NCBI GenBank assembly: GCA_020438845.1
Contig: JAGQTV010000081.1
Span: forward strand, 1 to 64,000
Direction: 5' to 3'
DNA length: 64,000 nucleotides
From: Mycobacterium sp.
GTDB lineage: Bacteria > Actinomycetota > Actinomycetes > Mycobacteriales > Mycobacteriaceae
The position numbers were made by a program, and so were the translations under genes. The notes under the pieces are model-generated. The model saw only the letters and a list, made by a program, of their open reading frames with translations, had not been told where the DNA came from and made no database searches. Of the stretch, positions 1 to 64,000 are shown piece after piece; position 1 is the stretch's first letter, and each line of letters starts with the position of its first letter.

Positions 1-105
1 GCCGAACTCTGCCAAGCCCTCAACGACACCCAAACCATCTACCCTGGCACCGAGCTCACCCTGCGCTACAGCACCAAATCCCACCGCAGACCGCCCACCA
101 ATTAA
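1..105 (+). CDS. C-terminal fragment of an unrecognised protein (5' end outside window)
   Basis: Frame 1 is open from the first base to a TAA at 103-105 and encodes 34 residues ending in SHRRPPTN. The segment LNDTQTIYPGTELTLRY reads like real coding sequence. It resembles, from memory and only weakly, the tail of some mycobacterial transposase-type proteins, but there is too little to assign a family. No terminal inverted repeat is visible after it. The rest of the gene lies upstream of the window. Confidence 0.45.
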   Translation, partial: AELCQALNDTQTIYPGTELTLRYSTKSHRRPPTN

Positions 106-143
106 TGAGCTATGTCCAGAGTCCTGGGGACAGGCTCCACCGG

Positions 144-314
144 TTACGGGACACGCTCCTCGCCAGAAGCCGAACGGCGCCTGCGGCACGCCTCGGAGCA
201 GTACCTCACTTGGTCCCAGTCGCGCGCCCACTTCTTGCGCCACTCGAACGGCCGCCCACAGTTCCGGCAGACCTTCGGCGGGTAGCCGTTTTTCATGCGG
301 GCCTCCGGCGACAT
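144..314 (-). CDS. DUF2256 small zinc-finger-like protein
   Basis: This 56-residue protein carries the core of the DUF2256 family: [16 protein letters not shown], then [15 protein letters not shown]. That gives a C-x2-C and C-x3-C arrangement that looks metal-binding. Family members are about 50-60 residues long, so a start at 314 or at an internal ATG at 296 (50 residues) is right; an open frame continues upstream to 578 but that part is antisense to the TPM gene. It begins 4 bases after the TPM gene stops, so the two are probably co-transcribed. The biochemical role is unknown. From memory, DUF2256 genes are often found near photolyase/cryptochrome genes, and a photolyase-like gene lies 1 kb away here. 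Confidence 0.8.
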
Positions 315-318
315 GGGT

Positions 319-960
319 TCAGCCGAGGGCTTGCAGCCCGGTGGCGGCGGCGACGGCCGCACCGCCGAAGTCGCTGTCGCGAAGTTTCGGTTCGATCGTG
401 TTGCGCCGCAGGTCATTGACCGCCTGTTCCGACCCGTTTGCGGCGGCCGGTGCGACCAGGAAGGCGTACTTCCGTTGCTTGGTCGCGATGGCGAGAATGG
501 CGTCCCGGTCCCCCATCTTGGTGAGGGCACGGGTCTTGCGAGCCCACTCCCCGGGCGGTCCGTCGAAGGCGGCGACATATATCACCCACAACCGGACTTC
601 GCGGGCCGCCTGCAGGCTCTTGACGGCGGACTTCACCTCGGCGGTCTGCTCGCTGCTCAAGGCCCCGAAGGTATCGGTGACAGCCTGGCCGAGTTTCATG
701 GGCGCCGTCGGCGCTGTCGGCGCCTGTGAGGCCCCGGGCGCGGGCGGAGCGGGCTGAACCGTCTCCTGGCTCGTGGCGGCGTTATTCTCCTTGTGGAGAA
801 GGGTTTTGGCACCGAAGCCGATCCCGCCCACGATGGCCAGCCCGGCCACGATGACGGCGATCCGCTTCGGCCAGACGTACTTGATCGGCGGGCGAACCCC
901 CGGGGACTGGCGATCAACAGTGCTGAAGGGATCGGACCCGGGGTGCGGCGGGATGCTCAC
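319..960 (-). CDS. Membrane-anchored TPM-domain protein
   Basis: The 213-residue product has a cytoplasmic N-terminus of about 33 residues, one hydrophobic segment (around residues 34-50), a Pro/Ala-rich linker ([19 protein letters not shown]) and a C-terminal region with TPM-domain features: [13 protein letters not shown], then [24 protein letters not shown] (TPM_phosphatase) domains occur in membrane-associated proteins in bacteria and plants; some have reported phosphatase activity, but activity cannot be inferred here. A type II membrane topology with the domain outside the cell is likely. The start ATG at 960 gives a plausible N-terminus. It is followed directly by the DUF2256 gene. Confidence 0.72.
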
Positions 961-984
961 CTAAGTTCTCCGATCACTCAGCGG

Positions 985-1400
985 GACCCGCCGATCATAG
1001 CCGGACACCCCTGGTCAGAGGGCTTCTCCTGGTACATGACCGCCGCCATCGCCGGCCCGTTGGCGGCCTCCGGATGGCGGATGACGACGCTGGACTGGCC
1101 CGGCCACGGCCGCAGCTCTGACCGTGACCCGGAAGCCGCGATCGGGTTCGGCGAACTGCTGTCCGGAGTACGCGTGGACCGCGGCGGCAGCCAAGTCCTG
1201 CTGGGCAATTCAGTGGGCGGGTTCGCTGCTGTGCACACCGCCGCGCACCGCCCTACCGCGGGTTGCCCGGACTGTACCTGCGCGATCGCAATCCGGGTGT
1301 CGCAGATGCGATCGCCCGCGCCGAGGAGGCCTCCAGGCCGCGTCACACCTGGCGACGGCCTTTGAGCCACGCCGTGTACGAGCTGACGGCGCCCGCTTGT
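985..1400 (+). pseudogene. Degraded alpha/beta-hydrolase gene
   Basis: In frame 1 from about 985 the translation reads as an alpha/beta hydrolase: PIIAGHPWSEGFSWYM, then GWRMTTLDWPGHGRSSDRD and the nucleophile elbow LLGNSVGGFAA (G-x-S-x-G) near 1201-1230. After AAHRP (about 1252) the similarity jumps to frame 3, where GLYLRDRNPGVADAIARAEE (from about 1266) looks like the lid region that normally lies many residues further on. So there is an internal deletion plus a frame change. No clear start codon or ribosome site precedes it. The 3' end of the photolyase-like gene on the other strand overlaps the remnant from 1343. Called a pseudogene by inference from these breaks. Confidence 0.65.
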
Positions 1401-2578
1401 GGCCGCATGAGCCATGGCCACGGGTGCAGTGCGACCAAGTCAAGTCGCGCTGCCCGGTACTTCCAACCGGGAACAGGGGCGAACGTGGTCGCCAGCGGCC
1501 TGCCGTGCAATATCTCGACCGGATCGCCCAACCACAACTGCACTTCCCTACGCGTGGAGAGATCGGCAAGTGACTGCGCGAGGAAGACGAGACGGTTCAC
1601 CGAGAGTCGCAGCGAGCGCAACAGTGGCTGGTCGAACACGAACAGCACCAGAAGATCCGGATACGCTGCGGCTGCTGGGTCACGGTCGCTGAGGCTTTCC
1701 GCAGTGATCCAGACAGCCTCCGGTTCACCCGAAAGTCTTGGCGCCGTGGGACCCGCAGTGGACTCGAGGTCATCATCGCGTTTGAGCCGCTGGTCGGTCA
1801 GCGCGAGCGGCTCACGTTCCTGGTTCGCGGGCCAGTCCGCGATCGGACATTTTCGTTCCAGCGGACAGTTGCCACACAGTCCCGGTGCGCGCTTCTCCAC
1901 CTGCCATCGGGAGAACCCGTAGGCTTTGCCGGTCAGGGCGCCGGCTGTCCACTGCCAGCCCAGCCTGTTCGCCGCGCGGGAACCGTCCAGAAGGTGGCGG
2001 TACATCAGGTCCTCACCGTCGCGCCAGCCGAGTCCCATGCGGACACTCCAGTGCGAAGCGAGCCACATGCGGGCCTGGTTGGTGAGCCACCCATCAGTCG
2101 TCAGCTCTGCCCAGGAGGACTCCAGGCAAAGTGCCGAGGTCTGCCAAGGATTCTCCGGGGCAGCCGTGCGATCCTCGACGGTGTACCGCAGCGACCGAGT
2201 TGACCGTGTTCCCATGCGCGCGTACAGATGTCGCGCGTACTCCTGCCACAGCAATTCGTCGCGGAACTTCGTCACATCGTCGGGCGGACCGTCGGCCACT
2301 CGGTCCCAGACCTCGCGCAGTGTCAGCAGCCCGTGCCGGATGTAAGGCGACAGCCGCGACGAGCCACGACTGGTGTGCGGCCACACGTTGTTGCGCTTTC
2401 GCGCATACCCGCGGACGTCATAGGCCTGCAGGGCCGCGTCAGCGGCCTGCTGGCCACCGCGCATACGCGAGGATGCGCCTGTTGGCACCGGCGTGGCCAT
2501 ATCGCCGAAGTGATCCATCACCCAGGAGTGAATCTCTGAGTCGCCTAGCGGGGGGCCAGGAAGGCGCAGTGGTGTCAT
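1343..2578 (-). CDS. Photolyase-like FAD protein with the alpha/beta domain at the C-terminus
   Basis: The 411-residue product starts with the photolyase/cryptochrome FAD-binding domain rather than the usual antenna domain. Residues 69-83 contain TSRGSSRLSPYIRHG, and 165-212 contain LTNQARMWLASHW and GWQW, the typical FAD-cavity pattern. Residues 288-340 then look like the start of a photolyase alpha/beta domain: VWITAESLSDRDPA, LLVLFVFDQPLL, NRLVFLAQSLADL, followed by LWLGDPVEIL. That order is the reverse of classical photolyases. Four cysteines (C151, C235, C238, C244) could bind an iron-sulfur cluster as in the FeS-BCP/PhrB group. Whether it repairs DNA or senses light is unknown. It lies 6 bases after the FAD oxidoreductase and is probably co-transcribed with it. 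Confidence 0.75.
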   Translation of the reverse strand: MTPLRLPGPPLGDSEIHSWVMDHFGDMATPVPTGASSRMRGGQQAADAALQAYDVRGYARKRNNVWPHTSRGSSRLSPYIRHGLLTLREVWDRVADGPPDDVTKFRDELLWQEYARHLYARMGTRSTRSLRYTVEDRTAAPENPWQTSALCLESSWAELTTDGWLTNQARMWLASHWSVRMGLGWRDGEDLMYRHLLDGSRAANRLGWQWTAGALTGKAYGFSRWQVEKRAPGLCGNCPLERKCPIADWPANQEREPLALTDQRLKRDDDLESTAGPTAPRLSGEPEAVWITAESLSDRDPAAAAYPDLLVLFVFDQPLLRSLRLSVNRLVFLAQSLADLSTRREVQLWLGDPVEILHGRPLATTFAPVPGWKYRAARLDLVALHPWPWLMRPQAGAVSSYTAWLKGRRQV

Positions 2579-2584
2579 CGGGGA

Positions 2585-3853
2585 TCACTCGCCGGCGGCA
2601 GCTGCAGCGCCGATCCCGAGATCAGTCAGCAACGCCTGGGCTGCCCGCCGACCACTGACCAACGCGCCCTGGATCGAGGACGTATCGCGATGATCACCCG
2701 CGACGTACACGCCCTGCGCCGTACGCACAGGCCGCTGCAGTTCGAAGGGCACCGGCATAGCGGGCAATGCATAGGGGATCGGGTAACTCGCGATCAGTTC
2801 CCAGTGCCCCGTCGGTACGCCGTAAAGCCACGCCAGGTGCTTGCGCACGGCGATCTCGGACTCAGGCGTATCCCACACACCGAGCGCAGATGCCGCGACC
2901 AGAGCGCTGCCGGGCGGGGCATAGCCCGGCGCCGCATGCGTGAGCACCACGGTGTTGACGAGCGGTCCACGGCGGGATCCGTCGAGTATGAGGACGGCCT
3001 CGCCGTCGGCGAGGTCTTCAGGCGCGCACGTCGGCCGGTAATACCAGGTCGTGACCGAACGCGCTTCGGGTGCAACGACATCCGCGACAAGACCGGCGGC
3101 GGTCATCGGATCGGTCGCGACAATCACGGCGTCGGCGCTGCAAGCGTCACCGCCGACGACATCGACGGCCCGTGCCGAAGCCGACGCCACCCGGTGGCCG
3201 AGTCGCACATCAAGCCCGGTGGCGAGCTGCTCGGGAATGCGCTGCATGCCCAACGCCGGCACGCCCGGAGTGCCGCGGACGAACGATCTGAGCACCATGT
3301 CCAGGAAGCGCCGTGACGTAGCCAACTCGTGCTCGAGGAAGACCCCGGAGAGGAACGGGCGCAGTACCCGCTCCATCAGCGTGCGATCCGCACCGGCCCG
3401 GCGCAGCGCCTCCTCGCTCGTGACGTCAGGATCGCGACGCAACGATGCCGGCGATCGCAGGGCCCGGGAGGCGGTGTAGGCCCCGAAGCGGGCAGTCGAG
3501 AGAGGTGAGCCGATCGGTGCCATGAGCGAGGCCAGCACCCAGGAGGGCTGCCGACGGGGATCCGCAACCCGCGCCACCCGGCGGCGTTTATCCTGCCCGA
3601 GAACGATGCGCGCCCCCGCCACGAATGGCTTCAGATCAAGGGCGTCGTGGTCGAGGACCCGAGCCCCCTCGGGGTAGGCGGGGTTGTAGAGCTGAAATCC
3701 GCGATCGAGGCGGTACCCGTCGACCACATCGGTGCGGACCCGTCCACCAACCGCATCCGAACCCTCAAGCACGGTGACCTCCACACCGTGTCGACTGAGA
3801 TGTCGAGCGGCTGCGAGCCCGCTCAGCCCTGCACCCACGACAACGACGGCCAT
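2585..3853 (-). CDS. FAD-dependent amine-oxidase-type oxidoreductase
   Basis: The 422-residue protein begins with a flavin Rossmann motif, VVVVGAGLSGLAAARHLSRHG, followed by an acidic strand end (TVLEGSDAVGGRVRT) typical of the amine oxidase/protoporphyrinogen-oxidase-like fold. The C-terminus carries the second FAD motif, GVYVAGDHRDTSSIQGALVSG. The ATG at 3853 was chosen because the Rossmann strand begins at the next residue; the frame stays open to 4624 but that part has no homologous character. The substrate is unknown. The next gene downstream encodes the photolyase-like flavoprotein, which suggests a joint role, possibly in light or redox response (inference). Confidence 0.82.
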   Translation of the reverse strand: MAVVVVGAGLSGLAAARHLSRHGVEVTVLEGSDAVGGRVRTDVVDGYRLDRGFQLYNPAYPEGARVLDHDALDLKPFVAGARIVLGQDKRRRVARVADPRRQPSWVLASLMAPIGSPLSTARFGAYTASRALRSPASLRRDPDVTSEEALRRAGADRTLMERVLRPFLSGVFLEHELATSRRFLDMVLRSFVRGTPGVPALGMQRIPEQLATGLDVRLGHRVASASARAVDVVGGDACSADAVIVATDPMTAAGLVADVVAPEARSVTTWYYRPTCAPEDLADGEAVLILDGSRRGPLVNTVVLTHAAPGYAPPGSALVAASALGVWDTPESEIAVRKHLAWLYGVPTGHWELIASYPIPYALPAMPVPFELQRPVRTAQGVYVAGDHRDTSSIQGALVSGRRAAQALLTDLGIGAAAAAGE

Positions 3854-4064
3854 GCATGCACGGTAGTCGCGAGTGCGCCGCCGGCACTGTCCGGCGCGGT
3901 CGGCGGTGGGTTTGTGCCGCCGAATTCGCCCATGTGTTCGCCGCCTCGATGACGCGAAGCCGCCGCAGCCGCCGGCGCATGTTGGTTCCGCACCGCTCCA
4001 AGGTGTTGAAGGGCAGCAGATCCCCGAAGTGGCGCTCGGCAATATCGAAGAAGTCATCGAGCAC
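3765..4064 (-). CDS. Possible small or decayed ORF upstream of the FAD oxidoreductase
   Basis: Between 3854 and 4240 (387 bases) no confident gene is present. One minus-strand frame, open from about 4120, reads hydrophobic residues (LVVLLWSIQL) and then DDFFDIAERHFGDLLPFNTL, which looks protein-like. A GTG at 4064 would give 99 residues, but the last third is Arg-rich and antisense-like and overlaps the FAD oxidoreductase start. No good ribosome site is visible. It may be the remnant of a small membrane protein. Low confidence. Confidence 0.2.
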   Translation of the reverse strand: MLDDFFDIAERHFGDLLPFNTLERCGTNMRRRLRRLRVIEAANTWANSAAQTHRRPRRTVPAAHSRLPCMHGRRCRGCRAERARSRSTSQSTRCGGHRA

Positions 4065-4240
4065 CTGTGACGGTGCGGCATTCCTGAGCTGGATCGACCA
4101 AAGCAGGACAACCAGCCCCGCGCGAGCCTAAACTTCCTCGACAACGTCTGGGAGCCGGTCTGCAGCTCCACCGGCAGAACCCACGGCGCTACCTCAACAT
4201 TCATGACAGGTCCCATTCGAAGAAGGGCGGCGGCGACACA

Positions 4241-4687
4241 ATGCTGACCATCACTACGGTAGGCAGTTCCGACCTGCCCGATCTCATGCCGATGCTGCGG
4301 GCCTACTGCGATTTCTACGAAGTGAATCCACCGGAGGAGAACCTGCGCACCCTGGCTCTTTCTCTGATCAGCAACCCCGCCGAAGGCGTCCAGCTGATAG
4401 CCCGCAATGAAATGGCCGAGCCTTTGGGGTTCGCCACTGTCTACTGGACCTGGCAGACGCTCTACGCGGCCCGTGTCGGTGTACTCAACGACCTGTTCGT
4501 GCTGCCCAGCGGTCGTGGCCGCGGCAGCGGCCGGGCACTGATCGAGCACAGCCGCGAACTCGCCAGTGCCCGCGGTGCAGCGAAGTTGGTGTGGGAAACC
4601 GCCCTCGACAACGCGACGGCCCAAAGGCTCTACGACGGCATTGGGGCTGAGAGATCTACCTGGTACACATACGAGCTCGACGCCTGA
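4241..4687 (+). CDS. GNAT family N-acetyltransferase
   Basis: The 148-residue protein has the length and pattern of a single-domain GNAT enzyme. The acetyl-CoA loop is seen as LFVLPSGRGRGSGRALIEHS (motif A, R/Q-x-x-G-x-G/A variant), after the strand VGVLNDLFV, and the C-terminal motif B region reads LVWETALDNATAQRLYDGIG. The acceptor substrate cannot be told. ATG 4241 follows an A/G-rich stretch (gaagaagg) about 15 bases upstream. It is transcribed alone, divergent from the photolyase/FAD oxidoreductase pair. Confidence 0.85.
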   Translation: MLTITTVGSSDLPDLMPMLRAYCDFYEVNPPEENLRTLALSLISNPAEGVQLIARNEMAEPLGFATVYWTWQTLYAARVGVLNDLFVLPSGRGRGSGRALIEHSRELASARGAAKLVWETALDNATAQRLYDGIGAERSTWYTYELDA

Positions 4688-4816
4688 GCTTCCCCCGCCG
4701 TCACGCGTTCTCCGTCATGCGTTCCCTGCAGGCGGTTTCGCAGCTGTCGACCTTGGGCCGATAGGGGCTGTGATGAACTTGGGTCCGTTCGCCCGGGAGT
4801 CGGAAGGTTGGTGTCC

Positions 4817-5488
4817 ATGGATGCAATGGCAACTGGTACGGCGGTGGTCATTGCGGTGGCCGCTGTCGCGGTATGTCTGCTGATCGTCCGCAGCCGCCGT
4901 CAGCGCGCGCAGATCGATTCCCTGCTGGCCCGTCGCGGATGGATCCGGTTGCGCGAAGGCAAATCCACTCTGGTGCGGCCCGAGAACGACGATTGGACGG
5001 TCTGCGTCACTCGGTCGTATGCAACCCAACAGACACCCCCCTCGACATACATAGTGGTGAGCACCTGGTCGTCGCCGTGGCCGCGACTGGCAGACGGAAC
5101 GATTCTTGCCGGTCCCACACCTCCCGGCCCGCTTCGCGACCTGGCGGTCCAACTGTTGAAGACAGCAAACGAGCGAGTCCGCGGTTGGCTCGGGCTGGCC
5201 AAGGTCAGCGATGGGCTCCAGCTTCGGCCCCTGGAAACCGCCGATCCTCGTCTGTTGGTGCTCACCACTGAGGCAACGGCGGCCCCGCCCCTTGCGGCGC
5301 TCGCGGACGCCATCGACACCTGGTGCACGCGGTTCGGCGCCGAACGCGACCAGCCCGCGGTGGTTTTCGGATCGGACGGCGTCACGGTGCGGATACGTTC
5401 GGATGCGTTGCAGACACCGGACCGTCTCACCGATTTCGTCGACTTGGGGATCGCATCCCGGATCGCCCTCGACACCGAGTCCCGATGA
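4817..5488 (+). CDS. Membrane-anchored protein of unknown function
   Basis: The product of 223 residues has a single N-terminal transmembrane segment (AVVIAVAAVAVCLLIV) followed by basic residues (RSRRQR) and a soluble domain of about 190 residues that I do not recognise. The start is ATG 4817, 9 bases after ggaagg; TTG 4808 and GTG 4811 are in frame but too close to that site. The stop overlaps the next gene in an ATGA, so the two are translationally coupled and probably work together at the membrane. Confidence 0.7.
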   Translation: MDAMATGTAVVIAVAAVAVCLLIVRSRRQRAQIDSLLARRGWIRLREGKSTLVRPENDDWTVCVTRSYATQQTPPSTYIVVSTWSSPWPRLADGTILAGPTPPGPLRDLAVQLLKTANERVRGWLGLAKVSDGLQLRPLETADPRLLVLTTEATAAPPLAALADAIDTWCTRFGAERDQPAVVFGSDGVTVRIRSDALQTPDRLTDFVDLGIASRIALDTESR

Positions 5489-6462
5489 GCCTGGCCGCGT
5501 CGTGGTGTGTGGTTCTGGGGGCTGCCGCGGCGTTGGCCTATCGGTGGCGCACTCGGATGTTGCGCTTGTGCGCCATCGTGGTCGGAACTGCGGTGGTGCT
5601 GGGAGCCACATTCTTGGTCACTGGAAACAGTGTCGCAGCGATCTTCGAACCCGCCGCGAAAACATTCGCAGGCACCGTCATCGTGACCATCCTGTCGGTG
5701 GCGGTAGTTGTCGGCGTCCTGCCCCGGTTGCGAAGTCGCGCTGACCGGTGGGTCCCAGCGTTGCTGTGCGCCGTCCTGTCCATTGCATATGCCTCGGTAG
5801 GGATGATGTTGTGGCGGGTAGCCGACGACGGATTGCAGCTAGCCACCGTCCCGGAACTCCGCACCGGCACAGGAATACTGCGGTGGCGCGACATCGCCCC
5901 CCGCCATCGCATATACGGCGTGCTGGTCGAGGGTCGACTTGGCGAGCTTCCAGCGGCGTCGCACCAGCCTGCCGAGGCTGCCCTCCTGGCTTCCTACCAA
6001 TGCGACCGCACCGGACCGTTTGCGATCTCCCAGGTGACTCCCTGGTTGCCGACCGCGTTCACCCTCACACTCGAGGACGGCTCGCAGGCCTGGGCGCAGG
6101 GAATCAATTCGGTCCGCCAGGCGTGGAACTGGCCGCCCAGCCACTATCGGCTCGACGAGTGCGGCCTTCGGACAGGCGACCCGGTGGTGTTCTGGGGACA
6201 TCCGGGCGCGACCCGGCCCACCGGCAGCGACGTACGTTCGCCAGCAATCGATGCCACCATGGTCATCGCTTACGGCGACATCGCCACGTTCCGCGCCGGC
6301 TTCGTCCCCGCGGCGGAACGCACCGGCCGGGCAACACTCGCCCTGGCGGTGATCAACGGCTTGCTCGGGGCGGCGATAGCGACCATCGGTGTTCGGAAAT
6401 TCACTCTCCTTCGCCGCGACGGTACCGACCAACCCCCTGGATTCCGTTGGTCGTCAACGTGA
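5485..6462 (+). CDS. Polytopic membrane protein of unknown function
   Basis: The 325-residue product starts with three or four hydrophobic segments (LAASWCVVLGAAAALAY, LCAIVVGTAVVLGATFLV, VIVTILSVAVVVGVLP, ALLCAVLSIAYASVGMML), then an extracytoplasmic-type domain of about 170 residues, and ends with one more segment (LALAVINGLLGAAIATIGV) and a basic tail. I do not recognise the family. ATG 5485 overlaps the stop of the preceding gene by four bases (ATGA), which decides the start over an upstream in-frame codon at 5323. Probably a two-gene operon with the membrane-anchored protein before it. Confidence 0.72.
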   Translation: MSLAASWCVVLGAAAALAYRWRTRMLRLCAIVVGTAVVLGATFLVTGNSVAAIFEPAAKTFAGTVIVTILSVAVVVGVLPRLRSRADRWVPALLCAVLSIAYASVGMMLWRVADDGLQLATVPELRTGTGILRWRDIAPRHRIYGVLVEGRLGELPAASHQPAEAALLASYQCDRTGPFAISQVTPWLPTAFTLTLEDGSQAWAQGINSVRQAWNWPPSHYRLDECGLRTGDPVVFWGHPGATRPTGSDVRSPAIDATMVIAYGDIATFRAGFVPAAERTGRATLALAVINGLLGAAIATIGVRKFTLLRRDGTDQPPGFRWSST

Positions 6463-6669
6463 TTCGCCGAGGGGCGGCGGGCGCGATCCCCCGCTTTCAT
6501 CCCCGCCGGATTAGTCTTGGACGACAACGGAAACGGGGCATCGCGCTGAACCCAAGAATGGTCGAAGTAGATCCTGAGTTTCCGCGAGGTCACGCACCTG
6601 AAGACAGCCAGAGTGCTACATGTGGGTAAGCCGGGCCAGCGCCAGGGTCCGCGAAAGGAGTTAGATGAG

Positions 6670-6843
6670 GTGTCCGCCAGCCAGTACGACCTCGACTATT
6701 TTCGCCACGTCCTCAGAAGGGTGGACGCCTTTCAACTCGATAGTTCCGACATCTTGGCGATGATCGACCTCGTCCGAGCCGCAGTGACCGAGCACCGGAT
6801 CGGTGGACATCCCCCGCTGACGCTGGCCGCTCCAGTCGCCTGA
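6670..6843 (+). CDS. Small hypothetical protein (57 aa)
   Basis: A 57-residue frame starts at GTG 6670, 9 bases after a good ribosome site (aaaggag, 6654-6660). It encodes YDLDYFRHVLRRVDAFQLD followed by SSDILAMIDLVRAAVTEHR, which looks like a small helical protein. I do not recognise a family. An upstream in-frame GTG at 6613 would give 76 residues but lacks a ribosome site. The thioredoxin gene begins 14 bases downstream, so the two may share a transcript. Confidence 0.5.
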   Translation: MSASQYDLDYFRHVLRRVDAFQLDSSDILAMIDLVRAAVTEHRIGGHPPLTLAAPVA

Positions 6844-6857
6844 CGCCGGCACTGAGT

Positions 6858-7289
6858 ATGGCCGACGTCGTCGAATGCCCAAGCTGCGGGCGCCGCAACC
6901 GCGTGCCCGCAGCGACCACCGGCAAGCCCCGCTGCGCCCAATGCCAAACCTGGCTGCCCTGGATCGTCGACGCCGGTGATGACGACTTTCACACGGTGGT
7001 TGATCAGGCTTCGATTCCCGTGCTCGTCGACCTGTGGGCACCCTGGTGCGGTCCGTGCCGCACGGTGTCCCCGGCGCTGGCACAACTGGCCAAGGAGCGG
7101 GCCGGACACCTCAAGCTGGTCAAGGTGAACGTGGACAAGGCACCCCACACCTCCCAACGTCTGGGAGTCCAGGCCGTACCCACCCTGCTGATCACCCGCG
7201 ACGGACAGATCCTGGCTCGCCGGGCAGGCGCGGCACCGGTGGCCGCACTGCGGATGTGGCTCGACGAGACCCTGCCGGCCGGCGGCTGA
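6858..7289 (+). CDS. trxC: Thioredoxin with N-terminal zinc ribbon (TrxC/Trx2 type)
   Basis: The 143-residue protein has an N-terminal zinc ribbon (CPSCGRRNRVP, then CAQCQTWLPW) and a thioredoxin domain with the active site WAPWCGPCRTVSP and the cis-Pro loop VQAVPTLLI. This arrangement is that of E. coli Trx2, a protein-disulfide reductase active in oxidative stress. The zinc ribbon separates it from ordinary TrxA. It acts in the cytoplasm, with no signal peptide. It is convergent with the secreted protein gene that follows. Confidence 0.9.
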   Translation: MADVVECPSCGRRNRVPAATTGKPRCAQCQTWLPWIVDAGDDDFHTVVDQASIPVLVDLWAPWCGPCRTVSPALAQLAKERAGHLKLVKVNVDKAPHTSQRLGVQAVPTLLITRDGQILARRAGAAPVAALRMWLDETLPAGG

Positions 7290-7307
7290 CAGCTCACTGA
7301 GGGGCGG

Positions 7308-7796
7308 CTAGACCCTCGTCCACAGACAATTGCCGCTGATTTCGATGGAGAACAGGTTAGGCGGCAAGCGCAACGTAAGGGGCTCGCCGGGCTGCGACTC
7401 CGAAACCTCCGGGATGCCGAGAACTCCAGCCGCGACTACAGGTTTCTGCACGGCCCGGCACACCGTCTGGGGATCCTGTGGTGTGGCCGTCCACGAACCC
7501 GATGTGAGGTTCGGATTGCGCATTCCCTGGCCGTGCAGCGTCATGGACGGCCCATAGCTGAGCCAGCTGTCACTGGGCTCGAACGGTGTCTGGACAGCTG
7601 ACCAGACGTCCACGGCTCCGGACTCGCTACAAACCGCGTACGTCTGCTCGTCGGGCAGCAAAGTCATGGTGTCCGCCAACTCCGGCGAGCAGGCCGCGCC
7701 CAGTTGCGGCGCGGGCGGATCAGCGTCCGCGTTCGCCACCGCCGCACCGGCCAGTGCCGCCAGCAACGCCGTCACCACCGAGAACCGCTTCGCCAT
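7308..7796 (-). CDS. Secreted hypothetical protein
   Basis: The 162-residue product begins with a clear Sec signal peptide: KR, a hydrophobic core FSVVTALLAALAGAAV and a cleavage-type ANADA. The mature part of about 140 residues has four cysteines that could form two disulfides, and I see no catalytic motif. ATG 7796 fits the signal peptide; in-frame codons upstream up to 7925 would add a non-signal extension. The family is unrecognised, though small secreted proteins of this shape are common in mycobacteria. Confidence 0.7.
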   Translation of the reverse strand: MAKRFSVVTALLAALAGAAVANADADPPAPQLGAACSPELADTMTLLPDEQTYAVCSESGAVDVWSAVQTPFEPSDSWLSYGPSMTLHGQGMRNPNLTSGSWTATPQDPQTVCRAVQKPVVAAGVLGIPEVSESQPGEPLTLRLPPNLFSIEISGNCLWTRV

Positions 7797-7816
7797 AACC
7801 CAAGAGTACGGGCCGG

Positions 7817-8644
7817 TCAACCTATGATCGGCAACCTGCGTCGCCGGGCCAGCCGGTCCAGAGCGGCCTGCATCGCTCGGCGGACTCGACCATCGATTCG
7901 GTCGACATCGGGGTTGGACTCCCACTGCGCCGCCACGTCAATCGGGCCGAGGACCTCGACGACGATTTTCGACGGCAACGGCATGTTCACCGGCACAAGC
8001 ACACTGAGCCCGAACGGCAGACCGAGGGATACCGGCAGGATGTCGGTCCGGAACAACCTGCGCTCCAGCTTGGTCAAGCCCAGGGCACGTGACAACCGCC
8101 TGCCACGGCTGAGGAACAGTTGGGTTTCCTGTCCCCCGATGGACACCACCGGCACGATCGGGGCATGGGCCGACACGGCCGCGGTGACGTAGCCGGTGCG
8201 ACCCCCGAAGTCGACGACGTTCTCGGTCAGGCTGGGCCGATAGACGTCGAGGTCGCCGCCTGGGAACAGCAGAACCGCTGCGTCGGATTCCAGGGCTTCA
8301 GCAGCGTTACGGGGGTTGGCGGCCACGACACCGAGGTGAGCGAGGAAGCGCTGCGCCGGACCGTGGAAGAACGAATCGTGCGCCAGCACGTAGAGCGGTC
8401 GTCCGTAGCCGAAATACTGGTAGAAGTCCACCGCGAACACCGCGAAGTCCGGGGTGAGAAACCCCCCGGAGTGGTTGCACACCAGAAGGCAGCGACCCGC
8501 AGGAATGCGATCGAGCCCGCGGACCTCGGAGCGATGGTAGATCTTGACGACCGGGCGCAGCAGATCCATCACGTGTCGAGTCAACGCTGCATCCCACTGC
8601 CCGACCTGCTGGTCGGGCTCATCCGTCATCGACTGCTCCACCAC
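7817..8644 (-). CDS. PlsC-type lysophospholipid acyltransferase family protein
   Basis: The 275-residue protein has the LPLAT pattern: an acyl-acceptor motif LLVCNHSGGFLTPD (NH-x4-D variant, NHSGGFLTPD), a following motif HDSFFHGPAQRFLAHLG, and LLFPGGD as the substrate-binding motif, then IVPVVSIGG. Such enzymes acylate glycerolipids or related lipids at the inner membrane face. No transmembrane helix is obvious. The exact acceptor is unknown. It is divergent from the small peptide and lipoprotein genes, with 39 bases between. Confidence 0.85.
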   Translation of the reverse strand: MVEQSMTDEPDQQVGQWDAALTRHVMDLLRPVVKIYHRSEVRGLDRIPAGRCLLVCNHSGGFLTPDFAVFAVDFYQYFGYGRPLYVLAHDSFFHGPAQRFLAHLGVVAANPRNAAEALESDAAVLLFPGGDLDVYRPSLTENVVDFGGRTGYVTAAVSAHAPIVPVVSIGGQETQLFLSRGRRLSRALGLTKLERRLFRTDILPVSLGLPFGLSVLVPVNMPLPSKIVVEVLGPIDVAAQWESNPDVDRIDGRVRRAMQAALDRLARRRRLPIIG

Positions 8645-8683
8645 CCACCGACGCTACCCGGTTAGGATCGGCGAGAGGACCTG

Positions 8684-8800
8684 ATGACCTTCCTGAAACT
8701 GCTGCTCTCCTCCGCTCCGCGGATCGCCCCCCTGATCGGGGCTGCGGCCTTCATCTCGTGGTATCCCGTCCAGGCGCGCAGGAGGCACCTCAATGTCTGA
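8684..8800 (+). CDS. Short hydrophobic peptide overlapping the lipoprotein gene
   Basis: A 38-codon frame begins at ATG 8684 after an agagga ribosome site and encodes a hydrophobic stretch (FLKLLLSSAPRIAPLIGAAA) and a basic end (QARRRH). Its TGA at 8798-8800 overlaps the first codons of the lipoprotein gene that starts at 8793, whose own ribosome site (ggagg) sits inside this frame. This is the layout of a translationally coupled leader or a small membrane peptide. Coding status is inferred only from the site, spacing and composition. Confidence 0.42.
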   Translation: MTFLKLLLSSAPRIAPLIGAAAFISWYPVQARRRHLNV

Positions 8801-10370
8801 AACCCGGTCCATGCTGCCCACCCTGACCACCGCAATTGCCCTGACCGCCACGGTGCTGTGCGCCGCGGGTTGCAGCGTCACGGTCGGTGGAAAGCCCATG
8901 GCGGACAACGAGCGGCCGAGCCAGCAACCCGGCCACCAGCCGAGCCATCCGACCGCAACCCCTTCCGGCAATGCGGTGCAGTGGGGGCGGTGCCCGACGA
9001 ACGCCGATTACGGGCCGCTCCCAACCAGCGCTCAGTGTGGAAAGCTCACTGTCCCAGTTGATTACGATAAACCCGATGGCGATACCGCCACTATCGCCCT
9101 GATCCGTTTCCCTGCAACTGGGGCCAAGATCGGCTCTCTGGTGATCAACCCCGGCGGTCCGGGCGAATCGGGGGTCGGGGCGGCCGCAGACCTACTCGAC
9201 TCATTGCCGCCGTACGTCCGCAAGAACTTCGACCTCGTCGGATTCGACCCGCGCGGGGTCGGTTCCTCCACCCCGGCGGTGCGCTGCAACAGCGATGCCG
9301 AGAACGACGCGGAACGCGCCGACCCCCAGGTCGATTACAGCCCCGCCGGCGTCGCAGACATCGAGGACACCGAGAAGCAGTACGTGGCACGCTGCGTGGA
9401 CAAGATGGGCGAGGAGTTTCTGGCCAACGTCGGTACCGTCAACGTCGCCAGGGACCTCGACCGGTTGCGGGCAGCACTCGGCGACGACAAGCTGACCTAC
9501 CTTGGCTACTCCTACGGCACCCGGATCGGCGCGGCGTATGCCGAGGCGTTCCCCGACAAGGTGCGGGCGATGATTCTCGACGGGGCAGTCGACCCGACGG
9601 CCGACCCGATCCAGTCCACCATCGACCAGGCTGAAGCCTTCCAAGAGGCGTTCGACGACTACGCCGCGGACTGCGCGGAGCACTCGGACTGCCCGCTGGG
9701 CACCGACCCCGACAAAGCCGTCGACGTCTACAAAAGCTTGGTGGACCCGCTGGTGAAGAAACCCGCCCACACCGACGATCCGCGCGGACTGGGCTACAGC
9801 GACGCGATCGTCGGCACTATCACCGCGCTGTACTCACCGGAGATCTGGCGGCACTTGACCGACGGGCTCACCGAACTGGCCGCTGGGCACGGCGACACCC
9901 TGCTGATGCTCTCCGACGCCTACATGGGTCGCGACGAGGACGGCCACTACACCAACGCAAACGACGCCCAGATGGCGATCAGTTGCGTCGACGAACCGCC
10001 GGTCACCGATCGCACCAAGGTCATCGAGGAAGACCGCCGGTTACGGGAGGTGGCACCGTTCCTGAGCTACGGGCAGTTCACCGGCGACGCGCCGCTGGAC
10101 ACCTGCGCATTCTGGCCGGTGCCACCGACGGGCGCCCCCCACCAGCTATCAGCCCCCGGGCTGCCGCCCATACTGGTGGTGTCCACCACCGGCGACCCGG
10201 CCACCCCGTATGAGGCCGGTGTGGACCTCGCTAAAGAGCTGGGTGGGGCGCTGTTGACCTTCGACGGCACCCAGCACACCGTCGTCTTCGAAGGCGAGAC
10301 CTGCGTCGACAAATACGCAGCCGCCTACCTGGTCGACCTGGTACTCCCCCCGAAGGGAGCACAGTGTTGA
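8793..10370 (+). CDS. Secreted lipoprotein alpha/beta hydrolase with TAP-like C-terminal domain
   Basis: The 525-residue protein starts with a signal sequence ending in a lipobox (VLCAAGC), so it should be a lipoprotein. The alpha/beta-hydrolase core shows VINPGGPGESGVG as the oxyanion region, YLGYSYGTRIG with nucleophile Ser about residue 240, a late Asp in VVSTTGDPATPYEAG, and His in DGTQHTVVFEG. The C-terminal TAP-like part is typical of tripeptidyl-aminopeptidase-type enzymes of actinobacteria, such as mycobacterial Hip1/CaeA. It probably cleaves peptides or esters in the cell envelope. All three catalytic residues are present, unlike the related gene at 14.8 kb. The stop lies within a triplicated 15-bp repeat. 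Confidence 0.88.
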   Translation: MSETRSMLPTLTTAIALTATVLCAAGCSVTVGGKPMADNERPSQQPGHQPSHPTATPSGNAVQWGRCPTNADYGPLPTSAQCGKLTVPVDYDKPDGDTATIALIRFPATGAKIGSLVINPGGPGESGVGAAADLLDSLPPYVRKNFDLVGFDPRGVGSSTPAVRCNSDAENDAERADPQVDYSPAGVADIEDTEKQYVARCVDKMGEEFLANVGTVNVARDLDRLRAALGDDKLTYLGYSYGTRIGAAYAEAFPDKVRAMILDGAVDPTADPIQSTIDQAEAFQEAFDDYAADCAEHSDCPLGTDPDKAVDVYKSLVDPLVKKPAHTDDPRGLGYSDAIVGTITALYSPEIWRHLTDGLTELAAGHGDTLLMLSDAYMGRDEDGHYTNANDAQMAISCVDEPPVTDRTKVIEEDRRLREVAPFLSYGQFTGDAPLDTCAFWPVPPTGAPHQLSAPGLPPILVVSTTGDPATPYEAGVDLAKELGGALLTFDGTQHTVVFEGETCVDKYAAAYLVDLVLPPKGAQC

Positions 10371-10410
10371 TCGGCTATCAGTTGATCGGCTATCAGTTGA
10401 TCGGCTATCA
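10366..10410. repeat. Three perfect tandem copies of a 15-bp unit across two convergent stop codons
   Basis: The unit gttgatcggctatca is repeated three times without change (10366-10380, 10381-10395, 10396-10410). Each unit contains TGA on the plus strand and ends in TCA, which is TGA on the minus strand. The first copy supplies the stop of the lipoprotein gene and the last copy the stop of the fadD gene. Copy number can therefore change without altering either protein. Confidence 0.97.
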
Positions 10411-12249
10411 GCCTTCGTAAAGCCCGTCGATCCGGTCGCGGTACTCGTCGACCACCACCTTGCGCTTGAGCTTCAAACTCGGCGTCAACTCGCCGGATTC
10501 CACCGTGAGCTCGCGGTCGATGATTGCGAAACGCTTGATCTGCTCCCAGCGGTTGAGATGCTTGTTGAGCTCCTCGACGTAGCCCTCGACCGCTTCCCGA
10601 GTCTTCGGATCCCGAGCAATCACGCTGAAGTTCTTGTCGCCCAGGCCGTTCGCCGCCGCCCAGTCCCTGACGCCGTCCGCATCCAGACTGACCAGGGCCA
10701 CGCAGTAGGGCTTACTCTCGCCGTAGACGATGATCTCGCTGGCGAACGGGCAGATCCCCTTGAACTGTGCCGAAATCGCCGAAGGCGCAACGTATTTACC
10801 CTGCGACGTCTTGAACATGTCCTTCTTGCGATCGGTGATCCGCAGATAGCCCTCCGCGTCGAGCTCGCCGATATCGCCGGTGTGGAACCAGCCCGAAGGT
10901 TCAATCGCCTCGGCAGTGACCTCTGGCAGGTCGTGGTAGCCGTCCATCACGCCGGGGCCCTTGAGCAGGATCTCGCCGTCCTCGGCGATCTTGACCTCGG
11001 TCTGCGGCAGTGTCCAGCCGACGGTGCCGAAACGGTAGGCGTTGGGCCGGTTCAGTGACGATGCCGCCGAAGTCTCGGTGAGGCCGTAGCCCTCGAGCAC
11101 CGGCACTCCGATGGCGTCGAACCACTGCGCGATATCGCGGTCCAACGCGGCCGAACCGGAGATGAAGAACCGCAACCGGCCACCGAACCGCTCCCGGATC
11201 TTGGAGAGCACCAGTTTGTCGGCGAGCTTGTACTGCGCGGCAAGCAGCGATGAGGGCTGCTCGCCGGCCTGCCTGGTGCGTGAGACCTGGAGGCCGACGC
11301 CGACTGACCAGTCGAAGAGCGCCTTCTTGATCCCGCCTTCCTTGATCATCATCTCGTTGATCCGGCTGTGCACCTTCTCGAAGATGCGCGGCACCGCACC
11401 CATGATCGTCGGGCGGATGACCGCGAGATTCTCGACGATCATGTCGACTCGCCCGTCGACCACGGTCGGGAAGCCGATCACGAGCGGCAAGGCGAGCATG
11501 ACCTTCCCGAACGCGTGCGCCAAGGGCAGCCACAGATAGTTGAGGTCCTTCTCGCTGAGCACCCCAAGCGCGTCCATGGCGGTGGCCGTGTAGGTCCACG
11601 ACGAATGCTTGAGCCGCACGCCCTTCGGTTTGCCCGTGGTGCCCGAGGTGTAAATGAGTGTCGCCAGTTGATCGGACTCGATGGTGTTGATGCGGTCGGT
11701 CACCAAGGTGGGCGCATCAGCCAGTAGTTGCCTGCCCAGTTCCTGGAGTTCGTCGAGGGTGATCACCCACTCGCCGTCACCCTCACCGTCAATGATTACG
11801 ACCTTGTGCACGGCGCCCAGGTCGTCGCGGTAGTGCCGGAGCTTGTCGACCTGCGTCTGATCCTCGGCGATGACGATCCGGCTGCCGGAATTGGCCACGA
11901 TGTAGGCAACGTCGCCGGCGTTTGTGGTCGGATACACGGTGGTGGTGGCAGCCCCGGCCGCCAAGATGCCGAAGTCGGCGACGACCCACTCATACCGGGT
12001 GCCCGAGGCCAGAGCCACCCGCTCCTCGGGCAGGATTCCCAACGAGATGAGGCCTGCCGCGACGAGTTCGACCCGATCACCGATCTCCCGCCAGGTGACG
12101 CTTTGCCACCCGCCGTTGTGGGGGTAGCGGAACGCCTCGGAGTTCGGAGTGGCCGCAACCCGATCGAGGAACATCCTGGGCACCGACGCCACCCGGTTCT
12201 CGATCTTGCTGAGGTCGAACCGCTCTTGTGATTTGTGCAGGCCTGCCAT
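10408..12249 (-). CDS. fadD15: Long-chain fatty acyl-CoA ligase, FadD15 type
   Basis: The 613-residue protein has the full AMP-forming ligase signature: P-loop LIYTSGTTGKPKG, the motif GYGLTETSAASS, the adenylate-binding ITDRKKDMFKTSQGKYVAPS and the conserved Lys near the C-terminus (LTPSLKLKRKVV). It activates long-chain fatty acids to acyl-CoA via acyl-AMP. The length and sequence agree with mycobacterial FadD15, which is close to eukaryote-type long-chain ligases. ATG 12249 (MAGLHKSQERF) is the start; the frame runs further up but overlaps the divergent GNAT gene. Only 12 bases separate it from that gene's start, so their control regions overlap both reading frames. Confidence 0.92.
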   Translation of the reverse strand: MAGLHKSQERFDLSKIENRVASVPRMFLDRVAATPNSEAFRYPHNGGWQSVTWREIGDRVELVAAGLISLGILPEERVALASGTRYEWVVADFGILAAGAATTTVYPTTNAGDVAYIVANSGSRIVIAEDQTQVDKLRHYRDDLGAVHKVVIIDGEGDGEWVITLDELQELGRQLLADAPTLVTDRINTIESDQLATLIYTSGTTGKPKGVRLKHSSWTYTATAMDALGVLSEKDLNYLWLPLAHAFGKVMLALPLVIGFPTVVDGRVDMIVENLAVIRPTIMGAVPRIFEKVHSRINEMMIKEGGIKKALFDWSVGVGLQVSRTRQAGEQPSSLLAAQYKLADKLVLSKIRERFGGRLRFFISGSAALDRDIAQWFDAIGVPVLEGYGLTETSAASSLNRPNAYRFGTVGWTLPQTEVKIAEDGEILLKGPGVMDGYHDLPEVTAEAIEPSGWFHTGDIGELDAEGYLRITDRKKDMFKTSQGKYVAPSAISAQFKGICPFASEIIVYGESKPYCVALVSLDADGVRDWAAANGLGDKNFSVIARDPKTREAVEGYVEELNKHLNRWEQIKRFAIIDRELTVESGELTPSLKLKRKVVVDEYRDRIDGLYEG

Positions 12250-12261
12250 GGTGGTGAGTCT

Positions 12262-12888
12262 ATGAAACGCAGATTTAACGGCATTAACGGCCCGGCAAAC
12301 CTCGCAATCCACGAGGCCACCCAGCCCGACGTGGCCGAACTGGCCGCGGTCGCCGCTGCGACGTTCCCGCTGGCCTGCCCGCCGTCGGCAGACCCGGCGG
12401 ACGTTGCCGCCCACATCAAGGCCATCCTCTCGGTGGAGAGCTTCACCGCCTACCTCGCCGACCCGGACCGTCTCGTTCTTATGGCTCGGCACGACGGCCG
12501 CACCGTGGGCTACGCGATGCTGATCCGCGACACAGCGCTGATCCGCGACACAGCGCCGATCCGCGACACAGCGCCGATCCGCGACATCGGGCTGCTCCGG
12601 AACCTCGGCGACCCACAATCGCCAGGAGAGTCATCTCCGACGGTCGAGCTGTCCAAGATCTACGTGCTACCGGAGTATCACAGCCTCGGCGCAGCGTCTG
12701 CCTTGCTGCAGGCCGGATTGGCCTGGGCCGCCGAGCAGGGCGCCGCATCGGTGTGGCTTGGGGTCAACCAGGGCAACCTGCGCGCTCAGCGCTTCTACAC
12801 CAAGCACGGTTTCCAGGTGGCCGGTACCCGGACCTTCCGCCTCGGCGAGAGCGTGGAGGACGACTTCGTCATGGTGCGCCCGGTATAG
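12262..12888 (+). CDS. GNAT family N-acetyltransferase with an internal tandem repeat
   Basis: The 208-residue protein has GNAT features: VELSKIYVLPEYHSLGAASALL (strand 4 and acetyl-CoA loop; the usual second Gly is replaced) and WLGVNQGNLRAQRFYTKHGF, the motif B asparagine and Tyr region. A repeated insert (IRDTA units) lies before the core strand. In location it matches the GNAT gene before zapE in M. tuberculosis (Rv2669, from memory). ATG 12262 is preferred; a GTG at 12235 would run over the fadD start. The acceptor is unknown. Confidence 0.82.
   Translation: MKRRFNGINGPANLAIHEATQPDVAELAAVAAATFPLACPPSADPADVAAHIKAILSVESFTAYLADPDRLVLMARHDGRTVGYAMLIRDTALIRDTAPIRDTAPIRDIGLLRNLGDPQSPGESSPTVELSKIYVLPEYHSLGAASALLQAGLAWAAEQGAASVWLGVNQGNLRAQRFYTKHGFQVAGTRTFRLGESVEDDFVMVRPV
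12520..12591 (+). repeat. Four in-frame 18-bp tandem repeats in the GNAT gene
   Basis: The unit ctgatccgcgacacagcg occurs at 12520 and 12538, with one-base variants at 12556 and a diverged copy at 12574. It encodes LIRDTA, LIRDTA, PIRDTA, PIRDIG. The insert lies between predicted strands of the GNAT fold, so it probably forms a surface loop. The length is a multiple of three, so copy change keeps the frame. Confidence 0.95.
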
Positions 12889-12895
12889 CGGTGGT

Positions 12896-13936
12896 TCAGC
12901 TCAGCGCCATCCCGGCCGCGGTGAGGGCGAGCAACCTCGAGGTGGCCCGCAAGTACTTCTTGCGGTATCCGCCGGCCAGCATCTCGTCGGAGAAGACGGT
13001 GTCCAGCTTGGCCCCGGAGGCAACCACCGGAACACCCGCGTCGTAGAGCCGGTCGGTCAGGGAAACCAGGCGCAGCGCGACGTTCTGATCGTCCAACGGG
13101 TGGACGCCGGTGAGGAAGACCGCCGACACGCCCTCGATGAGGGTCAGATACCGCGACGGGTGCATGGTGGCCAGGTGGGCGCACAGCTTGTCGAAGTCGT
13201 CCAACGTGGCTCCCGGCGTCCGCTCAGCGCGGGCAGCCACCTCCGCGTCGGACAGCGGCTGCGGCGCCGGCGGCAGACCGCGGTGCCGATAGTCCGGCCC
13301 CTCGATCCGGACTGTGGTGAAAATGCTTGCCAGCGTGTTGATTTCCCGCAGAAAGTCCTGGGCCGCAAACCGGCCCTCGCCGAGTTGCTCGGGCAGGGTG
13401 TTCGACGTTGCAGCCACGGAAACGCCCCGCTCAACCAGCTGAGAGAGCAGTCGCGAGATCAATGTGGTGTTCCCCGGGTCGTCCAACTCGAACTCGTCGA
13501 TGCACACCACGGTGTAGTCGCCCAGCAGGTCGATGCATTCGATGAATCCGAAAACGCTCGCCAACTGAGTGAGTTCACCGAAGGTCGCGAACGCCTTGGG
13601 GTTCTCGGCCGAGAGTGGCAGGTAGCGGTACGCCGAGGCCAGCAGGTGGGTCTTTCCGACGCCGAAACCACCGTCGAGATAGAGCCCGACGCCGGGCAAC
13701 GTTTCACGCTTGCCGAACAGCTTCTTGCGGCCCGCCCGACGTCGAACAGCCTCGTCGCAGAAGCTCACGCAGGATTCGAGAGCCATCTCCTGGCTGGGCT
13801 CGGCCGGGTCGGGGCGGTAGCTCTCGAAGCTGACGTCGGTAAATGTCGGCGGCGGCACCAACTGAGCGATGAGCCGCTCCGGCGACACAGTGGGATGACG
13901 GTCCACAAGATGTCCGACCACGGACGCCCCAGCCAT
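12896..13936 (-). CDS. zapE: AFG1-like ATPase, cell division protein ZapE
   Basis: The 346-residue protein shows Walker A GGFGVGKTHLLAS, Walker B YTVVCIDEFELDDPG, and the sensor-like VAATSNTLPEQLGEGRF, the pattern of AFG1/ZapE ATPases. ZapE in E. coli binds FtsZ under some conditions; in mycobacteria the role is less clear. ATG 13936 (MAGASVVGH) gives the normal N-terminus; an in-frame codon at 14020 would overlap ribD. It is divergent from ribD with 34 bases between, and convergent with the GNAT gene. Position matches Rv2670c (from memory). Confidence 0.88.
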   Translation of the reverse strand: MAGASVVGHLVDRHPTVSPERLIAQLVPPPTFTDVSFESYRPDPAEPSQEMALESCVSFCDEAVRRRAGRKKLFGKRETLPGVGLYLDGGFGVGKTHLLASAYRYLPLSAENPKAFATFGELTQLASVFGFIECIDLLGDYTVVCIDEFELDDPGNTTLISRLLSQLVERGVSVAATSNTLPEQLGEGRFAAQDFLREINTLASIFTTVRIEGPDYRHRGLPPAPQPLSDAEVAARAERTPGATLDDFDKLCAHLATMHPSRYLTLIEGVSAVFLTGVHPLDDQNVALRLVSLTDRLYDAGVPVVASGAKLDTVFSDEMLAGGYRKKYLRATSRLLALTAAGMALS

Positions 13937-13970
13937 GGACGCACTGTAGCGACGTGCTCCAATCAAGCGC

Positions 13971-14741
13971 ATGAAAGACGCCGAGAAGCTGAGTTTCAGG
14001 CTGCTCGGTCCGGGCGCCACGGTCGATCGCGACCACCTCGGTCGCCTCTACGCCTACCCCGACGGGATCACCGGGTGCCTGGTCCGGGCGAACGTCATCG
14101 CCGGCCTCGACGGCGGGGCCACCCGCGGCGGTGCATCGGGCGGCCTGGGCGGCCCCGGTGACCGGCTGTTGTTCGGAATCCTGCGCGAACTGGCCGACGT
14201 GATCGTCGTCGGCGCCGGCACCGCCCGCTCCGAGAACTACGGAGGCGCGAAGATGACGGACGATGACCGACACCGCCGCCGCTCAAGAGGCCAAGCGGAG
14301 GTGCCGCCCATCGCCCTGATCACCCGTGCCGGTGGCATCGCGGCCGATGCGCGGGTGCTGACCGACACCGAGGTGGCCCCACTGATTCTCACCTGCACCC
14401 AGGCCGCCTGCGGTGTTCGCCGCCGACTGGGATCAACCGCCGAGGTCATCGACTGTTCCAGTGCCGACCCGGGCGAAGTGGACCTCACGGTCGTGTTGAA
14501 CCGACTCGCCGAGCGCGGGCTCGGGCGGGTACTCACCGAGGGCGGGCCGACGCTGCTGGGCGCAATCGTGGCAGAGGATCTTCTCGACGAACTGTGCCTT
14601 ACAGTGGCGCCGGTGCTGACCGCCGGTGACGCCGTAAGGGTCGCCGCCGGGCCCAGAGAGGTGTTCACCCGGATGCGCCCGGCGCACGCCATCACCGACG
14701 CCGAGGATTTTCTCTACAACCGGTACGTCCGCGCCCGGTGA
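13971..14741 (+). CDS. RibD C-terminal-domain reductase (Rv2671-like)
   Basis: The 256-residue protein is a stand-alone RibD reductase-like (DHFR-fold) domain: LVRANVIAGLDGGATRGG at the substrate/NADPH site, LADVIVVGAGTARSENYG, and VLTEGGPTLLGAIVAEDLLD. It lacks the deaminase half of bifunctional RibD. The M. tuberculosis homologue Rv2671 has been reported to reduce dihydrofolate and to contribute to para-aminosalicylate resistance, so the cell may use it outside riboflavin synthesis. Start ATG 13971. Probably the first gene of a run through msrB. Confidence 0.85.
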   Translation: MKDAEKLSFRLLGPGATVDRDHLGRLYAYPDGITGCLVRANVIAGLDGGATRGGASGGLGGPGDRLLFGILRELADVIVVGAGTARSENYGGAKMTDDDRHRRRSRGQAEVPPIALITRAGGIAADARVLTDTEVAPLILTCTQAACGVRRRLGSTAEVIDCSSADPGEVDLTVVLNRLAERGLGRVLTEGGPTLLGAIVAEDLLDELCLTVAPVLTAGDAVRVAAGPREVFTRMRPAHAITDAEDFLYNRYVRAR

Positions 14742-14798
14742 CACGGTCGGCCACTGGTCAGTCCGGCATGGCACCCAGCGGTCGCTACTGTGGTGCTC

Positions 14799-16370
14799 AT
14801 GCGTCGGCATGGTCGGGTGACAACCGCATTCAGCGTGGGCTGCGCGGCACTGGCGCTGCTGACCGGGTGCGCGCCCTGGTTGGCGGCCGACCCGCAGTTC
14901 GCCACCGATTCCGCACGTAACCCGGGTTCCGGGCCCGTCAGCAGCGCCACGACGGCGGACGGCCCGTCGGAGTGGTTGGCCCCCAAGAACGATCTGGCCT
15001 GGCGGGACTGCACCGCCAAGGTGTTCGGCGCCTCGGGCACCAAGCCGGTGTCCGGAGTGAGCTTGGACTGCGCCAACTACGACGCAGACCTCGATCCTGT
15101 CGGTGGGGCAACGGGCACGATCGCGATCGGTGTCGTGCGGGCCCGATCGGCGAAAACCCCGGCCGACGCCGGGCCGCTGGTATTCACAACGGGCACCGAT
15201 CTGCCGTCCTCGCTGGTACTGCCGGTCTGGTTGGCGCGCTCCGGAGCCGATGTGCTCAAGGACCGGCCGATCGTCGCCGTGGACCGCCGCGGCATGGGCA
15301 TGTCGAGCCCGATCGACTGCCGGGACTCCTTCGACCGCAAGGAGATGCGCGAACAGGCGCAGTTCGAGGGAGGCACTGACCCGGTGGCCGCTCTCGGGAC
15401 CATCACCACCATTGCCACCACGAGCTGTACCGACGCCATCGCGCCGGGCGGGTCGGCTTATGACAACGCCCGTGCCGCAGAGGATCTGGAACGACTCCGC
15501 AGCACCTGGGACGTGCCCCGACTGGGGCTGATCGGAGTCGGAAACGGCGCGCAGGTGGCGCTCGCCTACGCCGGCTCGCACCCGGAGAAGGTGGCTCGGC
15601 TGGCACTCGACTCCCCCATCGCGCCCGGAGTAGGTGCCGAAGCGGCCGCCGAGGACCAGGTGAAGGCCCAGCAGGCAGCCCTTGAAGCCTTCGCCGGCCA
15701 ATGTGTGGCGGCCGGGTGCGCACTGGGCCCCAATCCCAAGGGTGCCATCGACGGACTATTCGCAGCGGCCCGCGCCGGACGCGGACCCGGTGGGCTGTCA
15801 GTAGCCGTGCTGGCGAACGCGATCATCACCGCACTGGGCTACCCCACCGGCGACCGAATGGCCAGCACCATGCGACTGGCCGACGCGCTGGCCAACGCCC
15901 GCACTGGCGACACCAACCTGCTCAACAGCCTGGTCAACCAGGCCGAGGCCGCGCGCGACTCCGATGGGCAGTTCGTCAACAACTGCAGCGATTCATTGAA
16001 CCGGCCCACGCCCGACCGGGTTCGGGAACTCGTGGTTGCCTGGGGGAAGCTCTACCCGCAGTTCGGGACCGTGGGGGCGCTCAACCTCGTGAAATGCCTC
16101 AACTGGCCCTCAGGCGCAGCCCCGAAGGATCCGAAGACCCTCAAGATCGACGTGCTCCTGCTGGGTGTTGCGAACGATCCGATCGTCGGGCCGCAGGGCG
16201 TACCGGCCACGGCGGCCACCGTCATCAACGCCAGCGCCACGAGCCGACGGGTCATGTGGCAGGGCATCGGCCACGGCGCAAGCATCTATTCCCCCTGCGC
16301 GATGCCTCCACTGCTGGAGTATCTCGACACCGGCAAGGTCCCTTCGACCGACACCTTCTGCCCTGCCTGA
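14799..16370 (+). CDS. Lipoprotein of the TAP-like hydrolase family lacking the nucleophile serine (Rv2672-like)
   Basis: The 523-residue product has a signal peptide with a lipobox (LALLTGC) and the same overall shape as the hydrolase at 8793. At the nucleophile elbow the sequence is IGVGNGAQVALAYAG, so the G-x-S-x-G serine is a glycine (residue 248, codon 15540-15542). A late Asp (LLGVANDPIVGP) and a His (WQGIGHGASIYSP) are still present. The protein is therefore likely inactive as a serine hydrolase, or works by another route. Position between ribD and aftC matches Rv2672, annotated as a possible secreted protease. ATG 14799 is preferred over GTG 14790 because of the short basic n-region. 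Confidence 0.83.
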   Translation: MRRHGRVTTAFSVGCAALALLTGCAPWLAADPQFATDSARNPGSGPVSSATTADGPSEWLAPKNDLAWRDCTAKVFGASGTKPVSGVSLDCANYDADLDPVGGATGTIAIGVVRARSAKTPADAGPLVFTTGTDLPSSLVLPVWLARSGADVLKDRPIVAVDRRGMGMSSPIDCRDSFDRKEMREQAQFEGGTDPVAALGTITTIATTSCTDAIAPGGSAYDNARAAEDLERLRSTWDVPRLGLIGVGNGAQVALAYAGSHPEKVARLALDSPIAPGVGAEAAAEDQVKAQQAALEAFAGQCVAAGCALGPNPKGAIDGLFAAARAGRGPGGLSVAVLANAIITALGYPTGDRMASTMRLADALANARTGDTNLLNSLVNQAEAARDSDGQFVNNCSDSLNRPTPDRVRELVVAWGKLYPQFGTVGALNLVKCLNWPSGAAPKDPKTLKIDVLLLGVANDPIVGPQGVPATAATVINASATSRRVMWQGIGHGASIYSPCAMPPLLEYLDTGKVPSTDTFCPA

Positions 16371-16405
16371 CGACCGCGACCGCCGCGCCGGTGTACGGTG
16401 CGGTC

Positions 16406-17692
16406 GTGACAGCCGCTGACTCAATCCGCTCCGGCTTGCGCACCGTGTTCGGCCCGCGCACCGGCCCGTCCAGCACGCAGACGGTTCTGCGCTCAGCGCT
16501 GTGGCCGATCGCGATCATGTCGATCATCCACCGCAGCTACGTCTTGACCTCCAATGGATACATCACCGACGACTGGGCCCCCGTCTACCGGGCGGTGCGC
16601 AATTTCCGGGCTGGCGTCGACATCTACAACGAACACTTCGACCAGGTCGACCCGCACTATCTCTATCCGCCGGGCGGCACTCTGCTGATGGCGCCGTTCG
16701 GCTACATCGACAGCGAGTTCGCCGCGCGTAACTGGTTCATCCTGCTCAACACCGTGGCTATCATCGCCGCGGCCTGCCTTCTGGTGCGGCTGTTCAAGTT
16801 CCCCTTGACCTCGGTGGCTCTGCCGGCCCTGCTGGCGGCGATGTTCGTCACCGAATCGGTGACCAACACGTTGGTGTTCACCAACGTCAACGGCTGCATC
16901 CTGCTGGCCGAAGTGCTGTTCTTCTGGTGGCTGCTGGATGGCCGGGTGAACCGGGAGTGGTTGGCGGGCATAGCGATCGGCCTCTCGCTGGTGGTCAAGC
17001 CGGTATTGGGTGTTTTGCTGCTCCTGCCGTTGCTCAACCGTCAATGGCGCGCGGTAGTCGCCGGGATCGCCGTACCGGTGGCGTTCAACGCGGTGGCATG
17101 GCCTCTGGTCGCCGACCGGGGAAACTTTCTGCACCGGACGCTGCCCTACATCTTCTCCACCCGGGACTACTTCAACTCCTCGGTGCTGGGCAACGGCGTG
17201 TATTACGGGCTGCCCATGTGGCTCATTGCCGCCCTGCGACTGCTGTTCGTCGTTCTCGCGACGGGCAGTCTGTGGCTGCTGTATCGCTACTACCGCAACC
17301 GCGACAAGCTGTTCTGGATGCTCACCTCCTCCGGTGTTCTGCTGATTACCTCCTGGCTAGTGCTCTCGCTGGCGCAGGGCTACTACTCGATGATGTTGTT
17401 CCCGTTCCTAATGACGGTGGTGCTGCCCAACTCCGTGCTGCGGAACTGGCCGGCGTGGTTGGCCACCTACGGCTTCCTGACGCTGGACCGCTGGCTGATG
17501 TGGCGCTGGCCCACCACTGGCCGCTTTCTCGAATACATGAAGATCACCTACGGGTGGTCATTGATGCTGATCGTGGTGTTCTGTGTCCTGTACTTCCGCT
17601 ATCTGGACGCGCGCGAGGAGGACCGGCTCGATCACGGCATCGACCCGCCCTGGATGCAGCCCGCCGGCGGCCGCGCTAGCGTGGATGCATGA
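16406..17692 (+). CDS. aftC: Arabinofuranosyltransferase AftC
   Basis: The 428-residue membrane protein has about ten hydrophobic segments and, near the N-terminus, an acidic pair in GYITDDWAPVYRAVRNF, the catalytic-type motif of GT-C glycosyltransferases. AftC adds alpha-1,3-linked arabinofuranose branches from decaprenyl-phospho-arabinose to arabinogalactan and lipoarabinomannan. Length is close to M. tuberculosis AftC (433). The GTG at 16406 (VTAADSIRSGLR) is the start; the frame is open further upstream only as a shadow of the lipoprotein gene. The stop overlaps the msrB start by four bases. Confidence 0.9.
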   Translation: MTAADSIRSGLRTVFGPRTGPSSTQTVLRSALWPIAIMSIIHRSYVLTSNGYITDDWAPVYRAVRNFRAGVDIYNEHFDQVDPHYLYPPGGTLLMAPFGYIDSEFAARNWFILLNTVAIIAAACLLVRLFKFPLTSVALPALLAAMFVTESVTNTLVFTNVNGCILLAEVLFFWWLLDGRVNREWLAGIAIGLSLVVKPVLGVLLLLPLLNRQWRAVVAGIAVPVAFNAVAWPLVADRGNFLHRTLPYIFSTRDYFNSSVLGNGVYYGLPMWLIAALRLLFVVLATGSLWLLYRYYRNRDKLFWMLTSSGVLLITSWLVLSLAQGYYSMMLFPFLMTVVLPNSVLRNWPAWLATYGFLTLDRWLMWRWPTTGRFLEYMKITYGWSLMLIVVFCVLYFRYLDAREEDRLDHGIDPPWMQPAGGRASVDA

Positions 17693-18102
17693 CCGATCAG
17701 CCCAGGCCGAAACTCCAACTCTCCGATGACGAGTGGCGCAAACGCCTGAGCCCGGCTGAGTATCGCGTGCTTCGGCAAGCCGGCACGGAACCGCCGTTCA
17801 CCGGCGAGTACACCGACACCAAAACCGAAGGCGTGTACCAGTGCCGGGCCTGCGGGGCCGAACTGTTCCGCAGCACGGAGAAGTTCGAATCGCACTGCGG
17901 CTGGCCGTCGTTCTTCGATCCGGCCGACACGCGAGCGGTAATCCTGCGTCCGGACGCCTCGCTGGGCATGCGCCGGGTGGAGGTGTTGTGCGCAAACTGC
18001 CACAGCCACCTCGGCCACGTCTTCACCGGCGAGGGCTACCCGACGCCGACCGATGAGCGTTACTGCATCAACTCGGTTTCTTTGCGTTTCCTGCCCTCTT
18101 AG
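17689..18102 (+). CDS. msrB: Peptide-methionine (R)-S-oxide reductase MsrB
   Basis: The 137-residue protein has both zinc-binding CxxC pairs (YQCRACGAELF and LCANCHSHLGHVF), the motif FESHCGWPSFFDP, and the catalytic cysteine in RYCINSVSLRF. It reduces R-methionine sulfoxide in proteins with thioredoxin. Start ATG 17689 overlaps the aftC stop (ATGA), as expected from the conserved Rv2673-Rv2674 pair. Confidence 0.95.
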   Translation: MTDQPRPKLQLSDDEWRKRLSPAEYRVLRQAGTEPPFTGEYTDTKTEGVYQCRACGAELFRSTEKFESHCGWPSFFDPADTRAVILRPDASLGMRRVEVLCANCHSHLGHVFTGEGYPTPTDERYCINSVSLRFLPS

Positions 18103-18108
18103 AGCCTG

Positions 18109-19488
18109 TCAGTCTTTCTTGGCTCGCCGCAGGCGGTAGCTGGGCACCTGAAGGTAGCCGCGGACATGGCGTGGTGTCCGAGCGGACAACGTGAACTGTT
18201 CGGAACCCTCAAGCTGGGTGGCCAACGCCTGGTCGACTCGGATGGTTTGCTTCCGGGCCAGGCTGGACAGCCGGGCCCCAAGATTGACCACTGGGCCGTA
18301 GACGTCGCCACCGCGGTATAGCACCGGCCCGAACGCGAGTCCCGCGTGGATTGGCGGGAGGGCGTCGTCGGCATCGAAGGAATCAATCAACTGCAACGCG
18401 GCTTCGGCGGCTGACACCGGATCTTCGATGACGAACAAGATTTCGTCGCCCAGATTCTTGATCACCCGGCCGCCGTTTTCGACCACGACGTCGAGCACGG
18501 CCGTTTCGAACCGGTCGAGCAGGCTCGCAAGCTCGGTGAGGTCAAGATTGCGGGACAGACGCGTGAAGCCGGTGATGTCGACGAATCCCACCGCAGCCGG
18601 GCGGGTTTCGGTGTCTCCGACGAGGCCGTATCCCTGGGGAATCAAGGCCCGTCCGACTTCCTCGGCCAGATGCCGCCGCCAGGCGTAGACCGTGGTGAGC
18701 TCCAGCACAGGCAGCAGTTCCCGCGTGGTTTTGAGGGCTTGGCTGGCGAGCAGGCGGGGCAGCTGTGGGTCCTCAACATCCAGACCCACCGCAATCCGGG
18801 CACCCATGATCTCGGAGATGAAACTCGTCTGGGCTGCCGCCAAGCGCGACATCAGATTGCCCAACGGACGAGCCAGCTCCACCAGTGCGTCGGCATCGAC
18901 GATGTCGGCGTCCATGAGCCCCGTCACATGAGTCAGTGCGGCAACGTCGGCGTTTGTGAAAACCCGCTGGTCGTCGCCGGCTTCGGCGAATCCCAGGGCC
19001 CGCCACAATCTCCGCGCATCGTCGAGCGAGGCGCTGGCCTTTTGGGCGACCTCCTGCCTGGTGTATCTACCTTCGCCGGGCAACAAACCTCGGGTGAGCA
19101 CTTCCGTCGGAGAGAGCCCATCCTCAAACGGATCGGCTTCGGCCGAATCAGATGACGCTTCGGAGGTATCTTCCTGGTTCGTTCTTCCCAGTCGGGCCAG
19201 CACCGCCGCCAACAGAATGTCGCTACCCAGGCGGGCTATTTCGTTGACCGTGGCCACCCCGAACTCGACGACACGCCCAACAAGATCTACCGGATTGCGT
19301 AATGAATCCACCACCAAAGAATCCTCCGCCTGCCTTCCAGTGCTCGCTGAGTTGTTCTCCAAGTGTTCATCTTGTGATCGGCATCGCCTGAGGGCATCGC
19401 GGATTCGACGAATGTCGTCATCGCTCAGATCTCCACGGGGCCGGTCGCGCCGGGCAGGTACCGCACACGAGCACCAACTCGCTGGCAA
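18109..19488 (-). CDS. Class III adenylate cyclase with N-terminal regulatory domain
   Basis: The C-terminal half carries a class III cyclase domain: VGFVDITGFTRLSRNLDL (metal Asp), VIKNLGDEILFVIED (adenine-selecting Lys and second metal Asp), and YGPVVNLGARLSSLA (catalytic Asn/Arg). The middle (GRYTRQEVAQKASASLDDARRL, split here) resembles the autoinhibitory regulatory domain of Rv1264/Rv2212-type mycobacterial cyclases that respond to pH or lipids. The product should make cAMP in the cytoplasm. The start is uncertain: TTG 19488 includes the plausible helix DLSDDDIRRIRDALRRC, while the next GTG in frame (about 19314) would drop it. Only 6 bases separate its stop from that of msrB. Confidence 0.85.
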   Translation of the reverse strand: MPASWCSCAVPARRDRPRGDLSDDDIRRIRDALRRCRSQDEHLENNSASTGRQAEDSLVVDSLRNPVDLVGRVVEFGVATVNEIARLGSDILLAAVLARLGRTNQEDTSEASSDSAEADPFEDGLSPTEVLTRGLLPGEGRYTRQEVAQKASASLDDARRLWRALGFAEAGDDQRVFTNADVAALTHVTGLMDADIVDADALVELARPLGNLMSRLAAAQTSFISEIMGARIAVGLDVEDPQLPRLLASQALKTTRELLPVLELTTVYAWRRHLAEEVGRALIPQGYGLVGDTETRPAAVGFVDITGFTRLSRNLDLTELASLLDRFETAVLDVVVENGGRVIKNLGDEILFVIEDPVSAAEAALQLIDSFDADDALPPIHAGLAFGPVLYRGGDVYGPVVNLGARLSSLARKQTIRVDQALATQLEGSEQFTLSARTPRHVRGYLQVPSYRLRRAKKD

Positions 19489-19617
19489 AACACTGCGAGT
19501 GCGCTATCGGGCAGCGCCGCTCCAGTCGGGCAAACAGAGTTCAGAACTTGATATCGCCGGTGATAGCGGGTTTCGGAACAACAAAGTCCTTGCGCCTTCG
19601 CAGGCGACGGGCCCTAA

Positions 19618-20130
19618 CTACCCGACGCCCCGATTGAGCCAGCTGACTTCGCCGGCGTCGCCGCCATCGCGATAGGGCTCAAGTGCCTGATCCCACGCCG
19701 TGCCGAGCACCGTGTCCAATTCGGCCGCCAACATGTCGGCCCCAGCCGCCATCATGGCTCGCAGCCTCATCTCGCCAACCATGGTGTCGCCGTTGGCACT
19801 CATCGCCCCGCTCCACAATCCCAATTGCGGGGTATGGCAGAACCGATGGCCGTCCACCCCTGGACTGGGGTCCTCGGTGACTTCGAAACGCAGCACCGAC
19901 CACGACCTCAGTGCGCTGGCCAGCCGCGAGCCGGTGCCGACCGGGCCAACCCAGTTGGTAAGGGCACGCAATTGACCAGGCATGGCCGGCTGCGGGGTCC
20001 ACTTTAGATTCGCCCCTGCTCCTAGGGTCGATGACAACGCCCACTCGACATGCGGGCACACGGCCGCGGGTGAGGAGTGGATGTACACCACGCCCGTAGT
20101 CGCGTCGGCGAACTGGTTCGACGCACGCAT
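19618..20130 (-). CDS. DUF3145 family protein
   Basis: The 170-residue protein matches the conserved actinobacterial DUF3145 family from start to end: FADATTGVVYIHSSPAAVCP, WALSSTLGAGANLKWTPQP, CHTPQLGLWSGAMSANGD, YRDGGDAGEVSWLNRGVG. The function is not known. ATG 20130 is preferred because a ggag lies 6 bases upstream; a GTG at 20133 is in frame. It is read alone, with 129 bases to the cyclase start. Confidence 0.85.
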   Translation of the reverse strand: MRASNQFADATTGVVYIHSSPAAVCPHVEWALSSTLGAGANLKWTPQPAMPGQLRALTNWVGPVGTGSRLASALRSWSVLRFEVTEDPSPGVDGHRFCHTPQLGLWSGAMSANGDTMVGEMRLRAMMAAGADMLAAELDTVLGTAWDQALEPYRDGGDAGEVSWLNRGVG

Positions 20131-20238
20131 CACTTACTCCTTCGGTTCCACTAGGGACGTCTTCCCCAACGACCTGGTGTTTCCGAAGATGCAGTTGTGC
20201 AGTACGTGTCTATTGTGCCCCCTGGTGCCCGTGATGCG

Positions 20239-21069
20239 CTAGTGCGGGTTGAACTCTCTTATGACTTCGCCAGAGACGGCGGGCCAGAGCGGTTTGGCCC
20301 AGTCGCCGAAATCCCGATCAGTGAGCACCACCAGAGCGAGATCGCAGACCGGATCGACCCAGATGAATGTCCCACTCTGCCCGAAGTGCCCGTAGGTGGA
20401 CGGCGAATTGGTTGCCGCGGTCCAGTGCGGCGACTTACCGTCACGAATCTCGAATCCGAGCCCCCAGTCATTGGGCCGTTGCATTCCGAAGCCCGGCAAA
20501 ACGCCGACCAGGCCCGAGAACTGAACCCGACACGCCTCGGCATGCATCTGCGGCGAGACCGTGCGAGGCCGCAGCAGATCGACGGCGAACAAGGCCAGAT
20601 CCACGACGCTGGAGGCCGCACCGTAGCCAGCCGTCGCCGCACCCCCCTCCAAGACCGAGCTCGTCATGCCCAACGGGTCGAAGATCGCCTCAGTCAGGTA
20701 CTGGCCGAACTCGATCCCGGCCTCCTGCTCGAGAGATTCGGCCAGCACGGTGAATCCGTAGTTGGAGTACACCCGGCGCGTTCCCGGCTCCGCGACAATC
20801 TCCGCGGAGTGCATAGCCAGACCGGAAGCGTGGGAAAGCAGGTGACGGACCGTGGCGCCGGGCGGGCCTGCCGGGGTGTCGAGATCGACAACGCCCTCCT
20901 CCACCGCAACCTGAGCTGCGCGCGCCACTAACGGCTTGGTCACTGAGGCCAGGCGGAAACGCCGCGCGGTGTCGCCGTACGTGGCAAGCACTCCCGATGG
21001 GCCGACCACTGCTGCTGCGGCAGTGTCCACGGGCCAGCCGGCGATCAGGTCGAGAGCTCTAGACGACAT
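20239..21069 (-). CDS. Serine hydrolase of the beta-lactamase/class C family
   Basis: The 276-residue protein has the three marker motifs: S-x-x-K in [15 protein letters not shown]-x-N in [16 protein letters not shown], and a third-motif equivalent [12 protein letters not shown]. Such mycobacterial proteins (LipD/LipL-type and others) are esterases or D-aminopeptidase-like enzymes, not usually true beta-lactamases. It has no signal peptide, so it should be cytoplasmic, and it is shorter than most family members (350-400 residues). It is divergent from mscR with 33 bases between. Confidence 0.85.
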
Positions 21070-21102
21070 CTGGCCACGGTAACCCGACTAAGGTCTGCAC
21101 TC

Positions 21103-22188
21103 ATGAGCCAGACGGTGCGCGGAGTGATCTCACGACGGAAGGGCGAGCCGGTCGAGCTCGTCGACATCGTTATCCCCGAACCCGGGCCGGGCGAGGTGGT
21201 GGTCGACGTTCAGGCGTGCGGGGTGTGCCATACGGACCTCACTTATCGCGAGGGCGGCATCAACGACTCCTATCCGTTCCTGCTCGGGCACGAAGCGGCC
21301 GGGGTTGTCGAAGCCGTCGGCGAAGGCGTCACCGGGGTCGCCCCCGGCGACTTCGTCGTCCTCAATTGGCGCGCGGTCTGTGGCCAGTGCCGGGCCTGCA
21401 GGCGTGGACGACCGTGGTATTGCTTCGACACCTTCAATGCGACCCAGAAGATGACGCTCACTGATGGCACCGAACTGACGCCCGCACTGGGCATCGGTGC
21501 CTTCGCCGACAAAACGCTCGTCCACGAGGGCCAGTGCACCAAGGTCGATGCGGACGCCGATCCCGCGGTGGCCGGCCTGCTGGGGTGCGGGGTCATGGCC
21601 GGGATCGGCGCGGCGATCAACACCGGGGCGGTCAATCGCGATGACACCGTTGCGGTGATCGGCTGCGGCGGAGTGGGCGATGCGGCGATCGCCGGTGCGA
21701 AACTGGTCGGCGCCAGGACGATCATCGCCGTCGACACCGACGACACCAAGCTGAAGTGGGCGCGCGAATTCGGCGCCACCCACACGATCAACGCCCGCGA
21801 ACTCGACGTCGTCGAAGCCATCCAGGATCTGACGGACGGATTCGGCACCGACGTCGTGATCGACGCCGTCGGCCGCCCGGAGACCTGGAAGCAGGCGTTC
21901 TACGCCCGCGATCTGGCTGGAACCGTTGTGCTGGTGGGGGTTCCCACCCCGGACATGAAGCTGGACATGCCGCTGATCGACTTCTTCTCCCGGGGTGGTT
22001 CGCTGAAGTCATCGTGGTACGGCGACTGCCTACCCGAACGAGACTTCCCCACCCTGATCTCCCTCTATCGGCAGGGTCGGTTGCCGCTGGATCGCTTCGT
22101 CTCCGAACGCATCGCACTCGATCAGGTTGAAGAGGCCTTCCACAAGATGCACTCCGGGCAGGTGCTGCGTTCGGTGGTGGTGTGGTGA
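21103..22188 (+). CDS. mscR: S-(hydroxymethyl)mycothiol dehydrogenase / S-nitrosomycothiol reductase
   Basis: The 361-residue zinc-dependent dehydrogenase has the catalytic zinc motif [30 protein letters not shown], the structural zinc lobe [15 protein letters not shown] and the Rossmann motif [17 protein letters not shown]. Length and sequence agree with mycobacterial MscR (Rv2259, 361 residues). It oxidises the mycothiol-formaldehyde adduct with NAD+ and reduces S-nitrosomycothiol. The last codons overlap the next gene by 7 bases, and the pairing MscR plus metallo-hydrolase is conserved. Confidence 0.93.
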
Positions 22189-22811
22189 ACTCCAACATCC
22201 AACGAGTGGTCACCCACGGCACCTTCGAACTCGACGGCGGCAGTTGGGAAGTCGACAACAATATCTGGATTGTCGGCGATAACTCAGAAGTGATCGTCAT
22301 CGACGCAGCCCATGACGCAGAAGCCATCGAGAAGGCCGTCGCCGGCCGGCATGTCGTCGCGGTGGTGTGCACCCACGGGCACAACGACCACATCACCGTT
22401 GCGCCCCAACTGAGTACAGACCTCGACGCCCCGGTGCTGATGAATCCAGCGGATGCGATGTTGTGGGAAACAACGCACGGCGACAAGGAATTCCGGCCAC
22501 TTCAGGACGGCCAGGTGCTCACCGCAGGCGGTGTCGAGTTACGGGCGATCGCCACTCCGGGACACTCCCCTGGCTCGACCTGCCTTTACGCCCCGACCCT
22601 GGGTGCGCTGTTCTCCGGTGACACCCTCTTCCATGGCGGACCGGGCGCAACCGGTCGGTCCTTCTCCGACTTCCCCACCATCCTGACCTCGATCAAGGAC
22701 AAGCTCGGTGCGTTACCAGCCGAGACCATCGTCTACACCGGGCACGGTGACAGCACGACGATCGGTGGCGAGTTGGTCAACTACGACGACTGGGTCGCCC
22801 GCGGCCGTTGA
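22182..22811 (+). CDS. MBL-fold metallo-hydrolase partner of MscR
   Basis: The 209-residue metallo-beta-lactamase-fold protein has the metal motif [14 protein letters not shown] (H-x-H-x-D-H), [31 protein letters not shown] and VYTGHGDST. It resembles Rv2260, the gene after mscR. By its context it probably hydrolyses the S-formyl-mycothiol made by MscR to formate and mycothiol, the equivalent of S-formylglutathione hydrolase (inference). Tandem GTG codons at 22182/22185 lie inside the mscR stop region, so translation is coupled. Confidence 0.87.
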
Positions 22812-23110
22812 CGATGCACCGCGAGGAACGAGCGGTGAGGACAAGGCGGCCAGCCCAAGCCACGGGCCGTCAAAAGAGGTCCGCGCCGCCCTGCTGGCTG
22901 AGGCATGACCGTCAACCGCAGGTTCGTCAACTCCTTCACGGCCCATGAACCGACTGCGGACACAAGCGCAACTGTTATCTATTTTGCAGATATCTTTCAT
23001 CACAGTTACTCGTTGGACAAGATAACTTTCACTTGGTGTGATGGGTACCGAACAAGTCAGGCCGGCACAGCCGGGTTCGACCCATCTATCACGAGAGCAG
23101 GACCACCACC
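22812..23110. other. Intergenic region with AT-rich promoter-like part
   Basis: These 299 bases hold no gene that I can support. From about 22970 the DNA turns AT-rich against the GC-rich background, and contains a 7-bp inverted pair gttatct (22974-22980) and agataac (23020-23026) with agatatct between them. This looks like the promoter and possible operator region of the small lipoprotein gene at 23111. The nearby LysR gene is a candidate regulator, which is inference. Confidence 0.4.
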
Positions 23111-23422
23111 ATGAAGAAACTCACCACACCAACCATCGAAGTCATCAGCGCCGTGACGATCGGCGCCCTGGCCATCGGTGCCATTGCTTTTTCGGGCTGT
23201 ACCACTACCAAGGCCCACGCCAACACAGCCCACGCCAACACCACGGCCGGCCATACCATCCCAACCCACTACGACCACCACGAATGGATCCACAACAACG
23301 GCGGTTTCGGCCCGAAGGCGCAGTCCCCACATGTCGACAACTCGGTCCATGCCGGCCCGGGCGCCTCCGTCCGCAGCGGCCTAGACGCCCCAGGGCACCG
23401 CCGCTCAGCGACCACCCGATGA
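23111..23422 (+). CDS. Small His/Asn-rich putative lipoprotein
   Basis: The 103-residue product starts with KK and a hydrophobic stretch (VISAVTIGALAIGAIAF) ending in SGC, a lipobox-like site. The mature part is rich in His, Asn and Thr (AHANTAHANTTAGHTIPTHY, then DHHEWIHNNGG), with about ten histidines in 70 residues, which suggests metal binding. I do not recognise a family. A weak ribosome site (agcagga) precedes ATG 23111. A strong hairpin follows its stop. It lies between mscR/MBL and a LysR regulator. Confidence 0.6.
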   Translation: MKKLTTPTIEVISAVTIGALAIGAIAFSGCTTTKAHANTAHANTTAGHTIPTHYDHHEWIHNNGGFGPKAQSPHVDNSVHAGPGASVRSGLDAPGHRRSATTR

Positions 23423-23436
23423 TCGCCAAGCGAACA

Positions 23437-23467
23437 TGACCCGCCCCAGCACGCCTGGGGCGGGTCA
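23437..23467 (+). terminator. Strong hairpin after the small lipoprotein gene
   Basis: The arms tgacccgccccag (23437-23449) and ctggggcgggtca (23455-23467) are a perfect 13-bp inverted repeat with a 5-base loop (cacgc). There is no T-run after it on the plus strand, as is usual for mycobacterial hairpins. It lies 14 bases after the stop at 23422 and should end that transcript before the LysR gene. Confidence 0.85.
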
Positions 23468-23570
23468 TCCACTATCGGTGGGTTGACGCCTCCACCAAGG
23501 CGACACGGTTCAACCCAACCAACCCGGGCTTGGTTACGACATTCATCTCGTTTTTTGATAGCTTTCAAAG

Positions 23571-24485
23571 GTGGAGCTGCGCCAGTTGGAGTATTTCGTC
23601 GCCGTGGCCGACGAGCTGAACTTCTCCCGTGCCGCGCACCAGGTACACGTCGTCCAATCCGCCCTGTCCACATCGGTGGCCAAGCTGGAAAAGGAACTCG
23701 GGGTCGCGCTGTTCGACAGAACACGACAACAGATCAGGCTCACCCCGGCCGGCGAGATCTTCCGCGACAACGCAAGTCGGGTGATCAATACAGCACGCCA
23801 GGCCAGAGACTCAATCGGTGATTATCAAGGTCAGCTATCGGGAACGATCGAGTTCGGATCGATCGTGTCCTTCGGCACTCTGCAGGTACCCAGGGTCTTA
23901 GGGGAGTTTCACCGCGCCCATCCTCGTGTTCGAATCAAACTGCGGCTGGGCCAACTTGCGTCGACGTCCTACCTGCCCTCAATTGTCGACGGCTCACTGG
24001 ATCTGGCGTTCATCACAGCGCCGGATCAGTTTCCCGCCAATGTGAAAATGCATTTCCTCACCGCAGAACCCCTAATATTTGTCTGTCGGCCTGACCACCG
24101 CCTCGCCGAGCGTAGCCACGTCAATCTCACCGAACTTGCCGAGGACGACCTACTCGGATTCCCCGCCCACTTCGGACTACGACGTGTGGTCGAGAATGCC
24201 TTCGCCGCCGCAGGCGTCACCCCACGAACACCCTACGAAGTAACCACCGACTTCTACCTCGCAGCAGATCTGGTGCGACACGGGCTCGGCAGCGTCTTCA
24301 TGCCCCGCAATGAAACCGGGCGCTTCCCCGACCTGAAAGCAGTACCCGTATTCCCTTCCATTGACTGGTCAATCTTCCTGGCCTGGGCCAAACACGAACG
24401 CCTCCGGCCCGCCAGCGCACGACTTGCCGAGATGCTCCTGGAATCGGCTGGCTGCGACACAAGCAGCCTGGCTGAAATCACCTGA
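23571..24485 (+). CDS. LysR family transcriptional regulator
   Basis: The 304-residue protein has an N-terminal winged helix-turn-helix (LEYFVAVADELNFSRAA, then VVQSALSTSVAKLEKELGV) and a C-terminal LysR substrate-binding domain (from about residue 90: GTIEFGSIVSFGTLQVP). The effector is unknown. The start is GTG 23571, after caaagg. Just upstream, the near-palindrome ttgatagctttcaa (about 23555-23568) could be its own operator. Neighbouring targets might be the small lipoprotein gene or the dehydrogenase gene downstream (inference). Confidence 0.9.
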   Translation: MELRQLEYFVAVADELNFSRAAHQVHVVQSALSTSVAKLEKELGVALFDRTRQQIRLTPAGEIFRDNASRVINTARQARDSIGDYQGQLSGTIEFGSIVSFGTLQVPRVLGEFHRAHPRVRIKLRLGQLASTSYLPSIVDGSLDLAFITAPDQFPANVKMHFLTAEPLIFVCRPDHRLAERSHVNLTELAEDDLLGFPAHFGLRRVVENAFAAAGVTPRTPYEVTTDFYLAADLVRHGLGSVFMPRNETGRFPDLKAVPVFPSIDWSIFLAWAKHERLRPASARLAEMLLESAGCDTSSLAEIT

Positions 24486-24504
24486 CCCGACCACCAGTCG
24501 CACC

Positions 24505-25659
24505 CTAGGGCTTCGTCGCCGAACTCCGCGGATCGATAAGTATTTTGACGTGGTGCTCGGGATCGCCGAGCGCCTCGAAAGCCGCGTTGACGCCGCCGAG
24601 ACCGACCTTGCCGGTGACCAGGGCCGAGGCGTCCAACTTCCCGTCGGCGAGCATGTGCAAGGTGTCGTAGAACTCCAGCGGTGTGTACCCGAAGACGAAT
24701 CGCAGATCTAGTTCCTTGGCGTTGGCCAACGTCGGCCGGAACTGGTCGGTGCCCATGCAGACGCCGACCACCACCACTCTTGAGCTAAGCGGCGCTGCAG
24801 CCATCACCCGGTCGATCATCCCCGGCACCCCGACGCATTCGAATATCACCGGCCGCTTGGGACCGGCCGCGCCGGCCGCCTCCGCGGCGCGGTAGACGTG
24901 CTGCCAGCCGGGCAGCTTGCGCAGCTTCTTCATCGACCCGAGGGCCAGTTCATAGAGGGCCGGCGCCTGGGTCAGCTGCCCCTTGGTGGACTTGTCGTAG
25001 GGCGAGTCGACGGCGGGGTCGACGACCACGTCGGCACCGCACCGCCGAGCAAGGTCGCGCCGCCCCGGGGAGAAGTCACTGGCGACAATCGTGGCGACAC
25101 CGCGTGCCTTGAGCTGGCAGATCACCGCTAAACCGACCGGCCCGCAGCCGATCACGATTGCCGTGTCACCCCTGCTGATCTCGCTGCGCCGCACTGCATG
25201 CAACGCCACCGCCATGGGCTCGGTGAGCGCCGCGATATCGACCGGCAATCCGTTGGGGACCGCAAAGGTCATCGAGGCCTCAACCAATACCTGCTCGGCG
25301 TAGCCGCCCGGGGCCAACGGCGAGAGCCCGGTCAGTTGAACTCCACCGTGCGCACGCACCATGGGAAACGACACCACGGTCATGCCCTCCTTGAGGGCCT
25401 TGGGGGTCTTGGGTCCGCGTTCGGCGATCACCCCGGCGAACTCGTGGCCCATCACCGTGGCGGTGTCGCCCCGCATGAAGTCGGGATAGCCCATGGTGGC
25501 CATCACCTCGGTCAACTCGTCGGCGTGGTCCTTGGCGTGTAGGTCCGACCCGCAGATCCCGCAAGCTCGAACCTCGAGAACCAATTGACCCTCGCCTGGA
25601 CGGGGGTCGGGCAGGTCGACGATCGACAACGTTCCGTGTTCACAGCTGACGGCCTTCAC
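24505..25659 (-). CDS. Zinc-type alcohol dehydrogenase family protein
   Basis: The 384-residue medium-chain dehydrogenase has the catalytic zinc site RACGICGSDLHAKDHAD and GHEFAGVIAERG, and the NAD(P)-binding motif AIVIGCGPVGLAVICQLKARG. The structural zinc lobe with four cysteines, normal around residues 95-115, is absent: that region reads VVSFPMVRAHGGVQLTGL. The substrate is unknown. It is convergent with the LysR gene and precedes the SHOCT gene on the same strand order, with 19 bases between them. Confidence 0.86.
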   Translation of the reverse strand: MKAVSCEHGTLSIVDLPDPRPGEGQLVLEVRACGICGSDLHAKDHADELTEVMATMGYPDFMRGDTATVMGHEFAGVIAERGPKTPKALKEGMTVVSFPMVRAHGGVQLTGLSPLAPGGYAEQVLVEASMTFAVPNGLPVDIAALTEPMAVALHAVRRSEISRGDTAIVIGCGPVGLAVICQLKARGVATIVASDFSPGRRDLARRCGADVVVDPAVDSPYDKSTKGQLTQAPALYELALGSMKKLRKLPGWQHVYRAAEAAGAAGPKRPVIFECVGVPGMIDRVMAAAPLSSRVVVVGVCMGTDQFRPTLANAKELDLRFVFGYTPLEFYDTLHMLADGKLDASALVTGKVGLGGVNAAFEALGDPEHHVKILIDPRSSATKP

Positions 25660-25678
25660 CTTCGGCAGTCTAAGACAG

Positions 25679-26398
25679 TCACCGTCCGTCGAGGATGCGG
25701 CGCTTCTCCATTTCGAACTCCTTGGCCGTCAGCGCGCCTGAATCCCGTAATGCCGCAATGGTCTTCAACTGCTCCAGCCGAACACCCTCGTCGGTCGGGG
25801 TGTACGGGTCAGCCAGCGGCCGGTTCGCCGAGCCCGCCAACGCCTCGGGTGCGGTGCGGCGCCGGCGCCGGCGGAACCACCAGACCGCGACCGCCAGGTC
25901 GACGCCGAAAAGGGCCAGCCCGAGGAGCACCCAGATCGGCCACTCCATCCCAGCATTGTCGCCGAACGCAAGCCGAGGGTTGACGAATCCGCCCACCGGA
26001 GCGTCGACGGCGACCGAGTAGCCGCCCTCGCCCTTGACGTGCATGTCCCATACCCGGCGGTGAGCGTCGCCGTTGATGGTCACGGTGCCACCGTGGTTTT
26101 CAACCAGGTCCGGCTCAGACACACCGGCGGGTGGGGTGATACTCAGCGTAAGAGGCGGGAACGGCAGTCCGCCCCCACCGGGGGATCCGATCACCTGGGC
26201 GTGAAAGTTGACGGTCACATCGCCGGCAGGAAGGTAGACGGTCGACTTCCCCGGTATCGGCACCTCGCCGTACGCGTTGAACTTGTCCAATACGAAGGCG
26301 TTCACCGCCACCATCGCAATCACGCCGACGATCGAGACCACCGCGACGCCGCTCGCAATCACGACTGCCACTCGCAAGGCAGCCCTACCGTCACGCAT
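25679..26398 (-). CDS. Membrane protein with C-terminal SHOCT domain
   Basis: The 239-residue protein has a first transmembrane segment (VAVVIASGVAVVSIVGVIAM), an outside domain of about 120 residues with PIPGKSTVYLPAGDVTVNFH, a second segment (WPIWVLLGLALFGVDLAVAVW) followed by many arginines, and a C-terminal SHOCT motif (LKTIAALRDSGALTAKEFE, then KRRIL). SHOCT is a short oligomerisation-type tail found on many bacterial membrane proteins. The function is unknown. It is divergent from the LapA-like gene. Confidence 0.75.
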   Translation of the reverse strand: MRDGRAALRVAVVIASGVAVVSIVGVIAMVAVNAFVLDKFNAYGEVPIPGKSTVYLPAGDVTVNFHAQVIGSPGGGGLPFPPLTLSITPPAGVSEPDLVENHGGTVTINGDAHRRVWDMHVKGEGGYSVAVDAPVGGFVNPRLAFGDNAGMEWPIWVLLGLALFGVDLAVAVWWFRRRRRRTAPEALAGSANRPLADPYTPTDEGVRLEQLKTIAALRDSGALTAKEFEMEKRRILDGR

Positions 26399-26458
26399 GG
26401 TGGCAGGCTACCGGCTACGGTCGGCGATGAAACCGGCTCGCACACCAAGGAGGCCACC

Positions 26459-26686
26459 ATGTCCGCAGACCGACCGCGCGGCGGCGCGCTCACCCGGTTC
26501 GCAGTGCGCAACTGGGTGGCCATCGCCCTTGTCGCACTGGCCGTGGCGTTCATCGCTCAGAACCGCAGCCTTCAGGAAGTCCGGTTCCTCTGGATCACCG
26601 TGAGCTCTCCGATGTGGCTGCTGCTGGCCGCGATGTTGCTGGTCGGCATCGTGTCCGGCTGGCTGTTGCGCCACCGCCGGAATTGA
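26459..26686 (+). CDS. LapA-domain (DUF1049) small membrane protein
   Basis: The 75-residue protein has two transmembrane helices (WVAIALVALAVAFIAQN and WLLLAAMLLVGIVSGWLL), with the family's Asn-Arg between them (AQNRSLQEVRFLW) and a basic end. It belongs to the LapA/DUF1049 family. ATG 26459 follows aggagg about 5 bases upstream. It is 3 bases before the methyltransferase start, so these two are co-transcribed. Confidence 0.78.
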   Translation: MSADRPRGGALTRFAVRNWVAIALVALAVAFIAQNRSLQEVRFLWITVSSPMWLLLAAMLLVGIVSGWLLRHRRN

Positions 26687-26689
26687 CCG

Positions 26690-27760
26690 ATGAACGAGTC
26701 CGACATCGTGGTGCGGCCGATGGACAGCGCCACCTATACCGTGTCCTCCCGGCTGCAGGCGTCCGGATTGGCAGCGGGCATAAGACTTTTCGAGCAGGCT
26801 GCGCGCACCGCGACGCTGCCGCAGGCACCGAGGCCTATCACCATCGCCGACTATGGTGCGGCCAACGGGTACAACTCGCTGCAGCCGCTGAAGGCCGTCA
26901 TCTCAGCCGTGCGCACCCGCACCCGCCCCGAGCACGCCATCCTGGTCACTCACACCGATCTACCGGACAACGACTTCACCGCTCTGTTCACAACGTTGGC
27001 CAACGAGGCCGACAGCTATCTGAAGGGCGACAGGGCCACTTTCGCCTCCGCAGTGGGACGTTCGTTTTACGAACAGATTCTGCCCTCGGGGAGCGTCACC
27101 CTGGGCTGGAGCTCCTGGGCCACTCACTGGCTGAGCCGAGTACCGGCGCAGATTCCCGACCACATCCACATCGCGCACAGCGCCGACGCCGACGCACGCC
27201 GCGCCTACTCTCGGCAGGCCGCGATGGACTGGCACGATTTCCTGGCCTTCCGCGGCCGCGAACTGGCCCCTGGCGGGCGCATGGTGGTGGTGACGCTGGG
27301 ACTCGACGACGCCGGCGAGGCCGGGTTCGGCGCCGTGATGGAGGCATTGGCGGAATCACTGCACATACTGGTGGAACGCGGCACATTACGCCCGGAGGAA
27401 CTGCGCCGGATGGCCGTCCCGACCGTGGGCCGCTCCCGGAAGGAACTCCTCGCACCGTTCGCCCCCTCCGGCCGTTTCGAGGGCCTTTCGGTGGAGCATC
27501 TTGAGCTTTGCGACGTCGAGGATCAGTTCTGGGCGCGCTACCTGGTCGATGGCGACCCCGCCGCGTTCGGAGCGGGCTGGGCCGGGTTCGCCCGGGCCGC
27601 GATCTTCCCTACTCTCGCCACGGCCCTGGACTCCGCGACGCGGCCCGCGATGTTCCTCGAAGAGCTAGCCAGCGAGTTGACCCGCCGGGTCGCGGCGAAG
27701 CCCCGGCCAACTGCCATTCCGCTCGCCGTATTAGTCGCCGCCAAACGTCCGCTCGAATAA
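26690..27760 (+). CDS. SABATH-type carboxyl methyltransferase
   Basis: The 356-residue protein looks like the plant SABATH methyltransferase family (Methyltransf_7): PITIADYGAANGYNSLQPL at the SAM site, ILVTHTDLPDNDFTALF, FYEQILPSGSVTLGWSSWAT (the signature serine/Trp region), and AAMDWHDFLAFRGRELAPGG. These enzymes methylate free carboxyl groups of small molecules such as salicylate or jasmonate. The bacterial substrate is unknown. It is directly after a LapA-like gene and converges on the end of the carotenoid operon. The family call is from memory of motifs, not from alignment. Confidence 0.75.
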   Translation: MNESDIVVRPMDSATYTVSSRLQASGLAAGIRLFEQAARTATLPQAPRPITIADYGAANGYNSLQPLKAVISAVRTRTRPEHAILVTHTDLPDNDFTALFTTLANEADSYLKGDRATFASAVGRSFYEQILPSGSVTLGWSSWATHWLSRVPAQIPDHIHIAHSADADARRAYSRQAAMDWHDFLAFRGRELAPGGRMVVVTLGLDDAGEAGFGAVMEALAESLHILVERGTLRPEELRRMAVPTVGRSRKELLAPFAPSGRFEGLSVEHLELCDVEDQFWARYLVDGDPAAFGAGWAGFARAAIFPTLATALDSATRPAMFLEELASELTRRVAAKPRPTAIPLAVLVAAKRPLE

Positions 27761-27771
27761 CGCTCGAAAGC

Positions 27772-28782
27772 TCAGCGGTCCTTGCTGGCGCGTAAGGCAT
27801 ATCGGCGCTCCGCATAGACCAGGTCATCACGCCAGAGTCGGCCGGCTGCGATCTTCATCAACGGCTGGATCAAGGGCGCCACCCGCAACGAATGCTGGAA
27901 ACCGGTGCGGTCGGAGGTGGCGATGACGGCCTCGATCACCGCAGTGCGGGGCCGTCCATCGGAGCCGTCACCGATCGGGGTGGCATGGGTCTCGACCACA
28001 CTGCCCGCTCCTTCGCCATCGACGATGTGCATGACGATCGTGCGCGGTTCCGGCACGGTGAATTCCGCGATCACCGGCACACCGAGTCGACCCATCTTGA
28101 AGGTCACCGCGACCTGGAATCGGTCGGCTTCCTCGTCGGCGTCGACCGGCGGTGCGTTCAGGACCTCCAGCTGGGTGAACGAATACGGGTGAAACCACGC
28201 CCCATGCCAGGGGTCGAGCCGGTTCGAGATGATGTCCCGCGGCTCGCATACCCCTTCAAGTCTGGCCACCGCCGCCAGCATTGGTCCCACCGGCCGAACC
28301 GGAAGCACCGGTGCGTCCGTCGGCTGCTCGCCGCCAATCCTGTCGAGCCGCACCCAGACCAGCACCCCGTCGTCGTAGGCGGGAAGGGGTTTCCAGCCGA
28401 ATTCCCGACCACCGTCCAGGCGCAAACCATGCCAAGGACAGATCAGCCCGCCGCAGTCAACCTTCCCGGTGGACAAGTCGGCACCCAGGTGGGGACAGGA
28501 TGCCGGCCCTACATGCAGGTTCTTCTGCTCGTCGCGCCAGGCGACGAGTTCGGCCCCGGCGACCTTCGACCCGAACGGCCGGTCGGCGCGCACGTCGGCG
28601 CTAGCGCCGAACACGTACCAGTTGCCACTGGGCCGGCCCAATGCGCGTCGAAGGGCGGCATCGATGACGGCCGGCTCCGCCTGCTGATAGGTTGGCTTCT
28701 GGCGGGCCCAGTCGATCTTCGGAATAATCTGCAGCGGAACATCTTTCGGAATTCGTTCAGCCAGCCGTGACATAAGGCTCAT
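27772..28782 (-). CDS. Rieske 2Fe-2S protein with DUF5914 domain (carotenoid operon)
   Basis: The 336-residue protein has a Rieske cluster motif, CPHLGAD then CPWHGLRLDGG (C-x-H and C-x2-H), in the first half (about residues 95-125), and a second half I assign to DUF5914 by its carotenoid context. It may act as an oxygenase or redox carrier that modifies the ring ends of the carotenoid. Its ATG overlaps the crtU stop by four bases, so it is the last gene of the operon. The reaction is not known. Confidence 0.8.
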   Translation of the reverse strand: MSLMSRLAERIPKDVPLQIIPKIDWARQKPTYQQAEPAVIDAALRRALGRPSGNWYVFGASADVRADRPFGSKVAGAELVAWRDEQKNLHVGPASCPHLGADLSTGKVDCGGLICPWHGLRLDGGREFGWKPLPAYDDGVLVWVRLDRIGGEQPTDAPVLPVRPVGPMLAAVARLEGVCEPRDIISNRLDPWHGAWFHPYSFTQLEVLNAPPVDADEEADRFQVAVTFKMGRLGVPVIAEFTVPEPRTIVMHIVDGEGAGSVVETHATPIGDGSDGRPRTAVIEAVIATSDRTGFQHSLRVAPLIQPLMKIAAGRLWRDDLVYAERRYALRASKDR

Positions 28783-30323
28783 CTGCGCGCACCGCCTTTC
28801 TCCGCAAGCCGCCGCAACACCGGCGAGCGACCCTGCACCGGAACCGTGTACAGGGTATGACCGGCTATCGTCCAGCTTTCAAGCAGCCGATTGGCCGCAG
28901 ACCAACCGGTCGTGGCAGCGCGCTCCATCAGCGCAACCGGCAGGTCGATTCGTATTCCGTCACCGGCCAGCATCAGCCCGGGCACCGGGGTGTCCACGGT
29001 AGGCCTTCCGGCGTAGGAGCCGGGGGAGAACAACGGGCAGTCCTGCTTGAACAGGATTCGCTCGGCCACGATGCCGGCCCGTGCGGTCTCCGGGTAAAGC
29101 TGGTGCAGCCGGGCCAGCATCCGTTCCCGGAGGCCTTCGAACGGTGGCGGGTCGGCAACTGAATACGAATGCACCTCGACCACTGAACCACCTTGCGCGC
29201 GAGCCCATTCGGCGGCCTGCCGCTCGTAATTGCTGACCACGCTGATGTTGTCGACGGGCTCCAGACCGCCCGTGCCGAGAAAGGCTGGACGGTCCGGATT
29301 GACCGGTGCGTCAAGCCAAAGCCGCTGCACCACGAACGGTGGGGCGACTTGCATGGTCGCAACGCGCTGCCGCCAACCCTCGTCCCCCAACTCCGGGGAT
29401 TCCGCGACCACTCGTTGCAGGCCCGCCACGTCTGTCGCAAGAACCACGCCATCGGCGTCGATGACTCGACCGCCGGCGTGCACCCTCAGCCGCCTCGTTC
29501 CGCCGACGGTGACGGAGTCGACCCCAACTCCGGTATGCAGCTGTACCCCGTAGTCGGTGAGGTACTCCCCCAGCGGATTCCACAGCGCAGTATCGAAGTT
29601 GGAGTCGGCGACGTCGAAGACCAATCCCTCGCTGGAGCCGAGAAAGTAGATGTGGAACATCGCGGCCAGTTCGGCGGCCGACAGCTTTTCCGGCCGGGCG
29701 AAGAAGCTGCGGGCGAACACCTCGAAAGCCAGGTGGCGGGCAGCCTTCGGGAAGTTGATTTCATCGAGAAACCTGCCGGCGTCGCGATCGTCAAGCCGCT
29801 CGTAGATACCTGGAACCGAGACCGAAACCAGAGGAGCAGCGGCGATTCCGTTGAGCTGCAGAAGATCTCGGAATCGGAATGTCGGACTGCGCAAGGCGAA
29901 GACCAGTGCGTTCCACGGTGGGGTCTGCGGTAGTCCGCGGAAGGTGTCACGGCGGCCATCGCCGTCTACCAGCGGATAGTCCTCGACAGCGACCAGCCGT
30001 TCCAACTGCGGGTCGCTACGCCGCAATAGTGCGCGCAGGTTGTAATACTGCCGGAAGAAGGCATGGAATCCGCGGTTGTTAGCCACCTCGGTCCCGGCCA
30101 GCGGCCCGTCGTCGAGTCGTTCGCTCCAGCCGGCCACCCGCCCGCCGAGATGTCCCTCGCGCTCCAGCACATCGACCGACACCCCACGCTCGGCCAATCC
30201 CGCCGCCGCCGCTAGTCCCGCAATACCAGCGCCCACGACCACGACGTGCGGAACCGTCGTAAGCGCTTTCGCGTGTGGCAGGCCGGGCCGTCCCGGGTGT
30301 GCGACTCGGCGTGGGTCTTTCAT
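28779..30323 (-). CDS. crtU: Carotenoid desaturase/methyltransferase CrtU (aromatic ring synthase)
   Basis: The 514-residue FAD protein has the Rossmann motif HVVVVGAGIAGLAAAAGLAE near residue 27, and the pattern NRGFHAFFRQYYNLRALLRR typical of CrtU. The C-terminal motif is PVPGLMLAGDGIRIDLPVAL. CrtU enzymes turn beta-ring ends into phi-type aromatic rings, giving isorenieratene from beta-carotene. ATG 30323 is used because it overlaps the preceding crtT stop (ATGA); the frame runs on to 30476 inside crtT. Lengths agree with actinobacterial CrtU. Confidence 0.88.
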   Translation of the reverse strand: MKDPRRVAHPGRPGLPHAKALTTVPHVVVVGAGIAGLAAAAGLAERGVSVDVLEREGHLGGRVAGWSERLDDGPLAGTEVANNRGFHAFFRQYYNLRALLRRSDPQLERLVAVEDYPLVDGDGRRDTFRGLPQTPPWNALVFALRSPTFRFRDLLQLNGIAAAPLVSVSVPGIYERLDDRDAGRFLDEINFPKAARHLAFEVFARSFFARPEKLSAAELAAMFHIYFLGSSEGLVFDVADSNFDTALWNPLGEYLTDYGVQLHTGVGVDSVTVGGTRRLRVHAGGRVIDADGVVLATDVAGLQRVVAESPELGDEGWRQRVATMQVAPPFVVQRLWLDAPVNPDRPAFLGTGGLEPVDNISVVSNYERQAAEWARAQGGSVVEVHSYSVADPPPFEGLRERMLARLHQLYPETARAGIVAERILFKQDCPLFSPGSYAGRPTVDTPVPGLMLAGDGIRIDLPVALMERAATTGWSAANRLLESWTIAGHTLYTVPVQGRSPVLRRLAEKGGARR

Positions 30324-31057
30324 CGCTGACCCTTCAGGGGAGCAGTTCCTAGGAAGGTATGGACGATGTTGTGCTGCCAACCGGGCATCGTCTCGCTGTG
30401 CACACCGGTGAAACCCGCTGCGACCAGACGCCGCTGGAAATCCGCGGCACCGTCGAAACCGTTGACGCTGCGCCACAGGTGCCGGTAGAGCGTGATGTCG
30501 CGGGTCTGCCGCCAGCCCGCGGGGATGATGATGCCCCAGCAGACTGCGTTCCAGATAGCTTGGGCTGCTTTGGAATCCCGCACCGAATACTCATGCACCG
30601 CCATGGTCGCCCCCGGACGCAACAGATCGCGGAACCGACGCAACTGGCCGTCCGGGTCTGCCAGGTTACGAAGCAGGTAGGCGGCGAGGATGCCGTCGAA
30701 CGGGCCTTCCACCCCGGCGTCTGCCAAGTCTTCGATCGGGGTGTGCACGAACCGCACCGAATCAGGCCACCGCTTGGCTCCCGCCTGTTCCAGCATCCCC
30801 GCCGAGGCATCGACCGCGACGATCTCGGCATATGGGGCCGCCGCCCGCAGGGCGGCGGTCGATGCACCGGTGCCGCAACCCGCATCCAGCAACCGCAGCC
30901 CCCTGCCGCCGTTGGGGATCCGCATCCGGCGCGCTGACATCCTCAGATGGTCGTGATACCCGGGGTTGGCCCCGACGAGGCGGTCGTAGGCATGGGCTCC
31001 GATATCAAAGGCGCCAGGAACTTCCGGTTTGGGGAGACCGTCCTGCCCGATGCTCAC
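30320..31057 (-). CDS. crtT: SAM-dependent methyltransferase of the carotenoid operon (CrtT-like)
   Basis: The 245-residue protein is a class I methyltransferase: LRLLDAGCGTGASTAALRAA (motif I), EIVAVDASAGMLEQAG, FDGILAAYLLRNLADPDGQL, and LLRPGATMAVHEYS. The GTG at 31057 overlaps the stop of crtYd (GTGA), and its stop overlaps crtU. Its place between lycopene cyclase and crtU agrees with crtT in actinobacterial isorenieratene clusters such as that of Streptomyces griseus. The exact methyl acceptor is not known. Confidence 0.8.
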   Translation of the reverse strand: MSIGQDGLPKPEVPGAFDIGAHAYDRLVGANPGYHDHLRMSARRMRIPNGGRGLRLLDAGCGTGASTAALRAAAPYAEIVAVDASAGMLEQAGAKRWPDSVRFVHTPIEDLADAGVEGPFDGILAAYLLRNLADPDGQLRRFRDLLRPGATMAVHEYSVRDSKAAQAIWNAVCWGIIIPAGWRQTRDITLYRHLWRSVNGFDGAADFQRRLVAAGFTGVHSETMPGWQHNIVHTFLGTAPLKGQR

Positions 31058-31368
31058 GGCGACTTCTCCCCCTGCTTGACCCACAGCAGCAACACCGCAG
31101 TAACCAACGCCCAGCCGAAGAGGAAGTCCTCCACCGGGATGTCCCAGGGAAACCGCACACCCGAGGTGTGTTTCTCGTTGTAGATGACGATCGGCGCCGA
31201 CAGCTTTGTGAGCCAGCCGTCGACGAGACTTTGAAACCCAAACACGATCACCATCGATATCCAATAGGCAGGCTTGCGGAACAACCCGGTGCGGAGCACC
31301 ACCCATTCCAGCACAGCCACCACCAGAACTGCCACGACCGCCGGCAGCGTGTAGCCCAGCCCGGTCAC
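31054..31368 (-). CDS. crtYd: Lycopene cyclase subunit CrtYd
   Basis: The 104-residue membrane protein has three transmembrane segments and the cyclase-domain motif PVEDFLFGWALVTAVLLLW, with FGFQSLVDGWLTKLSAPIVI before it. Together with CrtYc it forms the two-subunit actinobacterial lycopene cyclase that makes beta-rings. The GTG at 31368 overlaps the crtYc stop (GTGA). An in-frame codon at 31554 would duplicate the crtYc coding region and is not used. Confidence 0.88.
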   Translation of the reverse strand: MTGLGYTLPAVVAVLVVAVLEWVVLRTGLFRKPAYWISMVIVFGFQSLVDGWLTKLSAPIVIYNEKHTSGVRFPWDIPVEDFLFGWALVTAVLLLWVKQGEKSP

Positions 31369-31694
31369 CGGCCACCCCGGCGGCGCTGAAGCATTCCCAG
31401 CATCGCGGTGACCGCGTTGTAGGTCAGCAGCCCGCAGATCGGGATGACGAGGAAGAACAGAAATTCCTCCAAAGGCATGAACGGCACGTCGATGCCGCTG
31501 ATGTAGCGGGGGTTGTAGCGCCATACCTTGCCGATGATTGCGATCGCGTCCCAAACCAGGAATACGACGACCACCGGCGCCAGCGCGCGCAGCAACCGCC
31601 GCGGCTGGCGATACACGCCGTCACCGAAGAACTCGAGGGGCAAGGTGATCAGCACGCATCCCCCGAGCAGCAGCAGATACTGCCACTTGTCCAT
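31365..31694 (-). CDS. crtYc: Lycopene cyclase subunit CrtYc
   Basis: The 109-residue membrane protein has three transmembrane helices and the family motif PFMPLEEFLFFLVIPIC, and before it LPLEFFGDGVYRQPRRLL. It is the first half of the heterodimeric lycopene beta-cyclase; CrtYd is the second. ATG 31694 lies 11 bases after the crtB stop; a longer frame upstream is antisense-like and inside crtB. Confidence 0.88.
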   Translation of the reverse strand: MDKWQYLLLLGGCVLITLPLEFFGDGVYRQPRRLLRALAPVVVVFLVWDAIAIIGKVWRYNPRYISGIDVPFMPLEEFLFFLVIPICGLLTYNAVTAMLGMLQRRRGGR

Positions 31695-31705
31695 CAAGGG
31701 CCGCC

Positions 31706-32641
31706 TCAAACCTTCCGGCGGGCCCGGCGGGCACGCACCAGTCCGCTGACGAACACTTGCAGGCGACGGCCATTGCCAACGGTTGCCCGCTGGCTGAACA
31801 CCTCGAAGTCCATGTCCTCGATCCGGTCCAGGATCTCCTTGTACAGAGTGAACGCGACCGTGACACACGGCCGCGACTCCGGCGCCAGCAACGCGATGCC
31901 CTTGTGGGCCTCGCGGTACTCGGCGCGGGTGATCTCGTGCTGCGCGGCGAGCGCCATTTTCACCCGTGGATCGGTTCTGCCATTGCGCTGACAAAACGTC
32001 AACACATCGCGGTCGACACCGAAGGCGGCAAGCTCGTCGGCCGGCAGATAGACCCGGTTTCGCTGTAAATCCTCGTTGACGTCGCGCAGAAAGTTGGTCA
32101 GCTGGAAGGCCCTGCCCAGCGCCTCGGCATAGGGCTCGGCGTCGGCAGCCGAGCAGACGGAACCGAGGATGGGCAGCATCTGCAATCCGATCACTTCCGC
32201 TGAGCCGCGCATGTATCGGTTCAGTGCCGGACGGTCGGGATAGTCGGTGACGGTCAAATCCATTCGCATCGAGGCCAGGAACTCGTCGAAGAGACTCGGC
32301 CCGATGCCGTATCGGCGCGCGGTGTGAAGGACGGCGGGCAACACCGCCTCGCTGGCCTCATCCTCGTTGAGGAAGCCCTCCAGAAGGTCGCCCGCGAGCT
32401 GCTCCAGCCGCGCCTCCCGCTCGAGGACCCCGGCGTCGGAATTCAGGTCGTCGAGGATGTCGTCGGCGTAGCGGGCGAAACCATAGAGCGCGTGCACAGC
32501 CGGCCGCTGCGACGGGCTGAGCAGCCGGGTGGCCAGGAAGTAAGTGCGGCCGTGCTCGGCGTTGAGTCGCCGGCAATACCGGTAGGACTCGCGCAGTCGC
32601 TCGTCGGATATGCCGGCTGCACGCAATTCGGTGTTGATCAT
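31706..32641 (-). CDS. crtB: Phytoene synthase CrtB
   Basis: The 311-residue protein has both Asp-rich motifs of squalene/phytoene synthases: YADDILDDLNSD near residue 60 and TNFLRDVNEDLQRNRVYLP near residue 165. It condenses two GGPP molecules to phytoene. Its ATG overlaps the crtI stop by four bases (ATGA). Confidence 0.95.
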   Translation of the reverse strand: MINTELRAAGISDERLRESYRYCRRLNAEHGRTYFLATRLLSPSQRPAVHALYGFARYADDILDDLNSDAGVLEREARLEQLAGDLLEGFLNEDEASEAVLPAVLHTARRYGIGPSLFDEFLASMRMDLTVTDYPDRPALNRYMRGSAEVIGLQMLPILGSVCSAADAEPYAEALGRAFQLTNFLRDVNEDLQRNRVYLPADELAAFGVDRDVLTFCQRNGRTDPRVKMALAAQHEITRAEYREAHKGIALLAPESRPCVTVAFTLYKEILDRIEDMDFEVFSQRATVGNGRRLQVFVSGLVRARRARRKV

Positions 32642-34185
32642 GCTCCTCCCCGTCTCGCCGAAGTGGTGATCGTGGTCGGTGAACGGCCTTCGGACGCTCC
32701 GGTGATCCGCTCGGCGGCAAGCCGCCCGGACACCAGGGCCGTCGGTACCCCGACTCCGGGAACCGTCGAACCGCCGGCCAGCACGGCATTCTCGATGCCG
32801 CGTACCAGATTGGCCGGCCGGAACGGACCGGTCTGCGGAAATGTATGGGCCAAGGCGAACGGCGTACCCGCCGTCATGCCCTGACGCGCCCAGTCGGCCG
32901 GGGTGACCACCTCGAGCACGTCGACATCTCGGTCGAGGCCCGGCAGCAGCCGCTGGGCCGCAGTGGCAAGCACCTGCTGTGCGTAGTCGGCGCCGCGATC
33001 AGCCCAATCGATGTGGCCCACTTCGAGATTCGGGCATGGCGCGAGCACGTAGAGCAGGTCCCTGCCGGGAGGAGCCAGGGTCGGGTCACTTGCGGTGGGC
33101 CGGGTGATCAGCAGCGACGGGTCGCTCATGAGTACCCCTTGACGGATGATCTCGTCGAAGGTCTGCGACCATTTCCCGCCGAAGCTGATGTTGTGGTGCT
33201 CCAGCGCCGGTCTGCCCGATTCTGATTCGACACGGGGCACTCCGACGTGCATGACCAATGCCGAGGGCGCCGGCCGCAACGGGACGGGTCGGCGGGGTGT
33301 CCGGCCGAGAAGCTGGTAGGTCAGCGGCAGTTCGGTAGTGAGAACGATTGCGTCACAAGCGATCCGATCGCCGGAGTCAGTGAGGACGCCGGTGACCCGC
33401 GAACCGGACCGCTCCAGGGCAGTAACGGTGGTGCCGTAGCGGAACCGCACGCCTGCCTGCGTTCCGGCGGCGGCCAGCGCTTCGGGAACAGCCCGCATGC
33501 CCCCGCGGGGGAAGTACACCCCGGCGACGGTGTCCATGTAGGCGATCACGGCGTAGGCGGCGAGTGCCTGTTGGGGCGGCACTCCGGCGTAGAGCGCCTG
33601 AAAGGTGAAGATCCGCTGCACCCGCTCGTCGGTGATGAAGCGGCTCACCATCTTCTCCCAGCCCCGGAAACCGCCGATGGCAGCCAGGCGGGCCAGTTGC
33701 GGGGTGAGAAGCGACAGTGGCGAGGAGAAGTTGGACCCGATGAAACCGTCGATCTCCAGGTGGTAGAGCTGGGTGAGCCATTGGCGTAACCGCTGGTATC
33801 CGGCCGCCTGGTCAGGTCCGGCGAAAGCCGCTATGGCCGAGGTCATTGCGTCGGCATCGGTGTGGACATCAAGAACGCTGCCGTCGGCGAATGACGCTCG
33901 ATAGGCGGGGTCCAGGGACATCAGCTCGAGGTGGTCGCTCATCGACGCGCCGACACAGTGGAACGCCTCTTCGATGATGTCGGGCATCGTCAACACGGTT
34001 GCACCGGTGTCGATCCGGTAGCCGCGGATATCCGCCTGACCCACCCGGCCGCCGGGAAATTGGTGCCGTTCGACAACGGTGACCGACCGTCCCCGCCCAG
34101 CCAGTTGCAGCGCGGCCGACAAGCCCGACAGTCCGGCACCCACCACCACGACGTGCTCGGTACGTCCGGGCACGGTTCGCATCAT
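32638..34185 (-). CDS. crtI: Phytoene desaturase CrtI
   Basis: The 515-residue FAD protein starts with HVVVVGAGLSGLSAALQLAG and ends with the family's C-terminal FAD motif AGGSTVPGVGVPTALVSGRL. It performs the successive desaturations of phytoene to lycopene. Two adjacent ATGs (34185, 34182) follow a gaggag site; the second has the better spacing of 7 bases. It is 43 bases downstream of crtE and overlaps crtB. Confidence 0.94.
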   Translation of the reverse strand: MMRTVPGRTEHVVVVGAGLSGLSAALQLAGRGRSVTVVERHQFPGGRVGQADIRGYRIDTGATVLTMPDIIEEAFHCVGASMSDHLELMSLDPAYRASFADGSVLDVHTDADAMTSAIAAFAGPDQAAGYQRLRQWLTQLYHLEIDGFIGSNFSSPLSLLTPQLARLAAIGGFRGWEKMVSRFITDERVQRIFTFQALYAGVPPQQALAAYAVIAYMDTVAGVYFPRGGMRAVPEALAAAGTQAGVRFRYGTTVTALERSGSRVTGVLTDSGDRIACDAIVLTTELPLTYQLLGRTPRRPVPLRPAPSALVMHVGVPRVESESGRPALEHHNISFGGKWSQTFDEIIRQGVLMSDPSLLITRPTASDPTLAPPGRDLLYVLAPCPNLEVGHIDWADRGADYAQQVLATAAQRLLPGLDRDVDVLEVVTPADWARQGMTAGTPFALAHTFPQTGPFRPANLVRGIENAVLAGGSTVPGVGVPTALVSGRLAAERITGASEGRSPTTITTSARRGGA

Positions 34186-34228
34186 TGGACTCCTCGTAAT
34201 TGGTCGGTTGAGAGGTAGGTCGTCTTGG

Positions 34229-35443
34229 CTATGTCATCCGCTCGGTACAGACCACAGCCATATCCGCCAACGCCGACTGCACCCAGTCGCCGAGACGGTC
34301 GTCGTCCAGGTAGTCCAGAGCGACGGAAAGCCGCTCCGCGATCAACCCTTCGATCCAGTCCACGGCACCGCTGCCCCGAATCAGAGTCCGCCAGAGGTCG
34401 ATGTCGGACTCGTCGAGTTCGTCGGCAGCCATCAGTTCGGCGATCTGCCGGCGGACGTCGGGTTCGGCCATCCGGTGTGCCGCGACGATCACGCTGGTGG
34501 CTTTCCGCTCGGTGAGATCTCCGCCGACCGGCTTCCCGGTGACTGCCGGCGAGCCGAAGACACCCAGAATGTCGTCGCGCAACTGGAACGCCTCCCCGAC
34601 CGCAGTCCCGTAACCGGAGAGGACGTCGATCAGGTCGGCCCGGTCGGCCATCACCGCACCGATCTCCAATGGACGTCGGACTGTGTAGTTACCGGACTTC
34701 CGACGCGCGACGTCCAAAACGGCGTCCAGGCTCGGCCGCGCTCCGGCATCGTTGGCCACGTCGGCGAACTGGCCGACGGCAAGTTCCACCCGCATGGCGT
34801 CATAGTGCGGCCACGCACGCACGAGCGCTTCGTGGGGAACTCCGCTCTCGCGCATCATCTGCTCAGCCCAGACCAGGCAGAGATCGCCCAGCAGGATCGC
34901 CAGCGAAGCCCCGAACCGGGAGGACGACCCGGACAGCCCGCGATCGCGGTGCCACTGGCCGAACTGCAGGTGCGCTGCCGGGCGGCCGCGCCGCAGGCCC
35001 GAGTCGTCCATCACGTCGTCCTGCAGCAACGCGAATGCATGGAGCAGTTCCAGGGCCGCCGAGGCCCTCAACGCCGCATCGTCGGCGCCGGTCTGGCAGA
35101 GCGCCGCATCGTCGGCGTCGGTCTGGCAGAGCGCCGCATCGTCGGCGCCGGTCTGGCAGAGCGCCGCATCGTCGGCGCCGCAGAGCCAGCCCAGGTACAT
35201 GAATGTCGAGCGCAGACACTTGCCACCGTCGACGAACGGGGTCAGGACGTCAGCCGCAACGTCGATCCCGGTACGTTCCAACTGGGGCAGGCACCGGGTG
35301 GCCACGAAGTCGGCCAGATGGGCCAGGGATCCCCGTCGGACGTTGTCACGCCAGACGGCGAAATCAGCGGGCCGGAACTGGCCCGCGCGGCCTGGAATCT
35401 GCCTCAGTACGCTCTTCGGCGCATCAGAGTCGATCGCGCGCAA
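34229..35443 (-). CDS. crtE: Geranylgeranyl diphosphate synthase CrtE (polyprenyl synthetase)
   Basis: The 404-residue protein has the first Asp-rich motif LLQDDVMDDSGLRRGRPA, GDLCLVWAEQMM, and the second Asp motif FQLRDDILGVFGSP, as in polyprenyl diphosphate synthases. In this operon it should make GGPP for CrtB. The start is TTG 35443, 8 bases after a strong ggaaggag site; an in-frame ATG at 35602 would add an odd 53-residue extension. Residues around 90-125 contain a repeated ADDAALCQTG unit just before the helix that leads to the first Asp motif. It is the first gene of the crt operon. Confidence 0.9.
   Translation of the reverse strand: MRAIDSDAPKSVLRQIPGRAGQFRPADFAVWRDNVRRGSLAHLADFVATRCLPQLERTGIDVAADVLTPFVDGGKCLRSTFMYLGWLCGADDAALCQTGADDAALCQTDADDAALCQTGADDAALRASAALELLHAFALLQDDVMDDSGLRRGRPAAHLQFGQWHRDRGLSGSSSRFGASLAILLGDLCLVWAEQMMRESGVPHEALVRAWPHYDAMRVELAVGQFADVANDAGARPSLDAVLDVARRKSGNYTVRRPLEIGAVMADRADLIDVLSGYGTAVGEAFQLRDDILGVFGSPAVTGKPVGGDLTERKATSVIVAAHRMAEPDVRRQIAELMAADELDESDIDLWRTLIRGSGAVDWIEGLIAERLSVALDYLDDDRLGDWVQSALADMAVVCTERMT
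35071..35180 (-). repeat. In-frame 30-bp tandem repeat in crtE (about 3.7 copies)
   Basis: A 30-bp unit is repeated at 35071, 35101 and 35131 and in part at 35161-35180, with one base change in the second copy and one at the first base of the first copy. On the coding strand it gives repeated DDAALCQTGA decapeptides. It adds a Cys-containing insert before the catalytic region of crtE; the length keeps the frame. Confidence 0.96.
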
Positions 35444-35651
35444 TGATCCAACTCCTTCCGCATCACCCCGGGTTTTCCGGGCCCCTCTGACCGAAGCGAC
35501 AAGACCATTCAATACGAAATAGGCTCCTCCCGCAGCCTGGCCCCTCCCGGGCCCAACTGAGCGGAAGCACGCGCGGGGCGATCGTGTGAGCGCACAGGCC
35601 ATCAATCGCGGCCGGTAGGCCTATTATCTGTGCCGGTATGGAGGGAAGTGG

Positions 35652-37865
35652 ATGACATCAGCATCGTATGACGATCCATCAGCTCCGCGGGAGGAGCGGG
35701 ACGGCCGCTCACGCAGTAAGGAATTCCGCCCTGACATCGAGGGTTTGCGTGCGATAGCGGTATTGGCCGTTGTCCTGTTTCACGCGAATCTGCCGGGCGT
35801 GGGGGGCGGATTCGTCGGTGTCGACGTCTTTTTCGTCATCTCGGGCTTCCTGATAACCGGGCTGCTGTGGCGCGAGGTGAGCACGGCCGGCACCGTGCGG
35901 CTGCGGCGCTTCTACGGCGCGCGGGCTCGGCGGCTCCTCCCGGCGTCAGCCGCGGTGGGCATCATCACCATGATCGCCTCGGCCCTGCTGCTCCCCCTTC
36001 TGCAGGTCCAGACCATCGCGATCGATGGCATCACCAGCGCCTTGTACGTCTGCAACTTCTGGTTCATTTTCGAAGGCGTCAACTACTTCGGCAACCGGTA
36101 CCCATCGCCGTTCCAGCACTACTGGTCGTTGGCCGTGGAAGAGCAGTTCTACATGGTGTGGCCGGCGATGATCCTCGGAACGGCGTGGCTCATCCGGCGG
36201 GTGCGCCGGCTCAAGACCAAGGCCGAAGCCACCTCGTCCGCACGCCCTTTCGTGGTTCTGCTGGCGCTGGTCGCCATCGTCTCCTTTGTGCTGTCGGCGG
36301 GCATTACCTACCTGATGCCCCCACTGGCGTATTTTTCGCTGCCTACCAGGGCCTGGCAGTTGGCCGCCGGGGGCCTGGTCGCTCTGACGGCCGCCAAGTG
36401 GCGCCAACTGCCGTCACTGCCGGCTGTGTTCACCGGATGGACAGGCCTGGCGCTGATACTGCTCGCCTGCGTCGGGTTGAGCGAATCCACCCCCTACCCG
36501 GGCATCGCGGCGTTATTGCCGACGGTCGGCACTGTGCTGGTGATCGGCGCCGGCTGCGCCGGACCCTCTCAGGGATGCGGACGGATCCTGGGATTGTCGT
36601 GGATGGGGGCGATGGGGCGGATCTCGTACTCCTGGTACCTGTGGCACTGGCCGGTGCTGGTGTTGGCGCCGGTGTTGGTGGGCCATCCCTTGGGCCTGCC
36701 GGCCCGGTTGATTGCGGTTCTGGTTTCCGCAGCGCTGGCAGTGCTCACGCTGCGTTTCATCGAAAACCCGCTTCGTTTCTCCCCTCGTATCCGCAACTCT
36801 CCGCGAAACAGTCTCGCTCTTGGCGGTGCCGTCACCGCGGCGGCGGTTGTCGTGGGTCTGGTCCTGCCGGTATGGCTACCCAACCCGGTCGGTCGCGGGC
36901 CGGCGGTCCCGCCGCTCACCATCACTGCACAGCCGGCCCCACCCGGCTCGAGCATGGCGGTCTACGACGCAGCGGTGAAAGACGTATTCGCTCAGGTACA
37001 GGCCGTGGTCGCGGCGTCGGCCGAGCGGAACACGGTGCCATCGAACCTGGATCCACCGCTGACCTCTTCTGCAGCCCGGGATGCCGAAGTCAAGGCCATC
37101 TTGTCCGAGGGCTGCCTGCGCCTGCCGTTCCAGGTGGGGCAACCCGAATGCGCGGCGGGCGACGTCGACTCGAAGACGACGGTGGCCCTGATCGGCGACT
37201 CGCGCGGCGCGATGTTGAATCCGGCGTTCCGGAAGGTTGCCACCGAACGGCACTGGCGGCTGGAGATGCTGGCCAAGGCGGCGTGCCCGATCGTGGACTT
37301 GCCGTTCGCCACTCACCTCGTCAACGGCTTGGCCGAAAAGATTCAAGGCTGCGCAGAGTGGCGCTCCCAGATCATGGCCCGACTGGCCGCCGAGCGCCCC
37401 CAGCTGATCGTCGTGGAGTCGTCGCGGCTTTACGGCGCCGACGGCACCGGCGCGTGGCTGCCGGGATTCAAGACGTTCAATCCGGCCTGGATAAGCAGTC
37501 TGACGCCTCTCATGCGTCAACTGCGGGACACCGGTGCGCAGGTGCTGATGCTCGGGCCTATTCCGGATCCAATGGAATCGGTGCCGATCTGCCTGTCTGC
37601 ACACCTCGACGACGCGACTGCCTGCGCGGCATCACCGGAGCTGTTGAGCAAACCCGGTATCGCCGCTGAGGCCCAGGCCGTCAAAGCCGGCGGTGGCCAA
37701 TACGCCGACCTCACCGAACTGTTCTGCACCGCGACCAGCTGCCCGTTCGTGGTCGGGAACACCATGGTGTACTTCGACACGCACCTGACCCGGGAATATT
37801 CCGAGCAGTTGGCGCCGGCTATGGGCGTGCTGGCCGACCGGGCGCTCGCCCACGGTTCGACCTAA
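35652..37865 (+). CDS. OafA-type O-acyltransferase with C-terminal SGNH domain
   Basis: The 737-residue protein begins with the acyltransferase-3 motif RPDIEGLRAIAVLAVVLFHA and FVGVDVFFVISGFLITGLL, has about ten transmembrane segments up to residue 410, then an outside SGNH-like domain with VALIGDSRGAMLNPAF (Ser block) and YFDTHLTREYSEQLAP (Asp/His block). Such proteins transfer acyl groups to sugars of envelope glycans or glycolipids; the target here is unknown. A possible -10 box tattat (35622-35627) and a gaggga ribosome site precede ATG 35652. It is divergent from the crt operon. Confidence 0.9.
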   Translation: MTSASYDDPSAPREERDGRSRSKEFRPDIEGLRAIAVLAVVLFHANLPGVGGGFVGVDVFFVISGFLITGLLWREVSTAGTVRLRRFYGARARRLLPASAAVGIITMIASALLLPLLQVQTIAIDGITSALYVCNFWFIFEGVNYFGNRYPSPFQHYWSLAVEEQFYMVWPAMILGTAWLIRRVRRLKTKAEATSSARPFVVLLALVAIVSFVLSAGITYLMPPLAYFSLPTRAWQLAAGGLVALTAAKWRQLPSLPAVFTGWTGLALILLACVGLSESTPYPGIAALLPTVGTVLVIGAGCAGPSQGCGRILGLSWMGAMGRISYSWYLWHWPVLVLAPVLVGHPLGLPARLIAVLVSAALAVLTLRFIENPLRFSPRIRNSPRNSLALGGAVTAAAVVVGLVLPVWLPNPVGRGPAVPPLTITAQPAPPGSSMAVYDAAVKDVFAQVQAVVAASAERNTVPSNLDPPLTSSAARDAEVKAILSEGCLRLPFQVGQPECAAGDVDSKTTVALIGDSRGAMLNPAFRKVATERHWRLEMLAKAACPIVDLPFATHLVNGLAEKIQGCAEWRSQIMARLAAERPQLIVVESSRLYGADGTGAWLPGFKTFNPAWISSLTPLMRQLRDTGAQVLMLGPIPDPMESVPICLSAHLDDATACAASPELLSKPGIAAEAQAVKAGGGQYADLTELFCTATSCPFVVGNTMVYFDTHLTREYSEQLAPAMGVLADRALAHGST

Positions 37866-37885
37866 CCCGCTGATCGGGCCCGCAT

Positions 37886-38353
37886 TCAGGCCGACGGCCG
37901 ATGCTCGAAGTGGCGCCGCACACCGGCCAACAGTTCGGTGTGGGTTGAGACCGTCCGATCCACCGCGATGCCGAGCAGCGGCCGCGGCGCGCTGATTCGC
38001 AGATACTCACGCAGCCGGCAGCCGGTTTCCCACGGCTCGAAGGCGATGACCGAGTCCACCCGGATCGTCGGGACCGGATGAAGCTCCGCGCTGAGGGCAC
38101 CGGCAACTGGTACCCGCAGCCGGACTGTGTAGAAGAGCGGGACCGTTAGCCATCCCAGGGCGAGACCGTCCTGCACCCGATAGGTTTCGGCGTCGTCCCG
38201 GGCGGATTCCCGCCGGGACACGAGCCGGATGGAACCACCCGGACAGATCTCGGGGATCAGGGAAAGGTCGATGCAGAAGTCCCGAACCTCGTCGGGATCT
38301 CCGGGCACGGCCTCGGACAAGATCCGGTCGGCGTGGCCGATCACCCGCAGCAC
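37886..38353 (-). CDS. SRPBCC-fold hypothetical protein
   Basis: The 155-residue protein has the alternating strands of a START/SRPBCC (polyketide cyclase-like) fold: DFCIDLSLIPEICPGGSIRLV at the start, FYTVRLRVPVAGALSA in the middle and a C-terminal helix (THTELLAGVRRHFEH). Such mycobacterial proteins bind hydrophobic ligands; none is indicated here. The start GTG 38353 lies 6 bases after the DUF732 stop, so the two genes are probably co-transcribed. Confidence 0.65.
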   Translation of the reverse strand: MLRVIGHADRILSEAVPGDPDEVRDFCIDLSLIPEICPGGSIRLVSRRESARDDAETYRVQDGLALGWLTVPLFYTVRLRVPVAGALSAELHPVPTIRVDSVIAFEPWETGCRLREYLRISAPRPLLGIAVDRTVSTHTELLAGVRRHFEHRPSA

Positions 38354-38359
38354 CGGGGG

Positions 38360-38719
38360 CTACTGGGCGGCAGCCTGCAGCACGCCGATCTGATCGGGGC
38401 AATAGGTGGTGATCGCCGCTCCGACGAACTGCCACGCCTGGGTCGGGCTACTACCGCGCGCAAGATTCTTCAGCACAAAGGCTTCCGAGGCGTAGGCGTT
38501 GGGGTCCACGCCCCTGTACAGCCGCTTGCACATGATCTTGCCCAGCCATGCGTTGTAATCCCGCGGCCCGTAGATGCCGAATCCGTGCAACTGGTTGGCG
38601 AAGTCGATGTCGGGATCGGCGTGTGCGGGTGCGGCCATCCCGAGAGTCGCCATGGCGGCGACGATGGGGGCGGTCATAGCCGCCGCAACAGCGGCTGCGG
38701 CTCGGCTCCTGAGAGTCAT
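38360..38719 (-). CDS. DUF732 secreted protein
   Basis: The 119-residue protein starts with an Arg-containing signal peptide ([20 protein letters not shown], ending in APAHA) and a mature DUF732 domain: [24 protein letters not shown]-type region ([11 protein letters not shown]) and [14 protein letters not shown]. Two conserved cysteines likely form a disulfide. DUF732 proteins are small secreted proteins widespread in mycobacteria, with unknown function. ATG 38719; it is divergent from mmpL. Confidence 0.82.
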
Positions 38720-38742
38720 AGCCCGAATTGTAAGCCGGTCAG

Positions 38743-38761
38743 TTACATTAGCTAAGCTATT
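38743..38761. promoter_or_regulatory. Iron-box-like sequence between DUF732 and mmpL
   Basis: The 19 bases ttacattagctaagctatt contain the palindrome ttagctaa and resemble the IdeR/DtxR iron box, but need a one-base spacing change to align. The site lies in the 76-base divergent region between the DUF732 and mmpL genes. Siderophore-linked mmpL genes are iron-controlled in mycobacteria, so the place is suggestive, but the match is weak. Confidence 0.2.
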
Positions 38762-38795
38762 CATCAGTGTTCGGTCCACGATCTCAGGGAATCCC

Positions 38796-41696
38796 ATGGT
38801 CAAGCTGTTGAAGAACGGCAGCTCGACCACCAACACGGCCAGCAATCAGCACGTCGGCGCGCATCCAGCCATCCCGCGATTCGTCCGGCTTTTCTCGATA
38901 CCGATCCTGCTCTTCTGGCTGGCCCTGGTCGTCGTGCTCAACACCACGATCCCGCAGTTGGAGGCAGTCGGACAAGCACATTCGGTCTCGCTGGCCCCCG
39001 ACGACGCCCCGTCGCTGCAGGCGTTGAAGCGGGTCGGTGAGAACTTCAAGGAATTCGACTCCAACAGCTCGGCGATGATCCTGCTGGAGGGCGACAGTCC
39101 ACTGGGCTCGGAGGCGCACCACTACTACGACGGCTTGATCGCCGCGCTGCGCGCCGACCACCAACACGTCCAGAATGTCCAGGACTTCTGGAGTGACCCG
39201 CTGACCGCGTCGGGGTCGCAGAGCGCCGACGGCAAGGCCGCCTACGTGCAGCTCTATCTGGCCGGCAACCAGGGCGAACGGCTGGCCAATGAGTCGGTCC
39301 AGGCGGTCCGCGACATCGTCGCCGCCAATCCACCGCCACAAGGCCTGCACGTCTATGTCACCGGGCCTGCAGCGATGGTCTCCGACCAGCACCTCGCCGG
39401 CGACAAAGGCGTCGAGAAGATCACCGCGGTGACGCTCGTCGTCATCTTCGTCATGCTGCTGCTGGTCTACGGCTCGATCGTCACCGTGCTGCTGGTGTTG
39501 CTGATGGTCTTCATCCAACTGGCCGCCGCCCGGGGAATAGTCGCGTTCCTGGGCTTCCACAACGTCATCGGCCTGTCGACCTTCGCGGTGAACCTGCTGA
39601 CGACGATGGCGATCGCCGCGGCCACCGACTACGTCATCTTCATCATGGGGCGTTATCACGAGGCTCGCCTCGCCGGCGAAGACCGCGAAACCGCGTTCTA
39701 CACGATGTACCACGGCACCGCGCACGTCATCCTCGGCTCCGGGCTGACCATCGCCGGCGCCACGTTCTGTCTGCACTTCGCCCGGTTGCCCTATTTCAAG
39801 AGCCTCGGCATCCCGCTGGCCATCGGCATGCTGATCGCGGTCGTCGCGGCGTTGACGATGGCGCCGGCGATCCTCACCATCGGCAGCCACTTCGGCCTTT
39901 TCGATCCCAAGCGGGCGATGAAGACCCGCGGGTGGCGCCGGGTCGGCACGGCCGTCGTACGTTGGCCGGCACCGATCCTGGTTGCCTCCACCGCGCTGGC
40001 ATTGGTCGGCCTCCTGGCGCTGCCCTCCTACGTGACCAGCTACAACGACCGCAAATACCTGCCTGCGGACATCCCCGCTAATCAGGGATACGAAGCGGCG
40101 GACCGGCATTTCCCGCAGGCGCGGTTGAACCCCGAAATGCTGATGATCGAAACTGACCACGATCTGCGGAACTCCGCGGACATGCTGGTGATCGACAGGG
40201 TCGCCAAGAGCATCTTCCACATCCCCGGGGTGGGCCGGGTCCAGGCCATTACCCGGCCGCAGGGCACCCCGATCGAGCACACCTCAATTCCGTTCATCAT
40301 CAGCATGTCCGGTGCCACCCAGCAGTTGAACATGTCCTACATGCAGGACCGCATGAAGGACATGCTGAAGATGGGCGACGACATGCAGTCCACGATCGAC
40401 AACATGGAACGCCAACTGGAACTGATGACCCAGTTGGTCGGCGTCACCCACGACATGGTCACCCAGACCAAGAAGACCGTGGCCGACACCAATGAGATCC
40501 GCGACCGGATCGCCAATTTCGACGACTTCTTCCGGCCGATCCGCAACTACTTCTACTGGGAGCCGCATTGCTACGACATCCCGATCTGCTGGACGCTGCG
40601 CTCGATTTTTGACTCGCTCGACGGAATCGACACGCTCAGTGACGATCTCGGCGCCATGGTCGTGGACATGGACAAGATGGACGTGCTCATGCCGCAGATG
40701 CTCACGGTCATGCCGCCGATGATCGAGAACATGAAGACCATGAAGACCATGATGCTGACCATGCAGTCCACCATGGGCGGACTGCAGGATCAGATGCAGG
40801 CCATGCAGGAGAACGCCACCGCCATGGGACAGGCTTTCGACGCGGCCAAGAACGACGACTCGTTCTACCTACCGCCGGAGGTGTTCGACAACCCTGAGTT
40901 CAAACGGGGCATGAAGATGTTCGTCTCACCGGACGGAAAGTCGGTGCGGTTCATCATTTCCCACGAGAACGACCCGGCGACCCCGGAAGGTCTCGCACTG
41001 ATCGACAAGATCAAGGACGCGGCCTTCGAGGCGATCAAGGGCACTCCCCTGGAAGGCTCCAAGGTCTACCTGGGTGGCACGGCTTCGGCGTACAAGGACA
41101 TGCAGCACGGAGCCAACTACGACCTGCTGATCGCCGGAATCGCCTCGCTGTGTTTGATTTTCATCATCATGCTGATTCTTACCCGAAGCGTGGTGGCCGC
41201 CGCTGTCATCGTGGGCACTGTGGCGTTGTCGTTGGGGACGTCCTTCGGGTTGTCGGTGTTGATCTGGCAGGAGATCATGGGCGTCCCGCTGCACTGGATG
41301 GTGCTGGCGATGTCGGTGATCATCCTGCTGGCGGTGGGCAGCGACTACAACCTGTTGCTGGTGTCACGGTTCAAAGAGGAGATCGGAGCCGGGATCAACA
41401 CCGGGATCATCCGGTCGATGGCCGGTACCGGCGCAGTGGTGACCTCGGCCGGCTTGGTGTTCGCGTTCACGATGGCCTCCATGCTCGTGAGCGACCTGTT
41501 GGTGGCCGGGCAGGTGGGCTCGACGATCGCCCTCGGCCTGCTGTTCGACACGCTGGTGGTGCGGTCGTTCATGACACCGTCCATCGCCGCACTGTTGGGT
41601 CGCTGGTTCTGGTGGCCGCAGGTCGTGCGTCAGCGGCCGGTTCCCAGGCCGTGGCCCGTCTCTGAAGCGGAACCCGCACTTGTTGGCACGAACTAG
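38796..41696 (+). CDS. MmpL family RND transporter
   Basis: The 966-residue protein has the length of MmpL4/MmpL5-type proteins and about 12 transmembrane helices in two halves. The proton-relay Asp-Tyr pairs are present in both ([14 protein letters not shown] near residue 285 and [15 protein letters not shown] near 850). A Met/Asp-rich coiled-coil-like stretch between residues 520 and 700 ([20 protein letters not shown]) matches the long periplasmic domain of this subgroup. It should export a lipid or siderophore-type molecule using proton force. No mmpS gene is next to it; DUF5078 follows. ATG 38796 follows an aggga site. The substrate cannot be told from sequence. Confidence 0.92.
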
Positions 41697-41703
41697 GAGG
41701 ACC

Positions 41704-42168
41704 ATGATGAGTCGCATGCGCAACCGTTTCGCCCGCACGGGCGCTTCTGTCCTGGGACTCGTCCTGGGCGCCTTATCGGCCTCCACTGCGCCTATCGCGG
41801 GTGCCGACGCGACCGACGACTACCCGATCCCGCACCGCATGATCATCACGGCATGCTCGGCCGAGCAGATCATGGCTGCCGCACGCGACGTCCAACCCGT
41901 TTACTACGAGCGGTACATGATCGACTACAACAACAAGTCACCCCAGGTCCAGCAGGCCGCGCAGGATTACATCCACGACTTCTTCGCCAAGACCCAAGCC
42001 GAACGCCGGGCCTGGTCTGAGGAGATGGCAACCAACATCTACTCCGACCCGCTGGTATTCCAATGGCCCAACCACGCCAAGCTGTTTTTCAACAACAAGG
42101 GCGTGGCGGCCCGCACCACCGACATCTGTGAGCAGTACCCGTCAGATCCCTCGGTGTGGGTGTGGTGA
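41704..42168 (+). CDS. DUF5078 secreted protein downstream of mmpL
   Basis: The 154-residue product has a signal peptide (RTGASVLGLVLGALSASTAP) and a mature part starting DDYPIPHRMIITACSAEQIM, which matches the DUF5078 family of secreted mycobacterial proteins. Two cysteines may form a disulfide. ATG 41704 or 41707 follows a strong aggagg site. It begins 7 bases after mmpL, so it is probably an accessory protein of that transporter. Confidence 0.8.
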   Translation: MMSRMRNRFARTGASVLGLVLGALSASTAPIAGADATDDYPIPHRMIITACSAEQIMAAARDVQPVYYERYMIDYNNKSPQVQQAAQDYIHDFFAKTQAERRAWSEEMATNIYSDPLVFQWPNHAKLFFNNKGVAARTTDICEQYPSDPSVWVW

Positions 42169-42337
42169 GCCATTCCGATAGTTGCCAGCACCCAGACGCG
42201 CCCAAATCGTGACTTTGCTACCTCTGGCAATCTGAACATCAAACCCAGTACAGTTCGGTAAGTCCGTCGCAGGGCTGTCGACGTGTTGGCTTTGCCGACT
42301 TCGGCTACCCGCAGTTAGCCAGAGGCAGGAGTCGGGG

Positions 42338-44332
42338 ATGAATTCTCCCAACAGCGTCGGGCGGATCGCAGCCCTGGCGGTCGCACTGGGCGTGAGTGCC
42401 GCGGTGTCTGGCGGCGCAGGAGTCGGCTCGGCGGACCCAGGGACCCAGCAAGACACAGGCACCCAGCAAGACACCGGCACCCAGCAAGACACCAGAACAG
42501 CACCGTCGCGCGGCACCGGACCCACCGGCAAGTCCATCCAGCGCGTGCACGGCGCCTCAGCACAGATCGGCCCTGCAGCACAGATCAATACGGACGCGGG
42601 TGGGCGGCGCGGGCCTGCCGTTCGCGAACCGGCAATTACCAGCAACTCGTCGAAAAGAGTGGCGTCGGCCGCGGCGGTCAGCCCACGGTCGGAGCTACGA
42701 AGCCGCACCTCAACCACCGCCAGCGCTCAGGCCGGAGCCACGCCAACGGCGACCGCACCGATTAATCCCGGCCCCGATGGTCCCGCCGCGTCGATCCCCG
42801 CGGCGGTTACGGCGGTTGCCGCCCCGACCGCTGCAGCGACGGCCACCTTCGCCGCGGCCTCCGAGCTGGTCCCGCTGACAACGCCCCTCACCCGAGCTGT
42901 GGCCGCAATTCCGGCCGCCGTCGTGGACCCCGCACCGCAATTGGCTACCACGGCCCAGGCCGTTTCCGGCACAAGGACAGGTCTGGTGTCGAGAATCCTG
43001 AACCGCCTCGCGGCTCTGGGTGCCGGCTCGTCCCCCGGCGATCCGGTCGACTCGCCGGCGCTGTGGGCGCTGCTGGCCTGGGTCCGCCGGGACCGGTCCG
43101 GCACGCCCCAGCCGGCCGCCGCGGTGAGCCAGCCCAGCAGCCTGAACTCGACCCAGCTGGGCTGGGTGACCGGTCAGAAAAACAACGCCTTTCCGGGCCT
43201 GACCTGGAAGCAGGTCAACAACACCAAGTGGGCCAACGTCTATGGCACCGACCTGGGCATCATGTGGTACAACGGCGACAATGGCTTGACGCAGCTGGCC
43301 TTCGGCGACACCTTCAGCGGGGCCAACATGAGCGGCGACTGGCGCTCCAACGTGCTGCTGCTCAGCGATGACACGAATCTCACCGACGGCCTTTCGCTGA
43401 TCGACACCGGACCCGCCTACCAGTTCATTCCGGCGGCACCGAACCAGGTCTTCTTCATCGGCTCGGAAGTCACCAACATTCCGACCTCGGCGCTCTACGC
43501 CAACGCCAACAACTACGTCAGCTACATGTCGGTGAAGTCGTGGGACACCCCTGGCCGCTGGACCACCAACTACTCAGCCGTGTCGCAGTACGACCCAGCC
43601 TCCGACAAGTGGGTGCTGCAGCAATCCACCATCCGCTCGGCGGGCTGGTTCCGCGCAAGGAAGGCCTACGTCGCGGGCAACCAGAACTTCCAGCAGATGG
43701 CCTACGTACTGGAGCCGGAAAGCCAGGTGGCCCCGGGAGGCACCCGGTACGTCTACGCCTTCGGCACCCCTGCGGGCCGGGCCGGGTCGGCGTACTTGTC
43801 CCGCGTGCCGGAGGACGCCGTCACCGACCTCAACCAGTACGAATACTGGGACGGCAGCAAGTGGGTGACGAAGCAGGCGAAAGCCGCTCCGGTCATCGGG
43901 GCCTCGACCAGATCCGGCGGGATCTTCGGCCCCATCATCGACCTGGCGAACAACCCGAAATTCTTCGGCGGCTGGTTCGCCGGGTTCACCGGGGCGAAGA
44001 CCGGCGGCAACGTCAGCGAGATGTCGGTGCAGTACAACGACTACCTGGGCAAATACGTCGTGTTGTACGGAAATGGCGCCAACAACGTCATCCTCCGGAC
44101 TGCCGACACCCCGGAGGGGCCGTGGTCGGATCCGATCACGATCGCAACCTCGATCCAGTACCCGGGCCTCTATGCGCCCATGATCCACCCGCTGTCCGGA
44201 ACCGGCCAGTTGACCGATTCCAACGGAGACCCTGACGTCAGCAACCTGTACTGGAACATGTCGATCTGGAGCAACTACAACGTGGTGCTCATGCAAACCG
44301 ACCTCACTGCACTGAAGGCCACCGTGGTGTAA
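42338..44332 (+). CDS. Secreted DUF4185 protein, possible D-arabinan-degrading glycosidase
   Basis: The 664-residue protein has an N-terminal signal sequence, a low-complexity region of about 230 residues rich in Thr, Ala, Pro and Gln, and a C-terminal domain of the DUF4185 type (from about 265): LGWVTGQKNNAFPGLTWKQV, YGTDLGIMWYNGD, LAFGDTFSGANMSGDWRSN, GIFGPIIDL. The DUF4185 family has been recognised, from literature memory, as glycoside hydrolase family 183 endo-D-arabinanases. The acidic residues could be catalytic. It would act on the cell's own arabinogalactan or lipoarabinomannan. Start ATG 42338. Confidence 0.85.
   Translation: MNSPNSVGRIAALAVALGVSAAVSGGAGVGSADPGTQQDTGTQQDTGTQQDTRTAPSRGTGPTGKSIQRVHGASAQIGPAAQINTDAGGRRGPAVREPAITSNSSKRVASAAAVSPRSELRSRTSTTASAQAGATPTATAPINPGPDGPAASIPAAVTAVAAPTAAATATFAAASELVPLTTPLTRAVAAIPAAVVDPAPQLATTAQAVSGTRTGLVSRILNRLAALGAGSSPGDPVDSPALWALLAWVRRDRSGTPQPAAAVSQPSSLNSTQLGWVTGQKNNAFPGLTWKQVNNTKWANVYGTDLGIMWYNGDNGLTQLAFGDTFSGANMSGDWRSNVLLLSDDTNLTDGLSLIDTGPAYQFIPAAPNQVFFIGSEVTNIPTSALYANANNYVSYMSVKSWDTPGRWTTNYSAVSQYDPASDKWVLQQSTIRSAGWFRARKAYVAGNQNFQQMAYVLEPESQVAPGGTRYVYAFGTPAGRAGSAYLSRVPEDAVTDLNQYEYWDGSKWVTKQAKAAPVIGASTRSGGIFGPIIDLANNPKFFGGWFAGFTGAKTGGNVSEMSVQYNDYLGKYVVLYGNGANNVILRTADTPEGPWSDPITIATSIQYPGLYAPMIHPLSGTGQLTDSNGDPDVSNLYWNMSIWSNYNVVLMQTDLTALKATVV
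42440..42493 (+). repeat. Three in-frame 18-bp repeats in the DUF4185 gene
   Basis: Three 18-bp copies of ggcacccagcaagacacc (first with two changes) at 42440, 42458 and 42476 encode GTQQDT three times, just after the signal peptide. The copies keep the frame and lie in a linker where copy number should not matter for folding. Confidence 0.95.
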
Positions 44333-44341
44333 GTCTTGGCC

Positions 44342-45523
44342 ATGCACATCGCGGCGGGCCGAATCGGAGCCCTGGCTGTCGGTTTGGGAATCGGTGTCCT
44401 GGGAATGGGTGCGGCCGCGGCTTGGGCGGCCCCGGCCGCCTGGGCCGATTCCAACGGCAGCACGGGTGGGGCTACGCATGCCGGGCCCCCCGACCGCCGC
44501 AGCCCGGCCGCGCGTCCCCGAATGACAAGGCCGCCAACCCAGACAGCCCCGACAAACCCGAAGGCGGCCGCGCAGGCATCGTCGCTGACGGTCCGGCGCT
44601 CGTTCCAGGGTCCGGTTCGGCTGCGTCGCGGTTCTACAGCCGCGGCCGAACTCAGCGGCATCGCCTACGGCGGGGGCACCACTTACTACGCGGTCGGGGA
44701 CAACGGCGCCCCTTCGATTTGGCAACTCGACACCACGCTGAATGAGCGGTCCGGCCGAATCAGATCCGCCCTGGTCAGCGTCGACATCAGCGTTCCGTCG
44801 CTGGGCTCTGACTCCGAGGGAATAGCGTTGGGGACGGACCCGACCAAAGCCTGGGTAGCCGATGAAAATGCCTCGACGATAACGCAATTCAGTCTGTTGA
44901 CCGGACTGATGCTGAGTTCGGTGGGAGTCCCGTCGATCTATCAGCCGGCCAATGTCCAGGGCAACTTCGGACTGGAGTCGCTGACCTACGGTGCCGGCAC
45001 ACTGTGGACCGCCAACGAGGAGGCACTCAAGTCTGACGGACCACTGTCCACCACCGCTGCGGGCACCTGGGTGAGGATTCAGCGATTCGGCGGCCCGGAC
45101 CTGACTGCGGAGAGCCAGTACGCCTACCGCACCGACCCGATCGCGGCGATGTCCCCCTTCACCACCGCAGAACGCAGTGGCGTGGTCGACTTGGTCGCAC
45201 TGCCCGACGGTCAGGTGCTGGCGCTGGAGCGCGAACTCGGCGGATTCCTGCCGCATTTCCGAAACCGGATTTATCTGGTCGACTTCACCGGGGCCACCGA
45301 CGTCACCGAGGTGCCCAGCTTGATCGACGGCGGCTTCACCCCGGTCACAAAAACGCTGCTGTGGCAAGGCGTTTTCGCGCTCGCGAACTTCGAGGGCATC
45401 TCCCTGGGACCTCAGTTGAACGACGGCTCGTACACACTGCTGCTGGTCTCCGATAACGGCCAGGGCCAGATGGGCCAGCGCCAGAGCCTCCTCAGTCTGA
45501 AGCTTTGGGGCCTGCTGCCGTAG
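44342..45523 (+). CDS. Secreted esterase-like phytase family protein
   Basis: The 393-residue protein has a signal peptide (ALAVGLGIGVLGMGAAAAWA) and a Pro/Arg linker, then a beta-propeller-like domain of the 'esterase-like activity of phytase' family: ELSGIAYGGGTTYYAVGDNG, SDSEGIALGTDPTKAWVAD, GNFGLESLTYGAGTLWTANE, NFEGISLGPQLNDGSYTLLL. Substrate unknown; a phosphoester in the envelope is possible. ATG 44342 follows within 10 bases of the DUF4185 stop; a TTG at 44336 is in frame. Together with DUF4185 it forms a secreted pair. Confidence 0.82.
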   Translation: MHIAAGRIGALAVGLGIGVLGMGAAAAWAAPAAWADSNGSTGGATHAGPPDRRSPAARPRMTRPPTQTAPTNPKAAAQASSLTVRRSFQGPVRLRRGSTAAAELSGIAYGGGTTYYAVGDNGAPSIWQLDTTLNERSGRIRSALVSVDISVPSLGSDSEGIALGTDPTKAWVADENASTITQFSLLTGLMLSSVGVPSIYQPANVQGNFGLESLTYGAGTLWTANEEALKSDGPLSTTAAGTWVRIQRFGGPDLTAESQYAYRTDPIAAMSPFTTAERSGVVDLVALPDGQVLALERELGGFLPHFRNRIYLVDFTGATDVTEVPSLIDGGFTPVTKTLLWQGVFALANFEGISLGPQLNDGSYTLLLVSDNGQGQMGQRQSLLSLKLWGLLP

Positions 45524-45638
45524 GTGCGACGGACATGCTCGCAACCCCTGGCGCGCAGCAGCCTAGTTCTGTTGACGGCACGCGGCTGCACAGAACATGT
45601 TGAGATGAATCTGAGCTGCCGACCAGGAGGGTTTGAAG

Positions 45639-46427
45639 ATGGGGCACCCGGGAGCCGAGGAGTCTGCCGAGACCGGTCGCCCTGAGCACATCGCGAGTCC
45701 TGAACCGCCGCCGGATGAACCGGCCCCCACCGCTACCAAGCCACCACCGGCGGTCATCGCCAAAGGTATCTGCATGCGTGGGCCGTGGGGCCCGGTCTAC
45801 GGGCCGGTGGACCTTGAGATCCCGGCCGGTGGGTTGAGCGTGCTGGTCTGCCCGGCCGGCACAGGACGGACCGCGCTGCTAATGACCATCGCCGGCCGGA
45901 TGAAGCCGAAGTCCGGCGATCTGGCCGTATTCGGGGTCAAGCGGGCCCGCGACATCTTCGCCCGGTCCGGACTGGCCGGCATCAATGGCATCGATACCGT
46001 GTCGGAATCGGTGACCGTGCGCGACCTGATCACCGAACAACTGCGCTGGGACGCATCCTGGTACCGATTCGTCCGACAGGCGGGTGAGCGGGAACTGACT
46101 CGCGTGTGCGCTCCGGTGTTCGGCGACCTGCCACTGCCCCCGCTGATGGAGTATTTCGAGCTACTGTCCGAACTCGATCAGCTGCTCCTGCGAATCGCGT
46201 TGGCCAACACCAGACGCCCCCCGCTGCTGGTAGTCGGCGACCTGGATTTCGTCACTAGCGACTCCAACCAGCATGCGCTCATCGAGCGGCTTATCGATCT
46301 GGGACGCACCCAGACAGTGGTCACCGCGACGGTCAATGGGATAGCGGGTCACCCGGTGCACTCTCAAATCGAGGTGGCAAACACCGATCGCGCCGAACTG
46401 GTGAAATCGCAGAAGGCAAAGGGGTAA
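45639..46427 (+). CDS. ABC ATPase-like protein with degenerate Walker A
   Basis: The 262-residue protein has the order of an ABC ATP-binding domain, but the P-loop reads CPAGTGRTAL (residues 71-80): the first Gly is Cys and the invariant Lys is Arg. The signature region is LSELDQLLLRIALA, without LSGGQ, and Walker B is LLVVGDLDFV with Asp where Glu is usual. ATP hydrolysis is thus doubtful. It begins 8 bases after a strong aggagg site. It ends 2 bases before the YhgE/Pip gene. The pair probably forms a transporter or a regulated assembly in which this subunit has a structural part. Confidence 0.82.
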   Translation: MGHPGAEESAETGRPEHIASPEPPPDEPAPTATKPPPAVIAKGICMRGPWGPVYGPVDLEIPAGGLSVLVCPAGTGRTALLMTIAGRMKPKSGDLAVFGVKRARDIFARSGLAGINGIDTVSESVTVRDLITEQLRWDASWYRFVRQAGERELTRVCAPVFGDLPLPPLMEYFELLSELDQLLLRIALANTRRPPLLVVGDLDFVTSDSNQHALIERLIDLGRTQTVVTATVNGIAGHPVHSQIEVANTDRAELVKSQKAKG

Positions 46428-46429
46428 CG

Positions 46430-48310
46430 GTGTTAGCTGCACTGTCGCTGGGCACTGACATCAAACGGTACTCACGCGGCGCGGTCCCGCGGGTTGCGCT
46501 GCTCACCGTCATCCTTATGCCCCTGCTGTACGGGGCACTCTATCTGTGGGCTTTCTGGAATCCGTTCGGAGAGGTCAACAAGGTGCCGGCTGCGCTGGTC
46601 AACGAGGACCGCGGAGCCCAATCGCAGGGTAAGCAGGTGCGGGCCGGCGATGAGGTGGCCAAAGCGCTGGTCGACTCCGGCCAGTTGGGTCTTCACCAGG
46701 TGTCGGCACGTGAGGCAGCCGACGGGCTCGCCCACGGCCGGTACTACTTCACCATCACCATTCCCCCCGACTTCAGCTCGGACATCGTCTCGCCCTCCGG
46801 CGGAGATCCGAAGCCGGCCGCACTGCGCTTCACCTTCAACGACTCCAACAGCTATCTCGGCTCGATCATCGGCGAGAACGCGGCGCGCGCGGTCATCAAC
46901 CAGGTCAACGCCAGTGTGGGGGAACAAACCGTGGTCTCGGTGCTGGACGGGCTCACCGATGCCGGTGCAGGACTGACCCAGGCTGCTAACGGGGCCGACC
47001 AGTTGGCCGACGGTTTGGTGACCGCTCGTGACGGCGCCGCGCAGCTTGCCGACGGAACCCGCCAGCTGTCGAGCGCGGTTGACAAGGCCACCGGACCACT
47101 CATCGACGTGTTGGGTCGAGTCGACCGGTTGCACCTCGACCCCGAGGTGATCGGGCTCACCGCGCAGCGTCTCAGCGGAGCCGTGGCGGCCGCGACCGAC
47201 CGCATCGAGGCGCACAACGTCGATTGGAACCAGGCCAGAGCCGTCGTCGATCAGACACTCGCGATGCTGCGGGCCAACCCCGACCCCGCAGTCCAGCAGG
47301 CTGGGGACGTATTGGCCGTCGCACAAGCTTTGTTGCGCCAACGAGGTATCGACCCGGCGAGTGACTACGGTATGCAGCGGCTACGGGCCACGGCGTCGCA
47401 ATTCGAACAGGAGCTGGGCGATCCGAAGAGCCAACTGCGAATGTTCCTGACCGGCGCGCTCGACGGCAGCCTCCGCAGAGACATCGTCGATCTGCGCGAC
47501 GGTGTCGACCGGCTGAACGACGGCGCTCATCAGCTCGGCACCGGACTGATCAGGCTTTCCGACGGCGGCCGCGAACTGGCCGACAAGTTGCGGGCGGGCT
47601 CAACCCAGATTCCGTCGTGGACCGACCAGCAGCGAACCGCCGTCGCCAAGACGGTGTCGTCACCGGTCAAACTTGACCTCGTCACCCACAACCCGGCGCC
47701 TACCTTCGGCACCGGGTTCGCACCGTTCTTCATGGGATTGGCGGTATTCATCGGTGCGCTGCTCATCTGGATGGTGCTCAAGCCGTTGCAGCCGCGGCCG
47801 ATCATCAACGGACTGGGCGCGTTTCGAGTGGTGCTCGCGTCGTACTGGCCGGCCTTCCTGGTGGCGGTCTGCCAGGTGCTGGTGATGTACACGGTGGTGC
47901 ATTTCGGGGTCGGCCTCAACCCGCGGTACCCGCTGTACACGGCGGCCTTCCTGCTGCTGGTCCTGGCTACCTACCTCGGACTCATCCAGGCGTTCAACGC
48001 GGTGTTCGGGGTGGCGGTCGGACGGGTGGTTACCCTCGCTTTTCTGATGGTGCAGCTGGTGTCCGCCGGTGGGATCTATCCGGTCGAAACCACGGCGAAA
48101 CCCTTCCAGGTCATCCATCCGTACGTCCCTATGACCTACTCCGTCAACGGGCTGAGGCAGCTGGTATCAGGTGGTATCGATCACCGGCTCACCGTTGCCG
48201 TAATGGTGCTGATCGCAGTGCTGGCGGCATCGATGCTTATCAGTGCCTGGGCAATACGCCGCAGCCGGCAGTACACCATGGAACAGCTGCATCCGCCGAT
48301 CGAGGTGTGA
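46430..48310 (+). CDS. YhgE/Pip domain ABC-2-type membrane protein
   Basis: The 626-residue protein has an N-terminal transmembrane segment (VALLTVILMPLLYGALYLWA), a large outside domain (residues 45-400) with the VPAALVNEDRG motif and repeated helices ANGADQLADGLVTARDGAAQ, and six C-terminal transmembrane segments with QLVSAGGIYPVETTAKPFQ and IHPYVPMTYSVNGLR. This is the YhgE/Pip family, related to phage receptor and ESX/type VII-like accessory proteins and ABC-2 exporters. It is coupled to the degenerate ATPase before it. The cargo is unknown. Confidence 0.85.
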   Translation: MLAALSLGTDIKRYSRGAVPRVALLTVILMPLLYGALYLWAFWNPFGEVNKVPAALVNEDRGAQSQGKQVRAGDEVAKALVDSGQLGLHQVSAREAADGLAHGRYYFTITIPPDFSSDIVSPSGGDPKPAALRFTFNDSNSYLGSIIGENAARAVINQVNASVGEQTVVSVLDGLTDAGAGLTQAANGADQLADGLVTARDGAAQLADGTRQLSSAVDKATGPLIDVLGRVDRLHLDPEVIGLTAQRLSGAVAAATDRIEAHNVDWNQARAVVDQTLAMLRANPDPAVQQAGDVLAVAQALLRQRGIDPASDYGMQRLRATASQFEQELGDPKSQLRMFLTGALDGSLRRDIVDLRDGVDRLNDGAHQLGTGLIRLSDGGRELADKLRAGSTQIPSWTDQQRTAVAKTVSSPVKLDLVTHNPAPTFGTGFAPFFMGLAVFIGALLIWMVLKPLQPRPIINGLGAFRVVLASYWPAFLVAVCQVLVMYTVVHFGVGLNPRYPLYTAAFLLLVLATYLGLIQAFNAVFGVAVGRVVTLAFLMVQLVSAGGIYPVETTAKPFQVIHPYVPMTYSVNGLRQLVSGGIDHRLTVAVMVLIAVLAASMLISAWAIRRSRQYTMEQLHPPIEV

Positions 48311-48513
48311 CCTCAACGTGAAGTGAAGGGCCACTCCGGCTCGTCAACCGACGGACCGCCGTCCAGCACGACGGGTGCGAGGTTTCGCAATTCAGGCGTA
48401 GATCGCTTCGGCAATCGGATTCGCCGCCCAACTTGTAGCATCCATCAGCAGAAAGCCCCAGTTCACCGTCCGACTCACGCCGGTATCCGGCCAGGTCCAG
48501 CAAGGGAAGCGTG

Positions 48514-50379
48514 ATGCCTGAGCAGTCGAACGCCGGCAACGACCCCGGGTGGGGTCAAGCTGCGTTCTGGCCGGAGCAAGCGCGTTGGCACGGAGTCCTG
48601 TGGATCGCGTTGATTGTCGGCACCTACGCAGGCACTGCCGCGCTCCTCCCGTGGTTTGATGGCATCGGACTCCTGTGGCTGCCCAACGCCATTCTCGCGA
48701 CGGCACTGCTGAGATTTCGGCCGCGCGATTGGTCCTCTGTTTATGTCGCGGGAATTCTTGCGGAGGTCGTCAGTACCCTGAACTCCGACTGGGTGTTGCA
48801 TCAGTCCCTGGCCATGGGCGTGCTGAACGATGTCGAAGCCACTTTGTTCGTACTCGTCGCCGCACGAATAGCAGGTGGGCGCAACAACATTGGGCTGTTG
48901 TCGGAACGTGGCGCCCTGGGTCTGGTCGCCGGAGCGATCACGACTCCGGTGGTCACAAGCACACTGGGCGGTGTTGTCGTCACGTGGTCATGGTCATTCG
49001 GCGCCGAGTACCTCACGACGTGGCGAACTCTGTGGTTCGGGGACAGCCTGGGGCTTCTTGTCGGAGTTCCGGCCGGCCTGCTGCTGCGGGACGCCGTTCG
49101 GTCGGTGGGGCGGCGGCGCCCGGCCGCGCTGGCACTCGGCGGTGGCGGAGCCGCATTGCTGCTGTTCGTGGTGTCGGCCTTGCTCGCCGCCAAAGGCAAC
49201 AGTTGGGGAGCCCAACAAACCGCGGTGGCTGCAGCGGTGCTCCTGTCTTTGACGTTTGGAGCGATCGGGGCCCCGGCAGGGGCGATGTTCACCACGACGG
49301 CGACCATCATCGGCATAGCACGACAGCTTGACGACATCGGCTCAGTCCCCCGCAGCCAGTTGCTACTGGTGGTGGTTTTCGCCGCTATCTACGCGATCGC
49401 GGCGACAACCGAATCCGCGTCGCGTGCAAAGGAAGAACTCGAGGCGGCCAACGCCCAGCTTTCGTCGTACTTAGGAACGGTGCAAACCGCCGTAGAGCAT
49501 GCCGAGGCAGCGAACAAGGCGAAAAGCGATTTCCTCGCGACGATGAGCCATGAACTGCGCACTCCGCTCAATTCGATTCTCGGCTTCTCGGATTTGTTGC
49601 GCAGGGATCCGACACTGTCAGCGGATCAGCGCGACGATCTGGACATCATCAACCGCAGCGGGGGACATCTGTTGGGATTGATCAACCAGGTGCTGGACAT
49701 GGCGAAGATCGAGTCGGGCCGGACCCAGCTTGAAGTGTCGCCGATGGATCTGCCACTGCTGATCGAGGACGTCGAGCTGATGATGCGGGCCAGAGCCGAA
49801 GCCGCCGGCCTCCAGTTCGTGGTCGAGGTGGCCGATGACGTGCCCCGCTACATCAGATGCGATGGTCAGAAGTTACGGCAGATCATGCTGAACCTGCTGG
49901 GCAACAGCCTGAAGTTCACTACCTCGGGCGTCGTGAGCCTCAGAGTGCACACCGCCGCGAAAGCCGGTTCGCTGCTGGTGATCGAAGTCGAGGACACCGG
50001 TGCCGGGATTCCCGAGGACCAGCAGGAACGGGTCTTCGAACCGTTCACCCAACTGCAGAAGGTGGGTGCGCCCGGCACCGGGCTGAGCCTGGCGCTGGTA
50101 CGCGAGTATGCGGACCTGATGGGGGGCAGTGTCGAACTGAGGAGCCGGCTGGGGTTCGGGTCTGTGTTCCGGGTGAGCATTCCGGTCGATCTCGCCCAGG
50201 CCGAGGATGTCAAGACGGCCGACGAGTCCCGCCACGTTGCGGGACTCGCGCCGGGCCAACCGCAGTGGCGGGTCCTGGTCGTGGAGGACGAGCCACTCAA
50301 CCGGTTGCTGTTGGGCCGCCTGCTGGAGGACGCCGGCTTCGTGGTGGCGTACACGCCGAGAATGGCGCGGAGTGCCTGA
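48514..50379 (+). CDS. MASE1 hybrid sensor histidine kinase, receiver truncated by a frameshift
   Basis: The 621-residue product has a MASE1-type membrane sensor with about eight helices (residues 25-295; WLPNAILATALLRFRPRDW), a coiled coil, a HisKA domain (FLATMSHELRTPLNSILGFS) and a HATPase domain with N box LMLNLLGNSLKF-type (IMLNLLGNSLKFT), G1 VEDTGAGIPEDQ and G2 APGTGLSLALV. A receiver domain starts at WRVLVVEDEPLNRLLLGRLL but stops after 22 more residues at 50379. The remainder continues in another frame from 50355. The start ATG 48514 sits 6 bases after an aggga site; GTG 48511 is in frame. Confidence 0.86.
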   Translation: MPEQSNAGNDPGWGQAAFWPEQARWHGVLWIALIVGTYAGTAALLPWFDGIGLLWLPNAILATALLRFRPRDWSSVYVAGILAEVVSTLNSDWVLHQSLAMGVLNDVEATLFVLVAARIAGGRNNIGLLSERGALGLVAGAITTPVVTSTLGGVVVTWSWSFGAEYLTTWRTLWFGDSLGLLVGVPAGLLLRDAVRSVGRRRPAALALGGGGAALLLFVVSALLAAKGNSWGAQQTAVAAAVLLSLTFGAIGAPAGAMFTTTATIIGIARQLDDIGSVPRSQLLLVVVFAAIYAIAATTESASRAKEELEAANAQLSSYLGTVQTAVEHAEAANKAKSDFLATMSHELRTPLNSILGFSDLLRRDPTLSADQRDDLDIINRSGGHLLGLINQVLDMAKIESGRTQLEVSPMDLPLLIEDVELMMRARAEAAGLQFVVEVADDVPRYIRCDGQKLRQIMLNLLGNSLKFTTSGVVSLRVHTAAKAGSLLVIEVEDTGAGIPEDQQERVFEPFTQLQKVGAPGTGLSLALVREYADLMGGSVELRSRLGFGSVFRVSIPVDLAQAEDVKTADESRHVAGLAPGQPQWRVLVVEDEPLNRLLLGRLLEDAGFVVAYTPRMARSA

Positions 50380-50888
50380 AAGTCTTCGGTGATTTCCAGC
50401 CCGACTTGATATGGATGGACCGCCGCATGCCCCTGATGGACGGCCTGGAAGCCACGTCCCGCATCCGCCAACGCGATGACGGCCAGCTGGTGAAGATCGT
50501 CGCACTGACCGCTTCGGTCTTCGAAGATCAGCGCGACGAATGGGTCCGCGCCGGCATCGACAGCTTTGTCCGCAAACCCTTCCGGGAATCGGAGATCTTC
50601 GACTGCATGGCGCGTCTGCTCGGAGTGGAATACCTCTATGAGGAACCAGCTGAGCAACTTCCGCGGCAGTTGTCAGGCGACCTGGCCGTCACGCTATCGG
50701 AACTGCCCGAAACCTTGAGGACCCAATTGACCGACGCACTGGTGGTCGGGGGAACCGGCCAACTTACCGAAGCACTCGGGAAAGTAAGGCTTGTCTCCCC
50801 CGAATTGGCTGATGCGTTGGAGCTCTATATCCAGGAATTCAATTACACCCCGGTGCTGGAGGCCTTGGACGACCTACGGTCGCGGTAG
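50355..50888 (+). pseudogene. Out-of-frame remainder of the receiver domain and C-terminus of the hybrid kinase
   Basis: From 50355 a second frame continues the receiver exactly where the first breaks: AENGAECLKVFGDFQPDLIW, the phospho-acceptor Asp in WMDRRMPLMDG, VALTASVFEDQRDEWV and the conserved Lys in FVRKPF, then a C-terminal helical extension to TAG at 50888. Adding one G at about 50355 would join the two to a 792-residue hybrid kinase. No start codon or ribosome site is visible for separate translation. It is either a real one-base loss or a sequencing error. Confidence 0.85.
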
Positions 50889-50907
50889 CTGACTGTCGGC
50901 AGTCAGC
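50888..50907. terminator. Hairpin between convergent kinase and HNH genes
   Basis: The arms gctgactg and cagtcagc form a perfect 8-bp stem with a four-base loop (tcgg). It covers the last base of the plus-strand stop and the minus-strand HNH stop, so it could end both transcripts. Confidence 0.6.
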
Positions 50908-51553
50908 CCGGGCAGTCGCCCAGCACCCGGGTGATTGCGTCGTGCTCGGCCGGGGTCACCCACAGACCGTAGGTGGACTTGATAACGACGATCCGAGTGA
51001 CGAACTCACAGCGGTAGGACTTGTTGGGCGGCAACCACGTTGCCGCGTCGCCGTCGCCCTTCTGTTGGTTGACCCAGCCGATCGTCGCCTGCAGGTTGAG
51101 TGGGTCGTTGGCGAAGTTGCGGCGTTTTACCTCGTCCCACTCTTGGGCACCGGTCTGCCAGGCGTCGGACAGTGCGACCACGTGATCGATTTGAATCTGA
51201 TCGGATGTCCCTGGCCCGCGCAGGAATTCGACGGTCGTACCGGTGTAGGGATCGTTGAGAATCCCACTCAGTACCGTGCAACCGTTGGAACCCGGCCGGA
51301 TCACCACATCGACGAGGTCCCGTCGCAGAATGTCGTTGCGGGTGTCGCAGCCGTTGTGACCGTCGGCCACCGTCACGTCGTCGGTCCACCGCTCCCCGAA
51401 CAGACTGCGCTGGTATCCGGTCTTGGGTGCCCGACCCTTCACCGGTAGCGTCTCGAGCACGGCCAGGGCGTCGGAGTCGGCGTGGGCGGGCGGCGCAACC
51501 ACCAGGGCCGAGAAGAACAGCACCACCCCAACCGCGAAGCGACCCAGTATCAC
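50903..51553 (-). CDS. Secreted HNH nuclease family protein (DUF1524)
   Basis: The 216-residue protein has a signal peptide (FAVGVVLFFSALVVAPPAHA) and a mature HNH/DUF1524 domain: QIDHVVALSDAWQTGAQEW, KRRNFANDPLNLQATIGW and PPNKSYRCEFVTRIV. The His of DHVVAL and the Asn of NDPLNL make the beta-beta-alpha-metal site. Mycobacteria have several such secreted nuclease-like proteins, and extracellular DNA cleavage is plausible but unproven. It is 6 bases after the antiporter gene on the minus strand. Confidence 0.85.
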   Translation of the reverse strand: MILGRFAVGVVLFFSALVVAPPAHADSDALAVLETLPVKGRAPKTGYQRSLFGERWTDDVTVADGHNGCDTRNDILRRDLVDVVIRPGSNGCTVLSGILNDPYTGTTVEFLRGPGTSDQIQIDHVVALSDAWQTGAQEWDEVKRRNFANDPLNLQATIGWVNQQKGDGDAATWLPPNKSYRCEFVTRIVVIKSTYGLWVTPAEHDAITRVLGDCPG

Positions 51554-51559
51554 TGGACC

Positions 51560-52705
51560 CTAACCCCACCAGAACGCAGTAGCGATCGCAACGTACAGGG
51601 CGATGAGAACCGCCCCCTCGAACCAGTTGGACTCGCCGTCGAAAGTCACCAGTACGGCTACCAGTGCCGACATCATCATCGCGGCCAATAACAGGGGTGA
51701 GAGCACCAGATCGAACCCGGGCTGCCCCAGCAGCCCGGCTGCCAGGCAGACGATCGGGGCCACCGTCAGCGCAACCTGGATTGGTGACTGCAGAATCACC
51801 TGCACGCCATAGTCCATCTGGTTCTTGGCGGCCAACTGGATTCCGACGACGTTCTCCACCGCGTTACCGGCGATGGCGACGATCACCAGACCCGCGAACA
51901 CCTCGTTGATCCCAGCGGCGGCCATGGCAGGTTCGAGGGCGGCCACGAACCACTCTGATACGAATGCGGCCCCGATCCCGGCCAAGGCCAGCATTCCGAT
52001 CGCCATCGCCAGCGGCCACTGCCCATGCTGGGTTGCCTTGCTGGCGGCCGCCGACGATTCCGCGCTCGCGGCGATTGGAAAATGGGTATGCCCGCTACCC
52101 GCTACGACATCGGACTTGCCGCGCGCCAACGTGGCCGGCAGCGACAACGCGAACAAGGCCAGCATCACGATCGACACCACCACCGAGACAGTTCGCTCAT
52201 GGGTGGCCGCCGGGGTGTGCAACGCCGCGGTCAACGTGGGCACGGCGAGGATGAACACCGCCAGGGTCAGCATGAGGCCAAGGGTTCGCCCGTCATCGGC
52301 GACGAAACGCTGACTGCCGTGTTTGAGACCGCCCACGACGAAGGCCAAGCCCAGCACCAACAACACGTTGGCCAGGATCGAGCCGACGAGCGTGGCCTTC
52401 ACCACCCCGAAAAGCCCTGCCTTGAGGGCGAACAGGATGACGAACAGTTCGGGCAGATTTCCCAGCGCCGACTGCAGCACTCCGGTCGCGTTCGGCCCGA
52501 GTCGGTCCCCCAACGCCTCCACCGAACGGCCGACCAATGACGCCAACGTGGCCAGGGCGACCGCGGACACGACGAAGGCCAGCACGGCATTGCTGTGGGC
52601 GAAGTGCAGCACACCCGCCGCAACTGCGGCGGCCACCGTGACCACGACCATGACGCGGTCACGGTGCGACAGCAACGGCAGCGTGGCCGTTTCAGTCGTC
52701 GTCAC
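51560..52705 (-). CDS. Calcium/proton antiporter (CaCA family)
   Basis: The 381-residue membrane protein has about eleven helices and the two alpha-repeat motifs of CaCA exchangers: QSALGNLPELFVILFALKAG (residues about 85-100) and AIAGNAVENVVGIQLAAKNQ. It should expel Ca2+ in exchange for H+ at the inner membrane. A GTG at 52705 (VTTTETATLPLL) is the start; the frame is open to 52768 but would overlap the divergent LLM gene. It is followed by the HNH gene. Confidence 0.87.
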   Translation of the reverse strand: MTTTETATLPLLSHRDRVMVVVTVAAAVAAGVLHFAHSNAVLAFVVSAVALATLASLVGRSVEALGDRLGPNATGVLQSALGNLPELFVILFALKAGLFGVVKATLVGSILANVLLVLGLAFVVGGLKHGSQRFVADDGRTLGLMLTLAVFILAVPTLTAALHTPAATHERTVSVVVSIVMLALFALSLPATLARGKSDVVAGSGHTHFPIAASAESSAAASKATQHGQWPLAMAIGMLALAGIGAAFVSEWFVAALEPAMAAAGINEVFAGLVIVAIAGNAVENVVGIQLAAKNQMDYGVQVILQSPIQVALTVAPIVCLAAGLLGQPGFDLVLSPLLLAAMMMSALVAVLVTFDGESNWFEGAVLIALYVAIATAFWWG

Positions 52706-52766
52706 ACGGCGAGTCTGACAGAACCGGGCACCCCCGGGGGAGATCAACCGGGCATACAGTTGCGTC

Positions 52767-53780
52767 ATGCATGTCGATGCGATGACGATGCCGCAGCCTC
52801 TCGGTCAGATCGGCGGCCTCGCCCGCCGGGTCCAGGACGCGGGATTCTCCGGACTGCTGTTCACCGAACTGGCCCGCACCGCCTATCTCGGTGCCGCAGT
52901 GGCGTCGCAGGCAGCACCGGGCCTGGAACTGTCCACCGGTGTGGCAGTGGCGTTTCCGCGCAGCCCGTTCGTGACCGCGGCCACCGCCTGGGAACTTCAG
53001 GAGGCCAGCGGAGGACGATTCCGCCTCGGCCTGGGCACCCAGGTCCGCACCCACGTCGTCCGGCGGTACGGTGTGCCCTTCGAGCGCCCCGGGCCGCGTC
53101 TTCGGGACTACGTGCTGGCTGTGAAGGCCTGTTTCTCGGCGTTCCGGACCGGCAGTCTCGATCACCACGGCGAGTTCTACGACCTGGACTTCATCACCCC
53201 GCAGTGGAACGCCGGCCCGATCGCCGCCCCGGATCCCAAGGTCGACATCGCCGCGGTCAACCCGTGGATGCTGCGGATGGCGGGCGAGGTGGCCGACGGG
53301 GTGCACATCCATCCGATCGGCGAACCCGGCTATCTGCGCCGTCACGTTCTGCCCGGCATCGCCGCCGGCGCCGCGAAGGTGGGACGCTCACCCGACGACG
53401 TCGCCGTGATCGTCCCGGCCCTGACGATCGTCGGCGACAGCGAGGAAGAGCGCGCCGCCGAACGGGAATTCGTCCGTGCCAGCATGAGCTTCTACGGGAG
53501 CACCCCGAATTACGCCTTCATCTGGGACGAGGCCGGGTTCGAGGGGACGACTGCGCGGATCCGGGAGAAGCAGAAGGCCGGCGACTTCGCCGGCATGGCA
53601 GCACAGATCACCGATGAGCACATCGCGGCGTTCGCCACCGAGTCGAGTTGGGACGGTCTGGCCGACGCGTTGAAGGAGAAATACCACGGCTTAGCCAGCC
53701 GTATCGTGCTGTACAACGCTCTCAACGATCCGCAACGGGTGGAGCGATATGGGGAGGTCGCCCGCCGCCTGCGGTGTTAG
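52767..53780 (+). CDS. LLM-class F420-dependent oxidoreductase
   Basis: The 337-residue protein is a bacterial luciferase-like TIM barrel: GLLFTELARTAYLGAAVA, ELSTGVAVAFPRSPFVTA, GGRFRLGLGTQVRTHVVRRYG, DGVHIHPIGEPGYLRRHVLP. In mycobacteria this pattern means coenzyme F420 rather than FMN. The substrate is unknown. Start ATG 52767. The PTS genes follow after 9 bases, so it may be in their operon. Confidence 0.87.
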   Translation: MHVDAMTMPQPLGQIGGLARRVQDAGFSGLLFTELARTAYLGAAVASQAAPGLELSTGVAVAFPRSPFVTAATAWELQEASGGRFRLGLGTQVRTHVVRRYGVPFERPGPRLRDYVLAVKACFSAFRTGSLDHHGEFYDLDFITPQWNAGPIAAPDPKVDIAAVNPWMLRMAGEVADGVHIHPIGEPGYLRRHVLPGIAAGAAKVGRSPDDVAVIVPALTIVGDSEEERAAEREFVRASMSFYGSTPNYAFIWDEAGFEGTTARIREKQKAGDFAGMAAQITDEHIAAFATESSWDGLADALKEKYHGLASRIVLYNALNDPQRVERYGEVARRLRC

Positions 53781-53789
53781 TGTCCGGCT

Positions 53790-54569
53790 ATGTCTGGTCT
53801 GGCTGGGCTTCTGAGCGAGGACTGCGTGGCACTCGACGTCGCCGCGGCGACGTGGGAAGAGTCCGTGCTGGCCGCTGGCGCGCTCCTGGAACGGGCGGGG
53901 ATCGCCGGCCCGGCCTACACCGGATCGATGATCGACAATGTCGAGACCAACGGCCCGTACATCGTGGTGGCACCGGGGTTCGCGTTCGCCCACGCCCGCC
54001 CGTCGGCCGCCGTACACCGAACCGGGATGTCGTGGGTGCGCCTGGCGACACCGGTTGCGTTCGGCCACAAGACCAATGACCCGGTGAACCTCGTGGTGGC
54101 CCTGGCCGCTGCCGACGACGGGGCGCACGCCAAGGCGATGGCCGAACTCGCCAAGGTCATCGGCAATGCCGGAAAACGTGCCGCACTCGACGCCGCCGCC
54201 ACCCCCGCCCAGGTGCTCTCGATCCTCGGCGTGGAGACTTCGTCCACACCCAAGGCAGCGGATTCTCGGAACCCCGTCAAAACGACCAACCTGATCCTCA
54301 CTGTGTGCGGAAATGGTTTGGGCACAAGCCTTTTCCTGAAGAACACGCTGGAACAGGTGCTAGGCGCCTGGGGTTGGGCACCCTTCATCACCGTCGAGGC
54401 CACCGACACCATCTCGGCCAAGGGCCGCGCCAAGGAGGCCGATCTGATCATGACCTCCGGTGAGATCGCCAAGACCCTGGGCGACGTCGGCGTGCCGGTG
54501 AAGGTCATCGAGAATTTCACCTCCACCCGCGAGATCGATGCCGCCCTGCGCGACTCCTACGACGTCTAG
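53790..54569 (+). CDS. PTS ascorbate-type IIA-IIB fusion
   Basis: The 259-residue protein has an EIIA domain of the ascorbate/mannitol type (residues 1-150), with phospho-His in GFAFAHARPSAAV (H68), and an EIIB domain with phospho-Cys in LILTVCGNGLGTSLFLKN (C173) near residue 170. The fusion feeds phosphate from HPr to the IIC partner that starts 10 bases downstream. No EI or HPr gene is in the window. Confidence 0.88.
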   Translation: MSGLAGLLSEDCVALDVAAATWEESVLAAGALLERAGIAGPAYTGSMIDNVETNGPYIVVAPGFAFAHARPSAAVHRTGMSWVRLATPVAFGHKTNDPVNLVVALAAADDGAHAKAMAELAKVIGNAGKRAALDAAATPAQVLSILGVETSSTPKAADSRNPVKTTNLILTVCGNGLGTSLFLKNTLEQVLGAWGWAPFITVEATDTISAKGRAKEADLIMTSGEIAKTLGDVGVPVKVIENFTSTREIDAALRDSYDV

Positions 54570-54578
54570 GGATTCCTG

Positions 54579-56132
54579 ATGAATGTGCTTGTCGGCATCG
54601 CTCAATTCGTTGTCAACGAAATCCTCGCCGTCCCGGCCTACCTCATCGGGATCATCACCGCCGTCGGCCTGATCGCGCTGCGCAAGAGCATGGGGCAGGT
54701 CATCGGCGGCGCGCTGAAGGCCACCCTCGGCTTCCTGCTGATCGGTGCGGGCGCCACGCTGGTCGTCGCCTCACTGAAGCCGCTTGGGGTGATGATCCAG
54801 GGCGCGGCGGGCACCAAGGGCGTGGTGCCCACCAACGAAGCCATCGTCGGCATCGCGCAGAACAGATTCGGCGCACAGGTGGCCTGGCTGATGATCCTGG
54901 GCTTCGCGATCAGCCTGCTGCTCGCACGGTTCACGCCGTTGCACTACGTGTTCCTGACCGGGCATCACACCCTGTTCATGGCCACCCTGCTGACCATCGT
55001 GCTGGCCAGCGCCGGGCTGCCGTCGGCGACCGTGGTCATCCTCGGCGGGTTCCTGCTCGGGGTGGTCATGGTCTCGTTGCCGGCCATCTCACAGCCGTGG
55101 ACCAAACGAATCACCGGTGACGACAGCATCGCCATCGGCCATTTCGGGACGCTGGGCTATATCGCCGCCGGGGTCGCCGGCCGTGCCGCCGGAGGTGCCA
55201 GGAGTCGGTCGACCGAAGACCTGAAACTTCCTGAATCGCTTCGGTTCCTGCGCGACTCGATGGTGGCCACCGCCCTGTCGATGGTGCTGATGTACCTGGC
55301 GGTATCGCTGATCTATCTGGCCAAGGCCGGCAGCGGCACGGCCTTCGCCGCCTACGCCGACGACACCGGTGCCGGCGCGGCAACCAGCGTGGGTAACTTC
55401 CTGATGAGGGGGGTCACCGAGGGTCTGAGCTTCGGGGTTGCCGTCGCGGTGATCCTGTTCGGGGTGCGCACCATCCTCGGTGAACTGGTTCCGGCCTTCC
55501 AGGGCATCGCCGAGCGGATGGTGCCCGGGGCGGTACCCGCCCTGGACGCGCCGATCGTCTTCCCCTACGCCCAGAACGCGGTGCTGATCGGGTTCGTTTC
55601 CAGTTTCACCGGCGGTCTGGCTGGGCTGGCCGTGCTGTCGCTGTGGCTCGGGCCGGCGTTCGGCTGGGTCTTGGTACTGCCCGGCCTGGTGCCGCACTTC
55701 TTCACCGGCGGCGCGGCGGGGGTGTACGGCAACGCCACCGGTGGCAGGCGCGGCGCGGTAGCCGGAGGATTCGTCAACGGCCTGATCATCACCTTCCTGC
55801 CCGCCCTTCTCGTGCGGGTGCTGGGCTCCTTCGGCGAGGAGAACACCACCTTCGGCGATGCCGACTTCGGTTGGTACGGAATTCTCCTCGGGAACGCCGC
55901 AAAGCTGGGCTCACTGTGGGGCGTGATCGCCATGCTGACCATCGGTGCCGGGCTGCTGGCGCTGGCTGTAGGGATACAGCGCAAACTCGTTGAGACCGAT
56001 TGGGATCCGGCCCCGGGCCGTGCGTGGCCCACCGCAGGCGAGACGGCCGGACCCACTGTTACTACCGGTCGCAGCTATCCCAAGATCCCGGCCCCGGCTG
56101 GGGCGCCGACACCTCCCCCGCCGCCGACTTGA
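54579..56132 (+). CDS. ulaA: PTS ascorbate-type IIC permease (UlaA family)
   Basis: The 517-residue membrane protein has the UlaA/SgaT layout: FVVNEILAVPAYLIGIITAV at the N-terminus, RFTPLHYVFLTGHHTLFMA, YAQNAVLIGFVSSFTGG and LPGLVPHFFTGGAAGVYGN. These permeases take up ascorbate or similar acids and pass phosphate from IIB. The C-terminus adds a 70-residue hydrophilic tail ending in TPPPPPT, not seen in E. coli UlaA. Lactonase and decarboxylase genes for ascorbate breakdown are absent here, so the true sugar is open. Confidence 0.9.
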   Translation: MNVLVGIAQFVVNEILAVPAYLIGIITAVGLIALRKSMGQVIGGALKATLGFLLIGAGATLVVASLKPLGVMIQGAAGTKGVVPTNEAIVGIAQNRFGAQVAWLMILGFAISLLLARFTPLHYVFLTGHHTLFMATLLTIVLASAGLPSATVVILGGFLLGVVMVSLPAISQPWTKRITGDDSIAIGHFGTLGYIAAGVAGRAAGGARSRSTEDLKLPESLRFLRDSMVATALSMVLMYLAVSLIYLAKAGSGTAFAAYADDTGAGAATSVGNFLMRGVTEGLSFGVAVAVILFGVRTILGELVPAFQGIAERMVPGAVPALDAPIVFPYAQNAVLIGFVSSFTGGLAGLAVLSLWLGPAFGWVLVLPGLVPHFFTGGAAGVYGNATGGRRGAVAGGFVNGLIITFLPALLVRVLGSFGEENTTFGDADFGWYGILLGNAAKLGSLWGVIAMLTIGAGLLALAVGIQRKLVETDWDPAPGRAWPTAGETAGPTVTTGRSYPKIPAPAGAPTPPPPPT

Positions 56133-56141
56133 TCCGTATGC

Positions 56142-56861
56142 CTAGTCAGCAGCGGCCGGTGGGAAATGGATGACTTCGCCGCGGTTGATCGAAACCCAGT
56201 CGCGGGCCTCCAGATAGGGCCGAAAGGTTTCGGTGATCGCAGCGGCGTCGGCGGCGGTTTTCGGCCGTTGCAATTCGTAGAGATGGGGAAACTCCGTCCA
56301 TGCCACCACGGCGTCCCACAGACGCACGGCCGCTTCGCCTGCGGGCGGGTCGATGAGCACTGGCCCGAACAGACATTGCCCGTCGGGAAAGAACAGCGTC
56401 GGCACACCGTAGCCGGCGGCATCCACGACCCGCCGGTGGTCGGCCAGAACCTCGTCGCCAGTGGTTGGGTCGGCGATCGCTTCATCGACCAAACCGGGGT
56501 CAAAACCGAGCTCTCCCAACAGGTGCCGGGCCACGGCCTTCTCGTGCGGCTTGTGGCCCTCCTCGTGCAGGGCCCGCCCGGCCCGCTCGTACCAGGCTCC
56601 GACGTCGTCCATCGACCGTCGGCGCAGCAGAGCTCCGATGCGCATCATCGACCACCCGTATGACCACTCGCGCTCCCACGGGTGCTTCTTGCCATCGACG
56701 CGGTTGATTTCCTCGAGACTGAAAAAACGCCAGTTCACTTGGAGGCCGGTCATCTTGCTGACTTCTCGTATCCAGCGCGAAGTCTGATAGGCGTAGGGGC
56801 ACATGACGTCGAAATGGAAGTCGACGAAGGATGGGGACGACACCCCAGTCACCCTATCCAC
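56142..56861 (-). CDS. DsbA-family thioredoxin-fold protein (mycothiol-nitroreductase-like)
   Basis: The 239-residue protein has a DsbA/2-hydroxychromene isomerase fold: [19 protein letters not shown] with a single-cysteine CPYA in place of CxxC, and the cis-Pro [17 protein letters not shown]. It resembles mycobacterial Rv2466c-like mycothiol-dependent oxidoreductases, but lacks the second active-site Cys, so it would act by a monothiol route. No signal peptide; cytoplasmic. Its first codons overlap the stop of the SBP gene by 13 bases. Confidence 0.8.
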
Positions 56862-57634
56862 TGGTGCAGGATCTGATCGAAGGTGCCATCCGCCAAGGCT
56901 GATTGCAGCCAGGCGTTCACTTCGCCGGACAACCCGCTGCCCCGGGGCAACAGGTACGCCTTCTGGTCGATGGTGAAAGGCCGATCAGGGTTGACGGCCA
57001 CCAGATCAGGATTCAACTCGGCCTGGTAACGGGCTTCGATATTGTCGGTGATCATCACGTCGGCCTCCCCTGCCGCCAAACGGGCGAAGATGGTGGCGTT
57101 GTCCGGCCAGATGATGATGTCCGCGTTGGGGAAATGCTGGCGAGCGAATTGCTCGTTCGTTCCCCCCGGGTTCTCGATGACCCGGACCCCTCGTTGGTTG
57201 ATCTGGTCGATGGACTCCAGTTGTGTTGCGAGTTCACGCCGCGCGAGAGGTATTTTCCCGGTGTCCAGGTACGGGATGGTGAATTCGCCGACCTGCTGGC
57301 GGGCCGGAGTGATCGAGATGCCACCCATGGCGATGTCGCAGTTATCCAGATCGCGGGTCAACGTGGGCCAGGTAGTAGCCACATAGACCGGAGTTCGCCC
57401 GAGGTAAGTGGCGAGGTTGCGGGCCATCTCGATGTCTATCCCGGTGTACACGCCCGTCACTGGGTCACGGTAGGTCAGCGGCGGGTAGTCACCGGTGCTG
57501 CAGACCCGCAGGTCTGGCTCCGCTGCGGCCGGCGCCGGGCCGGCAAGGACGGAAAACAGGACTACGACACCCCAGCACCGCACGGCCCACCCCCGTGAAG
57601 ACCTGCCCCGTAAAAACCAGCACCGGAACACCAT
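56849..57634 (-). CDS. Periplasmic substrate-binding protein, PheC-like
   Basis: The protein (about 261 residues) has a signal sequence ([20 protein letters not shown]) and a bacterial solute-binding family 3 domain: [57 protein letters not shown]. The DYPPLTYR and GGISIT pattern is that of cyclohexadienyl (arogenate) dehydratase-type proteins, which share this fold, so an enzymatic role is possible. No permease gene is nearby. ATG 57634 is assumed; ATG 57652 would overlap the VanY gene. Confidence 0.8.
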
Positions 57635-57638
57635 CGAC

Positions 57639-58127
57639 TCAGCCGCTCGCATCCGGCAGCAGCGGTGGGCAGTTCCCAGCGGCGTCAGCGGTCAATTCGA
57701 AATGCCACAGTTCGTTGGCGTAGGTCCGACACAGTCCAAAGCGCGAGCCGTTGGCCACCAGCCAGTGATCGGCGGCGACACCGCCGATATCCACGGCCAA
57801 GCCTTGAACGTGGTGGGATCGCTGCGGTGTCTGGACGAACTGCCGGGCGGCCGCGACGCTGCCGTAGGTGGCCACCGCGTCATCAAGCAGTTGCTGCTGA
57901 AACTCCGGCGAGCGCCATCCGGAGGTGATAGTCATGACCACCCCATCTGCCGCCGCTGCGGTAGACGCCTGCTGGACGGCGGCGAGCAGCGCTGGATTGA
58001 GATATCCGACCGCCGGATTCTGCACGTCGTAGGGGCTGAGTGCCTGGACATCGGCCCGCGCGACCGCAGCACCCGCGCCGGACAACGCGAGTGTCAACCC
58101 GATCATCAGTGTGGAGACCGTTCGCAT
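57639..58127 (-). CDS. Secreted D-Ala-D-Ala carboxypeptidase VanY family protein
   Basis: The 162-residue protein has a signal peptide (LMIGLTLALSGAGAAVARA) and a VanY peptidase domain: SGWRSPEFQQQLLDDAV, the zinc motif SHHVQGLAVDIG (S-x-H-x6-D) and YANELWHFEL (catalytic E-x-x-H). It would trim peptidoglycan stem peptides. It lies 4 bases before the SBP gene and forms a minus-strand run with the DsbA-like gene. Confidence 0.88.
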   Translation of the reverse strand: MRTVSTLMIGLTLALSGAGAAVARADVQALSPYDVQNPAVGYLNPALLAAVQQASTAAAADGVVMTITSGWRSPEFQQQLLDDAVATYGSVAAARQFVQTPQRSHHVQGLAVDIGGVAADHWLVANGSRFGLCRTYANELWHFELTADAAGNCPPLLPDASG

Positions 58128-58204
58128 GATGTAGACATCATCGCAGGGCCTGAGCCCTGTGGTTGTAATCAGGAGTCGAGTCTAGAGAGATCGGGAGGCC
58201 GCCC

Positions 58205-59437
58205 GTGGCACTTGTCCTGGCATACGGCGTGGTGCTGCTGATCAGCGTTTCGCTGTCCGGGGTGGCGGCGCGGACCGTCTTGTCCACCGCCCTGTTGTTC
58301 CTGTTAGCAGGAGCGTTGCTCGGCCCAGGTGGGTTAGGTGTCGTCAACCAAAGCGCCGAAGACGAAATCGTTGCCGTGCTGGCCGACGTCGCGCTGTTCA
58401 CGGTGTTGTTCACCGATGGCCAACGCGCCAGCGTGCCGGCGTTGAGAGAGGGCTGGCGGCTGTCCGGCCGGGCCCTGGGACTGGGCATGCCGCTCGCGAT
58501 GATCGGGATCGCCATTCCCGCGCACTTCCTGGTGGGCCTGGACTGGGCGGCGGCCTTGCTGCTCGGCGCCATCCTCTCCCCCACCGACCCGGTATTCGCC
58601 TCGGCGCTGGTGGGTCGCAGCGACATACCGTTGCGGTTACGTCGACTGCTCAATGTGGAGTCCGGACTCAATGACGGACTGGCGTTGCCGTTCGTCCTGA
58701 TCTTTCTGGCCACAGCCAAGCACGAAGACTCGCATCTGAGCACCGTGCTGCTGGAACTGGTCCTCGGCCTGGTCATCGGCATCGGAGTGGCGGCCCTCGT
58801 CGCCCTGGCCTGGCGCAGCCGCATCCTGACCGCCGAACCGCGACTTCAGCCGCTGGGCCCGGTCGCCATCGCGATCGTGGTGTACGCGATCTGCCACATG
58901 ACCCACGCCAATCCGTATCTGGCGGCGTTCGCGGCGGGATCGGCGCTGGCGACCCTGGACCATGTCGCCGCCGAACATTTCGAACCCTTCGGCGACCTGC
59001 TCTCAGAACTCACCAAATTCGCCGCCTTACTGCTATTCGGCGCGCTGATCACCCCGGAGCGGCTATCCCATCTGGGGTGGCAGGGCTGGCTGCTCGCTAT
59101 CCTGGCAATCGTCGTGGTGCGGCCGGTTTCCATGCTGCTGTCCCTGATCCGCACACCCATGCCGCGCTCCGAGAGACTCACCGCAGCATGGTTCGGCCCC
59201 AAGGGCTTTGCCTCGGTGGTCTACGGCCTGCTGGTCCTGCAGGCTGGAATCCCTGAGGGAGAGAAGCTCTTCGACCTGATCGCCGTGACGATCGCGCTGT
59301 CGATCATCCTGCACTCCTCCACCGACGTACCGGTGGCCCGCATACTGAGCATCGAACCGCCGGACAACCTGCCGGCCGGCCAGCACGATCCCAGCTTCGA
59401 TAGGCAGGAATCCGAGAGTCCCTCAAACAAGCCTTAG
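58205..59437 (+). CDS. Cation/proton antiporter (CPA1/NhaP type)
   Basis: The 410-residue membrane protein has about 12 helices with the ion-binding motif LLLGAILSPTDPVFASALV (residues near 122-140) and LNVESGLNDGLALPFV. It should exchange Na+ or K+ for H+. Start GTG 58205 (VALVLAYGVVLLIS). The C-terminal tail is short and hydrophilic. It is divergent from vanY and followed by a hairpin. Confidence 0.88.
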   Translation: MALVLAYGVVLLISVSLSGVAARTVLSTALLFLLAGALLGPGGLGVVNQSAEDEIVAVLADVALFTVLFTDGQRASVPALREGWRLSGRALGLGMPLAMIGIAIPAHFLVGLDWAAALLLGAILSPTDPVFASALVGRSDIPLRLRRLLNVESGLNDGLALPFVLIFLATAKHEDSHLSTVLLELVLGLVIGIGVAALVALAWRSRILTAEPRLQPLGPVAIAIVVYAICHMTHANPYLAAFAAGSALATLDHVAAEHFEPFGDLLSELTKFAALLLFGALITPERLSHLGWQGWLLAILAIVVVRPVSMLLSLIRTPMPRSERLTAAWFGPKGFASVVYGLLVLQAGIPEGEKLFDLIAVTIALSIILHSSTDVPVARILSIEPPDNLPAGQHDPSFDRQESESPSNKP

Positions 59438-59444
59438 CCCGGCC

Positions 59445-59463
59445 CGGGCCTGGAGCCCGTTTT
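59445..59463 (+). terminator. Small hairpin with T-tail after the antiporter gene
   Basis: The arms cgggc and gcccg (59445-59459) with loop ctgga are followed by tttt (59460-59463). It lies between the stops of the convergent antiporter and ornithine cyclodeaminase-like genes. The stem is short, so the call is tentative. Confidence 0.4.
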
Positions 59464-60419
59464 CAGGGGAATTCGATATAGCGGCCGGCCCCGCTGGCCG
59501 CAGCCCGCTCAAGCACGAGCGAACTCAGGGCCACGTCATCCATCGCGATACCCATGTTGAGGAACATCCGCCGACCCGTGGTGGGCACATCCACTTCGGA
59601 CGCCACGACGGCGGCCAGGTGCGTATTCGGCTTCGGCAGACCGAAGAAGTACAGCTCGTCGGCGACTGAGTTGTACTGGCCGAGGTCGTCCACACAATAG
59701 ATGCTGGCGTCATGAAAAGCCTTGGGCGCCATGGCGTCGTCGTAGTCCACCGGGAGCAGAAGCGCATTGGGGTCGGTATTGGCGCAGTCCAGCTTCGGAT
59801 CGAGCGGAACGGTGATGGTGGTGATCACCAGGTCGGCGCCGGTCACCGCGTCGGTTGGCGATTCAGCCACTCGAGTCACCCGGTCGCCGGCCTTGTCGAG
59901 GAGGTCCCGGGCCCGGCCTGCATTGCGGTCGTAGGCCGTCACATGGGTCAGCCCGGGTTTCTCGGTCAAGGCGACCTCGAGGTGGCGACTGCCCTGCAAT
60001 CCGCAGCCGACGATGGCCAGGTGCTTGAGATCGCCCGGCACATGGCGCATGGTCACTCCAGACACACCCGGGGTCCGCATCTCGGTGATCCAGCCGCCGT
60101 CGAGCAGCGCGATGGGCCGGCCCGTCTCGGCATCGTTCATGATCATGACGCCGTAGATATAGGGCAGTCCTTTCGCATTGTTTTGCTCGTAGCCGGCCAC
60201 CCACTTCAAGCCGATCTGGTCCGAGCCGCCGAGATAGGCCGGCATCGCGTGGATGAATGCGTCCTCGCGAGACGTCACTTTCGGTTTGGGTGGGTTTTGC
60301 ACCAGTCCCCGCGCCTTCTGCTTGAAGGCGTCCTCGAGGACGTCGACGATCTCGGTCCAGGTCAGGCCCAGGCCCTCAAGGTCGGCCCGGTTCAACACCA
60401 GCATCTGGTTATCGCTCAT
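59463..60419 (-). CDS. Ornithine cyclodeaminase/mu-crystallin family protein
   Basis: The 318-residue protein has the family's pattern: IGLKWVAGYEQNNAKGLPYI (ligand-binding), LLDGGWITEMRTPGVSGVTM, the NAD site HLAIVGCGLQGSRHLEVAL and ADLVITTITVPLDPKLDC. Members include ornithine cyclodeaminase, alanine dehydrogenase and ketimine reductase, so the substrate is open. Start ATG 60419; read alone. Confidence 0.88.
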   Translation of the reverse strand: MSDNQMLVLNRADLEGLGLTWTEIVDVLEDAFKQKARGLVQNPPKPKVTSREDAFIHAMPAYLGGSDQIGLKWVAGYEQNNAKGLPYIYGVMIMNDAETGRPIALLDGGWITEMRTPGVSGVTMRHVPGDLKHLAIVGCGLQGSRHLEVALTEKPGLTHVTAYDRNAGRARDLLDKAGDRVTRVAESPTDAVTGADLVITTITVPLDPKLDCANTDPNALLLPVDYDDAMAPKAFHDASIYCVDDLGQYNSVADELYFFGLPKPNTHLAAVVASEVDVPTTGRRMFLNMGIAMDDVALSSLVLERAAASGAGRYIEFP

Positions 60420-60614
60420 GACAGCACCGTAGCGTCGACGAGTCCGGCACGCTGCCGTTGCCGGATATGACGACGTCGACCGGGCCCAGCACCAGTGGAC
60501 CCAGCGCGGGGACAGGCCTGACCGAGAAGCGTTGACATGTGACCACGACCACAGTTACGTTCCGTTCCCTCAGGTTTCTTTCAGGCCCAGGGTTCTTCCC
60601 GATAAGGAGACGTT

Positions 60615-61679
60615 GTGTCGACGAACGCAACCCCGGCACGGCTCGGCGCAACGGCTTTCGTGGCGGCGGCGTTCGTGTTGGGTTTGCTTGCCGGTCCGCA
60701 GACCATAGGCGTCGCAACTGCCGACACTCCGGGCTCGACGGTGGCTTCTGCCGATTCCTCGGCAGGTGTGAGCCGGTCTGCGCGGGCGGCAAGACCTGGC
60801 GTCGCGGCGGCCAACTCCGTCGCGGGATCCCGAACTGCGTACTCGCAAGCCCCGACCCCCAAGCGGGCTCGGGCAGCGGCCGCTGCCCAACCGGCTGCCG
60901 GCATTGTGCCGGACCGGCGGATCGGCGCTGGCCAGGCGGGTTCGGTAGCCACGCAGGTGCCGGCCGGCGTCAGGACATCCCTGGCTGGCGGAGCTCCGGC
61001 CGCCGTTGCCGCACCAGCCATCGCGGTTCCCCCGCTGGACCCGACATCCACGGTTTCGACCCCGTATGGCCAGCTCGGCCAGTGGATGATCAACAAGTCC
61101 GGCAATATCGCGGACTGGGTTGGCATTCCCCAAGACGGCAAGACGATCCTGGAAGGTATCAACATCGTCGTGGTGGACTCGGCGTCCGCCAACCCCATCC
61201 AGGCGAAGAGAAACCTCAACGCGTGGATGCGGCAGGCAGGGTTCGGCGCGTCTGCCTTCAGCAGCACCGGATACCAAGGAGTTCTGGGAACAACGACCTA
61301 TGGCCAGCAGCCCGCCGGACCCAGCCAAGCGTTCCGTAACGCCTATTTCTTCCTCTCCAACAGCCATGGCAGGGTCTTCGGCCCGTACCTGAATCCGGAT
61401 GGTCCCGGTTACCTGTGGATAGCTTCACTGAGCAAGGAGAACCTCGACCTGAAAAACTTCAGCCACGGCTACGACTCTTTCCAGGTCGCCCGTGCGGACC
61501 TGGTGGCCGGCATGCTCGGCGCCGGTGCCCAAGACCTCGGCACGATCTTCATGGACAACGTGTACAACGTCGGCGATTTCTCCACCGGCGACGCCAACGG
61601 TTACGCGACGGTGCTGGGGATCAACACCGTCCTCAAGACGGCGAAGGCACCGAGAGGGGCTACCAAAGCCAAGAACTGA
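60615..61679 (+). CDS. Secreted low-complexity protein with an LssY_C-like domain
   Basis: The 354-residue protein has a signal peptide (ATAFVAAAFVLGLLAGPQTI) and an Ala/Pro/Ser-rich linker to about residue 150, then a domain reading ILEGINIVVVDSASANPIQA, LNAWMRQAGFGASAFSS, FRNAYFFLSNSHGRVFGPYL, SHGYDSFQVARADLVAGML. The pattern 'strand, AL-x-AGW, then HxxD...RD' recalls the LssY C-terminal domain, but this is loose. Function unknown. A GTG at 60615 follows an aggaga site. It converges with the PE-PPE gene, with 6 bases between. Confidence 0.6.
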   Translation: MSTNATPARLGATAFVAAAFVLGLLAGPQTIGVATADTPGSTVASADSSAGVSRSARAARPGVAAANSVAGSRTAYSQAPTPKRARAAAAAQPAAGIVPDRRIGAGQAGSVATQVPAGVRTSLAGGAPAAVAAPAIAVPPLDPTSTVSTPYGQLGQWMINKSGNIADWVGIPQDGKTILEGINIVVVDSASANPIQAKRNLNAWMRQAGFGASAFSSTGYQGVLGTTTYGQQPAGPSQAFRNAYFFLSNSHGRVFGPYLNPDGPGYLWIASLSKENLDLKNFSHGYDSFQVARADLVAGMLGAGAQDLGTIFMDNVYNVGDFSTGDANGYATVLGINTVLKTAKAPRGATKAKN

Positions 61680-61685
61680 ACGCGA

Positions 61686-62855
61686 TCAACCGGCGTTCCT
61701 GGTCGCGGCGGCTGCGCGCACGGCCTTCGCGGGCTTCGAGTTCGAGCGCCGGTTCACCCCTGCGTTGGATCCTTTGCCGAGGCCGCCGGCGGTGGCGGCA
61801 ACCCGGCTGCCGGCCTTCGATGGCGACGCAGTCAACTTGGCCGCAGTGCTCGAGGCCGCCGGGACCGATCCTGATGGCTGGCCGACCGGGGTGGACACCT
61901 CGGAACCGGCGCCCGTGTCGGCGACGGCGGCGGCAACGGTGCTCACCGAGGTGTCGACCGGACTCGAACCGGCCGAACTCGCACTCGCCGCCTTGGCGTC
62001 ATTCCTCGTGTATCCCTTGTCGATGATCTTCTTCAGTTTGGCTTCCTGCGACTTGAGGAAGGGGAGCATCTTCACCAGCGGCAACGTCTCGGCGGGAATG
62101 AGGTAGCTCGTGGTCACCCCGCCCAACGCGTTGGTGGTCGAGGTGATGTTCTCTGCCGGGACGTTATCCAGATTGGACAACATGGTCGGGACATGGACCG
62201 CAACGATGCCGGCGACTGCATTGAGGTCTGCCAGCAGGTTCAACGGTCGATCCGGGAAATCGGCAAAACCGTCGTATTCGCCCGTAACCACGGTGGTGTC
62301 GTACTCCGTGACCGGAGGCCCCTGGAACGTGTAGTCCAGAATCTTGTCGTAGCGGTTGTTGCTGCTCCAGAGATGGTTCCCGTCGGCCACAACGACGAAA
62401 TTCAGCTTGCTTTTGTCCGGGGCGTCGGGGCTGGCTGCCAGTTGGCGCATGAACTCGTCGGCCACCAGTGCGCCGGCTGACAACCCGACGATTGTGACGT
62501 GTTCGCCGGGACCGATCTTCGCGAGCGCGGCCGGGAGGGCGGCATCCAGATTCTCGACACCGATCGCGATCGAGTCACCCAGTTTCAGGCTGTTTTTGCC
62601 GGTGTACGGCCGGGCCTGCTCCGGCCAGGACACCGCGGTGCGCCCGTAGTTGAGGAATTCGCCGTGCAGGATGCCGATCATCGCGAGCTGGGTCAACTCC
62701 CCAGCGGCGAGGCCGTTCAAGAACAATGCCTGATTGGCAGCCTGGGCCGATGGCGCTCCGGAGAAGCCAAGAACCGCGGCGGAACTGGCGGATGCGACAA
62801 TGATGCCGATCGATCGAGCGAAAGTACCCATGAGCGGATTCCGTTTCTCAGCCAA
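61686..62855 (-). CDS. Secreted PE-PPE-domain serine hydrolase
   Basis: The 389-residue product has a signal peptide (IGIIVASASSAAVLGFSG), then a PE-PPE-type alpha/beta hydrolase domain: FLNGLAAGELTQLAMIGILH, the nucleophile elbow HVTIVGLSAGALVADEFM (G-x-S-x-G), FVVVADGNHLWSSNN, and VVTGEYDGFADFPDRPLNLL. The last 110 residues are low complexity (Ser, Ala, Thr, Lys). There is no PE or PPE head. PE-PPE domains have esterase/lipase activity on short-chain esters. Start ATG 62855, or a later in-frame ATG at 62831 (MGTFARSIG). Confidence 0.86.
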   Translation of the reverse strand: MAEKRNPLMGTFARSIGIIVASASSAAVLGFSGAPSAQAANQALFLNGLAAGELTQLAMIGILHGEFLNYGRTAVSWPEQARPYTGKNSLKLGDSIAIGVENLDAALPAALAKIGPGEHVTIVGLSAGALVADEFMRQLAASPDAPDKSKLNFVVVADGNHLWSSNNRYDKILDYTFQGPPVTEYDTTVVTGEYDGFADFPDRPLNLLADLNAVAGIVAVHVPTMLSNLDNVPAENITSTTNALGGVTTSYLIPAETLPLVKMLPFLKSQEAKLKKIIDKGYTRNDAKAASASSAGSSPVDTSVSTVAAAVADTGAGSEVSTPVGQPSGSVPAASSTAAKLTASPSKAGSRVAATAGGLGKGSNAGVNRRSNSKPAKAVRAAAATRNAG

Positions 62856-63004
62856 GTCATCAGTCTATGTTCAGCAAACTGGATGCTACAAGGATTGCCT
62901 TACTGAACGTACCGCTTTGCCTTGCACCGCTGGCTGTTCTCCGCGGGATTAACTAAGGCAGGAAACGAATCCAGAAAGTAAGCCAGCTACGACCAGGAGA
63001 TCAG

Positions 63005-63940
63005 ATGAGCAAAATCGCCAACGACGTAACAGAGCTCACCGGGGGAACTCCGCTCGTACGGTTGCGGCGAGTCACCAAGGTGTCCGTGGCTGAAGTGGTG
63101 GCGAAACTGGAGTCCCTGAATCCGGCCGCCAGCGTCAAGGACCGCATCGGAGTCGCGATGATCGACGCCGCCGAGCAGGCCGGTCGGATCGGGCCGGACA
63201 CCATCATCCTGGAACCCACCAGCGGCAACACCGGCATCGCCTTGGCCATGGTGTGCGCGGCCCGCGGCTACCGGTGCACCCTGACCATGCCGGAGACCAT
63301 GAGCCGGGAGCGACGGATGCTGTTGCGGGCATATGGCGCTGAGTTGATCCTCACCCCCGGCCCGGAAGGGATGGCGGGGGCCATCGCCAAGGCTGAGGAA
63401 CTGGCAGCCACCGACTCCCGGTACTTCATCCCGCAGCAGTTCGAGAACCCGGCCAACCCCGCGGTCCACCGAGCCACGACCGCGGAGGAGATCTGGGCAG
63501 ACACCGACGGTGGCGTCGACATCCTGGTGGCCGGAGTCGGCACCGGGGGCACTTTGACCGGCGTGGGTGGAGTGCTCAAAGAGCGCAAGCCCGCGGTGCG
63601 GGTTATCGCCGTCGAGCCCGCCGCCTCACCGGTGCTCTCCGGCGGCCAGAAGGGCCCGCACCTGATCCAGGGAATCGGCGCCGGATTCGTTCCGGAGGTG
63701 CTCAACACCGATCTGGTCGACGAAGTCATCCCGGTCGGCAACGAGGAAGCCCTCGAGATGGCCCGCCGACTGGCCCGCGAGGAGGGTCTGCTCGTCGGCA
63801 TCTCCTCCGGCGCAGCAACCTGGGCCGCACTCCAGGTGGCGCGTCGGCCCGAGAACGCCGGCAAACTCATCGTGGTGATCCTGCCCAGCTTCGGCGAGCG
63901 CTATCTGAGCACCGCCCTCTTCGCTGACCTGGCCGACTGA
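63005..63940 (+). CDS. cysK: Cysteine synthase A (O-acetylserine sulfhydrylase)
   Basis: The 311-residue PLP enzyme has the cofactor Lys in [36 protein letters not shown], the phosphate-binding [13 protein letters not shown] and the Ser site [12 protein letters not shown]. It joins sulfide to O-acetylserine to make cysteine. ATG 63005 follows an aggag site. The next gene, cysE, starts 2 bases after the stop, which is the standard mycobacterial pair. Confidence 0.96.
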
Positions 63941-63942
63941 TC

Positions 63943-64000
63943 ATGCTTTCGGACATCCGGCGCGACGTGCAGTCGGTCAGGGAACGCGATCCGGCAGCCC
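63943..64000 (+). CDS. cysE: Serine O-acetyltransferase, N-terminal fragment
   Basis: ATG 63943 opens a frame that reads LSDIRRDVQSVRERDPAA to the window edge, the typical N-terminus of CysE. With cysK 2 bases before it, the pair makes cysteine from serine. The rest of the gene is outside the window. Confidence 0.85.
   Translation, partial: MLSDIRRDVQSVRERDPAA

Follow-up and report, generated by a model that had tools for sequence, protein, structure and literature searches.

The window, i.e., the whole stretch of 64,000 nucleotides that was analyzed, contains a gene that probably encodes a photolyase of the iron-sulfur (FeS)-bearing, reverse-domain-order branch (the SPL / Phr4-5 / Phr6 kind), with a predicted role in repair of cyclobutane pyrimidine dimers (CPDs). 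Reverse-order FeS photolyases have already been described in marine cyanobacteria, and the gene is most likely a well-supported further member of that kind. (Sources given below by PMC number are cited for those parts of their text that were available.) The gene and the parts of its product that bear on this assignment are as follows:

1343..2578, minus strand: whole reverse-order photolyase gene, 411 amino acids, with an ATG start, supported by a 79-sequence alignment
1829..2578, minus strand: N-terminal FAD/DNA-lesion domain, residues 1-250
1346..1723, minus strand: residues 286-411, C-terminal alpha/beta domain of Rossmann-like type, homologous to the antenna domain at the N terminus of photolyases
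1949..2257, minus strand: CPD-type pocket (E108, W111, N167, M171, W210) and flavin residues (D198, A203, N204), from column counts and comparison with class I and FeS-BCP proteins
2126..2128, minus strand: C151, first putative [4Fe-4S] ligand, 79/79 sequences, in a Cys column shared with FeS-BCP
1847..1876, minus strand: C235-x2-C238-x5-C244, the other putative [4Fe-4S] ligands, 79/79 sequences, in Cys columns shared with FeS-BCP
2243-2245 and 1979-1981, minus strand: Q112 and S200 at the flavin site, invariant, replacing Arg and Asp

A single scan of 84,980 species genomes yielded 255 relatives, of which the best 80, mostly from Actinomycetota by title, were kept. The alignment used throughout (A1, 79 sequences) consists of the window protein and 78 of these 80 loci, excluding L027 (X residues) and L029 (truncated). 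Its members are 53-78% identical to the window protein, and the full-length domain order is the same in all 78 other loci. Several of the closest loci (L002, L003 and L005-L009) are metagenome assemblies with the title Mycobacterium or Mycolicibacterium. Four loci (L001, L004, L047 and L066) come from metagenome assemblies titled Bifidobacterium breve, although their genes closely resemble mycobacterial or other actinobacterial ones; these titles look wrong. The gene is rare and patchy: within the genus it occurs in 7 of 148 genomes, and in 20 of 296 genomes spread evenly over the phylum (the window's genome is in both counts). A scan of viral contigs (viral_contigs) gave 29 pattern matches, none of which was confirmed as a relative, and a viral origin was rejected, with 10 phage records matching only 35-47% of the query, in its FAD part.

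The 3' end of the gene is overlapped, on the other strand, by what is probably a pseudogene:

793-1365 and 1263-1922, plus strand: alpha/beta hydrolase remnant in two frames, the first matching Abhydrolase_6 at E 1.8e-5, just below the cut-off, the second having no match

This degraded neighbor might suggest that the photolyase gene is itself a non-functional remnant or a mis-assembled fusion, a reading that is refuted by conservation and to which we attach practically no weight: the same full-length order recurs in the 78 other aligned loci, and internal stops are absent from the gene in all 20 phylum genomes that carry it.

The FAD domain had been predicted to come first and an alpha/beta pattern last, and this order is borne out both by sequence profiles and by structure (an AlphaFold2 model of the protein has a mean pLDDT of 94.6 and a pTM of 0.92). 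FAD_binding_7 alone among the Pfam families exceeds its cut-off in the protein (residues 106-217, E 1.1e-10, 41.7 bits versus 27) and was matched in 79/79 family members; by profile-profile alignment the FAD domain stretches over residues 9-218, i.e., it starts near residue 9. The alpha/beta pattern quoted for the C terminus is present and conserved, with W290, T292-L296, D300, F313, D316, R329, P370 and G371 invariant in the 79 sequences. In the window protein there was no match to PF00875 up to E 10, the class I order of PF00875 followed by FAD_binding_7 was not found, and there was no match to PF04244 (DPRP). Weak PF00875 matches were seen in 11/79 family members (best E 0.024) and, with E 0.00072 and 0.001 (below the cut-off), in the C-terminal part of two Deinococcus relatives. 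A reversed order predicts that the family will align in one piece to a doubled class I profile, and this was what we saw: the alignment was single and colinear (residues 9-394, 367 columns, score 165.1), while the undoubled profile scored 137.0 for the FAD part and, separately, 44.8 for the C-terminal part.

The C-terminal domain is homologous to the photolyase alpha/beta domain. Using hhalign, it matched the class I alpha/beta profile with a P of 3.7e-6 (6.5e-7 when two Deinococcus members were added), whereas a reversed-column control gave P 0.28 (prob 0.2) and a universal stress protein profile, a small one with 3 usable sequences of 25 loci, gave P 0.82. Class I was the best alpha/beta-domain match among the three profiles tried. 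A profile built from the alpha/beta domains of 13 of 15 FeS-BCP proteins failed to match it (prob 0.8), but since it misses even the class I alpha/beta domain (prob 0.7), this failure is no argument against kinship. With the isolated domain as query, Foldseek returned universal stress proteins and other Rossmann folds among its matches, as if an unrelated Rossmann-like domain had been fused on instead of the photolyase domain. However, the 50 matches listed in a structural search with VIA-align were all photolyases or cryptochromes, 49 of the 50 matching within their N-terminal domain (the exception is row 49), and with the hhalign results this makes an unrelated domain very improbable. The C-terminal domain would thus be the former N-terminal antenna domain, and it would be expected to pack on the FAD domain as in ordinary photolyases. 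As to the term circular permutation used in the original prediction, the reversed order stands; in the strict sense (duplication followed by trimming) a permutation is indistinguishable here from a fusion that joined the two domains the other way round, and such a fusion is possible because phr4 and phr5 are mostly two separate ORFs in Synechococcus (PMC9426592).

The four cysteines, i.e., C151, C235, C238 and C244, are the only ones in the protein, and their predicted spacing, C-x83-C-x2-C-x5-C, is exact. Lack of conservation had been named as evidence that would count against them, but all four are invariant; the first spacing is x83 in 76/79 sequences and x82 in 3/79. Among 25 further loci the protein was recognized in 24, and 23 have the exact cysteine pattern with the following Pro. 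We compared the cysteine columns in a joint alignment of 13 actinobacterial, 2 Deinococcus, 8 class I, 3 NewPHL-like and 10 FeS-BCP rows (of 15 fetched). All four FeS-BCP cysteine columns were filled by Cys in the actinobacterial (13/13), Deinococcus (2/2) and FeS-BCP (10/10) rows; the 8 class I rows had no Cys in them, and of the three NewPHL-like rows only L116 had one, in the first column. Their invariance and the column-for-column match with 10/10 of the FeS-BCP rows used support the proposed role of these residues as iron-sulfur ligands, the cluster itself being putative. Located where the FAD domain ends, the four residues would hold a [4Fe-4S] cluster as in FeS-BCP. Weak profile matches to the Endonuclease III FeS domain (6/79, best E 0.29) and to WhiB (5/79, best E 0.068) are what such a cysteine motif would give.

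Despite these FeS cysteines, the substrate pocket is of the CPD type. We take E108, W111, N167, M171 and W210 to be CPD-contacting positions by their roles in the A. nidulans photolyase, the positions being assigned from alignments. E108, W111, N167 and W210 are kept in 79/79 members and M171 in 75/79. The columns of E283, N349 and M353 (A. nidulans numbering) hold E, N and M in 13/13 family rows and in the 8 class I rows, whereas they hold Q, H and L in 10/10 of the FeS-BCP rows used; over the columns of E108, W111, N167, W210 and M171, FeS-BCP has Q, W, H, a mix of W, Y and F, and L, respectively. The N-terminal helical domain would bind FAD and a flipped-out CPD. Blue light would then excite the reduced FAD, an electron would pass to the dimer, which would be split, and the electron would return.

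For the cyanobacterial Phr4/5 proteins a (6-4) photolyase activity has been predicted from the FeS cysteines, and the UV-C survival pattern of a Synechococcus phr4 mutant has been argued to agree with it (PMC9426592). The window protein has its four cysteines in the FeS-BCP cysteine columns, but a (6-4) activity seems to us distinctly unlikely for it, because at the E, N and M positions it resembles the 8 class I rows and not the 10 FeS-BCP rows, and because a DPRP/FeS-BCP type gene is already present in 18/20 carrier genomes of the phylum sample (17/19 plus the window genome), versus 18/119 phylum genomes at large, some carriers included. For this branch the residues therefore point to CPD rather than (6-4) lesions as the probable substrate, in contrast to the role proposed for the cyanobacterial version. 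The window genome also has an ordinary class I photolyase gene (contig C75) and an FeS-BCP type gene (C90). It has a gene for FO synthase as well (a CofG model above its cut-off). FO synthase yields 8-HDF (PMC9178010), and the C-terminal domain may hold an antenna pigment such as this. The reverse-order gene has a DPRP/FeS-BCP type gene as its immediate same-strand neighbor in two genomes, G154 (contig C25) and G218 (contig C3).

The flavin site is altered. R287 and D382 are listed as flavin-binding (PMC9426592), and at these positions 79/79 members of the actinobacterial clade have Q112 and S200. R and D are found there in the Deinococcus, NewPHL-like and class I rows; in FeS-BCP the R is kept and the second position holds A, Y or H. 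The two replacements may have shifted the flavin potential or may reflect a role as a sensor. Two tryptophans that could pass electrons for flavin photoreduction, W208 and W185, are invariant. For a third, we make no claim: the W314 column was without Trp even in the 8 class I rows, so this region is misaligned.

With Gln and Ser invariant in place of Arg and Asp, the protein might be a cryptochrome-like blue-light photoreceptor, using the same fold for signaling and not for repair. Repair would not be the unique job of this gene, because a PF00875 photolyase gene is present in 19/19 other carriers tested as well as in the window genome, and the uncharacterized CPF2 of Rhodoluna, which may belong to the same family, is among putative light sensors (PMC8591293). 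A pure sensor, however, would need none of the pocket residues that are conserved here (four invariant, M171 in 75/79), and we regard this alternative as rather unlikely. The neighborhood of the gene also speaks against a sensor: the amine oxidase gene upstream is adjacent in close relatives only, and the one steady neighbor found is DUF2256, for which we know of no signaling role. The neighbors in the window are:

177-293, within ORF 144-578, minus strand: DUF2256 (small four-cysteine domain), a genomic partner and not part of the protein, sole match in the 4.5-Mb genome
319-960, minus strand: TPM-domain protein that carries a likely membrane anchor, encoded between DUF2256 and the photolyase gene
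2585-3853, minus strand: Amino_oxidase/NAD(P)-binding protein, 6 bp upstream of the photolyase gene

DUF2256 is tied to the reverse-order family both by neighborhood and by co-occurrence. In the window it lies ~1.05 kb downstream of the photolyase gene on the same strand, and it was found by motif in 27/80 loci (the best 80 of 255). Also in 27/80 loci, the photolyase gene is immediately preceded, on its own strand, by the end of a protein that aligns with the DUF2256-DUF3253 part of an L032 protein; 26 of these 27 are among the 75 loci with >700 bp upstream. Most loci, as these counts imply, have no DUF2256 nearby. Genome-wide, DUF2256 was above cut-off in 15/20 carriers versus 18/276 other genomes, the samples being drawn alike (Fisher 1.9e-12, relatedness ignored). 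No mention of DUF2256 together with a photolyase was found in the literature searched. In L032 (4962-5996, plus strand), the frame immediately preceding the photolyase gene combines a THAP4-like heme-binding barrel with DUF2256 and DUF3253, and in L144 DUF2256 is also near a DPRP/FeS-BCP type gene.

An operon with the amine oxidase gene was rejected as a general feature: of 106 loci with the gene, 97 extend 1 kb or more upstream, and the window's own locus, L081, is the sole one of these with the two on the same strand less than 300 bp apart. In L001, L002, L003, L011 and L153, the first and last of which may be one locus, the amine oxidase gene is divergent, with 112-117 bp between match ends, and its orientation in the window is probably due to a local inversion. 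Frames resembling what we take, from reading their sequences, to be ilvB, ilvH and ilvC (upstream) and serA (downstream) recur near the gene in ~20 loci.

In a tree of the FAD domain only (37 rows, cysteine columns removed), the actinobacterial rows formed one clade (100/99), joined with two Deinococcus plasmid proteins (93/87) that are the nearest aligned outside Actinomycetota. FeS-BCP was split off by a long branch, the root being placed on it by choice. The permuted rows lay on one side of a branch with a support of just 47/59, and a clade of all FeS-bearing rows was not rejected (p-AU 0.397).

Among the short photolyase-like proteins (SPLs; Xu et al. 2021), a Rhodococcus fascians member reportedly has FAD, an FeS cluster and CPD repair activity. 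SPLs are described in PMC9649867 and PMC9178010; the former treats them as a CPD-repairing class and names an FeS-bearing SPL as the possible first ancestor. Like SPLs as described there, the window protein lacks an N-terminal alpha/beta domain and has FeS cysteines and a class I-like FAD domain, class I being its best sequence match. However, SPLs, some with FeS clusters, are placed at the base of the photolyase tree and named for a missing alpha/beta domain. The window protein has one at its C terminus, so that for the actinobacterial branch being "short" is weaker evidence of ancestry. A more tentative proposal, possible rather than probable, is that the FeS-bearing actinobacterial and Deinococcus SPL branch is not short, but has its alpha/beta domain at the other end and would be a rearranged class I-like photolyase that kept or gained FeS; the actinobacterial R to Q and D to S changes may then give a retuned repair enzyme or a light sensor with DUF2256. 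Neither the identification of a C-terminal alpha/beta domain in actinobacterial proteins of this branch nor the flavin-site changes were met in the literature searched, as far as its text was available. Cultured bacteria with the gene, such as Phycicoccus avicenniae (L031) and Deinococcus psychrotolerans (L114), could show whether the reversed antenna domain still harvests light.

Among known systems, class I CPD photolyases (A. nidulans, E. coli) share the CPD pocket residues and give the best FAD sequence match (1tez, E 3.3e-24), but they have the usual domain order and no FeS cysteines, and R287/D382 (A. nidulans) stand where the window protein has Q112/S200. The prokaryotic (6-4) photolyases (FeS-BCP / PhrB / CryB) have cysteines in the same columns and are the best structural match of the FAD domain; unlike the window protein they have the usual order with an N-terminal DPRP (PF04244), the Q, H, L pocket and H where N167 is. 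NewPHL, by Emmerich et al. 2020, is said to have a short C-terminal Z-domain and an inverted topology, the latter a feature it shares with the window protein along with two conserved tryptophans. L115 and L116 are two alphaproteobacterial plasmid proteins that probably resemble NewPHL, and a two-sequence profile of their C termini gave no match to the C-terminal domain of the window family (prob 0.4). A Trp dyad has been reported for a NewPHL (PMC8948257). Phr7 has an FAD domain and a C-terminal Z-domain and repairs CPDs in single-stranded DNA; it is without the FeS cysteines of the window protein (PMC9426592).

A permuted and possibly FeS-bearing photolyase had been put forward as a new structural variant, but the reverse-order kind was already in print (PMC9426592). 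Phr4/Phr5 and Phr6 of marine Synechococcus and Cyanobium have, like the window protein, the FAD domain first and the photolyase domain last, and the Phr4 cysteines are spaced C-x84-C-x2-C-x5-C, as against x83, x2 and x5. Compared by description, Phr4/5 are mostly two ORFs with a predicted (6-4) activity, whereas the window protein is a single ORF with a CPD-type pocket.
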